Shown piece by piece: positions 1 through 54,698 of a DNA stretch of 54,698 bases; within the stretch, counting starts at the first letter, position 1, and each line of letters begins with the position of its first letter. The translations under genes and the position numbers were made by a program. The stretch comes from Acidobacteriota bacterium. GTDB lineage: Bacteria; Acidobacteriota; Terriglobia; Bryobacterales; Bryobacteraceae. The notes under the pieces are model-generated. The model did no database searches, was not told the DNA's origin, and was given only the letters and a program-made list of their open reading frames with translations. The stretch spans positions 1-54,698 of the forward strand of contig VFZW01000005.1 of assembly GCA_016871055.1 (NCBI GenBank), given 5' to 3'.

Positions 1-76
1 TTGGCGTCTCCCTGCCCGACCGCTGAATTGTAGTCAGGCAGCTCCCAGCCCCTCCTGACCAGTAACTGTCACCGAA

Positions 77-1243
77 TCATTCGCTTACGGGCGAATTTCC
101 GCTTGGCGCCGGGGCTAAGATCCGTCCGACACGGTAACGCAACAACGCTGTCATCGGGCCGGCTCCGCTGCACACCATGCCGCGATGCTTTAACGTTTCG
201 ACGATGGCCACATTGACCGGCTCGTTTTCGCCTTCCTGCACGCCGTGCTCCCAATCGACAAACAACGCACGCACCCGCCCCTGCGAGGCCGCGCGGACGA
301 TCTCGTTTTCCTTGCGCAACACACGTTGCGCAGGAGCCTTGGCCAGCGCCGCCGCGGCCTTCAGTTCTTCGGCGTTTCGCCAGGAGGACATGGCGGCCGC
401 GCCTCTTCGCGCCAGCTCGATATCGGGCAATCCGCCGTCTCCGCTCGCGGTCACCGCATCGGCGGCCAGCTTGGGGTAGTCCGACAACCTGCGATACATC
501 GCGACCTCCGAAGTCACGCCGGCGAGCACGAGCGGGACGGGTTTATTCTTCATCCATTCGCAAACCGTCTGGTCCATCTCGCGGTAGAAGGAGCGCAGCG
601 CTCGGACTTCCGCTTCGCTGGACTTTCCGAACCGGACGCGGGGCAGGCGCTGGCCCGCCAGCCGAGGCCCGGATGGCTTGGCGCTCGAAGATGGAGTTCT
701 CGCGAAATGAGCTTCGAAGGCGTCTGGGAATCCGGGAATCGCCGGCGGCGCGTCGACAACGCCTTGTCGCACACGCAGCATGCGCGCATGTTTGCGCGCC
801 AGAACAAGGATCGCGAACTCGTGCGGTTGCAGGAAATCGCGGCAGAGCGGATCGAGCCGGAACCGCGCGCCCAGCGACGCCGATGGCAGAATCGGCGTGG
901 CGATCGGGAACCAGCGCGTCATCGATGCGCAATGGAACAACCCGAGCCCCGAAGCGGGCGCGGGCGGCAGATCGAGGCTTTCGAGAACAATCTCCAAGGC
1001 GCCCGTGAACCGCTCCGATTCGACCGCGTCCCATCCGCCTCGAACCAGCTTCGCGCGGACGATGTCAAGCGGTTCGCCCGCCAGACGCCGCAACGATTGT
1101 CCCGCCGGCGACATCCTGTCGATCGGCGCATAGATCGTGACACACGGTCCGACGGCGCTTGCCAGTTTACGGAGATCCTCCTCGATTGCCGGCTGCCACT
1201 GCACGCGCGGTTTTGCGGTTACAAACTGCATTGCTGCTGCCAT
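77..1243 (-). CDS. baeRF3-like protein (bacterial/archaeal eRF1-related family)
   Basis: A 388-residue soluble protein without signal peptide or membrane segments. The central part (LVLARKHARMLRVRQG, then LVLAGVTSEVAMYRRLS) and the C-terminal part (RVRALFVDWEHGV) resemble the baeRF families, bacterial and archaeal relatives of the eRF1/Pelota fold with a predicted link to ribosomes under stress. The start at 1243 is supported by an AAGGGG ribosome binding site about 8 nt upstream. It follows the metal ATPase gene on the same strand after 136 bp and may share its transcript. The family assignment is from remembered similarity; the biochemical role is unknown. Confidence 0.65.
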   Translation of the reverse strand: MAAAMQFVTAKPRVQWQPAIEEDLRKLASAVGPCVTIYAPIDRMSPAGQSLRRLAGEPLDIVRAKLVRGGWDAVESERFTGALEIVLESLDLPPAPASGLGLFHCASMTRWFPIATPILPSASLGARFRLDPLCRDFLQPHEFAILVLARKHARMLRVRQGVVDAPPAIPGFPDAFEAHFARTPSSSAKPSGPRLAGQRLPRVRFGKSSEAEVRALRSFYREMDQTVCEWMKNKPVPLVLAGVTSEVAMYRRLSDYPKLAADAVTASGDGGLPDIELARRGAAAMSSWRNAEELKAAAALAKAPAQRVLRKENEIVRAASQGRVRALFVDWEHGVQEGENEPVNVAIVETLKHRGMVCSGAGPMTALLRYRVGRILAPAPSGNSPVSE

Positions 1244-1379
1244 GGATTTTCCCCTTTCGAGTTGAGTCCGTGCAATCGGCTCGCCACTCCGCTACAGCAC
1301 GCAACAGCAATCTTGTCTGCAATCGGGCCGTGGAAACTTACCGGACCCGGCGGAGTTCTGCGCGAAATGACGCAGCGCA

Positions 1380-3245
1380 TTAGTAATCGGTGAGCGATTC
1401 GGTCGACGACGACGCGCGCAACGCATTGCCGATCGCGGCCAGGTCGATGACTTCCTGCAGGAGCGCGCCCGCGGCCGGCGCCAGCCAACCGCCGGCCGCG
1501 AACGCCATCGCGATCAGGCTCAGCGCCATTCCGCCAATGGCGCTCTGCAAAGCGATGCGCCGCATTCGTCCGCCAATGTGGATCAACTGGTCGAGACCTC
1601 GAATCGACGGATCTAGAATCACGGCGTCGGCGGCCGACGATGCGACATCGCCGCGCGCCCCGAACGCCACACCGACCGTGGCGGCCAAAAGCGCCGGGGC
1701 GTCGTTGATTCCGTCGCCGGCAAACAGTGTCGGGCCGGTGGCGGTCAACTCCTTGACGAACGCCAACTTCTGCTCCGGCGTCTGCCCGGCGAGCACTTCG
1801 TCGATGCCCGCCTTTTCCGCGAACGCCCTCGCTTCGCGTTCGCGATCACCCGAAACAAGCACCACGCGCCTGCCGCCGTGCTTGCGCCGAAGGTGACCGA
1901 CAAACTCAATGGTCTCGGCGCGCGGCGCGTCGATCATGTGGATCAGCCCCGCGTACCGCCCGTCGATCAACACCACGCATTCCAGTCCCGGTTGTTCCGG
2001 CGCGACCGAGTGACCCATCGCCACCGCCGCCTTGCGCCCCGTCAACGCAACCGTTCGCCCGCCGACAACGCCGCGCAGCCCATGACCAGGAATCTCTTCG
2101 GCTTGTTGTACCGTCTCCGCCACAAGCCCCAGCGATTCGAATTTCTGAATCACGGCCGCGGCCAGCGGATGCCGCGAGTAGTACTCCAAAGCCGCGGCCG
2201 CGCGCAAGACCTCCGTCTCGGTGAAGCCCGGCGCGGGCTCCACGCTATCGACAACCGGTTTGCCCGTCGTCAACGTTCCGGTCTTGTCGAATAGAAAATG
2301 AACGCACTCGCGGATCTGCTCCAACGCCGCCGGATTGCGCACGACGATCCCGTGCCGCGCCGCCGTCGACACCGCGCCGATTACGGCGATCGGTATCGCC
2401 AGCAGCATCGGGCACGGCGTTGCCACAACCAGCACGGCGAGAAACCGCAACGGATCCCCGCTTGCCACCCATGCGCCGCCGGCAACCGCCAGCGCCAGCG
2501 GCGTGTACCAGGCGCCGACGCGATCGCTGAGCCGCCGGACCGGCGGCTGCTGACTCGAAGCCTGTTCGACGACTTGCACGATCTGGGCGTAGCGCGAAGC
2601 GGCGGCGGCGTTGGTGGCCCGGATGATCAGCGTGCCCGCGCCGTTGATCGCGCCCGACAGCACCGTCGCGCCGGGCGCTTTCTGAATTTGATACGGCTCG
2701 CCGGTGAGATAGGACTCGTCCATCGTGCCGTGCCCCTCAATGACCACGCCATCGACCGGGCAGATTTCATGACCCAGTACGGCCAGTTCTTCGCCGGGAA
2801 CAATCTCGGTGACCGGAACGTCGGCCAGCCCGCTGGCCGTACGCCGGTGCGCCATTTTCGGCATACGGCGCGCCAGTGCATCGAGCACGTTCGCCGCGCG
2901 GCGGCTTGCCGCTTCCTCCAGCGCCGCGCCGCCCGACATCATTAGAACGATGACGGAGGCGGCGAAATACTCCTCCAGCGCCAGGCCGGCGGCGATCGAA
3001 ACAACACCAAGCACGTCGGACTGAAACCGCCCGGCCATCAAATCGCGCAGCGTCCGAATCGCCAGGGGAAGCCCGCCAATCACCGCCGCCGCGGCCAATA
3101 CCCAGGCAGGATCGCGCTGCAATCCGAAGCGCATACCACCGGCCACCGCAATCGCCACCGCCGCGATGCTTGCGATCCAACGTGCCATCGACACTAGCGT
3201 TGCACGTTTTGCGCCATGGCCGTTTGCGTGCGGTTGAGCGGGCAT
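1380..3245 (-). CDS. Heavy-metal P1B-type ATPase with a TPC motif
   Basis: Integral membrane cation pump of 621 residues. All catalytic motifs are present: TGE (181-183) in the actuator, the phosphorylated Asp in DKTGT (D320), the HP pair of P1B ATPases (359-360) and GDGINDAP (510-517). The intramembrane metal motif reads TPC (276-278) rather than the CPC of copper pumps, so copper specificity should not be assumed. There is no N-terminal GMxCxxC metal-binding domain; the N-terminus is short with two His. About six membrane segments plus one C-terminal pair are visible. No good Shine-Dalgarno site precedes 3245, and Met20 (3188) is an alternative start. The metal substrate cannot be read from the sequence. 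Confidence 0.9.
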   Translation of the reverse strand: MPAQPHANGHGAKRATLVSMARWIASIAAVAIAVAGGMRFGLQRDPAWVLAAAAVIGGLPLAIRTLRDLMAGRFQSDVLGVVSIAAGLALEEYFAASVIVLMMSGGAALEEAASRRAANVLDALARRMPKMAHRRTASGLADVPVTEIVPGEELAVLGHEICPVDGVVIEGHGTMDESYLTGEPYQIQKAPGATVLSGAINGAGTLIIRATNAAAASRYAQIVQVVEQASSQQPPVRRLSDRVGAWYTPLALAVAGGAWVASGDPLRFLAVLVVATPCPMLLAIPIAVIGAVSTAARHGIVVRNPAALEQIRECVHFLFDKTGTLTTGKPVVDSVEPAPGFTETEVLRAAAALEYYSRHPLAAAVIQKFESLGLVAETVQQAEEIPGHGLRGVVGGRTVALTGRKAAVAMGHSVAPEQPGLECVVLIDGRYAGLIHMIDAPRAETIEFVGHLRRKHGGRRVVLVSGDREREARAFAEKAGIDEVLAGQTPEQKLAFVKELTATGPTLFAGDGINDAPALLAATVGVAFGARGDVASSAADAVILDPSIRGLDQLIHIGGRMRRIALQSAIGGMALSLIAMAFAAGGWLAPAAGALLQEVIDLAAIGNALRASSSTESLTDY

Positions 3246-3377
3246 GAATCGTTGCCGGCCCTTCGGCGCGTTCGGGCATTCTCGTGAATGTCTTGATCGT
3301 CGTGCACGCGTGTCTCGCCTTGCGCGAAACCGGCCTAATACGAAACGGGCCGGTACGGCGCTCGAAGCGTGGCTGTA

Positions 3378-4733
3378 CTACTCCAGGGCCCCCGCCAATG
3401 GCACCAGCAGCTTTTCCATCCAACTCGCAAACGACCACTCGACTGGATCGGCGAACACACCCGCGACCATCATGCCCATATGCAGATGGTCGCCGCCCGC
3501 CATACCCGTCATGCCGGATTTCCCGATCGTTTGACCGCGCTCCACGCCATCGCCTACTTTCACCTCGATCGCACTCAGATGCGCGTAAACCGACTGCACG
3601 CTTAACCCGTGATCGATCACAACCACGTTGCCGTAGATACCGAGCTTCCCGGCGTAAATCACTTTGCCGGTGTTACCGGCCGGCACCGGCGCGTTCTTCA
3701 CCGACGCCATGTCGATGCCCAGATGCCATTCCGCGCTCACCGGTTTCCGGTTGATTCGATAGGTACGGTGGTCGCCGTAACGCGCTTGGGCCTTGCCCCT
3801 CGGCAGGAGTTGGAACGGCCCGTCCCAAAGCCGCCGCGGTTCGCTCTTTACCGCAAGTCCGGCGAGAGTCGCATCGTTGGCGTGCCGCATCTTGGCGTTG
3901 ACTCGGAGAAACCGTTCGCTGACATCACCTTCGCGTCCCGCATCCAACTCGCCGAGGACCTTTTCCAGGAAACGATCGCCCATCTCAAGCGTGCGCTCCC
4001 GGAACTGGCCCGGCGTCACCCGAACGGGGAATGGCGATTCCGCCTCTTCGCCCGCTGCGTTGCGCGCGTAGAGCACCGGATCGGCTTTTCCATCGACATC
4101 GGGCGATACGGCGAAAAGGCACACGCGCCGATCCGCGCGGCCCTTCATCGGATAACTCGGAAAGTGATATGGCCCGACACGTACGCCCGCCTCGCTCCAG
4201 CCGCCGCCGACGCTGAAGGCGACGATCCCCGTGCCACCGCGTCGCACAAATACCGGATCGCTTCCCGCCATCACCGTGGGCCGCTCGAGCACCACCGGAA
4301 TCTCCTTACTGATTCGCGCCGTCTGCGCGCGCCAGTCGTTCGATTGCGCCTCGACGACAATCGCAGCCTTGCCGGAGCGCAGCGACGGAATCTCTTTCCG
4401 GCCGATCGTCAACGCGGCTTCTTCGTTCCGCCCGGACTCCCGCCAAAACAGGAACCAGTTCGGCTCCGCGCGACGTTCCAACACCGTCGTCGACACGCCT
4501 TCCTGCTCCACGCGCACCGCAACCATGCGCGCTCCGTACGCAGTCGACCACTGCACCTTTAGCGGCGTGTTGCGCGTGAGCGCGCGCGGGAAGCCGCCAG
4601 CAACTTCGACGCGAGGCGCTGCCGATTTCCACCACACATAGCTACCCGCGGCGAGAGCGCCGATGACAAGCACGAAGAGCGCCGTGCCGCTCCACGAGCG
4701 CCGTGAGTCGTCCAGGTACGAACGCTCGATCAA
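3378..4733 (-). CDS. Membrane-anchored M23 family metallopeptidase
   Basis: Putative periplasmic cell-wall endopeptidase of 451 residues. One N-terminal membrane anchor (about 19-35) is followed by a long beta-rich region and a C-terminal LytM/M23 domain. The zinc and catalytic residues are intact: HxxxD (H337, D341) and HxH (H416, H418) in GDHLHMG. I chose the TTG at 4733 because it overlaps the stop of the upstream gene as TTGA, the same coupling used elsewhere in this operon; the longer in-frame reading from 4814 would overlap that gene by 85 bp. It is the last gene of the glycan operon, so it may remodel peptidoglycan during export or attachment of the product. Confidence 0.85.
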   Translation of the reverse strand: MIERSYLDDSRRSWSGTALFVLVIGALAAGSYVWWKSAAPRVEVAGGFPRALTRNTPLKVQWSTAYGARMVAVRVEQEGVSTTVLERRAEPNWFLFWRESGRNEEAALTIGRKEIPSLRSGKAAIVVEAQSNDWRAQTARISKEIPVVLERPTVMAGSDPVFVRRGGTGIVAFSVGGGWSEAGVRVGPYHFPSYPMKGRADRRVCLFAVSPDVDGKADPVLYARNAAGEEAESPFPVRVTPGQFRERTLEMGDRFLEKVLGELDAGREGDVSERFLRVNAKMRHANDATLAGLAVKSEPRRLWDGPFQLLPRGKAQARYGDHRTYRINRKPVSAEWHLGIDMASVKNAPVPAGNTGKVIYAGKLGIYGNVVVIDHGLSVQSVYAHLSAIEVKVGDGVERGQTIGKSGMTGMAGGDHLHMGMMVAGVFADPVEWSFASWMEKLLVPLAGALE

Positions 4734-5320
4734 CGCGCCACCGCCAGTGTCACGGCCGCGGCGAAAAAGCTCAGTCCGGCGACTGCCGGCTTCGAGCCGC
4801 TTGCGAGGAAACACACAACCAGGAAGCAGAGCGCGATGGCGTTCGCGATCGCGCGATGCCCTTCAAAACCGGCGCTTCCGTAAAGCGTACGAGCCGTCAG
4901 CAGCGCCGCGAACCCGAACAGGCGCCATTTCCAAATCGAAGCCTTTGCCATCGCCGCCGCCTGATCCGCACCGCCGCCGTTGAGTAGGGAGAGGCCCTTC
5001 GATGTCTCGATGTAATCGGCGATGCCAGCCCCCACCGCCGCTATCGCCGCGAGTGCAACCGACGGCACGTCGCCCCTCAACGCCGCCATCGAAACGAACA
5101 GCAACGGATAACAGAACAGGAAGCGCATATCCGCGCTCAGCAAGTCGCGCAAAGCGGGCAGCGCGGCTTCGTGCGTCTTCATCCAAGCGGCGACCGCCTC
5201 CGCCGTGCCTTGTTTATGGAACTCTCCCATCGTGCCCGCATCGGCCTTTCGCATCGGCCAATAAGCGGCGGTAGTCGCCGCCAGCGCTGCGAGGTGAAAC
5301 CAATACGTCCAACGTGTCAT
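4730..5320 (-). CDS. Small integral membrane protein of unknown family
   Basis: A 196-residue, strongly hydrophobic protein with about five predicted membrane helices (near 5-20, 68-82, 86-105, 135-152 and 160-195), separated by a short polar loop with conserved-looking charged residues (DYIETSKGL). I do not recognise the family. The start overlaps the 3' end of the permease gene by 4 bp (ATGA), and its own stop overlaps the start of the M23 peptidase gene, so translation of the three is probably coupled. The context suggests a role in the same envelope or glycan pathway, but nothing in the sequence shows a reaction. Confidence 0.75.
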   Translation of the reverse strand: MTRWTYWFHLAALAATTAAYWPMRKADAGTMGEFHKQGTAEAVAAWMKTHEAALPALRDLLSADMRFLFCYPLLFVSMAALRGDVPSVALAAIAAVGAGIADYIETSKGLSLLNGGGADQAAAMAKASIWKWRLFGFAALLTARTLYGSAGFEGHRAIANAIALCFLVVCFLASGSKPAVAGLSFFAAAVTLAVAR

Positions 5321-6432
5321 AGTGCGTCGGCGAAGCCTTGCCGCATTTTACGAAATATCCCGTAGCCGCCGTAGAACACGATTACGCCGAAGATAAATAC
5401 CTGCGTCCACGCCACCCAATCCGGGTGCTCCCAGCCGAGAAACAACTGGCGGTACTGGCCGACAATCTTGTACATCGGATTCTTCTGCAGAATGCGGAAG
5501 ATGTGCGGCGGAATCGTATCGTGCGGATAACAGATTGGCGTAAGGAAGAACACCAGCGTCAACAGAAAACCGTTCATTTGTCCGAGGTCGCGCAAGTATA
5601 CGCCGATCGCCGCCCACGCCCAACAGATACCTGCGGTCATCAGCATTTGCGGAATGAGCAAGACCGGAATCCAGTAGACCACCGGAGAGATCGCCTCATG
5701 AATCACCATCTCGAAAAAGAGGAATACGACAAACGCGAACCAAAATGTCACCATCCCAGCGGCAACCAGATTCACGGGCAAGATCTCGACCGGAAACACG
5801 AGCTTCTTCACCAGATTGCGGTTCTCCAAGATCGCGTTCGGCGCGCGGCCAACCGACTCGCTAAACGCCAGCCACGGCAGCATTCCACAAAGGAAGTAAA
5901 GAAGAAACCACTTCGATTCGCCCTCGCCCTGTAGCCGGCTCTGCAGGACTGTGCTGAACACGAACCAGTAGGTCAACATCAGCAGCAGCGGCTGCGCGAT
6001 GGACCAAAAACGGTCGCCCATCGAGCCGCGATAACGCGTCTCCATATCCCGCCGCACCATCGTGAAGATGAGAGCGCGATTCGACCACATCGCTCTCCAT
6101 GGCTCCGCCAAGAATTGCAGCGCTCGCGGAATCAGTCTTTCCAGCCGCAACGATCGCAACGTGGTCTCGCGATCGCGCTCGACGCGTTCCACGCCGCCGT
6201 CGACGGCGACGTCGATCACGCGCATCGACGCGCCGCGCTCATAGGCCCAGCCGCGCTCGGCGTCCACCGTCGAAACGAGCACACGATAACTGCCGTCTTC
6301 GGCGGGAAGAGCGACATCGCTGTCTCGCGCCTCCATCACCCACTCCCCTTCTTCGATCAGCGCGCCGGTGCGCCGGTCCAGCAACTGCCAGCCCGCGGCC
6401 TCTCCGTTCGAAGGTTGCAACGCAACGCGCAC
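5317..6432 (-). CDS. Wzm/TagG-like polysaccharide ABC export permease with N-terminal extension
   Basis: A 371-residue protein with an ABC-2 permease core (about 110-371) of six membrane helices, typical of Wzm/KpsM/TagG exporters of lipid-linked glycans. The core shows RRDMETRYRGSMGDRFW at its start and FFLTPICYPHDTIP near the end, both characteristic of this family. About 105 residues precede the core and form a soluble beta-rich stretch absent from standard Wzm proteins. The start is a GTG at 6432, with GGAG nine nt upstream. It lies 4 nt after the glycosyltransferase-methyltransferase gene. The partner ATPase (Wzt) is not encoded in this operon within the window. Confidence 0.85.
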   Translation of the reverse strand: MRVALQPSNGEAAGWQLLDRRTGALIEEGEWVMEARDSDVALPAEDGSYRVLVSTVDAERGWAYERGASMRVIDVAVDGGVERVERDRETTLRSLRLERLIPRALQFLAEPWRAMWSNRALIFTMVRRDMETRYRGSMGDRFWSIAQPLLLMLTYWFVFSTVLQSRLQGEGESKWFLLYFLCGMLPWLAFSESVGRAPNAILENRNLVKKLVFPVEILPVNLVAAGMVTFWFAFVVFLFFEMVIHEAISPVVYWIPVLLIPQMLMTAGICWAWAAIGVYLRDLGQMNGFLLTLVFFLTPICYPHDTIPPHIFRILQKNPMYKIVGQYRQLFLGWEHPDWVAWTQVFIFGVIVFYGGYGIFRKMRQGFADAL

Positions 6433-6436
6433 CCCT

Positions 6437-8449
6437 TTATTCTCCGCCTTCGTACAACCACGCCGGGTAGCGCTTCTTCAGCGGCCCCGTCTTTTTGCCG
6501 ACCGCGTAGATTCCATCGCCGCGCAGATGTTTCGGCAAGTGGAATTGGTCGAGCATGCGCAGCGCCCATCGCTCTTCCGGGCGTGGTTTGTCGAGAAACT
6601 CGCCGGTCTCCAGACGCGCGACTTCGAAGCCGCTATCGATGAGCAGATTGCGCACTTCGCGGGGCGTGTACTCGCGCGCGTGCCTCGCTTCGACGTCTTC
6701 GCCAAGCTTCGCCGGTTTGATGTAAGCCGGGAAAAATCCAGGATGATAGCCCTCGAGGATCGCGCGCAGAGCGCGGATCGACGCGGCGTTGGGCGTTGTA
6801 ATCACCAGATGCCCGCCATCGCGCAGAATGCGGTTGATCTCGCTCATCATGAACATCGGGTCGGCCGGCAGATGCTCCAGCAATTCGCAGCAGAGCACCG
6901 TGGCGAACGATCCATCCGCATACGGGAAGCGATCGCGCTCGGCGTCGAAGAGATCGACATCGCAGCGAAAGACTTCGCCGCCGGCCGACGTTACTTCGCG
7001 ATGATCGACCTGCCCCGCCGGGCCGTAATAGCACCCGCGCACCTCGCCGTAACCGAGCCTCTCGCGGAGCAGGGGCGTCATTTGCATGTACGCGCCCATT
7101 TCCAGAACGTGGTCTTCACGCGCGCCCATCGGCGTGATGTTTAACGTGCGCTCCAAGCGCGTGATGTGCGTCTCGGCGTAGGACACGCTTTCGTTATCGC
7201 GCGCCGCCCAGCTTCGGATATAGTCGGGTTCGACTTGCGCCGGAGCTTCGGGCGCGGGCGGCGCTTCGATCGACTCTTCGATGGTTTCTTCGCGTATCTC
7301 AATCGGCGCCGGCTCGCGATTGGTCCACTGTCGCGGCGCGCGCGCGAACTCCAAATACATCCGCGCCACGCGGTCCCAGTTGCACTCGCTCGCGACCCAC
7401 TCGCGCGCTCGCGCGCCCATCGCCCGCGCCACCGCGGGACGCGAGACCAACAGGTTCAAGTATTCGTATAACGTATCTTCTTCGCTCGCATCGACGGGCG
7501 TCTTCAGACAGATCTCGTCCGGGAACTCCGCGAAACTGCCGACGTTGCTGACGACCACGGCCTTACCCAACCCGAGCGAACGCAACAACGTTCCCGAGCT
7601 TTCGCCCACTGTCGGAAATCGCAAATTCAGAATGATGTCGCAGGCCGAGATGTAGCCGGTGAACTCTTCGATCTCGACAAATCCGAGCATGCGCACATTC
7701 TCTTCGAGGCCGAGACCGCGGATCAATCCCGCGACCGGAAACTCGGGATGCGGCTCGCCGCACAAGATCATCTTCACGTCCGGCCGCACGCGCACCAGAC
7801 GCCGCAACGCGCGCAGGCTTTCCGCCACGCGCTTGTACGGCTTCAAGAAACCAAACACGCCGATGAGCGGGACCTGTTCGTCGAGCCCCAGCTTGTCGCG
7901 ATACCCGTTGCGATCGCCATCGGGCAGCCATGCGCCGTGCGGAATCCGCGCTACCGGTCCGGTAAAGCCCGCGCGCCGCACATCGATTTCGACCGCCTTG
8001 CTGTGTACAACCACGGCCATCGCCTTCTCCAGCACTTTGCGCAGCATCGGCACGCCGTCGTAGTCGGGGCCAACTTCCAAACGCCGCACACGCTCGGCGA
8101 ACGCGCGCGCCACTTCCCCGCTCTCGTACGCGCAGGCTTCCACGTAGGCGTCCCAGTCCTCGCGCCGGATCGTCAGATCCGTGATGAGATGATGCAGATT
8201 CGACTCGTGCATCACGACGATTCCCGGTGTTCGCAGCGCTTCCTCGTAGACGTAATCGTGATGGCCGTTGTTGCCGATTTGATAAATCACGGCGTCATAA
8301 CGAGAGCCGTCGAAGTTGGACACGGCCTTTTCGAAAACGTCGACACTCCCGTGCGCGCGCAAGTGGTCCACAAGCGCGGCCGAATAGTCGGCGATGCCGC
8401 TTTTGGCAGGCGGCATGGGGGAAAACAGGGCGATCTTCAGCGCATCCAC
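6437..8449 (-). CDS. Glycosyltransferase (GT4)-methyltransferase fusion protein
   Basis: A 670-residue two-domain protein. Residues 1-360 form a GT-B fold GT4 glycosyltransferase, beginning KIALFSPMPPAKSGIADYS and containing FGFLKPYKR and the late LRFPTVGESSGTLLRSL sugar-nucleotide region. After an acidic, Pro/Glu-rich linker (about 365-420), residues 440-600 form a class I SAM-dependent methyltransferase with VLEMGAYM and the motif CCELLEHLPADP. The GTG at 8449 is preferred because the protein similarity starts exactly there; it overlaps the end of the DUF3108 gene by 13 bp. The upstream in-frame extension to 8740 looks like the shadow of that gene. It probably adds and methylates a sugar on the exported glycan. 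Confidence 0.85.
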   Translation of the reverse strand: MDALKIALFSPMPPAKSGIADYSAALVDHLRAHGSVDVFEKAVSNFDGSRYDAVIYQIGNNGHHDYVYEEALRTPGIVVMHESNLHHLITDLTIRREDWDAYVEACAYESGEVARAFAERVRRLEVGPDYDGVPMLRKVLEKAMAVVVHSKAVEIDVRRAGFTGPVARIPHGAWLPDGDRNGYRDKLGLDEQVPLIGVFGFLKPYKRVAESLRALRRLVRVRPDVKMILCGEPHPEFPVAGLIRGLGLEENVRMLGFVEIEEFTGYISACDIILNLRFPTVGESSGTLLRSLGLGKAVVVSNVGSFAEFPDEICLKTPVDASEEDTLYEYLNLLVSRPAVARAMGARAREWVASECNWDRVARMYLEFARAPRQWTNREPAPIEIREETIEESIEAPPAPEAPAQVEPDYIRSWAARDNESVSYAETHITRLERTLNITPMGAREDHVLEMGAYMQMTPLLRERLGYGEVRGCYYGPAGQVDHREVTSAGGEVFRCDVDLFDAERDRFPYADGSFATVLCCELLEHLPADPMFMMSEINRILRDGGHLVITTPNAASIRALRAILEGYHPGFFPAYIKPAKLGEDVEARHAREYTPREVRNLLIDSGFEVARLETGEFLDKPRPEERWALRMLDQFHLPKHLRGDGIYAVGKKTGPLKKRYPAWLYEGGE

Positions 8450-9099
8450 TCCATCGAAAAATTGCCCATCGCAAACGGAACGCGAACCAACACCGGCGTC
8501 CTCACCTCGTCCCGGGCGAGGAAGAGGTCGAACTCCAATTTTGACGCACTTCCGGCGACCGTGACTTTCAAGCGGTCGGCTTCCATCGTCTCTTCCGACA
8601 CCTTGACCCGTTCGGCGCCGACGAATTGCACGCGCACATCGTAGGCCGCGCCGAAGTACATCTTCTGTGCCGCCGGCAGGCGCCCGCGCGCCACTTCGTC
8701 GCGTACGAAGAACAGGAACGACACGGCGTCGCGCGCGCAATCGCCAACCGGGAATTCGCTCTTGCCGCCGCCATTGGCGGTGACTCGTTTCGCCACGCCG
8801 CCTTCGAACGTTGTCTTTTCCTTCCCCTTGCGCGCGCCGTGTTCGAACTCTTTCTCAAACTCGGCCGCGCACAACTTTTCGCTCGTGCGCGACCGGTACT
8901 GATCGAACACCTTGAACCCCGGCACCGACGCCTCGATCTGAAACTCCAACTTCCATTCCGAACCGTCCCGTGCCGCACGCAATTGCGCTTCGCCCAGCCC
9001 AAGTCCGCTTGGCCAATTGACCTGGTAGCGAAGTTGTTCCTCGCGCATGCCGGCTGCGAAGGCGCACGCCGACAAGACGAACGCGGCGGCGCGGATCAT
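8437..9099 (-). CDS. DUF3108 domain protein, secreted
   Basis: A 220-residue protein with a short signal peptide (1-16, ending near SACAFA) followed by the beta-rich DUF3108 pattern: EEQLRYQVNWPSGLGLGEA at the start, a central run on sustained VSFLFFVRDEV, and a C-terminal LEFDLFLARDEVRTPVLVRVP. DUF3108 proteins are periplasmic and of unknown function, sometimes found in envelope gene clusters. The start codon follows the TAG stop of the upstream glycosyltransferase with no gap, and the 3' end overlaps the fusion gene. Its place in the glycan operon argues for an envelope role. Confidence 0.8.
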   Translation of the reverse strand: MIRAAAFVLSACAFAAGMREEQLRYQVNWPSGLGLGEAQLRAARDGSEWKLEFQIEASVPGFKVFDQYRSRTSEKLCAAEFEKEFEHGARKGKEKTTFEGGVAKRVTANGGGKSEFPVGDCARDAVSFLFFVRDEVARGRLPAAQKMYFGAAYDVRVQFVGAERVKVSEETMEADRLKVTVAGSASKLEFDLFLARDEVRTPVLVRVPFAMGNFSMEWMR

Positions 9100-10248
9100 C
9101 TATCGCCGCTCCGCGGCCGCGGTGCGCTGGCCCGCTTTTTTCCGCGATCCAGTTACTTCGTGATAGATGTCGAGTGTTTTCCGGGCCGTGCCGCGCCAGG
9201 TGAATCGCGATGCGTTTTGCAGACCCGCGCGCTCCATGCGCGCGCGCAGTTCCGCGTTGCGCAGCAGGTCGCGCATGGCCGCCATCATTCCGTCGGTCGA
9301 ATGCGGGTCGAACAGCACCGCCGATTTCCCGGCGACTTCCGGCATCGCCGAGGTTTGCGCACACGCCACCGCACGCCCGCATGCCATCGCCTCGAGAATT
9401 GGAATTCCGAAGCCTTCGTAGAAGGACGGAAACGCAAAAATATCGCAGGCGTTGTAGAGCTGCAGCAGTTCGGAATCGTCGACCCAACCGGTAAAGTGGA
9501 TGCGGTTGCCGAACGGCGAATTTTCCGCCGCTTGATGCACGCGCGGCGAATTCCACGTGTCCTTGCCGACCATCACCAAATGATGCGGCAGTTCCGGACA
9601 ATTCGCCACCAGCGATTCGAACGCGTGAATGAGTCCAAGCGGATTCTTGCGCGGCTGCAGGTCGCCGACAAATAGAACGAAGGGCTGCTCGATCTGAAAA
9701 CGGCCTTCGACAAACGCCTTCGCTTTTGCTCGGGAGACCGGCTTGAAAATATCCGAGCAAGCCGCCGGCACGACCGCGATTTTGGATGGGTCAAGACCGT
9801 ACGCCTTTGCGATCCCGTTGCGCGAAAACTCGCTCAGCGTGAGAATTTTCGCCGCGCGCCGGACGGTCCGTTCGACGGTGAACTGCAACTGCATGCGTCG
9901 CGAGCGCGTGAAAAACTCCGGATGCTCCAGGTAGCTTACGTCGTGAATGCTCACCACCACGGGCGCGGGACAGAACAGCGGCGCGGTGTACTGCACGTGA
10001 AGCAGCGCCGGTTTGTCCTCACGCACTCGCCTCGACAGGTCAACGCCCAGGCGGACGAACGGGTTCTCGCTCACTCGCGAAGTGCGGATCGGCGCCGGAA
10101 CATACTCCTCCGCGCCCCGCACCGAGGTGTAGGCGATAAATTCCGATTTTTTGTCTAGCGCCGCAAACCCTTCCAGGAGGCTCCGCACATAAACTTCATT
10201 TCCCGTTAAGTGCCGTCCGATGGCGTGCGCGTCGATGCTGAATCGCAT
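9100..10248 (-). CDS. GT4 family glycosyltransferase
   Basis: A 382-residue GT-B glycosyltransferase of the GT1/GT4 type. The N-terminal half has the mannosyltransferase-like opening MRFSIDAHAIGRHLTGNEVY; the C-terminal half has the donor-binding signature FVGDLQPRKNP and the ExxE-type region FPSFYEGFGIPILEAMACG. The start at 10248 has AAGGA about 8 nt upstream and is preferred over a much longer in-frame reading whose extra residues are low-complexity and Arg/Gly-rich. A TATACT hexamer lies just upstream in the 56-bp gap, together with two small hairpins (10285-10303), so an internal promoter is possible. Confidence 0.9.
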   Translation of the reverse strand: MRFSIDAHAIGRHLTGNEVYVRSLLEGFAALDKKSEFIAYTSVRGAEEYVPAPIRTSRVSENPFVRLGVDLSRRVREDKPALLHVQYTAPLFCPAPVVVSIHDVSYLEHPEFFTRSRRMQLQFTVERTVRRAAKILTLSEFSRNGIAKAYGLDPSKIAVVPAACSDIFKPVSRAKAKAFVEGRFQIEQPFVLFVGDLQPRKNPLGLIHAFESLVANCPELPHHLVMVGKDTWNSPRVHQAAENSPFGNRIHFTGWVDDSELLQLYNACDIFAFPSFYEGFGIPILEAMACGRAVACAQTSAMPEVAGKSAVLFDPHSTDGMMAAMRDLLRNAELRARMERAGLQNASRFTWRGTARKTLDIYHEVTGSRKKAGQRTAAAERR

Positions 10249-10304
10249 GAACGTCCTTATAGTATAGACTTCGTTGGTTAACCCCGCTTCGGGAGAAAAG
10301 TTTT

Positions 10305-11438
10305 CTAGAGGATTTTCGCCGCGTCCAACGCCGCCCACGCCGCCTGATGATGGTGGCTCGATTCGTACATCGCTCGTCCCGCCTGCTCTAATGCCGCTCG
10401 CTGCCCATCGTTCTCCAACAAACACACCAATTCCCGTGCGAATTCGTCCGCGGCATCGGCCCGCCGCATCGTCCCCGCGCAGTCGAGTCCTTCCGCGCCG
10501 ATGGTCGTGGAAATCACGGCCGTTCCCGCCGCCCAAGCCTCCAAAATTTTTACACGTGTACCGCTCCCGGCAAGCAACGGAACCACCGCAACCTTGGATT
10601 TCGCGATTTCACCGAACGCATCCGCCACCGCGCCCGTCACCTCGATATTCGGGTCGCCGGCCACGATAGGCAGGATCGCCCGTTCGTTCATCCCCACCAA
10701 TCTCCACTTGACGCCGGTCTTCCGCACGGCTGGCCAAATGGCATCGTGAAACCAACGCACCGCCTGCTGATTCGGTTGATATTCCATGTTGCCCGAAAAA
10801 ACAATCGACGCCGTTTTCGCTGTGGAGGGCAGATCCCGCCACATGATCGTATTCGGCACCACCGATCCGCCGCCGATTCGCGCGGCGTCGTCGTTCGAGC
10901 ACACCAGCCGCCCGTCGAACCGCGGCAGCCACTGCCGCTCGAGTTCCGCGTTCAATCGCCCAAACCGCGCGTGGACCCACGACATTGGCGGTTTCGACGA
11001 CCGTGCCAGCGACTCGAAAAACGACGACTCGACGTTATGCAGGTCGCACCAGACGCGGCCGGCGTATTCGCGGAACAGACTCAGATACGGCGCGACCCAT
11101 AGATGTTCGAGCAGCGCGACATCGTATCGCCGCGCGCCCAGCGCCGCGCGGATCGCTTCGTCGAAGCCAGCCAGCCGGTCGATCAACGGCGGCACGCTTC
11201 GCAACAACCGGCCCGCGTTGCGAAGAACTCGGGCGGGCAGCGATCGCCCATTGGCCGGCAGCGGCACGCACAACACTTCGCGCAGCGCGCCGGCCGGCGC
11301 TTTGAAGGGCACAAATGTCAGCACATCGACTTCGCAACCGCGCTCGCGAAAGTACCCGATCAACGACGCGATCCGCTGCTGGCCGCCGCCGAGCGCTGGA
11401 TAGGGGGCTTCCGGGCAAACCACCAGCACCTGTTTCAT
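10305..11438 (-). CDS. GT4 family glycosyltransferase
   Basis: A 377-residue GT-B glycosyltransferase beginning MKQVLVVCPEAPYPALGGGQQR, the typical glycine-rich acceptor loop with Pro-x-Gly-Gly-xx-Arg. It has LHNVESSFFESLAR in the first domain, FSGNMEYQPNQQAVRWF at the domain junction and VVPLLAGSGTRVKILEAWAAGTAVISTTIGAEG (given here as landmarks around residues 285-320) in the donor domain, as in PelF/WbuB-like enzymes. The start at 11438 overlaps the radical SAM stop as ATGA. It is part of the glycan operon; acceptor and donor sugars are unknown. Confidence 0.88.
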   Translation of the reverse strand: MKQVLVVCPEAPYPALGGGQQRIASLIGYFRERGCEVDVLTFVPFKAPAGALREVLCVPLPANGRSLPARVLRNAGRLLRSVPPLIDRLAGFDEAIRAALGARRYDVALLEHLWVAPYLSLFREYAGRVWCDLHNVESSFFESLARSSKPPMSWVHARFGRLNAELERQWLPRFDGRLVCSNDDAARIGGGSVVPNTIMWRDLPSTAKTASIVFSGNMEYQPNQQAVRWFHDAIWPAVRKTGVKWRLVGMNERAILPIVAGDPNIEVTGAVADAFGEIAKSKVAVVPLLAGSGTRVKILEAWAAGTAVISTTIGAEGLDCAGTMRRADAADEFARELVCLLENDGQRAALEQAGRAMYESSHHHQAAWAALDAAKIL

Positions 11439-12493
11439 TTCTTGATCTGCACCAATTCGCCGCGGGCCTCTTTTTGATCTTCCACCGGACGCAACAGGCC
11501 TGTCCACCGGCCGAAGTAGGCGAGCCGTTCCACCAGCGGCAACAGTTTGCGAACTGTTCGGCCATGCAAGAGCAGGGATCCCGCCACCAGCGCCGGATGC
11601 GGAATCGCGGTGCGGCATTTCGCGCACACATCGATCTCGCCACCCGCGCCGCGCACATGCGCCTCGCGCATGCGAATCATTTCCGGCGAGTTGAAGATCT
11701 CCGGCAGCGGCGCATCGTTCACGTTGCCCACCGGCGCGCCACCGAGGTTATAGCTCTGGCAGCAGGGGTAGACATCGCCCGAATGCTTCACATACACTGC
11801 GCCGCGCCACAGATAGTGACACGGGTGTGTCCAATCGGCGGCCGCGTGCGCCGCGTCGGGCCTCATCAGATCGGTCTCATCGGCCTTGATGCGTACTTCG
11901 TCGACACCGGGCGCGGCTTTCCAGAATCGAGTGAAATCGGCCACTTCGTTCCAGTTCTTCTCCATCCGCACCATTTGCACTACGACCTGCATCTTCGAGC
12001 CCCGCTCCTTCTTTCGTCGCGCGAAGTGCAGAAAATTGTCGCGGACTTTTTCGAAGCGCGCGCCCTTGCGGTAGAACTCGAAACTCTCTTTCGTCGAGCC
12101 GTCGAAGCTTAGCGTGACGTGCTCCAATTTCGTATCCAGCAGCTTCTCCGTCGCGGTCTTGTCGAGCAGGGTGCCGTTGGTCGATAGCAGCGAATAGACA
12201 CCGTGTTCGGCGCAGTATTCGATCCGCTCGAAAATCTTCGGATCGAGAAACGGCTCGCCGAGCCCGATCAACATCATGTGCTCGGCCGACCGCGCCGCGC
12301 CTTGCACCAGCCGTTCAAAGACGACGTCGGTCATGTCCTCTTTCGGCTGCTTATGCGTTTCGCGAGGGCACATCGGACAATAGAGATTGCATTTCGCCGT
12401 CGTCTCGACGATGTACTCAACCGGCAGGGCGTTCACCCGCGTCCGCCGGCCCAGGTAGGCGGCCAGCAGTTTAGCGCGGTTCCAAATGCGCAT
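11435..12493 (-). CDS. Radical SAM/SPASM domain protein
   Basis: A 352-residue protein. The radical SAM cluster motif CxxxCxxC is intact in TAKCNLYCPMC (about residues 34-41), followed by GLGEPFLDP, the family's GGEP-like loop, and LSTNGTLL. The C-terminal part carries extra cysteines in HPCHYLW, VYPCCQSYN and CAKCRTAI, as expected for a SPASM domain binding auxiliary Fe-S clusters. This architecture is known in peptide-maturing and sugar-modifying enzymes and in many polysaccharide clusters. It is the first gene of the operon. The sequence upstream has TACAAT 9 nt before the start codon. Substrate unknown. Confidence 0.88.
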   Translation of the reverse strand: MRIWNRAKLLAAYLGRRTRVNALPVEYIVETTAKCNLYCPMCPRETHKQPKEDMTDVVFERLVQGAARSAEHMMLIGLGEPFLDPKIFERIEYCAEHGVYSLLSTNGTLLDKTATEKLLDTKLEHVTLSFDGSTKESFEFYRKGARFEKVRDNFLHFARRKKERGSKMQVVVQMVRMEKNWNEVADFTRFWKAAPGVDEVRIKADETDLMRPDAAHAAADWTHPCHYLWRGAVYVKHSGDVYPCCQSYNLGGAPVGNVNDAPLPEIFNSPEMIRMREAHVRGAGGEIDVCAKCRTAIPHPALVAGSLLLHGRTVRKLLPLVERLAYFGRWTGLLRPVEDQKEARGELVQIKK

Positions 12494-12521
12494 CTCAAAG
12501 ATATTGTATCGAGCCCGCTCG

Positions 12522-13916
12522 ATGAGTCATCGTATGTTCTTGATCCACCCGCTCCGAATTCGTCAACGCAACACCGCGCAACCGCGAGCCAAGGCGCGTT
12601 ACGTTCTCTACTGGGTGCAAATGAACCGGCGCGCGGAGTCCAATCACGCGCTTGCCTATGCGATCGAAAGAGCCAATGAACTCGGGCTTCCGCTGCTGGT
12701 GTACGAGGCCTTGACGTTCGATTACACAGAAGCCAACGACTGCATTCACACGTTTGTTCTCGAAGGCGTTCCCGAGATGCAGCGCCAAGTCGAGGCGCTC
12801 GGCGCGGGGTACTGCTTCTATCTTCGGCGGAGTAAATCCGACTCCAATCGCGTACTGTACGATCTCGCGAAGGACGCCGCGTTGGTCGTCACCGACGACT
12901 ATCCGGTCTTCGTCGCCGCAATGCACAACGAGCGGGTGGCCGGCAAAATCGACGTTCCGTTCTACACCGTCGATTCCAGTTGCATTGTGCCGATGAACGC
13001 ATTCGGAAAGCGCGAATGGGCCGCTTACACGATCCGCCCCAAGATTTACAAACTGCTCTTTGAATACCTGGAACCCGTTCCAAGTGTCCGCTTGCGCCAT
13101 CGCTGGACCGCGCCGAAGCCCGAGTGGCACACCGAGGTGAGCGACATCGCAAAACTCGTCGCAGGCTGTGCGATCAATCATTCCGTCAAACCGTCGATCA
13201 GTTTCACCGGAGGCGCCATCGCCGCACGGAAACGTCTGGACCAATTCATCGCCAGCCGCATCGCGCGCTATTCTGCCGATCGCAACTCGCCCTCCAACCA
13301 CGCTACTTCCGAGCTCAGCCCGTATTTGCACTTTGGCCAGATCGCCGCGGTCGATGTCGCTCTCGCGGCCAAATCCAACCCTGAGTTTCTCGAAGAACTC
13401 ATCGTCCGTCGCGAACTGGCGTTCAACTTCGCTCGCCATTGCCCGAATCCCGGCTCGCTCGAAGCACTGCCCGAGTGGGCGCAGCTGACACTGCGCAAAC
13501 ACGCGGCCGATCATCGCGATTACGTCTACTCTCCCGATCAGTTCGAGCACGCACAGACACACGACGCGCTGTGGAACGCCTGTCAAAAAGAGATGCTGCT
13601 TCGCGGCCGCATCCACGGCTACTACCGCATGTATTGGGGCAAGAAGATCATCGAGTGGTCGCTGACGCATCAGCAGGCGCAGGACACGATGCTGGCGATT
13701 CACGACAAGTACGCGCTCGACGGCCGCGATCCCAACACGTACACAAGCGTGCTGTGGTGTTTCGGGCTTCACGATCGTCCGTGGGGCGAACGCCCGGTCT
13801 TTGGTACCGTGCGATACATGGGCCTTGAGGGAATGAAACGCAAGACCGATGTGCCATCCTACATCAAGGAAATCGAATCCTTGGAACGCACGGGCCAGGA
13901 TCCTTTCCGTATATGA
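12522..13916 (+). CDS. phr: Class II CPD photolyase
   Basis: Flavoprotein that repairs UV-induced cyclobutane pyrimidine dimers with light. The reading is about 464 residues. Class II hallmarks are clear: LYWVQMNRRAESNHAL near the N-terminus, ELSPYLHFGQIAA, the FAD-binding region RELAFNFARHCPNP, YYRMYWGKKIIEW, and a C-terminal WCFGLHDRPWGERPVFGTVRYM block. The start at 12522 is a choice; 12534 and an upstream 12486 are in frame and none has a convincing ribosome binding site. It is divergent from the radical SAM gene across about 28 bp, and its stop overlaps the next gene as ATGA. Confidence 0.93.
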   Translation: MSHRMFLIHPLRIRQRNTAQPRAKARYVLYWVQMNRRAESNHALAYAIERANELGLPLLVYEALTFDYTEANDCIHTFVLEGVPEMQRQVEALGAGYCFYLRRSKSDSNRVLYDLAKDAALVVTDDYPVFVAAMHNERVAGKIDVPFYTVDSSCIVPMNAFGKREWAAYTIRPKIYKLLFEYLEPVPSVRLRHRWTAPKPEWHTEVSDIAKLVAGCAINHSVKPSISFTGGAIAARKRLDQFIASRIARYSADRNSPSNHATSELSPYLHFGQIAAVDVALAAKSNPEFLEELIVRRELAFNFARHCPNPGSLEALPEWAQLTLRKHAADHRDYVYSPDQFEHAQTHDALWNACQKEMLLRGRIHGYYRMYWGKKIIEWSLTHQQAQDTMLAIHDKYALDGRDPNTYTSVLWCFGLHDRPWGERPVFGTVRYMGLEGMKRKTDVPSYIKEIESLERTGQDPFRI

Positions 13917-14746
13917 CGATCGCCATCACGGGAGCTTCGGGTTTCATCGGACGTCACCTGCGGAAAACGTGGCCGGTAGCGTGGCGAAGCGTTCCGCGCG
14001 ATGGCGCCTCACCCGCGTTGCTCGAAGGCGCCGATGCGGTAGTGCACCTGGCCGGAGAACCCGTGGCGCAACGTTGGACCGCCGCCGCGAAGCGCCGGAT
14101 TCATGACTCGCGCGTGGAGGGAACGCGCAAGCTGATCGACGCGATCGCCAAGTGCGACGCACGCCCGAAGGTGTTGGTCAGCGCCGCGGCGATCGGACTC
14201 CACGGCGATCGGGGCGACGAATGGCTTGACGAATCCGCCTCGCCGGCCACTGGATTTCTGGCCGACGTCAGCCGAGAATGGGAAGCCCAGGCGAGCCGGG
14301 CGGAAACCTTCGGCGTTCGGGTCATGAAGATCCGCTTCGGGCTTGTGCTCGGCAGCGACGGCGGCGCTCTGGCGAAGATGCTGCCGATCTTCCGGCTTGG
14401 GCTCGGCGGCGTGCTCGGCACGGGCGATCAGTGGATGAGCTGGATCCACATCGACGACATCGCCGGTATGATCCGCTTTGCCGTCGAAAACGACGGCGCG
14501 CGCGGGGTCTGGAATGGCGTTTCGCCGAATCCGGTGACCAATCGGGAGTTCACCCGGGAGTTAGCAGGCACCTTGCGCCGCCCCGCGTTTTTCCCGGTGC
14601 CGAAGTTCGCGCTGCGGCTGGGAGCGGGAGAGATGTCGCAGATTCTGCTCGACTCGCAACGCTGCGCTCCAAAGGCCGTTCTGGCCGCGGGCTATCGATT
14701 TCTGTACCCCGAACTCGGTCCCGCGCTCGCCGCTGTGCTAACCTAG
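13913..14746 (+). CDS. TIGR01777 family NAD(P)-dependent epimerase-like protein
   Basis: Extended short-chain dehydrogenase-like protein of 277 residues. The nucleotide-binding loop GASGFIG (7-13) opens the protein, and VVHLAGEP and FGLVLGSDGGAL are hallmarks of the TIGR01777/YfcH family. The C-terminal 50 residues (RRPAFFPVPKFALRLGAGEM) match the DUF1731 tail. It is slightly shorter than the usual 295-300 residues. The start overlaps the photolyase stop by 4 bp, and pairing with a photolyase is a recurrent arrangement. The substrate of this family is not known. Confidence 0.88.
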   Translation: MTIAITGASGFIGRHLRKTWPVAWRSVPRDGASPALLEGADAVVHLAGEPVAQRWTAAAKRRIHDSRVEGTRKLIDAIAKCDARPKVLVSAAAIGLHGDRGDEWLDESASPATGFLADVSREWEAQASRAETFGVRVMKIRFGLVLGSDGGALAKMLPIFRLGLGGVLGTGDQWMSWIHIDDIAGMIRFAVENDGARGVWNGVSPNPVTNREFTRELAGTLRRPAFFPVPKFALRLGAGEMSQILLDSQRCAPKAVLAAGYRFLYPELGPALAAVLT

Positions 14747-14753
14747 ACTTGTT

Positions 14754-14963
14754 ATGGCTATTCCGAATGTGAAGCGTTTCCGGATCGCTAGTCCGGACGG
14801 CAAAGACTACGCCACCTTGATGGCGTGTGTGCCCAAGGGCACCGACCTGAATAAGTATCTGCAGGAAGCGTCGGCCCGCTTCGACTGGAAATCGTGGCAG
14901 GAACAGAGAGCCTCGATGTTCAAAGTCCGCGTCGGTCAGCAGAAGCAGAAAAAGGCCAAGTAA
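14754..14963 (+). CDS. Small 69-residue protein of unknown function
   Basis: A short soluble protein starting 8 nt after the epimerase gene and ending in a Lys/Gln-rich tail (GQQKQKKAK). It has no membrane segment, no cysteine pair motif and no recognisable domain. Codon use matches the neighbours, and a good terminator follows directly, both of which support it as a real gene. The basic tail might contact nucleic acid or the membrane, but this is only a guess. Confidence 0.6.
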   Translation: MAIPNVKRFRIASPDGKDYATLMACVPKGTDLNKYLQEASARFDWKSWQEQRASMFKVRVGQQKQKKAK

Positions 14964-14981
14964 CCTTACGAGTTCCATCGC

Positions 14982-15013
14982 AAAAGGCGCCAGCCGAAAG
15001 GTTGGCGCCTTTT
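14982..15013. terminator. Bidirectional intrinsic terminator
   Basis: A 13-bp stem (AAAAGGCGCCAGC paired with GTTGGCGCCTTTT, one G-T pair) around the loop CGAAAG. The A and T tracts on both flanks let it work on either strand. It sits between two convergent genes, the 69-residue protein and kup. Confidence 0.9.
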
Positions 15014-15018
15014 GGCGT

Positions 15019-16911
15019 TTACAGTTCCATCTGCGTGCCGATCTCAACGATCTGACGGTGCGGCAAGCCAAAATACCGATCGGCCGCTAATGAGTTTTTT
15101 TGCAGAAACGCGAAGATCGACTCCATCATCGCGCCCATCTGTCCGCGAGAGGTTGCGATAAAATTCTCCCGGCCGAGATAATACGTCACCTCGCCTTGAG
15201 GGAAAGGGACCTTGTACTCCGCCACCGCCTTTTCAAGCAACGGAACGACAAGCGGGTCTTCCATGAATCCGAAACGGACGATCACCCGATGGAAGCCGTC
15301 TTCCAAGTGCTCGACGCTATAACGATTCTCGTCGGCGACGATCGGCTGCCCCGCGATCCGTATTGTCAACAGCACGACCGTTTCCTGCAGCGCGCGGCTT
15401 CGTTCAACGTGGTGAACAAGCACGGGTGGAAGGCTATCCGCATTCGATGCCATGAAGACCGCGGTTCCTGGCACTCTCGCCGCCAACCGGGCGTCGACGC
15501 GCTCACGCGCGGATTCCCTGGTCGGAAATCGCATGCGGTAGCGTTGGGCCATCAATGTGCGGCCGCGATTCCAGATCAACATGACGAACAGCGCAACGGC
15601 GCCGATCAGCACCGGCACGTAACCGCCATCCAGGAACTTGCCCACGTTAGCGCCCAGGAACGGAAGATCGACCATTAAGAACAGCGCCAGCAAGCCGCCC
15701 GCCTTCAGCCGGCTCCAGCCCCAAGTCTTGCGCGCGACCAGGAAGAACATGATCGAGGTGATCAGCATCGCGCCCGTCACCGCGATGCCGTACGCCGATG
15801 CAAGACGCGTCGACTCCTTAAACCACAGCACCAGCGCGAGACATCCGGCGGCCAGGAAGTAGTTGATGTGGGGAATGTAGATTTGGCCCTCGGTGTGATG
15901 GGCCGTGTGCTTCACTTCGACGCGCGGGAAGAAACCGAGCAACATCGCATTTCTCGTTAATGAGAACGCGCCGGAAATCAGGGCTTGCGAAGCGATGATC
16001 GCCGCCATGCTGGATAGAACGACAAGGGCGTAAGTGGCCCAACCGGCAGGCACCATCGAAAAGAAGGGATTCGCCATCGACTCCGGATTGCGCAGAGCGT
16101 GCGCCGCCTGTCCGAAATACGCGAGCAACAGTGACGGCATGACGAAGCACGTCCAGACCGCGCGGATGGGTTTGATACCGAAGTGCCCCATGTCGTCGTA
16201 CAGCGCTTCGCCGCCCGTCACCGCCAAGACCACGGAGGCAAGAATGTGCAGACCGCTCCACCCATGCCTTACGAAGTAACCCACCGCGTGATGCGGCGAC
16301 AGCGCGCCGAGAATTTCGGGATTGTGCGAGACGTGATAGATGCCCAAAGCCGCCAGCGTTCCGAACCATACGATCATCACCGGGCCGAACAGCTTTCCTA
16401 CCGCGCCCGTCCCGTGGCTTTGAATGGAAAAGAGGCCGATCAGAATCAGACACGTCACCGGAACCACGGCGCCAGCCAGACGCGTATCGGCCACCGCCAA
16501 GCCTTCCACCGCACCGAGGACGGAGATCGCCGGTGTAATGATCCCATCGCCATAAAGAAGCGCCGCGCCCATCACAGCGAACAGCGCCACCGCGGCGATG
16601 CGGCCCGGCCGCGCCGTCCGTAGTTCGTCCGGGACAAGCGCGAGCAATGCGAATACGCCGCCCTCTCCCTTGTTGTCCGCCCGCATGACGAACGCCAGAT
16701 ACTTGATCGATACCACCAGGGTTAGCGCCCACGAGATCAACGAGAGCACGCCGAACAAATCGGCCTCCGTTGCCTCGTGTTTGCCGGCCGCGTGGAGGCA
16801 TTCTTTTAACGTATACAGCGGGCTGGTTCCGATATCCCCGAACACCACCCCCAGCGCGCCCAACGCCAGCGAGCCGAAGCTCGCTTTGTGCGAATGATCG
16901 TGTGAAGACAC
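15019..16911 (-). CDS. kup: Kup system potassium uptake protein
   Basis: Potassium:proton symporter of the inner membrane, 630 residues, normal length for the family. The Kup signature GVVFGDIGTSPLYTLKE lies near the N-terminus, followed by about 12 membrane helices with GGEALYDDMGHFG in the middle, and a soluble C-terminal domain of about 150 residues. The start is a GTG at 16911, chosen because the family alignment begins there (SSHDHSHKASFGSLALGALG); an in-frame extension to 17148 runs into the upstream gene and looks non-coding. No Shine-Dalgarno site is evident. It lies 20 bp after the propeller gene. Confidence 0.93.
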   Translation of the reverse strand: MSSHDHSHKASFGSLALGALGVVFGDIGTSPLYTLKECLHAAGKHEATEADLFGVLSLISWALTLVVSIKYLAFVMRADNKGEGGVFALLALVPDELRTARPGRIAAVALFAVMGAALLYGDGIITPAISVLGAVEGLAVADTRLAGAVVPVTCLILIGLFSIQSHGTGAVGKLFGPVMIVWFGTLAALGIYHVSHNPEILGALSPHHAVGYFVRHGWSGLHILASVVLAVTGGEALYDDMGHFGIKPIRAVWTCFVMPSLLLAYFGQAAHALRNPESMANPFFSMVPAGWATYALVVLSSMAAIIASQALISGAFSLTRNAMLLGFFPRVEVKHTAHHTEGQIYIPHINYFLAAGCLALVLWFKESTRLASAYGIAVTGAMLITSIMFFLVARKTWGWSRLKAGGLLALFLMVDLPFLGANVGKFLDGGYVPVLIGAVALFVMLIWNRGRTLMAQRYRMRFPTRESARERVDARLAARVPGTAVFMASNADSLPPVLVHHVERSRALQETVVLLTIRIAGQPIVADENRYSVEHLEDGFHRVIVRFGFMEDPLVVPLLEKAVAEYKVPFPQGEVTYYLGRENFIATSRGQMGAMMESIFAFLQKNSLAADRYFGLPHRQIVEIGTQMEL

Positions 16912-16931
16912 TATCGTTGAGTATAAATCGT

Positions 16932-18812
16932 TCAGCGAACGCTGAACCGCGGCATGCGGCCTGAAAACTTGAATTCGCCGATCCAAAGATAACTGCCGTC
17001 GAAGGTCGGCACCCCGGGCCAGAAGAGGGAATCGATGCCGATGCGAGGCTGCGGATCGCCCGCGCCGAGGATCGCCGTTGCCGGGCGCCGGGCGATGAAG
17101 TCTTCGATATCGCGCCACGCGTAGACGCGGTTGCCGGTGGTGTCGCACACGAACAGTTGTCCGTCGCGCAGCAGCGCACCTTGCGGCAGATTAAACATGC
17201 CTTGTCCGTAGGAAGCGCGCGGGCGTGCATCCGCGCTCAACTCCGTGACGCGATAGACATGCACGGTGTGATTCTCGGTAGAAACGATTACGACATGTGT
17301 GCCGTCGCTCGAAATACGCGAGGGCTGGCGGATGTTCAACGTAAACAGCGGCGGTTCGTTCGCGGCCGGAATGCCGCGCCATACCGAGACGCGGTTGGCG
17401 TCTTGCTCGCCCAGATAGAAATACGTGTCATCCATGGCGACGCCGCGAATCTCGCGCCACGGTCCGCGCACCACGGCCGACGGCAACTCGCCGCTACGGG
17501 GCAAGGCGTTCCAGACCGCGAACGTGTCCTTTCCCGCGAGTATCAGCCGGCCATTGTGAATCTCGTTGTCCCAGGGGGCGAATGGCAGATCGTAGACGAA
17601 GTTGGCCCGCGCACCGCTCTCATCGGGGATGTCTTTCCACACGTACATGCGGCGCTCGAAATCGGAAGACACCCAGAGCGATTTGCCGTCGGTCACGGGC
17701 GCCGGATTGGTAATCAGGAACTCGCTGCGCAGCGTGTTGGTCTCGAAGTCCGGGCTGCCGATCGCGAAGTCGGGGCGCTGGGAACTCCGCTCGGGGATGG
17801 CGTTGTAGACGGCGATTCGATTGCCGTTGTATTCGGGGATGTAGAGCCGCCCGGCGGCTTCGGTCACCGATCCGCCATCACCACCCATGAAGCGGTAGGC
17901 GTCGATCGCGAGCGCCGGCCGGGTCTCCGCCGTCTCCGGAAATTCATTCCAGATCAGAAGCGTCCGCCCGAGCATCGCCAGGCGGCCATCGCCCAAAAAA
18001 GTGCCCTGCATCCAGTTCGCGTTGCCGTCGATTGGATCTTGCATGAAGAAGTCGAACAGGTCGGAGGCCGCGCGTGGAAAAGTCTTCCACACGAAGTTGC
18101 CGGGTTTCGTCTGATACGCGTTATGATCGCCGACGATTAGGCGCGTGCCGTCGCTGGTGATGGTCCGCGGCGTGCCGATCGCGCTGTCGCGAATTTCGAA
18201 GTCCGGCGGCTGATCGGCGCGTTCAGGGAACTTGTTCCAGAACAGAATGGCGCGCCCGCCGGTGGACGTCGCCACCAGGCGCTCGCCGTCGGTCCACACG
18301 CCCCATGGCCAGCGCAGCGAGGGTGTGCGTAGCGCCATGTCGGCCGGCTGGCCGTTCTCGGTTGGGAAGGAATTCCAAATCAAGAGCCGGTCGTTGTAGG
18401 AATCGGCGATTACCACGCGGCCTCCCGCGGCGGTGCTGATCTGCCCCGGCCAATTCATGTTGCTCAGTCCGCTGCCCGGATTGTTTGAATCCATGTCCGG
18501 CTGACCGAGTACGAGCGATGGCGGCGCGTTGTCGGTGGGCGGCGACAGCCACACCAACACGCGGTTGTTGTTGCTATCGGCCAGAAGCAATCGCTGTCCG
18601 TCGCCGGCGAGATTGCGCGGATGGTGAAACAGCAGGCCCCCGCCGGATTTGTTAAAGCCAAAAGACGACAGCGCGAGGTCGGCGGGCTGCCGGTTTTCGA
18701 AGAAGCCGGTTTTGCCACCAGGCGCCACCGTGTACGTCGAATCGAACGTGGTCACGCGGGTTGCCGGTTGCCCGGCGAGAGTCAACGATACCGCGGTAAC
18801 GAGCCAGCGCAT
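16932..18812 (-). CDS. Secreted NHL-like beta-propeller protein with eleven repeats
   Basis: About 626 residues with a signal peptide (MRWLVTAVSLTLAGQP). The rest consists of roughly eleven copies of a 45-60 residue unit with the core N-R-(V/I)-x-V-W-x-x-(F/I)-P followed by a Pro-rich stretch and a short D/G turn, as in NRVLVWLSPP, DRLLIWNSFP, NRIAVYNAIP and NRVSVWRGIP. This is the pattern of NHL/six-bladed propellers, probably two rings. Such domains bind ligands or surfaces; no catalytic residues can be assigned. The ATG at 18812 has AAAGG directly upstream; a longer reading from a TTG at 18839 adds nine residues. Confidence 0.75.
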   Translation of the reverse strand: MRWLVTAVSLTLAGQPATRVTTFDSTYTVAPGGKTGFFENRQPADLALSSFGFNKSGGGLLFHHPRNLAGDGQRLLLADSNNNRVLVWLSPPTDNAPPSLVLGQPDMDSNNPGSGLSNMNWPGQISTAAGGRVVIADSYNDRLLIWNSFPTENGQPADMALRTPSLRWPWGVWTDGERLVATSTGGRAILFWNKFPERADQPPDFEIRDSAIGTPRTITSDGTRLIVGDHNAYQTKPGNFVWKTFPRAASDLFDFFMQDPIDGNANWMQGTFLGDGRLAMLGRTLLIWNEFPETAETRPALAIDAYRFMGGDGGSVTEAAGRLYIPEYNGNRIAVYNAIPERSSQRPDFAIGSPDFETNTLRSEFLITNPAPVTDGKSLWVSSDFERRMYVWKDIPDESGARANFVYDLPFAPWDNEIHNGRLILAGKDTFAVWNALPRSGELPSAVVRGPWREIRGVAMDDTYFYLGEQDANRVSVWRGIPAANEPPLFTLNIRQPSRISSDGTHVVIVSTENHTVHVYRVTELSADARPRASYGQGMFNLPQGALLRDGQLFVCDTTGNRVYAWRDIEDFIARRPATAILGAGDPQPRIGIDSLFWPGVPTFDGSYLWIGEFKFSGRMPRFSVR

Positions 18813-18918
18813 CCTTTCGACAAACCCGCGTGCGCTCAAAAAGTTTTGAGCCGCTAACCGCGGGGCAATTCGCGGTCCACTGTTTGGAAACCGGACCCGG
18901 ATCGCACGCCGGGCGGCG

Positions 18919-19269
18919 CTAGGGGTTTCTGGAGAGCTTAAACTGTTCGGCCAAAAACTCTTTCACGCCTTCGCGGCCGGACAATGTCAATCGCGCCGCC
19001 GTTCCTCCGGGCTCGACGACGACGGAGAACCGCAGAAACGGGCAGCATTTTCGCTCGCTGTCGATCCACTTTGCCAGGTCGGGCAGCAGTTCGACCGGAA
19101 CCGAAAGCGCCCATCCATCGGCAGTAGCGGAAGGCTCGCGAAAAGCCGCGGCTACACGGCGGCTCAGCGCCGCGTGTTCCTTCCGCTCATCGGCCGTCAG
19201 CGCATTCAAGTTGCACGCGATCGGCTGCGCTATCGCCGTCATCGAAAACACTATGGTTGCAATCTTCAT
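18919..19269 (-). CDS. Small Cys-Cys protein under MerR-type control
   Basis: A 116-residue protein with C19 in IACNLNALTADER and a vicinal cysteine pair C75-C76 in ERKCCPFLRF, followed by a beta-rich C-terminus (GREGVKEFLAEQFKL). The three cysteines and the MerR-type promoter suggest a thiol, metal or redox role, but the family has no function I know of. The hydrophobic first 18 residues may be a signal peptide, or translation may start at Met10 (19242). The predicted -10 lies only 6 nt before the ATG at 19269, so the transcript could be leaderless. Confidence 0.7.
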   Translation of the reverse strand: MKIATIVFSMTAIAQPIACNLNALTADERKEHAALSRRVAAAFREPSATADGWALSVPVELLPDLAKWIDSERKCCPFLRFSVVVEPGGTAARLTLSGREGVKEFLAEQFKLSRNP

Positions 19270-19275
19270 GACGGT

Positions 19276-19306
19276 AGTATCAAACTTAAAGTCGACTTTA
19301 AGTCAA
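19276..19306 (-). promoter_or_regulatory. MerR-type promoter and operator
   Basis: On the minus strand -35 TTGACT (19306-19301) and -10 GATACT (19281-19276) are separated by 19 bp, the long spacer that MerR activators correct by DNA untwisting. The spacer overlaps a perfect 20-bp palindrome, ACTTAAAGTCGACTTTAAGT (19284-19303). It lies between the MerR gene and the Cys-Cys protein gene and reads toward the latter. Confidence 0.85.
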
Positions 19307-19313
19307 GAGGAAA

Positions 19314-19691
19314 ATGTTGACCATCGGACAGCTTGCCCGGAAAACGGGGATCGCCGCCTCGGCGCTGCGGTACTACGAGGCCGCCGGAATTGTGAGAGCG
19401 ACCGCGAGGATCGGCAACCAGCGCCGCTACGATAACTCCGCCGTTGCACGCGTGAATGTGGTGCAGCTTGCGCAGGCGGCCGGGTTCCGTCTCGACGAAA
19501 TCAAGCGGCTGCTCAACGGGCTCGACGCGAAGACGCCGCCCGGTCCCCGCTGGCGCGCGCTCGCGGCGAACAAGATCGAGGAGATCGACGCGCAACTGAT
19601 CCACCTACGTCATATGCGCCGGATTCTTGAAGCGCTCACCCGGTGCAACTGTCCCTCTATCGACGACTGTGTTAAGTCCGGTAAAGACTAG
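19314..19691 (+). CDS. MerR family transcriptional regulator
   Basis: A 125-residue regulator with the N-terminal winged helix-turn-helix MLTIGQLARKTGIAASALRYYEAAG and wing residues GNQRRYD, a dimerisation helix (about 80-110) and a C-terminal cysteine loop CNCPSIDDC (C111, C113, C119). Such a loop coordinates a metal or Fe-S cluster in MerR/SoxR-type sensors, but this spacing does not identify the inducer. The start has AGAGGA upstream. It is divergent from the Cys-Cys protein gene across the palindromic operator, so it very likely controls that gene and itself. Confidence 0.92.
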   Translation: MLTIGQLARKTGIAASALRYYEAAGIVRATARIGNQRRYDNSAVARVNVVQLAQAAGFRLDEIKRLLNGLDAKTPPGPRWRALAANKIEEIDAQLIHLRHMRRILEALTRCNCPSIDDCVKSGKD

Positions 19692-19758
19692 GTAAAGCTG
19701 CGTAAGGCTTTCGGCCGAAAACGCAACCAAACCCGCCGCCCGCGGTTCAAAAGTTTAC

Positions 19759-21111
19759 ATGCGACTCAGCACACTCGACCGCCGCCGATTCATTACCGCG
19801 CTCGCCGCCGGCGGCGCTTTCTTTACGGAGAAGGGGCTCTTCGCCCAGGCCCTGACATTGACACCCGCACAGACGGAGGGACCGTACTATCCCAACGCCC
19901 TTCCGCTCGATTCCGACAACGACCTGCTCGTCATCAACAACAACATCACCCCGGGCGCCGGCACGGTTGCCTGGCTGAGCGGCCGGGTTCTCGATCGTAC
20001 CGGTCAACCGGTTCGCAACGCGACCGTCGAGATCTGGCAGGCCGACAATCTCGGTTCCTACATTCACACGTCGGGCGCGCTCAATGGCCGCCGCGATTCG
20101 AACTTCCAAGGCTGGGGGCGCTTCGTCACCGCATCCGACGGCGCCTATCTGTTCCGTACGATCAAGCCCGGGCTTTATCCGGGCCGCGTTCGCCACGTAC
20201 ACGCTAAGGTCACGATTCCCGGTGGCACAACGCTGATCACACAGCTCTACGTGGAGGGTGAGATCGGCAATGACGGCGTACTGAATGGAATCGCCAACGT
20301 GGGGCAGCGAGCCTCGGTGATTCGTCCATGGACCGCGATTCCCGGTTCGCCCGTCGGCGCTCTCGCCGTCAATTGGGACATCGTAATGGGTTACACGGTT
20401 CCGGAGACGCCGGCGCCAACACGTCCGACGCTGGTGTCGATGGCCGGCGCTGCGTCCGGATCGTGGCTCGAAATTCACGGCAACGGACTGGCTTCGACGG
20501 CGCGTACATGGCGCGCGAATGAAATCGTAAACGGTAAGCTGCCCGAGAGTTTGGACGGCGTGAGTGTTCGAATCGACAATCAACCCGCTTCGGTTTACTA
20601 CATCAGCCCGACGCAGATCAACGTGCTCACGCCGGACACGACGATCGACGCCAATGCACCGGTCACCGTCACCAACGCCATCGGCACGTCCGCCGAGGCG
20701 ACGGTTGCGCTCAAGCGCCTGAAGCCCAGCTTCTTCCAGTTCCCCAATGAAAATGCGGTCGCCGTGCGTTCCGATGGCGTGTTGATCGGCCCGAGCGGAC
20801 TGCTCGATGGCGCCGTTACCGTGCCCGCCAAACCGGGCGATGCCGTCCTGTTGTACGGCACCGGATTCGGACCGGCGAGCCCTGGCGTCACCGCGGGCCA
20901 AGTCCCCGCCGCGCCCGCTCCGACGACGAATCCAGTGAAGATTCAAATCGACACAGTCGAAGTTCCGGTGGCGTTCGCCGGTCTCACCGGCGCGGGGCTA
21001 TACCAATTCAACATCACGGTTCCCAATCTCGCCGATGGCGATTATCCCGTCACAGCCGAGGTGGGAGGCGTGCGCACGGAGAAGTTCGTCAAGTTGCGAA
21101 TTCGCGCCTAA
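19759..21111 (+). CDS. Tat-exported intradiol dioxygenase-like protein with TIGR03437-type C-terminal domain
   Basis: A 450-residue two-part protein. A twin-arginine signal (DRRRFITALAAGG, residues 7-19) predicts export in folded form. Residues 35-205 match the intradiol ring-cleavage dioxygenase beta-barrel: QTEGPYYP, then WQADNLGSY (Y101), PGLYPGRVRHVH (Y140, H146, H148), the four ligands expected for the ferric site. Residues 220-450 are an Ig/IPT-like beta domain of the TIGR03437 type (YISPTQINVLTP, GTGFGPASPG, YQFNITVP) described from Solibacter. The substrate is presumably a catechol-like or lignin/humic aromatic. The fusion suggests surface display or protein contacts. Confidence 0.85.
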   Translation: MRLSTLDRRRFITALAAGGAFFTEKGLFAQALTLTPAQTEGPYYPNALPLDSDNDLLVINNNITPGAGTVAWLSGRVLDRTGQPVRNATVEIWQADNLGSYIHTSGALNGRRDSNFQGWGRFVTASDGAYLFRTIKPGLYPGRVRHVHAKVTIPGGTTLITQLYVEGEIGNDGVLNGIANVGQRASVIRPWTAIPGSPVGALAVNWDIVMGYTVPETPAPTRPTLVSMAGAASGSWLEIHGNGLASTARTWRANEIVNGKLPESLDGVSVRIDNQPASVYYISPTQINVLTPDTTIDANAPVTVTNAIGTSAEATVALKRLKPSFFQFPNENAVAVRSDGVLIGPSGLLDGAVTVPAKPGDAVLLYGTGFGPASPGVTAGQVPAAPAPTTNPVKIQIDTVEVPVAFAGLTGAGLYQFNITVPNLADGDYPVTAEVGGVRTEKFVKLRIRA

Positions 21112-23801
21112 TCCATCCGTAGCACGTGGGCCGGATCGATGCGCGTCGCGCGGTGCGCGGGTAGCAGCGTCGCCAATGCCGCGGCGGCGAGCAGTGCGCC
21201 GACGGTAAGGGCAAAGACCAGCGTGTCGTCGGGCTTGACTTCGTAGAGTTGATTCTCGATGTATTTTCCGAGTCCATAGCCCGCGGCGACTCCGGCGGCG
21301 ATGCCGAATAAGATCACGGGCGCCGATTCGGAGACGATCAACCGTACGACGGCCCACGCTTCGGCGCCCAGCGCCATGCGGATGCCGATCTCCCGCGTGC
21401 GCCGCGCGACAGCGAACGTCAACACTCCATAGAGCCCGATGACCGCAAGCAGAGTCACCAACACCGCGAAACCGGTTGCCAGAAACGACAGCAGCAGTTC
21501 GTTGACGATTCGTGAATTGATCTGCTCATCGAGCGGGCGCATACCGGTCACCACAAGATTCGGATCGGTCCGTTGGATCTCGGTGTGCAGCGCGGCCATA
21601 ACGGTTCGCGGATCGCCGGTGGCGCGCGCGTAGACGTTGATCGTGGTGATATTGGCGATCGCGGAATCCATGTTCATGAACGTTTGGCGAGGGATCTCCC
21701 CACGCACATCGTGGTAGCGCGAGTTGCCAAAGACACCAACGATCTCAGTATCGAGCGGCGCGCGCATGCCGCGGCCGAAGCTGCGGCCGATCGGCGGCTG
21801 GTTGTTGTAATACTCCTTGACGATCTGCTCGTTCATGACGGCGACCCGGCGGCCGCCGCCCCAGTCGGCCCATGTAAATCCGCGGCCCGCTTTCATCGGA
21901 ATGCCGAGCGCTTCGAAGTAGCCGGGCGTGATCCAATTGAAAAAGCTTTGCGGGCGTGAGTTTTCGGGGACTTCGGGGATTGTCACCGAGCCGTCGGACC
22001 GGCCGCCCATGAAGAGTTGGGTCGAATTGGCGCCGACGGCGGCAACGCCGGGCGCCCGGCCGAGATTGTCCATCAACTCGCGGAATAGCTGGAGCTTGCG
22101 CGCGGGTTCGTATGGGAACGCCGGACTGACGCCCATTGTGACGACGTTTTCCGATTTGATGCCGAGATCGATCCGTCTCAAGTTTTGCAGTGTTTTCACG
22201 AACAGACCCGCGCCGAGCAGCAGCAATACCGACAATCCAACCTGCACTGCGACGAAGGCCTTGCGCAGACGCACGCTGGCCGAACCGCCCGCGATGCCCG
22301 CGGCTTCCGAACGCAAGGTGACCGACGGCGCGGCCGCCGAGTTCTGCCACGCCGGCGCGAGTCCGAAGAACAACGCCGTCAGCGCCGTCACAACAAACGC
22401 GAATCCGAGTACCCGCAAATCGGGAATCGCGGAGATCGTGAAGTTCGCCTGATCGAAGGGGAGAGAGGCGAGCAAGGACTTTGAAAGCCAAGCGCCGATG
22501 GCGATGCCAGCGACGCCGCCCATTCCGGCAAGCAACGCGCTTTCGGTGAGCAGCTGGGCGGCGATGCGGGCGCGTCCGGCGCCGATCGCCCGGCGGATTG
22601 CGATCTCCCGCTGCCTTGATGCCCCACGTGCCAGCAACAAACCCGCGACGTTGCTGCAGGCGGTCAACAACACGGCAGCGACAAGCCATTGCAGAACGAT
22701 CAGAGGGCGCTCGAACCGGCGGCGCAGTCCGCCGTCACCCTGCTCGGCCGATTCCAGGCGAAAGGTTTGTTTCAAAAACGAATCGCGCAACTGCGGGAAC
22801 TGTGTGAAAAGGGGATTGGAAAGTTCCTCTTCCTGCCGCTGGCGATAGAGCACTCGCATGGCGGCTTCGGCTTGTCCCATCGATACGCCGGGCTTCAATC
22901 TCGCGTAGGGATAGAACCAGGAGTCGCGCTCGTTGTCGAGCCGCGGATTGGTGGGGCTGATCGTAGGACGCATCATGACCGGAATCCAGATGCGCGCCGG
23001 AAAGCCGACCGTTGTTCCTTCGAAGCCCTCGGCGGCCACACCGATGACGTTGAAGGGCGAACCGTTGAGCCGGATCGTCTGGCCGGCGATCGCCGCGTCG
23101 CTCCGATAGTTGGATTTCCAGAATTCGTACTGCAAAACGGCCACCGGGTGTCCGTTCGGCTTGATGTTGTCATCGGGAGTGAGGAGGCGGCCGAGCCGCG
23201 CGCCGACTCCCGTGACTTGAAAGTAGTTGCCGTCGACCATGGCGATGCGGACCATCTCCGGGCGGTCGCCACCGGTAAGGCTCGCGCCGGAAATGACCTG
23301 GCCGGTGATGCCTGTGAAGACGTTCTGCGTGTCACGGAGCGCTTTGAAGGTTGGATACGAGAACGTGTGCGTGCCGTCGCCGTTGTTGCTGCCGATACGG
23401 CCGCCGTCGACGCGGAGTTGCACAAGCGACTGAGGCTCGGGCACCGGAAGCAAGCGCACGATGATCTGATCGGTGAGCGTGAAGATCGCGGTGTTGGCGC
23501 CGATGCCGAGCGCCAACGACAGTACCGCGGCGGCGGCGAAGCCCGGCTGCGCCTTGATCTGCCGGACGCTGTATCGAAGGTCTTGCAGAAGCGTGTCGAA
23601 TACGGGAACAGAGTTCATGCGGTACTCCTTTTCGAGAGCGAGCGAGAGATTGCCGAAGCGGCGGTGGGCGGCGGCGCGGGCATCCGGCGGCGCAATGCCG
23701 CGCGCGATGTTTTCGTCGGTTTCGTGCGCGATATTGGATTCGATCTCGCCGCGGAATTCGGCGTGCCGGCGGGATCGATGCAAAAAGCGGCGCCAGGTCA
23801 T
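21108..23801 (-). CDS. ADOP family ABC permease (FtsX/MacB-like)
   Basis: An 897-residue membrane protein of the acidobacterial duplicated orphan permease type. The N-terminal soluble segment (RRHAEFRGEIESNIAHETDEN... GIAPPDARAAAHRRFGN) is diagnostic. Then come two MacB-like periplasmic domains, each flanked by FtsX permease segments: one anchor at about 85-107, helices at about 370-490, and a C-terminal set ending FALTVGALLAAAALATLLPAHRATRIDP. These permeases have no adjacent ATPase, and none is seen here. The start overlaps the PadR stop as ATGA. Substrate unknown; macrolide or lipoprotein transport is inferred from the fold only. Confidence 0.92.
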   Translation of the reverse strand: MTWRRFLHRSRRHAEFRGEIESNIAHETDENIARGIAPPDARAAAHRRFGNLSLALEKEYRMNSVPVFDTLLQDLRYSVRQIKAQPGFAAAAVLSLALGIGANTAIFTLTDQIIVRLLPVPEPQSLVQLRVDGGRIGSNNGDGTHTFSYPTFKALRDTQNVFTGITGQVISGASLTGGDRPEMVRIAMVDGNYFQVTGVGARLGRLLTPDDNIKPNGHPVAVLQYEFWKSNYRSDAAIAGQTIRLNGSPFNVIGVAAEGFEGTTVGFPARIWIPVMMRPTISPTNPRLDNERDSWFYPYARLKPGVSMGQAEAAMRVLYRQRQEEELSNPLFTQFPQLRDSFLKQTFRLESAEQGDGGLRRRFERPLIVLQWLVAAVLLTACSNVAGLLLARGASRQREIAIRRAIGAGRARIAAQLLTESALLAGMGGVAGIAIGAWLSKSLLASLPFDQANFTISAIPDLRVLGFAFVVTALTALFFGLAPAWQNSAAAPSVTLRSEAAGIAGGSASVRLRKAFVAVQVGLSVLLLLGAGLFVKTLQNLRRIDLGIKSENVVTMGVSPAFPYEPARKLQLFRELMDNLGRAPGVAAVGANSTQLFMGGRSDGSVTIPEVPENSRPQSFFNWITPGYFEALGIPMKAGRGFTWADWGGGRRVAVMNEQIVKEYYNNQPPIGRSFGRGMRAPLDTEIVGVFGNSRYHDVRGEIPRQTFMNMDSAIANITTINVYARATGDPRTVMAALHTEIQRTDPNLVVTGMRPLDEQINSRIVNELLLSFLATGFAVLVTLLAVIGLYGVLTFAVARRTREIGIRMALGAEAWAVVRLIVSESAPVILFGIAAGVAAGYGLGKYIENQLYEVKPDDTLVFALTVGALLAAAALATLLPAHRATRIDPAHVLRMD

Positions 23802-24145
23802 GAGGCCGGCCCCAGCACGCGCGTGATAGCCCGCACCAACGTCTCAAAACGGGAACGCTCGCCGATCAGGTGGTCCTTACCGGTCTTGGTCAGGCGGTAG
23901 TATTTGGCCTTGCGGTTGTTCTCCGAGTTGCCCCAGAACGACGCTATGTAGCCTTTGTCTTCGAGCCGGTGCAGCGCCGGGTAGAGCGAGCCGTGTTCGA
24001 CCAATAGAGTGTCTTCGGAAGTGGTTTCGATCACATGCGCGATGGTGTGGCCGTGCGCTGGCGCGGGCAGGAGGGCACGGAGAACCAGCATGTCGAGGGT
24101 TCCGAGAAGCATGTCGCCGTTTCGGCGTGATGGTTTGCGAGGCAT
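23798..24145 (-). CDS. PadR family transcriptional regulator
   Basis: A 115-residue winged helix regulator of the PadR type: LLGTLDMLVLRAL, the effector-facing AHGHTIAHVIE, the wing EHGSLYPALHRLEDKGYIASFWG, and a C-terminal dimerisation helix (KYYRLTKTGKDHL). I start it at 24145, where the family pattern begins (MPRKPSRRNGD); a reading from 24262 adds 39 atypical residues. It is coupled by ATGA to the ADOP permease it very likely represses, a standard pair in Acidobacteriota. Confidence 0.92.
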   Translation of the reverse strand: MPRKPSRRNGDMLLGTLDMLVLRALLPAPAHGHTIAHVIETTSEDTLLVEHGSLYPALHRLEDKGYIASFWGNSENNRKAKYYRLTKTGKDHLIGERSRFETLVRAITRVLGPAS

Positions 24146-24217
24146 CGGGAAGATGTTCCAGAAGATATTCGAGTGGAGATACGCACGAGCGCCGAAAAGG
24201 TTCCACCGGCGGACGTG

Positions 24218-24234
24218 ACAAAATTCGTATTTGT
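24218..24234. promoter_or_regulatory. Candidate PadR operator (imperfect dyad)
   Basis: ACAAA and TTTGT arms separated by 7 nt, in the 149-bp divergent region between padR and the PDZ gene. Location and symmetry fit an operator, but no consensus supports it. Confidence 0.3.
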
Positions 24235-24294
24235 TCGTCTGACTGAATGAACCGGCAAACAAGCCGGATCGATTTCAGGGAGAATCCAGTTCCG

Positions 24295-25191
24295 ATGTTT
24301 TCGACAAAAACCATTCCGTTTGTATTGCTTGCGTGTTCGGCGATGGCGCAACCCGCTCCGCCAGCAACGCCAGCGCCACCCGCGCCTCCGGCGCCGCCGC
24401 GCGCCATGCGCATCGTTTCGGTCGGAGGGTCCGGCAGCTATTTGGGCGTCGGCGTTCGCGACCTGACGGCCGAGCGCGCCAAGGAGTTGAAGCTCAGTGA
24501 AGAGGCCGGCGTGGAGGTCACGCGCGTCGACACCGACAGCCCAGCTGCGAAGGCCGGATTAAAAGAGACCGATACCGTTCTCGAGTACAACGGCCAGCGC
24601 GTGGAGGGCATCGAGCAGTTCGTGCGGCTCGTTCGTGAAACGCCCTCGGGCCGCAACGTGAAACTGAAGATTTCGCGCGGCGGCAATCAGCAGATGTTGA
24701 CCGCCACGATCGCCGACCGGCGCAGCGGCGAACGCGTAAAGATCGAAGCAGAGATGGAACGCGTACGCGAGAAGCTGCGGAACATGCCGGAGATCCGCAT
24801 TCCGGATATGCCGAACGCGATCATCGGCTGGCGCAGCGGGATGATCGGTATCGAGGGCGAAGGAGTGAGCGAACAACTCGCGACGTTCTTCGGCGTCAAG
24901 GAAGGCGTGCTGGTGCGGTCGGTGGCTAAGGATATGCCCGCGGAAAAGGCCGGCGTGAAGGCCGGCGACGTGATCACCAAGGTCGACGGCACGCCGGTGA
25001 AGTCGGCGCGTGACATTACCTCGGCGATCCGCAACGCGAAGTCGAAGACGCCCGTGAAGGTGACCCTCGTGCGCAACAAGGCGGAGATGACGTTGGACGT
25101 GACTGTCGAAACGCAAGAGTCCTCGCCAACGCGGCGGCGCGCCATCACGGTGACCAATCCACAAGAGTTCGACTTCAAGTTCGAGTTCTGA
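24295..25191 (+). CDS. Exported protein with two PDZ domains
   Basis: A 298-residue protein with a signal peptide (MFSTKTIPFVLLACSAMAQ) and a Pro/Ala-rich linker, then two PDZ domains: the first with GSGSYLGVGVRDL and SPAAKAGLKETDTVLEYNGQ, the second with GVKEGVLVRSVAKDMPAEKAGVKAGDVITKVDG. No protease domain is present, so it is not a DegP/HtrA enzyme; it may be an adaptor or chaperone in the periplasm. AGGGAG lies about 11 nt upstream of 24295, which favours this start over 24247. It is divergent from the PadR gene. Confidence 0.85.
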   Translation: MFSTKTIPFVLLACSAMAQPAPPATPAPPAPPAPPRAMRIVSVGGSGSYLGVGVRDLTAERAKELKLSEEAGVEVTRVDTDSPAAKAGLKETDTVLEYNGQRVEGIEQFVRLVRETPSGRNVKLKISRGGNQQMLTATIADRRSGERVKIEAEMERVREKLRNMPEIRIPDMPNAIIGWRSGMIGIEGEGVSEQLATFFGVKEGVLVRSVAKDMPAEKAGVKAGDVITKVDGTPVKSARDITSAIRNAKSKTPVKVTLVRNKAEMTLDVTVETQESSPTRRRAITVTNPQEFDFKFEF

Positions 25192-25219
25192 TACGGACTG
25201 ACGTCGCCCGGCGATTTGC

Positions 25220-25259
25220 AAACCGCGGGTGCTCTTCACGCAAGAGAAACCGCGGTTTT
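25220..25259. terminator. Bidirectional intrinsic terminator
   Basis: Outer stem AAACCGCGG / CCGCGGTTT with an inner stem CTCTT / AAGAG around a CACGC loop, flanked by A and T tracts. It separates the convergent PDZ and DSD1-like genes. Confidence 0.85.
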
Positions 25260-25272
25260 GTTGCGGAAGTAA

Positions 25273-26484
25273 TTAGCGCTGGACGGCGCCAGCGCGGCCC
25301 ATGATCGGCCACACATCGACCAACTTGTCACCTTCGCAAACGTAGTAGCGGTCGTAGCAATTGGTCGTCGTGTCGAGATTGGTCGTGATCAGTTCGACCT
25401 TTTCGCCAAGCTTAAATCCGTTGCCGTCTTTCCACTTCAGCAGACCGAACTCGGCGCCTTGGTTTTCAACGACAACCTCCGGCCGTCCGACGACCTGATC
25501 GGTGGGCTTCAGCATCGCCTTGTTGCCGGCGTCGATCGTCACCTGTCCGGCGTGATTGCGGCTGATGACAGTCGTGAGCACATGCAACGACGTGCCGAAA
25601 TCGCTGTAACGCTCTGAACCCGCGCGGGTGCCGATGTGGTTGTAGGCCGAGTCCATGAACACGTACGAGCCGGCCTGCAACTCGGTCAGGCCGATCTCCT
25701 TGTCGATGTTGTAGGTGCCGGTGCTTCCGCCGGTGATGATCGCGGCGTTCAAGCCCGCTTTCCTGCAGAGCATCGCGGTTTCGACGACGGGGCCGACGTC
25801 CTTGCGCGACTGCTCGCGCCGCTGCTCCCAACCCTTCGTGTGCGAAGCGACGCCGGAGTAACCCATCACGCCGCTGAAAATGAGGTTCTTCGACGCATCG
25901 ATTTTCTTCGCTACTTCCAGTCCCGGTTTGCCGGCCGCGTGGCCGTGCCGTGTCAGGCCCGCGTAGATATCGACCAGCGTGCGCAGCTTAATGCCCGCCG
26001 CCGCGGCCGCTTCGTTGAGCAGTGCGACGGTCTCCGGATCGTCGGCGACAACCATGAATGTCGAGTCCTTCGCGCCGAGATGCACAGCGCGCATGATCTT
26101 GTTCTTGCCCGCCGGTTGGCAGGTATGCAGTACGTTGCGAATGCCCGCGCCCACCATCAACTCGCTTTCGGCGATCGTCGCGCAACTGATGCCGAGACTG
26201 CCCATGGCGACCTGCTGCTTGGCGATGTGCACGCTCTTGTGAATCTTGCAGTGCGAGCGCACCGCGATGCCGGTAGTCTTGCAATGCTCCGACATCGTGC
26301 GGATGTTCTTGTCGAAGGCGGCCTTGTCGACGACGAGCGCCGGCGTGCCGAGATCGTCCTTGGTGATGCCGCGGAAGTCGCCGCGCGCGATGCGCGCCTC
26401 CACATCGGCGTATCGGAATCCTTTCGGCGTTGTCGCCGCAAACGCCGCGGGCGCGGCAGCCATCAATCCTCGACGGGTAATCAT
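25273..26484 (-). CDS. DSD1/D-threonine aldolase-like PLP enzyme, exported
   Basis: A 403-residue fold-type III PLP protein (alanine racemase-like barrel). The PLP-lysine motif reads RSHCKIHK (K80), and GGSTGTYN supplies the phosphate loop. The first residues ([16 protein letters not shown]) look like a Tat or Sec signal, so it may act in the periplasm. Family members are D-threonine aldolases or D-serine dehydratases that need a metal held by a C-terminal HxD or HxC; here the matching stretch is NLD (N369, D371), so the metal His is absent. Activity is therefore uncertain. Confidence 0.8.
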
Positions 26485-26491
26485 GCGTCAA

Positions 26492-26520
26492 AGTGTATCG
26501 GATTTTCAGGTCCATGAAAA
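26492..26520 (-). promoter_or_regulatory. Candidate promoter of the DSD1-like gene
   Basis: TTTTCA (26520-26515), a 17-bp spacer and TACACT (26497-26492), only 7 nt before the ATG at 26484. If used, the mRNA would be leaderless or nearly so. The -35 match is weak. Confidence 0.45.
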
Positions 26521-26605
26521 GGCGCTGGCGAGGGCACAAGCGGACCATCGCGGTTCCCTCGAAGCAAGAGCACGTGATAATTTTGAAGGGGAGAAGATCA
26601 TCTGC

Positions 26606-28504
26606 ATGGCCGCCGCCGTTGCCATCCGCCGTATCTCGAGGGGCCTCCTGGTCCTGTGCGGCGCTACGGTTCACCACGCCGCGGCCGCCGACCATGGCGC
26701 GCTCAAGACCGAGGCGGAGGCGTTCTTTCGGGCCAAAGTAACGCCGTTCATCGAGACCTATTGCCTGCAGTGCCACCAAAACCGGCGGCCAACGCGGGCG
26801 GGTGTGAACTTTTCGCCGGCGCTTAAGGCGCCAGGCCATGCCGCCTTCACCGATCAATGGAAGCGCGCCGCCGCCCGAGTGAAGGCGCACGACATGCCGC
26901 CGAAGGGCGCGACGCAGCCGTCGGGCGCGGATCGCGAGATGTTCGCCGATTGGATGACGAAGCTGAAGTACCTCAGCCAACAAGATCCGGGCCCGTTCAT
27001 CATCCACCGGCTGACCAAGACCGAATACGGCAACACGCTGCGGGATCTGTTTGGCATCGACCCTTCGATTGCCGACGCCTTGCCGGATGAAGTCAGCGGC
27101 GAAGGGTATCTCAATTCGCTCTCGGCTCTGCAACTGGAGCAGTACCTGACGATCGCCGAAAAGGTGTTGCGCAGGATTGTCGCGCCGGAAGGCGCTTCGC
27201 CGACTGCTATGGAAAAAGGGCTGTTCGGCGCGGCGGGCACGAATCCAAGAGATATCGCGCGGGCGCTTGCCAGGAGAGCCTATCGACGGCCTCCGTCCGA
27301 ACAGGAATTGGACGTCTTGGTCGAGACGTTTGAACTGGGCCGGCGGAACAGACTGGCCCGCCGTCAGGCGCTTCACTTGATGCTCAAGGCCGTTCTGGTT
27401 TCGCCACAGTTCCTGTTTATTACTCCGGTCGTCGATGCGGGGACGAACCCTGGCATCGTGCCTTTGGACGACTACCAACTCGCCTCGCGGCTGTCCTACT
27501 TGTTGTGGTCTACGATGCCGGACGACGAGTTGATGGCGCTGGCCGGCAAAGGCGTGCTGCATGAGCCCGCTACGCTGCGCGCGCAAGTCAAACGCTTGCT
27601 GGACGACCGCCGCTCGCGCGCTCTGTTCGACGGCTTCGGTGCACAATGGCTGGGCGTTGGAGGATTGAAGCGTCAGGTCTTCGATCCCGCGGTGTATCCG
27701 CAAATGACGGCGGAGATGCGGCAGGCGATGTACGACGAAGCGCGTTTGTTTTTCGAGAGCGTCGTGCGCGAGAACAAGAGCGTGATCCGTTTCACCGACG
27801 GCGACTACACCTACTTGAACGCGACACTGGCGCCGATCTACGGCCTGGAAAAAACCGTCAAGGGCTCCGCGATGCGCAAAGTGCAACTGCGAGACCCAAA
27901 TCGCGGAGGCGTGCTGGGCATGCCGGGAATACTGGCGGCAACCTCATTTCCAAACCGTACGAGCCCGGTGAAACGCGGCGTGTGGGTGTTGGAGCAATTG
28001 CTCGGCGACCACGTGCCGGCCGCGCCGCCAAACGTTCCGGCACTCGATCAACAGGACCAGGCCTCCGTCGCGAACCTGACCGTCCGCGAGCGCACTGAGT
28101 TGCATCGAACAAATGCAGTTTGCGCCAATTGCCATCAAATTCTTGACCCAATCGGATTCGGCTTGGAGAACTTCGACGCGATCGGGCGCTGGCGCGAACG
28201 GGACAGCAACGGCAAGCCGATCGACGCGGCGGGCGAACTTCCGGGCGGGAAGCGGTTCTCTGGCCCCAAGGATCTGAAGACGATCATCGCCGCCCGCACC
28301 GACGCGCTTTGCCGCAACCTGGTGAATAAACTGCTCGCCTATGCGTTAGGCCGGCGGTTGGAAGGTTATGACGAGATCGTAGTAGATACTCTGGCGCAAG
28401 ACGCCGCCGCGGATGGATACCGCATGCAGACCGTCATCACAGGCGTGATCACGAGTTATCCGTTTACGCACCGCCGAATCGGGAGAAAAGAGGACCTCCA
28501 ATGA
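26606..28504 (+). CDS. DUF1592/DUF1588/DUF1585 protein with cytochrome-c-like N-terminus
   Basis: A 632-residue exported protein. After a signal peptide (about 1-28) there is a haem-type CxxCH (CLQCH, residues 53-57), as in the planctomycete-type cytochrome c domain, then DUF1587 ([22 protein letters not shown]), DUF1595, DUF1592 ([23 protein letters not shown]), DUF1588 with a second CxxCH (CANCH) in [17 protein letters not shown], and DUF1585 at the C-terminus. The start at 26606 has GGGGAG about 12 nt upstream; longer in-frame readings run through the antisense of the DSD1-like gene. It is translationally coupled (ATGA) to the DUF1552 gene. Function unknown; redox at the cell surface is inferred. 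Confidence 0.9.
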
Positions 28505-29862
28505 GAAAGAGCACGATGATGCACAGACGAACCTGCCTGAAGGGACTGGGGGTTTCGCTAGGCCTGCCGCTCATGGAGTCGATGGCCAAGGGCAAAGCCG
28601 CCAAGCCGCCCGTGCGCCTGGGCTTCATGTACATGCCGCACGGCGTGATCATGGACCAATTTTGGCCTGCCGACGCGGCGAGTTTCCGCACGTCGCCACC
28701 GCCGGCGCTGGAATCGTTGCGGCCGGTACTCGATCAGTGTCTGGTGATGAAAGGTGTCTCCGGCGTGCCGATCGCGCCCTTTAACGGCGCGCCGCACGCG
28801 TTGGAGTTATCGACATGGCTGACGGCGACGCTGCCGGCGCCCGAAAGGCGGAACGAGATCAGCATCGCGATTTCGGCCGACCAGATTGCCGCGAACCACG
28901 TGGGCGCCTTTACTACGCTGCCTTCGCTGGAGTTGGCGACGATGCCCCAGACGTGGAAGGAGAATCAGGAAGGACTGAACGAGGCCTACTATTCGCATTG
29001 CAGTTTCCGGTCTCCGACGCAGGCCGTGCCCGCCGAGGTGAATCCGCGAAACGTGCTGTACCGGCTTTTCAACAAGCGGGAATCAGAGCGAGAGTCTTCG
29101 ACGATGAGCGCGTTGGACCGCAGTCTGCTGGACATTGTGCTGGGCGGCGCTCGCGAACTACGCCGCACGTTGTCCACCACCGACCAGCGAAAGCTGGATG
29201 AATACCTGGACAGCGTTCGCTCGGTGGAACGCCGCATCGCCGCCATCGAGTACCGGCAGAAAGAAGCGGCGCTGGAGAAGGCCGGCGTCAGCGCGAGCAA
29301 GCGCCGCGCCTCCGATTCGCCGCCTATCGAAATCAAGATCCCGGAAGGCGATAAGCGCAGCGAATACATGCAGGTGATGTGCGACCTGAACGTGCTGGCG
29401 TTTCAGACCGATACGACTCGTGTCAGCACCTACATTGGCTCCACGCCCAACGGCGCGTCCTATCCGGAACTCGGGTTCAACGACCAGCACCACTCGCAGA
29501 CCCACCATGCCAACGAGGCGGAGAAGGTCCGGAAGGTGGCGGCCATCACTGCGTTCAACATCGCGCAGTTCGCCTACATGGTGAAGAAGATGCACAACCT
29601 GCGCGAGGCCGATGGCACGCTGCTCGACAACTGCATCATGATGTGGGGATCGGGGCTTGAAGACGGCAACAAGCATACCCGCGAAAATCTTCCCTTCGTG
29701 ATCGCCGGGAAGGGCGGCGGGTCGATCCAGACCGGCCGATTCCTGCCGGATACGAAGGGGAATCAAGGGGATCTGATGACGACGTTGCTTGCGTGCGCCG
29801 GAATCCCGATCGACCGCCCTGTTGGCATTGCGACCAAACAGTTCGAAGAGATCAAGGCCTAG
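28501..29862 (+). CDS. DUF1552 domain protein, Tat-exported
   Basis: A 453-residue protein with a twin-arginine-type signal ([21 protein letters not shown]) and the DUF1552 pattern: [44 protein letters not shown], and near the end [30 protein letters not shown]1552 genes nearly always follow DUF1592-type genes, as here with a 4-bp overlap. The C-terminal His and Asp residues suggest a phosphatase or sulfatase-like fold, but no activity is established for the family. Confidence 0.92.
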
Positions 29863-29870
29863 CCCGGATT

Positions 29871-30122
29871 TCAGAACGTGTAGCGCAACGCGAGTTGCAT
29901 CTGCCGGTTGTCGATCTTTGTCGCCGGAATCACGCCGAAGCTCTGCGTTCCGGTCGAGCCGTTCGGGTTATCCCACAGCGGATGATTCGGCAGGTTGAAC
30001 ACCTCCCACCGCAACTCCAAGTTGTGCCGCTCCTTGACGGTGAACTCCTTCTGGAGCGAGAAGTCCCAGTTGATGACTCCGGGACCCGTGATGACGTTTC
30101 TGCCCGTATACCCGAACCGGAA
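29871..30122 (-). pseudogene. C-terminal remnant of an Oar-like TonB-dependent receptor
   Basis: The last about 83 codons of an outer-membrane beta-barrel: FRFGYTGRNVITGPGVINWDFSLQKEF, NLELRWEVFNLPNHPLWDNP and the terminal LALRYTF with C-terminal Phe. Upstream of about 30122 the frame stays open but the residues no longer resemble a barrel, because the opposite strand holds the next gene. The remnant is only distantly similar to the intact receptor at 31.4 kb, so it is not a copy of that gene's end. Confidence 0.75.
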
Positions 30123-30126
30123 ATCT

Positions 30127-31197
30127 GTGCCCAAGCACCTTCCTGCCCGTCCCAATCTCGAGCATCTTCGTTCCCAAGCAAAGGCGCTGCTATCTTCGCT
30201 GCGTGAAGGTAGCGCCGAAACCGCCCGGACTCTTGTGGAGCACCTGCCCGAGTGCGCCAAACTGACCACGGAACAAGTGCTCCAGAAGAGCTTCCGGCTG
30301 GCCGACGCGCAAGCAGTCGTTGCCCGCAAAACCGGATTCGGCGCGTGGCCCTCCCTTGCGCGCCACGTGGACCGGCTGCGAAGCATGGAAGGTACGTGGG
30401 CATTTCAGTCGCTTGAAGTCGATGGGCAATCCATGCCTGCGGCGATGTTGGGAGCGTCGCATCTGCTCATCGATGGAGACCGGTTTCGGATGGAATCGCC
30501 CGACGCAACCTACGAGGGGATATTCACAATCGATGTTGAACCCATGCCTCAGCGAATTGACATCGATTTTCACGCAGGCCAGGAAGCCGGCAATCGGTGC
30601 GAAGGTCTATTCGAAATCGAGGGGGACCGGTTTCGGATCTGTCTTGGCCTGGCGGGTGCGGCCCGGCCAACCGGGTTCGGTACGTCGCCGGGTAGCGGAC
30701 ACGCGCTTGAGGAGTTGGTCCGCGTAAAACATGCGCGCCCTTCCGGAGTTGACGGTGGCGCCAAGCTCTTGCCGACAGCTCCTTCCGCCGCGGCGGCCGG
30801 CGACGAACTCGCCGGGTTCGACGGCCCCTTGAATTCAACCCTCGAAAGGCTGCAAGGAAAGTGGGAGCCACTGGAACTGATCACCTCAGGCTCTTCCATG
30901 CAATCGGCGTACTTGGCGTTCGGTTTCCGTTCTCACGAACATACAGAGGCGAAAGTTGTGTTCGGCGGCCAGACGATGCTACACGCCAAGATGCGGTTCA
31001 ACGAAGCTGCGTTGCCGATGGAAGTGGACTATTTGAATCTTGCCGGCCGGTCGAAGGGATCGATTACACGCGGGCTCTTCCGATGGGATGGGGAGGAAGC
31101 CGTCTTCTGCGTAGCGGAACCAAACGCCCCACGCCCCTCCGATTTTAGTTGCGAGGCGAGAAGCGGACGAATCTTCAGTCGATGGAGGCGGAAGTAG
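30127..31197 (+). CDS. Twin TIGR03067 domain protein with N-terminal helical segment
   Basis: A 356-residue protein starting at GTG 30127 (VPKHLPARPNLEHLRSQAKALL), a start pattern known from acidobacterial and planctomycete proteins. Residues 1-75 are helical; two TIGR03067 domains follow, the first (about 78-190) with GTWAFQSLEVDGQSMPA, SPDATYEGIFTIDVEPMPQRIDIDF and TPGSGHALEEL-like features, the second (about 230-350) more diverged (LQGKWEPLELITSG). TIGR03067 is a domain of unknown function. The gene begins within 5 bp of the end of the receptor remnant on the other strand, so this is a rearrangement junction. Confidence 0.75.
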   Translation: MPKHLPARPNLEHLRSQAKALLSSLREGSAETARTLVEHLPECAKLTTEQVLQKSFRLADAQAVVARKTGFGAWPSLARHVDRLRSMEGTWAFQSLEVDGQSMPAAMLGASHLLIDGDRFRMESPDATYEGIFTIDVEPMPQRIDIDFHAGQEAGNRCEGLFEIEGDRFRICLGLAGAARPTGFGTSPGSGHALEELVRVKHARPSGVDGGAKLLPTAPSAAAAGDELAGFDGPLNSTLERLQGKWEPLELITSGSSMQSAYLAFGFRSHEHTEAKVVFGGQTMLHAKMRFNEAALPMEVDYLNLAGRSKGSITRGLFRWDGEEAVFCVAEPNAPRPSDFSCEARSGRIFSRWRRK

Positions 31198-31372
31198 GGC
31201 ACATACAGTTTGTATCCTGACTTGTCGCAAGGTGTAGAGAACACCCGCCGGCTATCCAGGCCGTACCACAACACCCAAGACCCATTCCTCAGAAGCTGCA
31301 ATTGCCACCGGATCGTCGCCCCATTTTCACACCGCTAAGGTACGATAGAGCTATCTAGTTGAGGTGCAACCC

Positions 31373-34300
31373 ATGAAGCTCGCATTATTCTGCCTGTCCG
31401 CCGCTTTGGCGTTCGCGCAATCGTTCACCGCCCGCATCGTCGGCACGGTTACAGACTCCTCCGGCGCCGTCGTTCCCAACGCCGAAGTCAAGGCTGTCGA
31501 TCAGGCCACCAACCGCACATTCGCGGCGACGACCAATGCCGACGGCAACTACGCCATCAACGAAGCGCCGCGCGGCGAATACTCGGTCGAAGTGGGTGCG
31601 ACCGGGTTCAAACGCTTCTCCCGCAAGGGCATCCAGTTGGCCATCGGCCAGCAGGCGCGCGTCGATGTGCGGCTCGAAGTCGGAACCGTTTCCGAATCGG
31701 TCGAAGTCGTCGCCGATGCGTCGCTGCTTGAAACGGTCGACTCGGTCCTCGGCAAAGTCGTCGACAACAAACGCATCGTCGAGTTGCCGCTCAACACTCG
31801 CAACGTCTACTCGCTGCTCTACCTCACGCCCGGCGTCACCGGCAGCGTCAGCAACACCTACTCGACCGGCTTCGGCATCAACGGCGCGCGCAACTCGATG
31901 CTCGATATTCTCGTCGACGGCGTCTCCACCGCGCACCCCACCGTCAACGGCTTCTCCGGTAACTCGACATTCCCGCCCGTCGAGGCCATCGCCGAGTTCA
32001 AGGTCCTCGGCTCCAATTACGCCGCCGAGTTCGGCCGCAGCAATGGCGGCATCGTCAATGTCGTCTACAAGTCCGGCGGCAACGATCTGCACGGCAGCCT
32101 GTTCGAGTTCCTCCGCAACTCCAAGCTCGACGCCAACGATTTTTTCAACAACCGCCAGGGCCGCGCGCTCGGCAGTTTCAAGCGCAATCAATTCGGCGCG
32201 ATGGTTAACGGCCCTATCAAGAAGAATAAGACCTTCTTCCTCGGCAGCTACGAAGGCCTCCGCGAACGCAGCCTCGGCAACACGCTCACATCGGTTCCGA
32301 CGGCCGAACAGCGCGCCGGTGATTTCTCGCAGACACGCGCCGCCAACCGCGCATTGGTTACGGTTTTCAATCCTTTCTCAACGCGCGCCCAAGGAACCGG
32401 GTTCGTCCGCGACGCCTTCCCCGGCAACGTGATCCCGGCCTCGATGTTCGATCCCGTCGCGCGCAACTCCATGCGTTACTACCCGCAGCCAAACACGGTC
32501 ACCGACGCGAATACCAACCTGAACAACTTCTTCAACACCGGCGCGCGCGGCTTCGATCAGGATCAGTTCGACGGCCGCGTCGATCATAACCTGACCGACC
32601 GGCAACGCATCTTCGGCCGCATCTCCTGGCGACAGAATCTCGACTCCCCTCCGCAGTACTTCCCCGACGATCTCACGATCGCCGAAGGCCGCGTCGAACA
32701 AGGCGTGCGCCAACCGTCGGCGTCCATCGACTACACCAACACTCTCACGTCGGCCACCGTATTTACGGCCCGCTTGGGCTTCTCCCGGTCGCTGTTTGAC
32801 TACCAAAATCAAGGCCTCGGCTTCAAGCCCTCCTCACTCGGCCTTCCGTCCGCCGTCGATGGCGCCGTGGACCGCCAGATGTTCCCGCGTATTGGCCCCA
32901 GCGGATTTGTTTCGCTTGGCGGCAACGATCATCGCTTCAGTACCTTCAATACCTACACGCTGCTTTCGAATCTCTCAACCATCAAAGGCAACCACACGTT
33001 GAAGTTCGGCTGGGAAGGCCGCATGATTCGCGTCAACGTGTGGGAGGCGCGCTCGGCCGGCACGTTCAACTTCGCCGCCGGGTTCACCCAAGGCCCCAAC
33101 CCCAACGCGGCGAGCGCGACCGCGGGGCACAGCCTGGCTTCGCTGCTGCTCGGCACCGGCACGTCCGGAAACGTTCTCATCCGCAACTGGAAGAACGTCG
33201 CCTCACAGAGTTTCTACCACGCCTTCTACGCCCAAGACGATTGGCGCATCACCAAGAAGCTGACCATTAACGCCGGCCTTCGTTACGAAATGGACCTCCC
33301 GCGCACCGAGCGCTACAACCGCTTCAACTGGTTCGAACCGAACGCCAAATCGCCGCTCTCGGGACGCGTGCAGGGCTTCGGCGATATCTACGGCGGCGTG
33401 CGTTTCGTCGGCGTCGATGGCAACCCGCGCACGCAGTTCAACAAGGACCTCAACAACTTCGGTCCGCGCATCGGCTTTGCCTATCAGCTCGATTCGAAGA
33501 CGGTCATCCGCGCCGGCTATGGCCACTTTTTTGGGCCGTCGCGGCAGGCCGCGCAAGGCACCGTCGGGCCGTTCGGCTTCCGCGTCGAGTATCCGTGGGT
33601 TACAACGGTCGACGGCATCACGCCGTTCAACCGCTTGAGCAATCCGTATCCGGAAGGCTTCCGCGCGGTGCCCGGCGCCTCCGACGGCCTGCTGACGCAA
33701 GCCGGCGCGAACCTGCAGGCTTTCCTGCAGGACTCTCCTTCGCCGTGGAACATGATGGGTAACTTCACGATTCAGCGCGAACTGCCCGGCGGTATCCTCC
33801 TCGAATCAGCCTACGTCGCCAACCGCGGATTGTACTTGAGCCGCAGCGGCGAAGGCGGCATGGACCTGAACCAACTCGATCCGCGCCACATGGCGCTCGG
33901 CGCACAACTGAACCAGTCGGCGCCGAATCCATTCTTCGGCGTCGTGAACAACGGGGTGCACCTTTCGCGCAACATCGCGCGGGGTCAACTGCTGCGGCCG
34001 TATCCGCAGTTCACCGAAGTGCAACCGCTCTACGACGCGGGATCGAACTCGATCTACCACGCCATGCAGAACACGTTCCGCCGCCGCTTCTCGCACGGAT
34101 TCCTGTTCGAAGGCAGCTACACGTGGGCCAAGCTGCTCGATACCGGCGACAGCCATCAGAACACCTATGACGTCGCCGCCAGCCGCGCGCTTGCCTCGCA
34201 AGACATCGCCCATCGCATGGTGACGAGCGTCATCGTCGATCTTCCCTTCGGCCGCGGCCGCGCGCTCAACACGGGCGACTCCAAAATCGCCAACGCCATT

Positions 34301-34756
34301 TTTGGCGGCTGGCAGATGAACGGAATCGTCACGCTCGAGTCCGGACTTCCGTTGGCGATGTCGGCCAATAACACCGCGGGATTATTCGGCGCGCGCACGC
34401 AGCCCAACAGCGCCGGCCGCAGCGGGAAGAAAGAAGGCCGCGTGCAGAACCGCCTCGACGCCTACTTCGATCGAACCGCGTACCTGCAGCCCGCGCCGTT
34501 CACGTTCGGAAATTTGAGCCGCTTCCTACCCGACATCCGCAACCATGGCGTCAGCAACTGGGACCTTTCGCTGTTCAAGCAGTTCCAGATTCGCGAAAAG
34601 TACAACCTCCAATTCCGGTCGGAGTTCTTCAACGCATTCAACCGCGCACGCTTTGGCGGGCCGAATACGTCGGTCACGTCCAATCAGGCGGGCGTGATCA
34701 CCAGCCAGGCCAACATTCCGCGGCAGATTCAGTTCGCGTTGAAGCTGCTCTGGTAG
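31373..34756 (+). CDS. Oar-like TonB-dependent receptor with carboxypeptidase-regulatory domain
   Basis: Outer-membrane protein of 1127 residues. Signal peptide [17 protein letters not shown]; carboxypeptidase-regulatory-like (CnaB-type) domain at about 20-105 ([20 protein letters not shown]... [19 protein letters not shown]); TonB plug at about 115-225 ([16 protein letters not shown]); then a long beta-barrel ending LKLLW. These receptors are greatly expanded in Solibacter-type genomes and are thought to take up polymers or peptides, but the ligand is unknown. GAGGTG lies 6 nt upstream of the ATG at 31373, which fixes the start. Confidence 0.92.
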
Positions 34757-34757
34757 G

Positions 34758-35147
34758 CTACTTCAACCGCTCCAAACGTCCCTTGCGCCGCACGATGTTT
34801 TTGTAGTCCCACTGAATATCGCGGGCCTTCCCGAGCCAGCGGCGCAAGTCTTTCACATCGACTTCGCTCACCGTCGTGTAGCGAGCTTCGGCCGCTTGAA
34901 ACTTGCCTTCCTTCCGTAATCCAGCTTCCTCAAACGATTGCCCGCTCCAGAACAGCAACCGCACGCAGTCTTTCAACTTGCTGTAGCCGGTCACCGGATT
35001 CCCATCGAGAAACCATACCGGATGGGCGTGCCAGATTTTGTTTTCGGCCTCGGGGAGGGCTTTATCGATCTCCGCCGCCAGCAGGTCGCAGATCGCGGCA
35101 TCGGCGGCCGAGAGCGCCTTGTTATATTTGGCCGTTTCCGGTTGCAT
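34758..35147 (-). CDS. DUF1801 family protein
   Basis: A 129-residue soluble protein with the DUF1801 pattern: a helical N-terminus (YNKALSAADAAICDLLAAEIDKALPEAENKIWHAHPVWFL, residues about 7-47), GYSKLKDCVRLLFWSGQ and a basic C-terminus (DYKNIVRRKGRLERLK). The family is of unknown function, with a fold related to YdhG/frataxin-like proteins. The start at 35147 coincides with one arm of an inverted repeat, and a -10-like TACCGT lies 6 nt upstream. It is convergent with the receptor gene after 1 bp. Confidence 0.8.
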   Translation of the reverse strand: MQPETAKYNKALSAADAAICDLLAAEIDKALPEAENKIWHAHPVWFLDGNPVTGYSKLKDCVRLLFWSGQSFEEAGLRKEGKFQAAEARYTTVSEVDVKDLRRWLGKARDIQWDYKNIVRRKGRLERLK

Positions 35148-35179
35148 GAGTGTACGGTAGCACGGCTGGCGTACACTCA
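35147..35179. repeat. Inverted repeat in a divergent promoter region
   Basis: Perfect 10-bp arms, TGAGTGTACG (35147-35156) and CGTACACTCA (35170-35179), with a 13-nt spacer. It fills most of the 38-bp region between the DUF1801 gene and the RluA-like gene. The symmetry places a TACACT-like element before both start codons, so it may be a shared operator or a bidirectional promoter. Confidence 0.75.
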
Positions 35180-35185
35180 AACTAC

Positions 35186-36067
35186 ATGCTCAATCGGGGG
35201 TATGCCTACACCACAACCATCAGCAGCAAATACGCGGGTCAAAATCTGCTCCGCCACCTGGCAAGACTTTATCCCCACTCGACGGCAGACGCCTGGCAGG
35301 AAAAGTTGGACAACGGCGAGGTCACGCTCGATGGCGCCGTCGGCACTGGAGCCGAATCGGTTGCTCTCGGCCAAACTTTGGTGTGGAACCGTCCGCCCTG
35401 GATCGAGCCGGACGCCCCTCGACACTTCGACGTGTTGTTCGAAGACGCGGATCTCCTGGCCGTAAACAAACCCAGCGGGCTGCCGACTCTTCCCGGCGGC
35501 GGCTTCATGGGAAACACCTTGTTGCGATGCGTGCAGGATAGATCCCCGGGCGCCAATCCAGTCCATCGACTTGGCCGCGCCACCAGCGGCATCGTCCTCT
35601 TCGCGAAAACGGCGCGGGCCGCATCGAGTCTATTTGCCAACTGGAACACGCCAAAGATTCAAAAGGTCTACCGGGCGTTCGGACAGAACGTGGCCGGTCA
35701 AGACGACTATGAGATCAACGCGCCCATCGGCCGCGTGCCACATCCGCTTATCGGCTCCGTGTGGGCCGCAAGTCCGGAGGGCAAACCGTCGAAGTCCTTG
35801 GCACGAGTCATCGCTCGCACGGCGAGCACAACAACCTTCGAGGTACATCTCCATTCGGGCCGCCCACATCAGATCCGAATCCACTTGGCGTCGATCGGCC
35901 ATCCGCTTGTGGGCGATCCGCTTTATACCGTGGGCGGGCAGCCGCTTGCGGGACTCCCCGGCGACGGTGGATACTTTCTTCACGCGCAATTTCTGCAATT
36001 CCCACACCCGATCGGCGGAAAACAGATTCGGCTGGAAGCGGCGCTGCCTTCCGGCTTCCCAGGTTGA
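35186..36067 (+). CDS. RluA-like pseudouridine synthase family protein with HRLG instead of HRLD
   Basis: A 293-residue protein with an N-terminal S4-like RNA-binding segment (about 14-62, LLRHLARLYPHSTADAW... VTLDG) and an RluA-type synthase domain (80-290): DVLFEDADLLAVNKPSGLPT, PVHRLGRATSGIVLFAKT, KVYRAF, and HSGRPHQIRIHLASIGHPLVGDPLY. The catalytic Asp of RluA enzymes, in HRLD, is replaced by Gly (G130, codon GGC). The rest of the motif is intact, so this is a subfamily trait or a loss of activity rather than random decay. It is followed 2 nt later by greB. Confidence 0.85.
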   Translation: MLNRGYAYTTTISSKYAGQNLLRHLARLYPHSTADAWQEKLDNGEVTLDGAVGTGAESVALGQTLVWNRPPWIEPDAPRHFDVLFEDADLLAVNKPSGLPTLPGGGFMGNTLLRCVQDRSPGANPVHRLGRATSGIVLFAKTARAASSLFANWNTPKIQKVYRAFGQNVAGQDDYEINAPIGRVPHPLIGSVWAASPEGKPSKSLARVIARTASTTTFEVHLHSGRPHQIRIHLASIGHPLVGDPLYTVGGQPLAGLPGDGGYFLHAQFLQFPHPIGGKQIRLEAALPSGFPG

Positions 36068-36069
36068 CG

Positions 36070-36660
36070 ATGCGAAAAGGATTTACACGCAAGCCAAAGT
36101 CCGACGATTCCTCGACGGCGGTCAAGAACTACATCACGCCCGGCGGCCTGCGGCGGCTTCAGGACGAACACCATTTTCTTCTCACCAAGGAACGGCCGGC
36201 CGTGACGGCGGTAGTCACATGGGCCGCCAGCAACGGTGACCGAAGCGAAAACGCCGACTATCAATACGGCAAGCGGCGACTGCGCCAGATCGACGGGCGG
36301 CTGCGCTTTCTCGGCAAGCGTATCGAAGCCGCGGTCGTGGTGGACCCCGAGGCGCCGCGAACCGGGCAAGCGGCGGAGCGTGTGTTCTTCGGCGCGACTG
36401 TTCGCTACTCCAACGCGGAAGGAAGCGAGCGAATGGTGAGTATTGTCGGCGTCGACGAAATCGATCTTGATCGCAACCACATCAGCTGGGTGTCTCCGCT
36501 GGGCCGTGCGTTGCTGAAGTCTACCGAAGGCGACACCGTTGTGCTGCACGCGCCCGGCGGCACGGAGCAGTTGGAGATCATCGAAGTCGCGTATCGGCGC
36601 ATCGAAGTGCAGCCGTACCGCGAACCGGCGGGATCGGAAGCGGCGGGGAAGCGGCGCTAA
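36070..36660 (+). CDS. greB: Transcription elongation factor GreB
   Basis: A 196-residue GreA/GreB-type factor that rescues backtracked RNA polymerase by stimulating transcript cleavage. N-terminal coiled coil (about 20-85) with YITPGGLRRLQDE and the tip region GDRSENADYQYGKRRLRQIDGRLRFL, which carries the two acidic residues for cleavage and is GreB-like rather than GreA-like; then the FKBP-like C-terminal domain (VRYSNAEGSERMVSIVGVDE, ISWVSPLGRALL). The start at 36070 fits the family; longer in-frame readings overlap the RluA-like gene. Confidence 0.92.
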   Translation: MRKGFTRKPKSDDSSTAVKNYITPGGLRRLQDEHHFLLTKERPAVTAVVTWAASNGDRSENADYQYGKRRLRQIDGRLRFLGKRIEAAVVVDPEAPRTGQAAERVFFGATVRYSNAEGSERMVSIVGVDEIDLDRNHISWVSPLGRALLKSTEGDTVVLHAPGGTEQLEIIEVAYRRIEVQPYREPAGSEAAGKRR

Positions 36661-36661
36661 G

Positions 36662-37096
36662 CTACTTTCGCTCGTCCGGCCCGGGCTTGTCGTACGGCGC
36701 GCCAGTGCCAGAGGATCCCATGAAGAACTTCTGCCCGTTGGCCAGCGTCACGTCGCGGCCGTTGGCCCGGTTCGAACGGTCCTTTGCCTGATAGCCGTCG
36801 ACAACGACCACATCGCCGTACTTAATCGAGTCGCGCTTCAAGCCCCGGCGCAGCAGTGAATTCGGCGTGCCGCCCTCGACCATCCAGACTTCCTGCTTGC
36901 CGTCCTTGGTCACCTCGACGTGAATCCACGTATGCGGGTTGATCCACTCCACGCGCACGACGGGCCCTTTCAGAAGCACCGGCCGGTTCGGATCGAATTC
37001 CGCGCCGAAGGCGTGATGCGCCAGGACCGGCGCGACCTTCCACGCAATAATACCCGCCGCCACGGCGAGCGCGAAAACAGTTACCCGAAGTTTCAT
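36662..37096 (-). CDS. DUF6152 family exported protein
   Basis: A 144-residue protein with a signal peptide (MKLRVTVFALAVAAGIIAWKVAPVLA) and the DUF6152 pattern: HHAFGAEFDPNRPVLLKGPVVRVEWINPHTWIHVEV, WMVEGGTPNSLLRRGL, VVVDGYQAKDRSNRANGRDVT and FMGSSGTGAP. The HH after the signal and the repeated His in NPHTWIH may bind a metal. Start overlaps the upstream stop as ATGA. Last gene of a five-gene operon; function unknown. Confidence 0.85.
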   Translation of the reverse strand: MKLRVTVFALAVAAGIIAWKVAPVLAHHAFGAEFDPNRPVLLKGPVVRVEWINPHTWIHVEVTKDGKQEVWMVEGGTPNSLLRRGLKRDSIKYGDVVVVDGYQAKDRSNRANGRDVTLANGQKFFMGSSGTGAPYDKPGPDERK

Positions 37097-38103
37097 TTCT
37101 TCTCGACCTCCTTCTCCAAAATCCGCGCACCCTTCAAGATTCCTTCGAACGAGTAGTTGCCTTCGTGGCATGCGTACTCAAAAACGCGCTGATCGGTCGC
37201 GGGAAACAGAATCTCTCCGCTCCACGGCTTCGTCCACACATTTGAATCTTCGACCGTGAACTGATACCGCAGCGTCTTTGCGTCAATCCGCGAGAATCGT
37301 TCGATTACGTGCAGGTCGCGCGTCGCGCCGAAGAGCGCGGGAGTGTCGTTAAAATTCGTCGTGTCGACAACCAGCGTCGCGCCTTCCCACCGGCCGATCG
37401 AATCGCCCATCCAGCGGCGGATCTCGGGCGGTTCGTGTTTGCCGTTGATGCGGATAATGCGGGCGTCGTGCACCATCTCGTTCAAGATCATCACCGTGTC
37501 GTTCGTCTGCACGATGCGCTTCAAGTTGTTGTACATCACCGGGAGCATCGGCGGCCCCGACGACGTGCCAAACGCCAGCAGGCATCGCTCGGCGAGCGGC
37601 CGCAACTCGGGGTCGTCGTAAGGTCCTGGAGTAATCCCCTCCTTGATCCAGAACGCCACGCCGTCGTTCGGCCGATTGTACTTGGCGCGTTCGCGGGCTC
37701 TCTTAATCGCTTCGGGCGTCATTGCGGGCAGTTGCCCGTTGGCCGGGTTCGTGATGATCGACGTGCGGAACTTGCCGTCGATCTGAAACGCGCCGGTCCC
37801 GCGATCGACCCAGAACGAATTGTATCCGCCGACGTTGCCCGCCGGACCTTGCGAGCCGTCGCCGCCGACCGGAGGCGCGCTACGATTTGGATCGCTCTTC
37901 TGATTCCTCGCCGCGACGATCGCCGCCTCCTGGCGTTCGATCACTCTGGCTTCTTCGGCCGTCAGCGCGAGGCGCTCGCCGAATTTGGCGGGCCGCGTCA
38001 ACGGCGTAAGTGTCGCAATGTCGTAGGTCCCCGATAGATCGGGCCGGGCCTGTCCATAACAGGCGGCGAGCGCGGTCAATACGGAAAGAATTATGCGTTG
38101 CAT
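37093..38103 (-). CDS. Exported protein of unknown function, paralogue of its upstream neighbour
   Basis: A 336-residue protein with signal peptide (MQRIILSVLTALAACYG) starting at 38103, with a perfect AAGGAG 9 nt upstream. It shares with the next gene the blocks SIGRWEGATLVVDTTNFNDTP, a variable loop, VIERFSRIDAKTLRYQFTVEDSNVWTKPW and a final ACHEGNYSF. These blocks look like a beta-rich fold, with conserved Trp, Glu and Asp. This family is common in acidobacterial genomes but I know of no assigned function. It lies 14 bp after the 269-residue gene and overlaps DUF6152. Confidence 0.75.
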   Translation of the reverse strand: MQRIILSVLTALAACYGQARPDLSGTYDIATLTPLTRPAKFGERLALTAEEARVIERQEAAIVAARNQKSDPNRSAPPVGGDGSQGPAGNVGGYNSFWVDRGTGAFQIDGKFRTSIITNPANGQLPAMTPEAIKRARERAKYNRPNDGVAFWIKEGITPGPYDDPELRPLAERCLLAFGTSSGPPMLPVMYNNLKRIVQTNDTVMILNEMVHDARIIRINGKHEPPEIRRWMGDSIGRWEGATLVVDTTNFNDTPALFGATRDLHVIERFSRIDAKTLRYQFTVEDSNVWTKPWSGEILFPATDQRVFEYACHEGNYSFEGILKGARILEKEVEKK

Positions 38104-38117
38104 GGTGACTGGCTCCT

Positions 38118-38927
38118 TTACTGACGAGGCAACGGCTTGCGCCGGTGTTCTCCGAATATCAATTCTTCCACGAACTCGACGCACTTGAAATCCATCAATC
38201 GCGCATCGGGCTCCATACGGCGGTAGAGCGGCAAGGAAATCTTCCACGGCGCCGTGAAGACCTCCGGGTCTTCCATCGTCGCTTCGTAACGAATGTGATT
38301 GGCGCCGTTCAGCGTGAAGCGCTCGGTGACCTTGAGCTGGTTGCTGTGGTGGGTGCCCGAGCGATCGAACCAAGTTTGATCGTTGAAGCCGGCCGTGACG
38401 ATGACGAGCGTATCGCCCTCCCAGCGGCCGACCGACTGCCCCATCCATGAATCGGTCTCGGCCGGGCCGGGATCTTTGAACAAAATATCCCGCACCGCGC
38501 CGGCGTACTCATAGTTCATGAACACCGAGTTCGTGTTCTGAATAATCTGGAACGGGAACGGCATGTAGGTGGCGCGCGGGATGCCGGGCAGATAACACTT
38601 CACCTCCGGGTCGCGGTCGATCCAGTTCTTGCGATTCTCGTCGCGCTTGGCCGCGGCATCGGGCTTGTACGGGATCTTGCCGCCTTCCACGATTCCGATA
38701 CCTCCCGGCACCGATCCCACCGCACCGAGCCGGAGCGTGGGCGCCGAGGCCAGCGGCCCATGCGGGCCGTCGCGCAGCATCAACGAAGCGCGCGCCATAT
38801 GCCGTTCGACATCGTAGTGGGCGGGCCCGATCGCCTGCCAGATGCCGTTGAAATTGGGCTTGCCGTTGGGCAAGCGGGGCTGCGCGACGAGCGCGGCGGA
38901 GAAGAGTATTGGCAGTAGTTTTGTCAT
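38118..38927 (-). CDS. Exported protein of unknown function
   Basis: A 269-residue protein with signal peptide (MTKLLPILFSAALVAQ), then LPNGKPNFNGIWQAIGPAHYDVERH, PRATYMPFPFQIIQ, SVGRWEGDTLVIVTAGFNDQTWFDRSGTHHSNQLKVTERF and MEDPEVFTAPWKISLPLYRR. It is a diverged paralogue of the 336-residue neighbour. Conserved His, Trp and Glu are suggestive of ligand binding, but no catalytic motif is recognised. It is coupled to the DUF6644 gene upstream through TGACATG. Confidence 0.75.
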   Translation of the reverse strand: MTKLLPILFSAALVAQPRLPNGKPNFNGIWQAIGPAHYDVERHMARASLMLRDGPHGPLASAPTLRLGAVGSVPGGIGIVEGGKIPYKPDAAAKRDENRKNWIDRDPEVKCYLPGIPRATYMPFPFQIIQNTNSVFMNYEYAGAVRDILFKDPGPAETDSWMGQSVGRWEGDTLVIVTAGFNDQTWFDRSGTHHSNQLKVTERFTLNGANHIRYEATMEDPEVFTAPWKISLPLYRRMEPDARLMDFKCVEFVEELIFGEHRRKPLPRQ

Positions 38928-38928
38928 G

Positions 38929-39390
38929 TCAGTAGAATGCGACCCAACGGCCCGCGAATGCCACGCCCATCCACAACACGATTGACGCCAGCGCGATGAC
39001 CGGCGCTTTATCGGCGGTTCGTGCTGCGACGCGGCGGCGAACGGTGAGCGTAAAGATGATAGCGAAAATCAACCCGCCTATTTTGTACCAGAACGGAGGA
39101 CTGTAGTAACACTTGATGGCTTCGGACAAGAACATCGGCACACCGGTAAGGATCAACATTGCGATTGAGGCGCGCAGCCAAGGATGCAGCTTGCGCTCCA
39201 GATCAGGCGGCGCTTGATCGCGGAGGCCGAAGCCGAGAAGCCGCAAGTCGAGCACAAACGCCGCTCCGCCCAGCAGCCCGAGCGCAAGAAGATGCACGCA
39301 TTCGATCACCGGAAACATCCACAAGGACTCGCGGACCTTCGTGCCGATAAACGTCGCTTCGAGCGATTGAAAGTACGGTAACAGGTCCAT
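38929..39390 (-). CDS. DUF6644 family membrane protein
   Basis: A 153-residue protein with four membrane helices (about 20-45, 65-85, 95-112 and 128-150). The motif PVIECVHLLALGLLGGAAFVLDLRLLG is typical of DUF6644, with a conserved His in the first helix that could serve as a haem ligand; this is inferred, not seen. Start at 39390, one nt after the stop of the paralogous gene upstream. Homologous to the 163-residue neighbour, so a heterodimer is plausible. Confidence 0.8.
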   Translation of the reverse strand: MDLLPYFQSLEATFIGTKVRESLWMFPVIECVHLLALGLLGGAAFVLDLRLLGFGLRDQAPPDLERKLHPWLRASIAMLILTGVPMFLSEAIKCYYSPPFWYKIGGLIFAIIFTLTVRRRVAARTADKAPVIALASIVLWMGVAFAGRWVAFY

Positions 39391-39391
39391 G

Positions 39392-39883
39392 TCAGTCAAA
39401 CCACTTGTAGGCCTGCATGCGGCCACAGATGATCACGCCGCTCCAAAAAACGAGCGACAGGAGCCCGGCCAATCGCGCGCCTGGAGGCGGCTGCAGAGCG
39501 TCGCTCCAGTCATCGACACTCTTGAAAATCGTCTTGTGAAAAAACAATGCGTTGACACCGGCGAGCGCCATCAGCACCAGCTTCACGCGGAAAAAGATGT
39601 TTGTGTAGGCGCGCATCGGACTGGAATAGAACAGCAACGCGCCGCTGATCGCCATGATCACAAACCCCGCGACTCCAAACGGTTGGATGCGGCTCGTGAT
39701 TTGTGAAACCGGAACGCCGCGCAGGGCGATGCCGACGAGCCGGAGATCCATCAGGGCGATGAACCCAAAGAAGAGGCATAGCGTCAGCACATGCGTCGAC
39801 TCGATGATCGGGTACAACAGGATCGATTCGCGAATCGCGACGCTGCCTCCGGTGGCCTCCAGCCATTGGAAGAACTCAACCAT
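39392..39883 (-). CDS. DUF6644 family membrane protein
   Basis: A 163-residue, four-helix membrane protein, homologous to the next gene. It has PIIESTHVLTLCLFFGFIALMDLRLVG and a C-terminal helix ending GRMQAYKWFD. First gene of the five-gene operon. A TATACT element lies 9 nt before the ATG at 39883, and only 23 bp separate it from the divergent cytochrome-type gene, so both promoters overlap the same AT-rich centre. Confidence 0.8.
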   Translation of the reverse strand: MVEFFQWLEATGGSVAIRESILLYPIIESTHVLTLCLFFGFIALMDLRLVGIALRGVPVSQITSRIQPFGVAGFVIMAISGALLFYSSPMRAYTNIFFRVKLVLMALAGVNALFFHKTIFKSVDDWSDALQPPPGARLAGLLSLVFWSGVIICGRMQAYKWFD

Positions 39884-39906
39884 GATCAAGATAGTATATT
39901 CTACCT

Positions 39907-40434
39907 ATGCGAACCCATTTGCCGAATTCGCGCACAACGGACCCGCGCAGTGCCCGCACGGCCAGTGCGCTTTCGATCTTCCTGATCGCCCTGCTCGCCG
40001 GATCGTGCGCCGCTCCACCAAAACCACAGCCTCCATACAAGCCTCTGGCGACGCTCGAAGAGGTGATGCATGGCATGGTGATCCCGAACGCGCATGCCGT
40101 CTGGAAGTCGGTTGGGACGATCATCACCAAGGACGGCACGGAAGAAATTCGCCCGAAGACCGAGGACGATTGGATCGACATCGAAGCCAGTGCGACGATC
40201 CTCATGGAAGCCGGCAATCTACTGATGATGGAGGGCCGCGCCAAAGATAACGGGAAATGGTACGACCTTTGCCGCGCGTTGGTAGACGCCGGCGATGGCG
40301 TCCGCCAGGCAGCGAAATCCAAGGACCCCGAACAGCTCTTCACGCGCGGCGGCTATCTCTTCGACGCCTGCCAGCGCTGCCATTTCCAATATCGCTTCAC
40401 CGAAAAAGACCCCAATACGTTTCGCTCGCATTGA
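39907..40434 (+). CDS. Cytochrome-c-type lipoprotein
   Basis: A 175-residue protein with a hydrophobic N-terminal segment and a lipobox-like Cys (C34, LLAGSC). The rest is helical and ends in a haem-binding CxxCH (CQRCH, C155-H159) close to the C-terminus, the layout of cytochrome c'/c556-type four-helix bundles. It is divergent from the DUF6644 operon with a 23-bp gap. TATATT lies 6 nt before the ATG, so the message may be leaderless. It may be an electron-transfer partner of the neighbouring membrane proteins. Confidence 0.8.
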   Translation: MRTHLPNSRTTDPRSARTASALSIFLIALLAGSCAAPPKPQPPYKPLATLEEVMHGMVIPNAHAVWKSVGTIITKDGTEEIRPKTEDDWIDIEASATILMEAGNLLMMEGRAKDNGKWYDLCRALVDAGDGVRQAAKSKDPEQLFTRGGYLFDACQRCHFQYRFTEKDPNTFRSH

Positions 40435-40456
40435 GGTCCGCTTCGTCGAAAACCTA

Positions 40457-41791
40457 CTACGTTCGCGACACCCCTAACGCACGAATGCGTTTGTGCAGAC
40501 TTGTACGCTCCATGCCGAGAGCGCGCGCCGCGGCCGAGACGTTCCAGCTTGCCTCTTCCAGCGCCTTGGCGATGTGATCGCGTTCGGCGCCGCGGCGTGC
40601 TTCTTCCAGTGAATTCGGCACTTCGGGATCGCGGCCGAGGCGGAGTTCAATCGGCGCGTCATCTTTGTTCAATTCGTCGCCCGCGCCGAGAATCGCCATG
40701 CGTTCGACGACGTTGCGCAACTCGCGCACGTTGCCGGGCCACGGATATCGCTCGAAGAGCGCGATCGCCGTGGCATCGAACAATTTGGGCCGTGTGTTGT
40801 TTCGCGCGCAGAATTCGTTGAGGAAGTGCTCGGCGAGATGCCGGATATCCTGCGGCCGCTCGCGCAGCACCGGCACGCGCAGCGGCACTACGGCGAGCCT
40901 GTAGTAAAGATCCTCGCGGAAGCGGGCCGCGGCCACTTCCGCGCTTAGATCCTTGTTGGTCGCCGAGATGACGCGGACATTGACGCGCACGGGCTGTTCG
41001 CTGCCGAGGCGGTGAAACTCGCCCTCCTGCAACACGCGCAGCAACTTCGCCTGCGCGGCTTGCGGCAGATCGCCGACTTCGTCGAGAAACAGCGTGCCGC
41101 CGTCGGCAAGTTCGAACTTGCCACGGCGCATCGACGACGCTCCGGTGAATGCGCCCTTTTCGTGGCCGAACAGTTCGCTCTCCATCAACTCGTTCGGGAT
41201 GGCCGCACAGTTGACCTTGATGAAGGGTCCCGCCGCGAACGGCGAGTTTTCGTGAATGTGCGCGGCGAGCAGTTCCTTGCCCGTGCCCGACTCGCCGATC
41301 AGTAATACCCGTACATCGGCGCGCGAGGCAAGCGTCGCTTGCTCGAGCGTGCGGTGAAATGGCGGCGAGGTCCCGATCATGCGGGCGCTACCGACTTGCT
41401 CGCGCAGCCGTTTGTTTTCCTCGCGCAGCGCCAACGAATCGAGGGCGTTGCGAACGGCGAGCAGTACGCGGTCGCGGTGCAGCGGCTTTTCCAGGAAGTC
41501 GAACGCCCCCGCCTGCACGGCTTCAACCGCATCGGCGATTGTGCCGTGTCCCGAGATCATAACCGCCGGCGCGGCTATACCTCCGGCGCGAATCTCGCGC
41601 AGCAGTTCGATACCGGAAGCGTCGGGCAGCCTCACGTCGAGCAGGAACAGCGCGACCTGATCGCGGTTCGCTGCACGGCGAAAATCGGACGCGCTCGTGA
41701 ACGCCGTGACGGCGAACTCTTCTCTCTCCAAAATCATGCGCAACGACAGGCCTATGTTCGACTCGTCGTCAACGATCCAGATGCGCCGCAT
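40457..41791 (-). CDS. NtrX/NtrC-type sigma-54-dependent response regulator
   Basis: A 444-residue three-domain regulator. Receiver domain (1-120) with the phosphoacceptor D52 in FLLDVRLPD and K102 in FLEKP; AAA+ sigma-54 activator domain (about 135-365) with Walker A GESGTGKE (166-173), GAFTGA (213-218) for sigma-54 contact, and [11 protein letters not shown] for Walker B; a Fis-type helix-turn-helix at the C-terminus ([24 protein letters not shown]). It is preceded by the kinase gene, whose corrected end overlaps its start by about 23 bp. Confidence 0.93.
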
Positions 41792-43182
41792 GCGGCTCCT
41801 CTCGCCTGGCCGCCGGCAGACTCACGCGAAACGCCGCGCCTCCAAGCGTGCTTTCGTAATGTTCGATTTCGCCGCCGCACAGCATCACGCTGCGGCGGGC
41901 GATGGACAACCCAAGGCCCATGCCGTTCTTCTTGAAAGTGATCGAAGGTTGGAACAGAGTCGATCGCGCGAGTTCGGTCAAGCCCGGGCCGGAATCGGCC
42001 ACTTCCACAACCGCGCGCGCCTTCGCAGAACGTGCGCGTTTGAATTCGTCCGCCCGGCCCAACCGCCTGCGCGGCGTTCTCCAACAGATTCGTCAGGACG
42101 CCGCGCACAAGATCCGGATCGGCCGTTGCGCCGGCGTGTTCGGCGAGTTGAATGTCGTAGGCGACGCCGGGATGGGAGGGGCGGAGAAACGCGACCCGTT
42201 CAGCCACCAGCGCGTTCAGATCGGTCTCGCGCGGATGCGCGGGCGGCTCGGCGGCGAAGTCGGAGAAGGCACGAACACGTTTTTCGAGAGTGGTGACTTC
42301 GTCGGCGACAATCTGCGAGGCTTGTTTCAAAAACGTCGAATCGACCGATCCGTTGCGCGCGCCGATCTCTTCCATCGTCAGCCGAATCGGCGTCAACGAG
42401 TTCTTCAATTCGTGCGCCATCTTGCGCGCCAGCATCTGCCAGGACGCCACGCGCGTCAACCCCACCAGCTTCTCGCGCGACTCTTCCAACTGCGCGGCCG
42501 TTTCGTTGAAGGCCGCGATCGCCTGGCCCGCTTCATCGGCGCCATCGCCCTCGATCCGCACCGCGAAATCGCCCGAAGCCAACGTTTGCAGACCTTGCTT
42601 CAGCGACCGCATCGGCCGGCTGACGCGAAAGGCAATCCACATCAGGATCGACAGCGCGAGCACATAGACGCCGGCCGCGGTAACCAGCAACGCAAACGTC
42701 ACTCCGCGCCGAACGTCGGCGGCGCGGGCGCGCTCGACAAGTTCACGCGCGCCCGATATCTGTTTGGTCAGCTTGTTCATCGCAACGCCGCCCAGAGGGC
42801 GTGAGTACTCCCACACCTCGCCGTCTTGTCGCGTGACCAAATAGTTTAGCCGTTCACCCTGATCGCCGCTGAGGAAGAATCGCTCGGGCTCCTTGCTGGC
42901 CACAAAACGAACAACGTGCGGCGGCCACGCGTTCACTTCAAACGGCAGGTAACGGCGTGGCGCGACGCGACCGGCGAGCACGTCGTGCTTTAAGGCCTCG
43001 CGCGACTTTTGGTACATCTCGCGGCCGGTGGTTTCAAGCGATCGGGAGAGTTCGTCGAGCTCGGCTGTTGTCGCATAACGCAAGCTTTGATCGAGCAGGC
43101 TGGTGGTGACCCAGATCATCACTGCCATCGGCGCCAACGTCGCGGCAAGGAAGACCAGTATCAGTTTGGTTCGCAGGCTCAC
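41769..43182 (-). CDS. NtrY-like sensor histidine kinase, frameshifted near 42.01 kb
   Basis: Membrane kinase of about 470 residues if corrected. Two membrane helices (about 6-28 and 163-187) enclose a periplasmic sensor region; then HAMP, the H-box MAHELKNSLTPIRL (H257) and the N-box NLLENAAQAVG (365-375). After about codon 390 the frame changes: the ATP-binding G1 (ADSGPGLTE) and G2 (GMGLGLSIARR) boxes lie in another frame that ends at 41769. Adding one GC unit to the run at about 42011-42020 restores a single frame reading EGARAVVEVADSGPGL. As written, the gene would give a protein without the nucleotide-binding half. GTG start. Confidence 0.85.
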
Positions 43183-43191
43183 GGTTAGAGT

Positions 43192-43764
43192 CTAGCGCTC
43201 CACTTCATGCAAACGGAATGGGCCGCGGTCGATCGACCATCGGAGCGCCTCGCCTCGCTGCGAGCGGCCGAACCACTCGACCAGCCGCGACAACGTGACC
43301 GAGGGGTCGAGCAGGAAACCGGCGGAATCGCGAGGCTCGTCGGCGCGGAGTTCGGCGCGAATCCAGTGTGGCTCTCCGGCGGCGAGACCATACAACGCGA
43401 TGCCGGTGTGATCGAACAGGAGCCGTTCGGCGGCATCGCGGGTGAGATGCGATTGTTGATACTTCACCAGCCCCAGCCGCACCACCGCGAACTTCTCTTC
43501 CCAAAGGTCGAAGCTCACAACAAACCGTTCGACCTGCCGGCGCGCGATCGTGCGGAACTGATCGTTAGAGATGGAGAGTTGCATTGTGAAAACAAGGCCC
43601 GCGCCGTCCTGCAACTTCCGCAGCGTCTGGCCTTCGAGGAAGTGAAAATCGCCCGGCGGCAGGACGCGCAATACGCCGTCGTCGCGGCGCACACCGATGG
43701 CGCCGGCGCGCAGGTGCGGCGCCGTCGCAAGAGCCATCAGAAACTCGCGTCGCGACTGCCGCAT
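43192..43764 (-). CDS. Exported protein of unknown function in the NtrYX operon
   Basis: A 190-residue protein with a twin-arginine-like start (SRREFLMALATAP). The body is beta-rich with FTMQLSISNDQFRTIARRQVERFVVSFDLWEEKFAV and a C-terminal SRLVEWFGRSQRG. It resembles uncharacterised DUF4390-like proteins, but I am not sure. Its ATG overlaps the expected (frameshift-corrected) stop of the Omp85-like gene as TGATG, and the kinase gene follows after 9 nt, so the four genes form an operon. Confidence 0.7.
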   Translation of the reverse strand: MRQSRREFLMALATAPHLRAGAIGVRRDDGVLRVLPPGDFHFLEGQTLRKLQDGAGLVFTMQLSISNDQFRTIARRQVERFVVSFDLWEEKFAVVRLGLVKYQQSHLTRDAAERLLFDHTGIALYGLAAGEPHWIRAELRADEPRDSAGFLLDPSVTLSRLVEWFGRSQRGEALRWSIDRGPFRLHEVER

Positions 43765-45061
43765 CAGAAAGTCGCCCCGTCATGAATATCGGTTCAACGC
43801 GGCCGTCGCGCAGCGGGAACGCGACGTACATAAAGAAGCCGTCGCGGGTCCGGAATCCGCCGCCGACGGAATTACGGAGTGTCGCCGTGCCGCCGCGCAT
43901 CCAAACCGAGCCGGCATCGTAGAACGCCGCCGCTTCGAATTTGCCCTTGAGCGAGTGGCCGTACTCAATCGAAGTGGCAGTGAGTCTGTCGGCGCCGAGC
44001 GGCGCGAGCTCCATCTTGTTCCAGCCGCGCAGGATTGTCGTGGTTCCACCCGTGAAGCGATCGCGCAGCGGCGCTCGGCCGTTCAACGAGCCCGCGACGA
44101 AATCGGCGTTGATCCGCGAGGCGGCGCGGCGGTATTCGACGTCCGCTCGCGCTTCATGCCGGTTGAACTTGTAATCGCTCGACAACGCGCCCGTTCCGTT
44201 TGTAATCCCGTACGATGCGCGCAGGGTCGTAAGCCCACCCGCCACATCACCTCGCACGCGCCGATATCGCAGAGAATTTACCAGCGCGTGAGAGGCAACA
44301 TTACGATCCGGCCCGGGGGACTCGAGCACGAACCGCTGTAGCCGCATGCCGATCTCCACGGCCAGCTCTTCCCGATCATCCCCTTGCCAGGGGATAAGCG
44401 TGACCGTGGGTTGGAAACTATCGACGCTACGGTACAAATCGTTGGGCTTCGCCGCTTGCAAAGTGCGGGCGTCATATTGAGCGTGTGAAGTCGAAAACGC
44501 AAATCCGGGCCGGATGCGATCCCGCAGCGTCGAAAATCGATACGCTGCCTTCACACCGGCCGACCGCTCCGTGAACGTGTCCGCGTCGGAAAACAATCCA
44601 AGCGACAAATGTTGTTTTCGTCCGTTGTGCAACCCGGCAATCAATTCGCCCGTCCAGCCTTGTCCCGAATACCACGCCAAGCGCGATTGCTGCGTGTCGA
44701 GCACAACATGGTGGCCCATTACGTCCAACACGACACGTACGTTGTCGGGCGAACTGCCTTTCTTGAGCTTGTGCGATACCAGCCGTGCTTTTAGCTCGCG
44801 GCGCACACGTTCGCTCAATTTTCCGAACGCTTCCGGCGAGAACCGTTGACCGACGTAACTTTGTAGCTCCTCGCGCAAGTCTTTGGATAGCCGGGCTGCG
44901 TTAGCGCCGGAGATTTCCACGCTTTCCACGGTGTACCGTGAATTGACGTTCGCTTCGTCGGGTGCGTTCCAAGAGAATGCGCGGGCGGAGAAAACGCCGA
45001 ACAGGAATCCCATCACGAATACAGTGGTGACCATTCGGCGGAAGGCTTTGTTACTTCGCAT
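43764..45061 (-). CDS. Omp85-family outer-membrane protein (single POTRA), frameshifted near its 3' end
   Basis: About 432 residues if corrected. N-terminal signal-like segment (VTTVFVMGFLFGVFSARA), one POTRA-type domain (about 40-120, YTVESVEISGANAARLSKDLREELQSYVGQRF), then a 16-strand-type barrel with the Omp85 L6 motif ILRGW and YEAAAFYDAGSVW-like final strands. The frame runs 66 codons past the expected end. Adding one G to the GGGG run at 43775-43778 gives a protein ending FMTGATF, with the C-terminal Phe expected for a barrel, and a TGATG overlap with the next gene. The real end is therefore about 43764; as written the ORF runs on to 43565. Confidence 0.8.
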
Positions 45062-45132
45062 GCGCTGATTAGTGTAATCCGTTGGCCAATTTATAAGTCG
45101 TTGATTTGGCATGCCTGGGCGCCGTTATTGCC

Positions 45133-45167
45133 GTGTAACGTGGGTCACCTGTGACACACGTTCACAC
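45133..45167. repeat. Nested inverted repeat in a divergent intergenic region
   Basis: Arms GTGTAACGTG (45133-45142) and CACGTTCACAC (45157-45167) enclose an inner dyad GTCAC-CT-GTGAC (45144-45155). With one single-base gap and one mismatch the two 16-17-nt halves pair fully. It lies in the 130-bp space between the Omp85-like gene and the HTH_42 gene and is a good candidate operator. A TAGGCT hexamer follows just before the plus-strand ATG at 45192. Confidence 0.75.
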
Positions 45168-45191
45168 CCAATCATGCGGTAGGCTAACGGC

Positions 45192-46356
45192 ATGGATCAA
45201 TCTACGCTTCGGGCATGGTGGGCGCACCGGCAGGGGTTGGACGGCTCGTTTACACAAGCATCTTCGGAGGTGATTCTCGATCGCTCCGGCTGGGCGCGGT
45301 CGGTCGGCGGCGCCAACCCGTATCTGACGCTCTACGCCCGCGCGGGCGTTTCGCGAGAGCAAGCCGATGGCGACGCCGCCGCGCTGCGGATTCACGAATT
45401 GCCTTCGGCGCGCGGGTGCACTTACGTCGTTCCCGCGTCCGACTTCGCACTCGCGCTGCGTTGCGGACGCGATGCGGCACAGACGCCGCTGAAGGTGGCG
45501 GCTAAGATTGGAGTCACCGCGAAAGAGGTCGATGCGTTGTGCGAGGCGATCGCAACCTCGCTGAAGAAAGGGCCGCTCGACCCCGACGGCATTCGCGAAG
45601 CTACCGGCGGCGCCTCGCGCAGTCTAGGCGCCGAATGAGTCAAGAAGGGAATGACGACCACGCTGCCGCTTGCGCTCGGGTTGCTGCAGTCGACGGGGGG
45701 TAATCCGCCGCGTGCCCGTAAACGGACGGCTCGATCAGCAGCGGTACAAATACGCGCTGTGGAGCTTGAAGCCTTTGAAGATCTCCGACGACGAGGTCTT
45801 CGTCGAACTCGCGCGCCGTTACTTCCGGTGGATCGGCCCGGCGACAATGGCGGAGTTCCAGTGGTTCTCCGGCCTGGGCGTGAAGGCGGCGAAGGCGGCG
45901 GTCGAACCGCTGCGCCTCAGCGCTGTCGATGACAATCGCCTGCTCTTCCCCGACGATCTTGAGGCGCTCCGCGCCTTCAAGCTTCCGAAGAAACCAGTCA
46001 TCAGCCTAATCGCCAGCATCGATTCGCTGATCCATCACCGGCGCGATCATCTGTCGATGCTCGACTCCGCCGATACCGCCTTCGCCGGCGACAAAGGGCC
46101 AGTGAGCGGCGGGCGCATCGCCGGCCTTCCGAACCATGCCATCGTCGACCGGGGGCGGATTGTCGGAGTTTGGGAGTATGATCCCTCAGCCGAAAAAATC
46201 GTCTATCTCACTTTTGGCGAAGCCTCGAAGGAAATCGCCTCGGCCGTCGCCCACACCGAAGCGTTCATCCGCGATCAACTCGGCGACGCGCGTTCGTTTT
46301 CACTCGATTCGCCCAAGAGCCGCGAGCCGCGATTGCGGCAGTTGCGCGGGGCGTAA
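45192..46356 (+). pseudogene. HTH_42 (winged-helix, AlkX/YcaQ-like) protein, disrupted twice
   Basis: The reading corresponds to a protein of about 388 residues related to the HTH_42 family of DNA glycosylase-like winged-helix proteins: LRAWWAHRQGLDGS, GGANPYLTLYARAG, CTYVVPASDFALALR, EATGGASRSLG, MTTTLPLALGLLQSTG, VPVNGRLDQQRYKYALW, PNHAIVDRGRIVGVWEYDP. Two lesions break it: an in-frame TGA at 45636-45638 where homologues have a Gly (GGA) codon, and one extra G in a six-G run at 45695-45700 that shifts the frame. Removing that G gives GVIRRVPVNG. Two lesions argue against a single reading error, but do not exclude it. Confidence 0.8.
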
Positions 46357-46366
46357 GATGAGAGAT

Positions 46367-47729
<1,363 letters not shown>

Positions 47730-47735
47730 TTTGAT

Positions 47736-48581
47736 CTAAGCAGAGGCCCGGAGCGCCGTCTGTCCAACCAATTCGACCCGCTGCTCCCGCGCGAATTGCT
47801 TAGCAAGATCGATCTCGATCAATCGACGTTCCGCTCTCGCCGCCATCGGACAGCTCGACAGCATCGGCATTTCGTCGAAGGTTCTCCCATCAAGCTCCCG
47901 TCCTTGTTTGGACTTCTGAATGCCGCCCCACTGCTTAAAGAAAAACCGCGCGCCAGACTTCCTGCAGGCTCTCAAGATGGAGTGAACCCATTGCGGCTGC
48001 ATCGCCCGCGCGCCCGCGCCACTCTCCCCGCCGACGATCACCCAATCGATTCCAGCCAAATCAACATCTCCAAGATCCTCAAGCAGCGGCTCCACACTCA
48101 AGAACCGTGTTACCGCGGGCGCAGAGCGGAGTGCGTCTAGCCGCGGAATTCCGTACTGCTGATCCTCAACGCTGACGCCCCACCAAATATGACTCGCGCA
48201 AGAAGCATCAGCTAACGAGCCGCGAAGCATTGAGGCGAGACGCGAGGCCCGCTTGGTGAGAACCTGATAGGTGTGCCACGGCGTGTGAAGCATCACGTCT
48301 GCCACACAACGAATATAGAAGTCCGGCACCGATTCGTGAAATAGATCGCTCATGCTGTTCACGAAAACCGTTTTCCGGCTCGGCCACGCAAGCGGCTCCA
48401 GTAACTTCTCTGGAACTAATCGCAAATCGAAACCCTGCTCGTATGGGTGACCGGGAACGCCACGAAACCTCTCGGCAAAGGTCTCCGCATAACAATGCTT
48501 GCAACCGGGGCTTATCTTCGTACAGCCGCGAACTGGGTTCCAAGTGGCTTCGGTCCACTCGATCTTCGAATGCTCGCTCAC
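47736..48581 (-). CDS. DUF5131 (phage Gp37/Gp68-like) three-Cys-motif protein
   Basis: A 281-residue protein. The three-Cys motif CxxxxxxCxxC is intact in GCTKISPGCKHCYAE (C20, C27, C30), similar to a radical SAM site but with the longer first spacing; VFVNSMSDLFHESV, TYQVLTKR, WWGVSVEDQQYGIPRL, FLSVEPLLEDLG and WVIVGGESGAGARAM are family landmarks. I start it at GTG 48581, because GAGGA sits 9 nt upstream; the TTG at 48590 is adjacent to that same sequence. It is the first gene of a two-gene unit with tcmP. Likely binds Fe-S; substrate unknown. Confidence 0.88.
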   Translation of the reverse strand: MSEHSKIEWTEATWNPVRGCTKISPGCKHCYAETFAERFRGVPGHPYEQGFDLRLVPEKLLEPLAWPSRKTVFVNSMSDLFHESVPDFYIRCVADVMLHTPWHTYQVLTKRASRLASMLRGSLADASCASHIWWGVSVEDQQYGIPRLDALRSAPAVTRFLSVEPLLEDLGDVDLAGIDWVIVGGESGAGARAMQPQWVHSILRACRKSGARFFFKQWGGIQKSKQGRELDGRTFDEMPMLSSCPMAARAERRLIEIDLAKQFAREQRVELVGQTALRASA

Positions 48582-48636
48582 GTTCGGCAATCCTCAGAAA
48601 GGAACATACTACATTATTAACCGGATCTGTTTTGGT

Positions 48637-49452
48637 CTACCGCAACTGCACCGGCGTAACCAATCGCCGCCGCATCTTCGCCGCCCGCTCAAACTCCTCG
48701 CGCAAGCCCGCCCCGCGCAGTTGCTCCCGCATCGCGCCCAGCGCCGCGATCATCTCGCGCAGTGCCGCGTCGATCGGCTCCGGATTCGTCGCCAGGATGT
48801 CTTCCCACATCTCGTACTGGCTCAGCGCCAGCCGCGTCATATCGATCAATCCCGGCCCGCCCGCCTGCAGTTCCACGCCGTCGACGGTGCACGCCAGCGC
48901 CGTCGACACAAGCTGCGGCAGATGCGAAGTATGCGCCACCGTGCGATCGTGCTCTTCGGCATCGAGGATCAACACATGCGCGCCGATACGCCGCACCCAG
49001 TCGACAAACGGATGATCACAGGCGCGAGTCAACACCCACGTTCGATTGCGAAACAACGACGGATCGGCGCTTGCCGCACCGCGCGTCTCCTTGCCCGCCA
49101 TCGGATGACCGCCCACGAACTGCGCCGCTGGAATGTGCTGGCCCGCCTCGGCGCAAATCGTCGCCTTCGTCGATCCGGCATCCGTCACCAGCGTGTGCTT
49201 GCCGATCGACGCGCCGATCAGCGGAATCATCTCGACAATCCTTCGAATCGGCTGGGCGAGAAATAGCAAGTCCGCCCACGCCGCCGCTTCGTCCAACGCC
49301 ATCGACGAATCGATGACGCCGCTTGAAAGCGCCTCCGCGATCGTCCTCGGCGAACTAACCCCCACAATCTCGCCATCGAATCCGGCCTGCCGGAGCGCTA
49401 GCGCGAAGCTGCCTCCGATCAATCCAACACCGGCGATGGCGACGCGCTTCAT
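48637..49452 (-). CDS. tyrA: Prephenate dehydrogenase
   Basis: NAD-dependent enzyme of tyrosine synthesis, 271 residues. Glycine-rich nucleotide loop GVGLIGGSFA (8-17), HPMAGKETRG (about 114-123) and the dimerisation region HTSHLPQLVSTALA with the catalytic-type His. There is no C-terminal ACT domain, so regulation by tyrosine through ACT is not expected. It lies 2 nt after the DAHP synthase gene and ends the aromatic operon; the TcmP cassette follows. Confidence 0.9.
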   Translation of the reverse strand: MKRVAIAGVGLIGGSFALALRQAGFDGEIVGVSSPRTIAEALSSGVIDSSMALDEAAAWADLLFLAQPIRRIVEMIPLIGASIGKHTLVTDAGSTKATICAEAGQHIPAAQFVGGHPMAGKETRGAASADPSLFRNRTWVLTRACDHPFVDWVRRIGAHVLILDAEEHDRTVAHTSHLPQLVSTALACTVDGVELQAGGPGLIDMTRLALSQYEMWEDILATNPEPIDAALREMIAALGAMREQLRGAGLREEFERAAKMRRRLVTPVQLR

Positions 49453-49454
49453 GG

Positions 49455-50468
49455 TCAGATCGACCGGCCCACCGCGGTCGCAATCCCGCGAAGTTGCCCC
49501 ATCAACTCGGCAAATTGATCCGGGAACAACGACTGCGCCCCGTCACTCAACGCATGTTCCGGATCGTGATGGACCTCGACCAGCAAACCGTCCGCGCCGG
49601 CCGCCACCGCAGCCCGCGCCATCGGCGCTACAAGGTTCCGCTTACCCACTCCGTGCGAAGGATCGGCCAGAACGGGCAGATGGGTCAACTGCTTCAACAC
49701 TGGAATCGCCGAAATGTCCATCGTGTTGCGCGTCGCGGTTTCAAACGTTCGAATCCCGCGCTCGCAAAGCATAATCTCGTAGTTGCCGCCCGACATGATG
49801 TATTCGGCCGACAGCAGCAACTCTTCGATCGTCGCCGCGATGCCGCGTTTCAACAGCACCGGCTTTCGGGCCAAGCCCAAGTCCCGCAGCAGATTGAAGT
49901 TCTGCATGTTGCGCGCGCCGACTTGCAAAATGTCGGAATACTCGCCCAACAGACCAATCTGCGAGCGGTCCATCACTTCGCTGACGACAAGCAAGCCGTT
50001 CCGATCCGCCGCCGCGCGCAGCATCTTCAAGCCTTGTTCGCCAAGCCCCTGAAAACTATACGGCGACGACCGCGGCTTGAACGCCCCGCCGCGAATCACC
50101 TTCGCGCCGGCCTTGGCCACCAACTCCGCCGAGAGCGAGATCTGCTCAGCGCTTTCCACACTGCACGGCCCGGCCATCATTACCACTTCCGGCCCTCCGA
50201 TCTTCACATTGCCAATCTCAACGACCGTACCTTGCGGACGGAAACGCCTGTTCGCCAGTTTGTACGGCGACACAATGCGATGGCACTCCTTCACGCCTTC
50301 CATTACTTCGAATTCCGCCGGCTCGAAGTTGTCCATCGGCCCGACGCCGCCCAGCACCGTGTGCGACGTTCCGGTCGACCGGTGCACGGTGAAGCCCATC
50401 GTCACCAGACGGTCGATCACACGCTGCACGCTCTCTTCGGCCGCGCCCTCCTGCATGACAACTAGCAT
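49455..50468 (-). CDS. aroF: 3-deoxy-7-phosphoheptulonate synthase (DAHP synthase)
   Basis: First enzyme of the shikimate pathway, joining PEP and erythrose 4-phosphate. It is a 337-residue type I-beta enzyme with a ferredoxin-like N-terminal regulatory domain (1-75), as in the Thermotoga enzyme, and a barrel with [64 protein letters not shown] and [22 protein letters not shown]. Metal and substrate residues are intact. It lies 3 nt after the chorismate mutase gene. Confidence 0.94.
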
Positions 50469-50471
50469 TGG

Positions 50472-50765
50472 TTACTTCCCTTCCATGCGCGTCCGTTCGA
50501 GCGTCCGCATTTCATCGATGATACGTTCAAACACGCGCTTGATCGCCGCATCCGGCAGTGGCCCCTGATTGGCGGCCGCGATGTTCTGGAACACCTGCTC
50601 CTCGCGCTTCGGATCATAGACCGGCAGCGCGACCTGCTGCTTGATATCGCCGACGCGCTCGACAACGCGCGTGCGCTCGTTCAACAACGCCACCAGCCGC
50701 CGGTCGACATCGTCGATTTCCAGACGGCATGCGCCGAGCGCCGATTTTGCTTCTTCGATCGTCAT
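50472..50765 (-). CDS. Chorismate mutase, AroQ class
   Basis: A 97-residue, all-helical AroQ-type mutase converting chorismate to prephenate. The pattern RLEIDDVDRRLVALLNERTRVVERVGDIKQ...PVYDPKREEQVF...PLPDAAIKRVFERIIDEMRTLE contains the usual Arg, Lys and Glu active-site positions. The start overlaps the trpA stop (ATGA). As a stand-alone gene between trpA and aroF it supplies prephenate to tyrA downstream. Confidence 0.9.
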   Translation of the reverse strand: MTIEEAKSALGACRLEIDDVDRRLVALLNERTRVVERVGDIKQQVALPVYDPKREEQVFQNIAAANQGPLPDAAIKRVFERIIDEMRTLERTRMEGK

Positions 50766-51586
50766 GCCTGAGCCGTCATCCTACTTCGCATCGCGCCGTT
50801 TTTCAACTCCCGCGCCAGCGCTTCAATACGCGGTTCCAACTCCGGCGTGCCCGCGTGCGCTTCGATCAACTTCACAAACGCGCTGCCGACGACAACACCA
50901 TCGGCCAATCGCCCGACCGCCTCGGCGTCGGCCGCTTTCGCGATGCCGAAGCCAACCGCGAGCGGCAAAGACGTGTGCTCGCGCATGCGCTCGACGAGCG
51001 GCAGCGCCTGCGACGAAACCTGATCGCGAACGCCCGTCACTCCGGTTCGGCTTACCAAATACACGAAGCCCGACGAGAAGCGGCCAACCAGCGCCAGGCG
51101 CTCCGGCGTGCTTGTCGGCGCGGCGAGAAACACCGTGTCCAGACCCGCGTCGCGCATCGAAGCGACATAGGGCTCGGCTTCTTCGACGCTGACGTCGGTC
51201 ATCAACACACCATCCACACCGGCCGCGTGCGCATCGGCCGCGAGCTTGGCGAAACCGTATCGCATCAGCGGATTTAGATACGAAAATAGCAGGATCGGAA
51301 TATCGCTCACGGCGCGGATTCGCGCCGCGCAATCCAGCACGCCGCGCAGCGACGCGCCGGCGGCCAGCGCGCGTTCGGCGCCCTTCATTATCACGGGCCC
51401 ATCGGCGATAGGATCGGAGAACGGCACGCCCAGTTCGATCACATCCGCGCCGCCGCGCTCGAGCGCCGCGACAATCCCCACCGTCGCGTCCAAAGTCGGA
51501 TCGCCTGCGGTGACGTACGCCACCAGCGCCGGTTCATTCTTCGCGCGCAGTTCAGCGAACCGCCGCGCTATTCGACTATTGGCCAT
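50762..51586 (-). CDS. trpA: Tryptophan synthase alpha subunit
   Basis: Cleaves indole-3-glycerol phosphate to indole. It has 274 residues and a TIM barrel with the catalytic Glu and Asp regions: [17 protein letters not shown] and VAYVTAGDP, plus LTDVSVEE in the later barrel and GSAFVKLIE near the end. The start overlaps the trpB 3' end by 11 bp. Confidence 0.95.
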
Positions 51587-52778
51587 CCAGTTCCTTCAGG
51601 TTCTCGCGATAGATATCGATGTCTTTGTCGCCACGCCCGCTGAGATTGACGAGGATGACTTTGCCTTTTTCCGACGGCGCGCGGCGGATCGCCTCCGCCA
51701 CGGCGTGGGACGATTCGAGCGCCGGAATAATGCCTTCCATGCGCGACAACATCATCGCCGCGTTCAACGCATCGGCGTCGGAGCAATTCACGTACGAAGC
51801 CCGCCCCAGGTCGGCCAGATTCGCATGTTCGGGGCCGATCATCGCGTAATCGAGGCCTGCCGAAATCGAATGCGTCAGAGCGATCTGCCCGTCTGCGTTC
51901 TGGAGAACGTAGCTATAGCAACCTTGCAACACGCCCGGCGACCCGCCCGCGAAACGCGCCGCGTGTTCGCCCAGCGTTAGATTCCGCCCGCCCGCTTCCA
52001 CGCCGATCAACGCCACGCCCGCATCGCCGACAAACGCATGAAACATGCCGATCGCGTTCGATCCGCCGCCCACGCAAGCGATCACGGTATCGGGCAAACG
52101 GCCAGCGGCTTCCAGCATCTGCGCCCGCGCTTCGATCCCAATCACGGAGTGAAAATCGCGCACCATCAGCGGATACGGATGCGCGCCCAGCGCCGAGCCC
52201 AGCAGGTAATGCGTGTGTTCGATGTTTGTGACCCAATCGCGCATCGCTTCGCTGATCGCGTCTTTCAGCGTGCGGCTGCCGTAGGTCACACCGACAACCT
52301 TCGCGCCGAGCAGCCGCATGCGGAACACATTCAGCCGTTGCCGCCGCATGTCTTCTTCGCCCATGTACACGGTGCAGTCGAGGCCGAACAGCGCGCAGAC
52401 CGTTGCCGTCGCGACACCGTGCTGGCCGGCGCCCGTCTCGGCAATCACGCGCGTCTTGCCCATACGCTTGGCGAGCAGTATCTGGCCGAGGCAGTTGTTG
52501 ATTTTGTGCGCGCCGGTGTGCAGCAGATCTTCGCGTTTAATGTATATATCCGCACCGCCCAGATGCTCCGACAACCGCCGCGCGCGCCACAGGGCCGTTG
52601 GCCGCCCCGCGTAGTTCTTCATCAGTGAAGCGAGTTCGGCGTGAAAGGCGGGATCCTTGCGCGCCTCCGCATAGGCGTGCTCCAATTCTTCAAGCGGCGC
52701 CATCAATACTTCGGGGACGAATCGTCCTCCGTACGGGCCGAAGTGCCCGCCTGCATCCGGTTGCGACGTAATTGTCAT
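51576..52778 (-). CDS. trpB: Tryptophan synthase beta subunit
   Basis: PLP enzyme making tryptophan from indole and serine, 400 residues. HTGAHKINN holds the PLP lysine; [16 protein letters not shown] opens the protein; [13 protein letters not shown] and [13 protein letters not shown] (phosphate loop) follow. Start overlaps trpF by 4 bp. Confidence 0.96.
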
Positions 52779-53350
52779 GCTGCTAACGCCGCGGCGATAA
52801 ATCGCGCCATGCGGCTATGATCCTTCCTTCCCGGCGACGATTCCAACCGCGAGCAGGCATCAACGCCCCAAGGTCTCGCAACGCGAATCGCCGTTTCTAC
52901 ATTGTCCGCATCGAGTCCGCCGGCAAGCAAGATCCGCCGTGACGCTCCCCGCGCTCGCGACCAATCGAACGTGTGCCCGCTGCCGCCATAAAGCTCCGTC
53001 GGTGTGTCGAGCAAGAACGCTTCCGCGGGAAACGCTTCGATGTCCTCAAGCCGAAACACGTTGTTCACCCGAAACGCCTTCCACACCCGAACGCCCTCCG
53101 GGGCCTCCGTTTCGTTGCCGTGCAACTGTGCGATATCAAGGCCCGCCTCGGCGACGATCTCCCGCACGCGCGGTTCATTCACAAACACCCCAACTCGCAA
53201 GATCCCCGGAGGAACCGCAATTGCGGCAGCATCCGCCGGCGCGATGTAGCGCGGGCTCTTCGGATAGAAGTTGAATCCAAGCGCCCCCGCGCCCGCTTCC
53301 ACCGCGGCCATCGCATCCTCGCGGTTCGTAATGCCGCAAACCTTCACCAT
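52775..53350 (-). CDS. trpF: Phosphoribosylanthranilate isomerase
   Basis: Isomerises phosphoribosylanthranilate in tryptophan synthesis. It has 191 residues and a TIM barrel with the catalytic Cys near the start ([11 protein letters not shown]) and [34 protein letters not shown]. The start at 53350 overlaps the trpC stop by one base (TGATG). The catalytic Asp region (FDWSRA) is present. Confidence 0.94.
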
Positions 53351-54135
53351 CACGCCCGTAGCGCCTCCAGCGCCGCCGCCGGATCGGGAGACTTCATCAA
53401 ATGCTCGCCGACGAGAAACGCCCGGTACCCAGCCCCACGCAACGTTTTCAGGTCGTCGGCCGAGTGAATGCCGCTCTCGCTCACGCGCAATGCGCCGGGC
53501 GGAATCGACTCGGCCAATCGCAACGATGTCTCGAGCTTCACCGAAAAATTTCGCAGATCGCGGTTGTTCACACCGATGATTTCCGCGCCGGAGTCAATCG
53601 CCTTCACCAACTCCTCGCCATCGTGAACCTCTACCAAGGCATCGAGACGAAACGCCGCCGCCAGCTCCCGAAACCGCCGGAGTTCGGAAACGTCCAGGAT
53701 GGCTGCAATCAAGAGAATCGCATCGGCCCCTCGCGCCGCGGCTTCGACGACATGGTAGCTGTCAATCGTAAAATCCTTGCGAAGCACCGGAATGTGCACC
53801 GCACCGCGCGCCTCATTCAGATGCTCGAACGAGCCTTGAAAGAAATCGGCGTCCGTCAACACGCTGAGCGCCGCGGCGCCGCCTCGCCGGTACGCCAGCG
53901 CGATCGACTTGGGGTCGAAGTTCTCCGACAACAGCCCTTTACTGGGCGACGCCTTCTTGATCTCGGCGATGATCGCCGGCGTCGAGGCCTCCAGAGCCGC
54001 GCGAAAACCGCGGCGCGTCGCCATCGAAGCCTCCGCCAGCGCTTCGATTTCACGCGTCTTCGTGGAACGTTCCGCCAGTTCCTGACGCTTCCGTTCCACA
54101 ATACGAGCCAGAATGTCGGGGACCGTCTGCACCAT
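53350..54135 (-). CDS. trpC: Indole-3-glycerol phosphate synthase
   Basis: 261-residue TIM barrel. Key blocks: IAEIKKASPSKGLLSENFDP, VLRKDFTIDSYHVVEAAARGADAILLI, LVEVHDGEEL, IGVNNRDLRNFSVKLE and SESGIHSADDLKTL. The substrate Lys and Glu residues are in place. The start is 20 bp after the PpiC gene and has AAGGG about 10 nt upstream. The trpE and trpD genes are not in this window. Confidence 0.96.
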   Translation of the reverse strand: MVQTVPDILARIVERKRQELAERSTKTREIEALAEASMATRRGFRAALEASTPAIIAEIKKASPSKGLLSENFDPKSIALAYRRGGAAALSVLTDADFFQGSFEHLNEARGAVHIPVLRKDFTIDSYHVVEAAARGADAILLIAAILDVSELRRFRELAAAFRLDALVEVHDGEELVKAIDSGAEIIGVNNRDLRNFSVKLETSLRLAESIPPGALRVSESGIHSADDLKTLRGAGYRAFLVGEHLMKSPDPAAALEALRA

Positions 54136-54155
54136 GCCGCGGAACCCTTATCGTA

Positions 54156-54698
54156 TCACTTGGCCGCGGTTCGACCGGTGACTTTCACGTCCACGCCGGC
54201 CCGCATCGCCATCAGCCACTCTCGATTTTTCGCGTTCTTATAGCGCCGCACCAAATCCTCGCGCACCGACGCGTAGCTCATCGGCTCCCACGCCATGAGC
54301 TTGTAAATGTACACGCCGTTCGGCAGTTTCGTCGGACGGCTGAACTCTCCCGGCTTTAGCGCCCAGATCGCGCGCTTGGCTTCGCCGGGAATGTCGTCGC
54401 TGACCTTTGCGGGCGGGTAATCGCCGTTCTTGTCGCGTGTCACCGGATCGCGCGAATACTGTTTCACCATCGCGACAAAATCCGCCCCCGCCTTCAATTT
54501 TTCGTAGATCTCGCCGGCCTGTTTCATCACAGCTTCATCGGCCTTTTCGTCGCCCTCGGCGCCCGGCAGATAGATCAGCTTAATCTTCGCCAGCGAAACG
54601 AAGATCTTGTTCTCTTCGTAGACCTTTTGAATGTCGGCCTCGGTAAACGCGACTTGCGATTCGCTGACCTGCATCAAAGCATTAGTCAGCGCCTGCAA
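54156..54698 (-). CDS. PpiC-type peptidyl-prolyl isomerase, 5' end missing
   Basis: Incomplete at the window edge. The visible 180 residues include a parvulin (PpiC) domain (about 60-145) with AGADFVAMVKQYSRDPVTRDKNGDYPPA and IPGEAKRAIWALKPGEFSRPTKLPNGVYIYKLMAWEP, preceded by helical SurA-like sequence. It is a periplasmic folding helper for outer-membrane proteins by family. It lies directly upstream of trpC. Confidence 0.85.
   Translation of the reverse strand: MQALTNALMQVSESQVAFTEADIQKVYEENKIFVSLAKIKLIYLPGAEGDEKADEAVMKQAGEIYEKLKAGADFVAMVKQYSRDPVTRDKNGDYPPAKVSDDIPGEAKRAIWALKPGEFSRPTKLPNGVYIYKLMAWEPMSYASVREDLVRRYKNAKNREWLMAMRAGVDVKVTGRTAAK

Follow-up and report, generated by a model that had tools for sequence, protein, structure and literature searches.

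What does an RluA-family protein do once the residue that defines its chemistry is gone? To our knowledge, pseudouridine synthases are described as having one universal catalytic Asp. In active enzymes this Asp attacks C1' of a flipped-out uridine. The Arg of H-R-L-D fills the space that the base has left, a Tyr either stacks against the base or removes a proton from it, and the Asp is paired with the Arg of GRxHQIR; mutating the catalytic Asp abolishes activity in characterised synthases. The question is raised by a gene in the window, meaning the whole 54,698-nucleotide stretch of an Acidobacteriota (Bryobacteraceae) contig that was analysed. An earlier note on this DNA had claimed that Gly130, encoded by GGC, sits in the position of the catalytic Asp and that the rest of the motif and the later blocks are intact. 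The ORF translation confirms both points: the motif reads HRLGRATSG, and K95, H127, R128, T133, G135, Y162, GRPHQIR (225-231), and GD (243-244) are all kept (Table 1). Of the features of an active synthase, the window protein therefore lacks the catalytic Asp (Gly130) and has the pocket Tyr and Arg (Y162 and R226).

Table 1. The HRLG-type gene, its sequence features, and neighboring genes, in window coordinates.
Feature	Position	Strand or placement	Basis or remark
HRLG-type RluA-family gene, 293 aa	35186-36067	+	ORF translation, Pfam/TIGRFAM-type model matches, start-site alignment
N-terminal region, about residues 1-69	35186-35392	+	aligned to RluD N-terminal domain; R20/D22/R34 of Asp-type relatives missing
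Clade signature RPPWxEP, residues 69-75	35390-35410	+	R69, W72, E74 invariant
HRLGRATSG motif, residues 127-135	35564-35590	+	translation
Gly130 codon GGC, in place of catalytic Asp	35573-35575	+	translation
Tyr162, conserved active-site tyrosine, kept	35669-35671	+	143/143 Gly-type rows
GRPHQIR, residues 225-231, with conserved Arg226	35858-35878	+	R226 in 143/143 Gly-type rows
PGDGGYFLH, residues 258-266, with Asp260	35957-35983	+	carboxylate not seen in Asp-type outgroup
DUF1801 protein gene	34758-35180	-	divergent from HRLG gene, 5 bases between listed start codons
GreA/GreB-type gene	36070-36660	downstream	starts 2 bases past HRLG stop codon
Consecutive ORF pair	37093-38448 and 38118-38927	-	without Pfam match at 1e-5

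The window protein scored 83.4 bits against PF00849 (cut-off, 26.8) and narrowly passed TIGR00005 (194.8 bits; cut-off, 192.7), against which four other members of the clade described below scored 190.9 (L107, just under the cut-off), 193.5, 208.2, and 212.5. It fell far under every cut-off of the RluD, RluC, RluA, and TruC equivalog models, reaching 113.4 bits against 351 for the RluD model NF008385, which was also missed by the RluD-like paralogue of the same genome (L001; 231.3 bits). The start at 35186 is supported by N-x-G at residues 3 to 5, invariant in a 26-row family alignment; the alternative is a longer in-frame start, GTG at 35150. An AlphaFold model of the protein (mean pLDDT, 89.5; pTM, 0.75) had RluA, RluD, and RluC as its closest folds, with a Z score of 24.6 and an rmsd of 2.1 over 202 residues against RluA 2i82 (2i82_B), so that the RluA catalytic-domain fold is predicted to be present. 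These Escherichia coli enzymes, active synthases on 23S rRNA and tRNA, matched the predicted catalytic domain with Z scores of 22.8 to 24.6 and 28 to 34% identity in the structural alignments. RluD carries HRLD where the window protein has HRLG, as do RluA and RluC. The N-terminal region also aligned with RluD (2ist), the alignment covering residues 3 to 293 with a large rmsd (9.6), which may reflect a different domain placement. The window genome contains seven PF00849 genes, the HRLG gene included, and the other six all have the Asp (HRID, HRLD, HRID, and three GRLD genes of the RsuA type). Since three other RluA-type HRID/HRLD genes are present, the HRLG gene is an addition, an extra paralogue beside them.

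Is the Gly a peculiarity of this genome? A contig scan with patterns from the window protein yielded 80 loci of 93 relatives, with titles nearly all Acidobacteria; 77 of these loci read HRLG, L111 and L115 had no aligned piece there, and L117 was garbled, with an unreadable residue. A profile built from 26 clade members (A1) set the clade sharply apart from other RluA proteins, as every complete clade member reached at least 300 bits and no outsider more than 184 bits. At E <= 1e-60, 68 of the 297 Acidobacteriota genomes sampled encode a clade member (64 of 258 among those of good quality); the motif reads HRLG in 61, HRIG in 3, and HRLD in 3 (L200 to L202), and it is missing from 1 fragment (L232). 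It also occurred in a second phylum, that of a genome titled Nitrospirae (G062), where 12 of 118 sampled genomes encoded it (E below 1e-120), all with HRLG. Named strains with the gene include Granulicella mallensis (L083) and Geothrix limicola (L107). Once duplicates, fragments shorter than 250 aa, and matches scoring below 90 bits had been removed, 189 rows made up the final set; the clade contributes 143 Gly-type and 3 Asp-type rows, and the outgroup 43 rows, all Asp-type.

Position 130 is thus Gly in 143 and Asp in 3 of the 146 distinct clade members, all 250 aa or longer, indicating that Gly130 is due neither to chance nor to sequencing error; the outcome that the earlier note had named as refuting its claim, homologues all with HRLD and an error at this base, does not hold. 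The ratio dN/dS (NG86) ranged from 0.078 to 0.378 in 24 pairs of 86 to 98% identity, each gene being used once, and the Gly-type gene is under purifying selection. The HRLG match L013, in genome G018, is reported with one in-frame TGA.

How the three Asp-type members relate to the others was addressed with a tree of 64 representatives (41 Gly-type, 3 Asp-type clade, and 20 outgroup), from which the motif column was omitted. The clade forms one side of a 100/100 branch, with a stem of 1.8 changes per column. L200 to L202 adjoin the Gly-type L203, L195, and L196 with weak support (86/49), and the best tree requires two changes at position 130; a topology with all Gly-type rows as one clade was not rejected (p-AU, 0.369). 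Their Asp may be ancestral or may be a return to Asp; a single loss with L200 to L202 as an early branch would be the simpler account. These three share T204 with 37 of 43 outgroup rows and have I/V138, against S204 and L138 in the Gly type (141 of 143 each); R34 is present in them versus 11 of 143 Gly-type rows. At position 244 they are unlike all other rows, with Glu for Asp (GEQFY, GEEFY, and GEKFY), so that two acidic positions, 130 and 244, differ together.

Presence of the gene is patchy. With clade members taken at E below 1e-80, it was found in 13 of 19 genomes of the genus (the window's own included), 4 of 18 from elsewhere in the family, 0 of 20 from the remaining families of the order, and 0 of 4 elsewhere in the class. 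In 18 genomes chosen for having the HRLG gene, identity of the RluD-like paralogue L001 is 69-71% within the genus but drops to 61-65% for the family's other genera and to 51-58% for f8, another family of the same class (two f8 L001 matches being partial), while identity of the HRLG protein in the same genomes stays flat at 68.4-80.4%, 75.3-80.4%, and 72.5-79.7%, respectively. This is the pattern of horizontal transfer, and within Terriglobia the gene looks to have spread horizontally. A tblastn search of plasmids matched 162 records, all below 60% identity, the best among the matches listed being 34.2%. In the viral collection one contig end (L164, IMG/VR) carries the gene. This contig, which is not clearly viral, ends inside the HRLG gene (80% identical), and an AAA ATPase and subtilase pair with PADLOC IetA/IetS matches (L164, 1106-4570 and 4851-5468) precedes it; the gene may reside in defence or mobile islands.

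Two contigs carry a second, partial HRLG copy after the complete one (L046:5798-6331 and G369:C34:32474-33013, the latter in L167). The HRLG protein of L046, a record titled Bordetella parapertussis, shows no mismatch, in the stretch that was compared, with that of G369, a member of the window genome's family, and the title is probably wrong.

The suggestion in the earlier note that HRLG variants may exist in other lineages proved right: besides the clade in two bacterial phyla, the replacement occurs in plants (PMC8910892) and in RPUSD3 (PMC12716993). The plant survey describes XXHRLG-type RluA proteins (AtRLUA7 and ZmRLUA7) from algae to seed plants, with the Asp-to-Gly change, which its authors consider probably inactive; they assign the first Arg of the motif a role in base flipping and regard such proteins as "not found in other organisms" (PMC8910892). 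These proteins share with the present clade the Asp-to-Gly change in the HRLG motif, with H-R-L kept, whereas our clade is bacterial. The counts above contradict, and correct, the published restriction of HRLG-type RluA to plants.

Vertebrate RPUSD3, a mitochondrial protein of the same family, also carries the Asp-to-Gly change and had no noticeable activity in cells on either rRNA or tRNA (PMC12716993). When it is silenced, 16S mt-rRNA and the large subunit of the mitoribosome are depleted, according to a review that assigns it to the same functional module as RPUSD4 and TRUB2 and mentions an earlier link between its depletion and reduced mRNA pseudouridylation (PMC6414753). Because RPUSD3 is described as a close homologue of RPUSD4, its loss of the Asp was probably independent of that in the bacterial clade. 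RluA-like proteins are also present, by structure entry titles, in trypanosomatid mitoribosome assembly intermediates (7aoi_XP, 6yxx_EC mt-LAF3, and 7am2_BZ), with a like fold and 18 to 20% identity to the window protein. TruB and TrmA are RNA chaperones as well, as stated in PMC12475003. Asp-to-Gly RluA proteins were hence already known in plants and vertebrates, and what is added here is a bacterial clade, of which we found no description in the open PMC literature, a collection that omits most subscription papers.

What has selection preserved in the Gly-type proteins? Twelve residues, K95, H127, R128, R131, G135, Y162, R226, Q229, R231, H233, D244, and H266, are invariant in all 143 Gly-type rows. 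There are 26 positions common to at least 19 of 20 Asp-type representatives, and at 20 of them no more than 2 of the 41 Gly-type representatives deviate; the other six are 21, 129, 130, 140, 224, and 267, where 130 differs throughout since the two sets were defined by it. R69, W72, and E74 of RPPWxEP are specific to the clade, being present in all 143 Gly-type rows and all three Asp-type members. At the N terminus, R20, D22, and R34, which we take to be RNA-contact residues of an S4-like domain, each occur in 41 of 43 outgroup rows versus 3, 0, and 11 of 143 Gly-type rows, respectively; as these residues are mostly lost, RNA binding by the N-terminal region appears doubtful.

The RluA fold and the base-holding pocket residues are kept, and an RNA-binding factor is therefore the most likely identity: we consider it reasonably probable that the HRLG protein is an RluA paralogue that has lost its catalytic ability and has been retained for RNA binding or assembly. 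With Gly130 the first catalytic step would be missing and uridine isomerisation most likely impossible. The protein would bind a structured rRNA or tRNA element via its catalytic-domain cleft, flip or hold a uridine with the glycosidic bond unbroken, and then release the RNA, acting as a folding or assembly factor; inactivity, binding, flipping, assembly role, and the identity of the target are all what we infer. RPUSD3, with the same replacement, no noticeable activity, and an effect of silencing on the large subunit, supports the RNA-binding reading. The link of its depletion to lower mRNA pseudouridylation means that inactivity of Asp-to-Gly proteins is not undisputed. The proposal of a pseudouridine-binding or chaperone protein rather than a synthase, made in the earlier note, fares best of the readings as an inference; its choice of ligand does not carry over, no result favoring pseudouridine over uridine. 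Further observations count against this reading. A simple scaffold would not need Tyr162 and Arg226, whose Asp-linked roles are those given above as background, to be invariant, yet they are; position 260, judging from the alignment, is typically acidic in the Gly type and not in the outgroup; the N-terminal R/D/R residues are mostly lost; and the neighbor genes scanned show no regular tie to ribosome or tRNA biogenesis.

Could another carboxylate have taken over? It is unlikely, in our judgment, that the HRLG protein is still a pseudouridine synthase in which Asp260, Glu74, Asp244, or a bound water replaces Asp130, although the other pocket residues are invariant. Five positions are acidic in at least 90% of Gly-type rows (74, 87, 173, 244, and 260), and only 260 is acidic in the Gly type yet in no outgroup row: D or E stands there in 137 of the 143 Gly-type rows but in none of the 43 from the outgroup, in a column whose alignment is unsure, the outgroup loop varying in length. 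The other 6 Gly-type rows have N, S, T, or A at 260, unfit for an obligatory nucleophile, and the three Asp-type clade members have A/K/E. Glu74, invariant in 143 of 143, favors such an enzyme, but it is equally invariant in the three Asp130 members and is thus not tied to the loss of the Asp. All 43 outgroup rows have Asp244 as well, indicating another job for this residue. The loss of activity on Asp mutation in characterised synthases also speaks against a synthase. For the nearby alternative Asp or Glu that the earlier note had proposed to look for, conservation thus offers an acidic residue at 260 that is typical, and the conservation scan of the 143 Gly-type rows found no gained carboxylate that is strictly invariant.

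Does the genomic context suggest a partner? Of the 143 loci having at least 700 bases of downstream sequence, 11 show a GreA/GreB-type gene in the 1500 bases that follow; all 11 are close relatives, and 9 carry the gene on the same strand. The pairing is local, and the gene was rejected as an operon partner. A relative of the DUF1801 gene was found in one other clade locus (L075). Pfam scans of 20 neighbor ORFs (10 downstream and 10 upstream, long ORFs near 11 loci) returned unrelated families, among them IPP transferase, MFS, GH127, amidase, MCP, PQQ dehydrogenase, and RuBisCO-like, with 6 of 20 unmatched. Clustering of flanking ORFs, whose clusters mix real genes and shadow frames, found no neighbor common to the whole clade, and no Rfam RNA family reached its gathering threshold within 33000-39000. 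No partner gene is suggested by genomic context. The consecutive ORF pair downstream shares a 128-residue stretch (35% identity; E, 5e-18 for the pair) and perhaps represents a tandem pair of an undescribed secreted family.

This context bears on a second alternative, a non-catalytic partner that steers or inhibits an Asp-type RluA paralogue as a heteromer. Asp-type RluA genes in the same genome would supply the paralogue, but RluA-type enzymes act as monomers, a conserved neighbor is lacking as just described, and patchy presence is awkward for an obligate partner; we rate this reading as improbable. Precedents for it are the plant survey, whose authors raise the same possibility (PMC8910892), and the RPUSD3 module with RPUSD4 and TRUB2 (PMC6414753).

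Lower still in our estimate stands a different reaction, on uridine or a modified nucleotide, run by the retained pocket without a C1' nucleophile. It would account for Tyr162 and Arg226 being invariant without Asp130, for the clade-specific invariant residues 69, 72, and 74, and for the near-invariant L138 and S204 that accompany Gly130; against it, the neighbor genes scanned hint at no pathway, and we know of no reaction of the RluA fold other than isomerisation, leaving it very improbable. Finally, a sequencing error or decaying pseudogene, for which nothing speaks beyond the unusual residue, is already refuted by Gly in 143 of 146 members, dN/dS below 0.4 in all 24 pairs that allowed its computation, and an intact frame. 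Taken broadly, a horizontally spread bacterial RluA clade performing Asp-less uridine chemistry, whether with a relocated carboxylate (best candidate, Asp260 in PGDxGY) or by another reaction, and perhaps including the plant HRLG type, is unlikely in our estimate.

Returning to the RNA-binding factor, a natural clade without the Asp, the rest of whose pocket is under strong selection, would separate RNA binding from chemistry, and the Asp-type members L200 to L202 offer a natural comparison. Because named strains carry the gene, the question of whether an Asp-less RluA protein has a job of its own, so far confined to plants and RPUSD3, becomes testable in bacteria.
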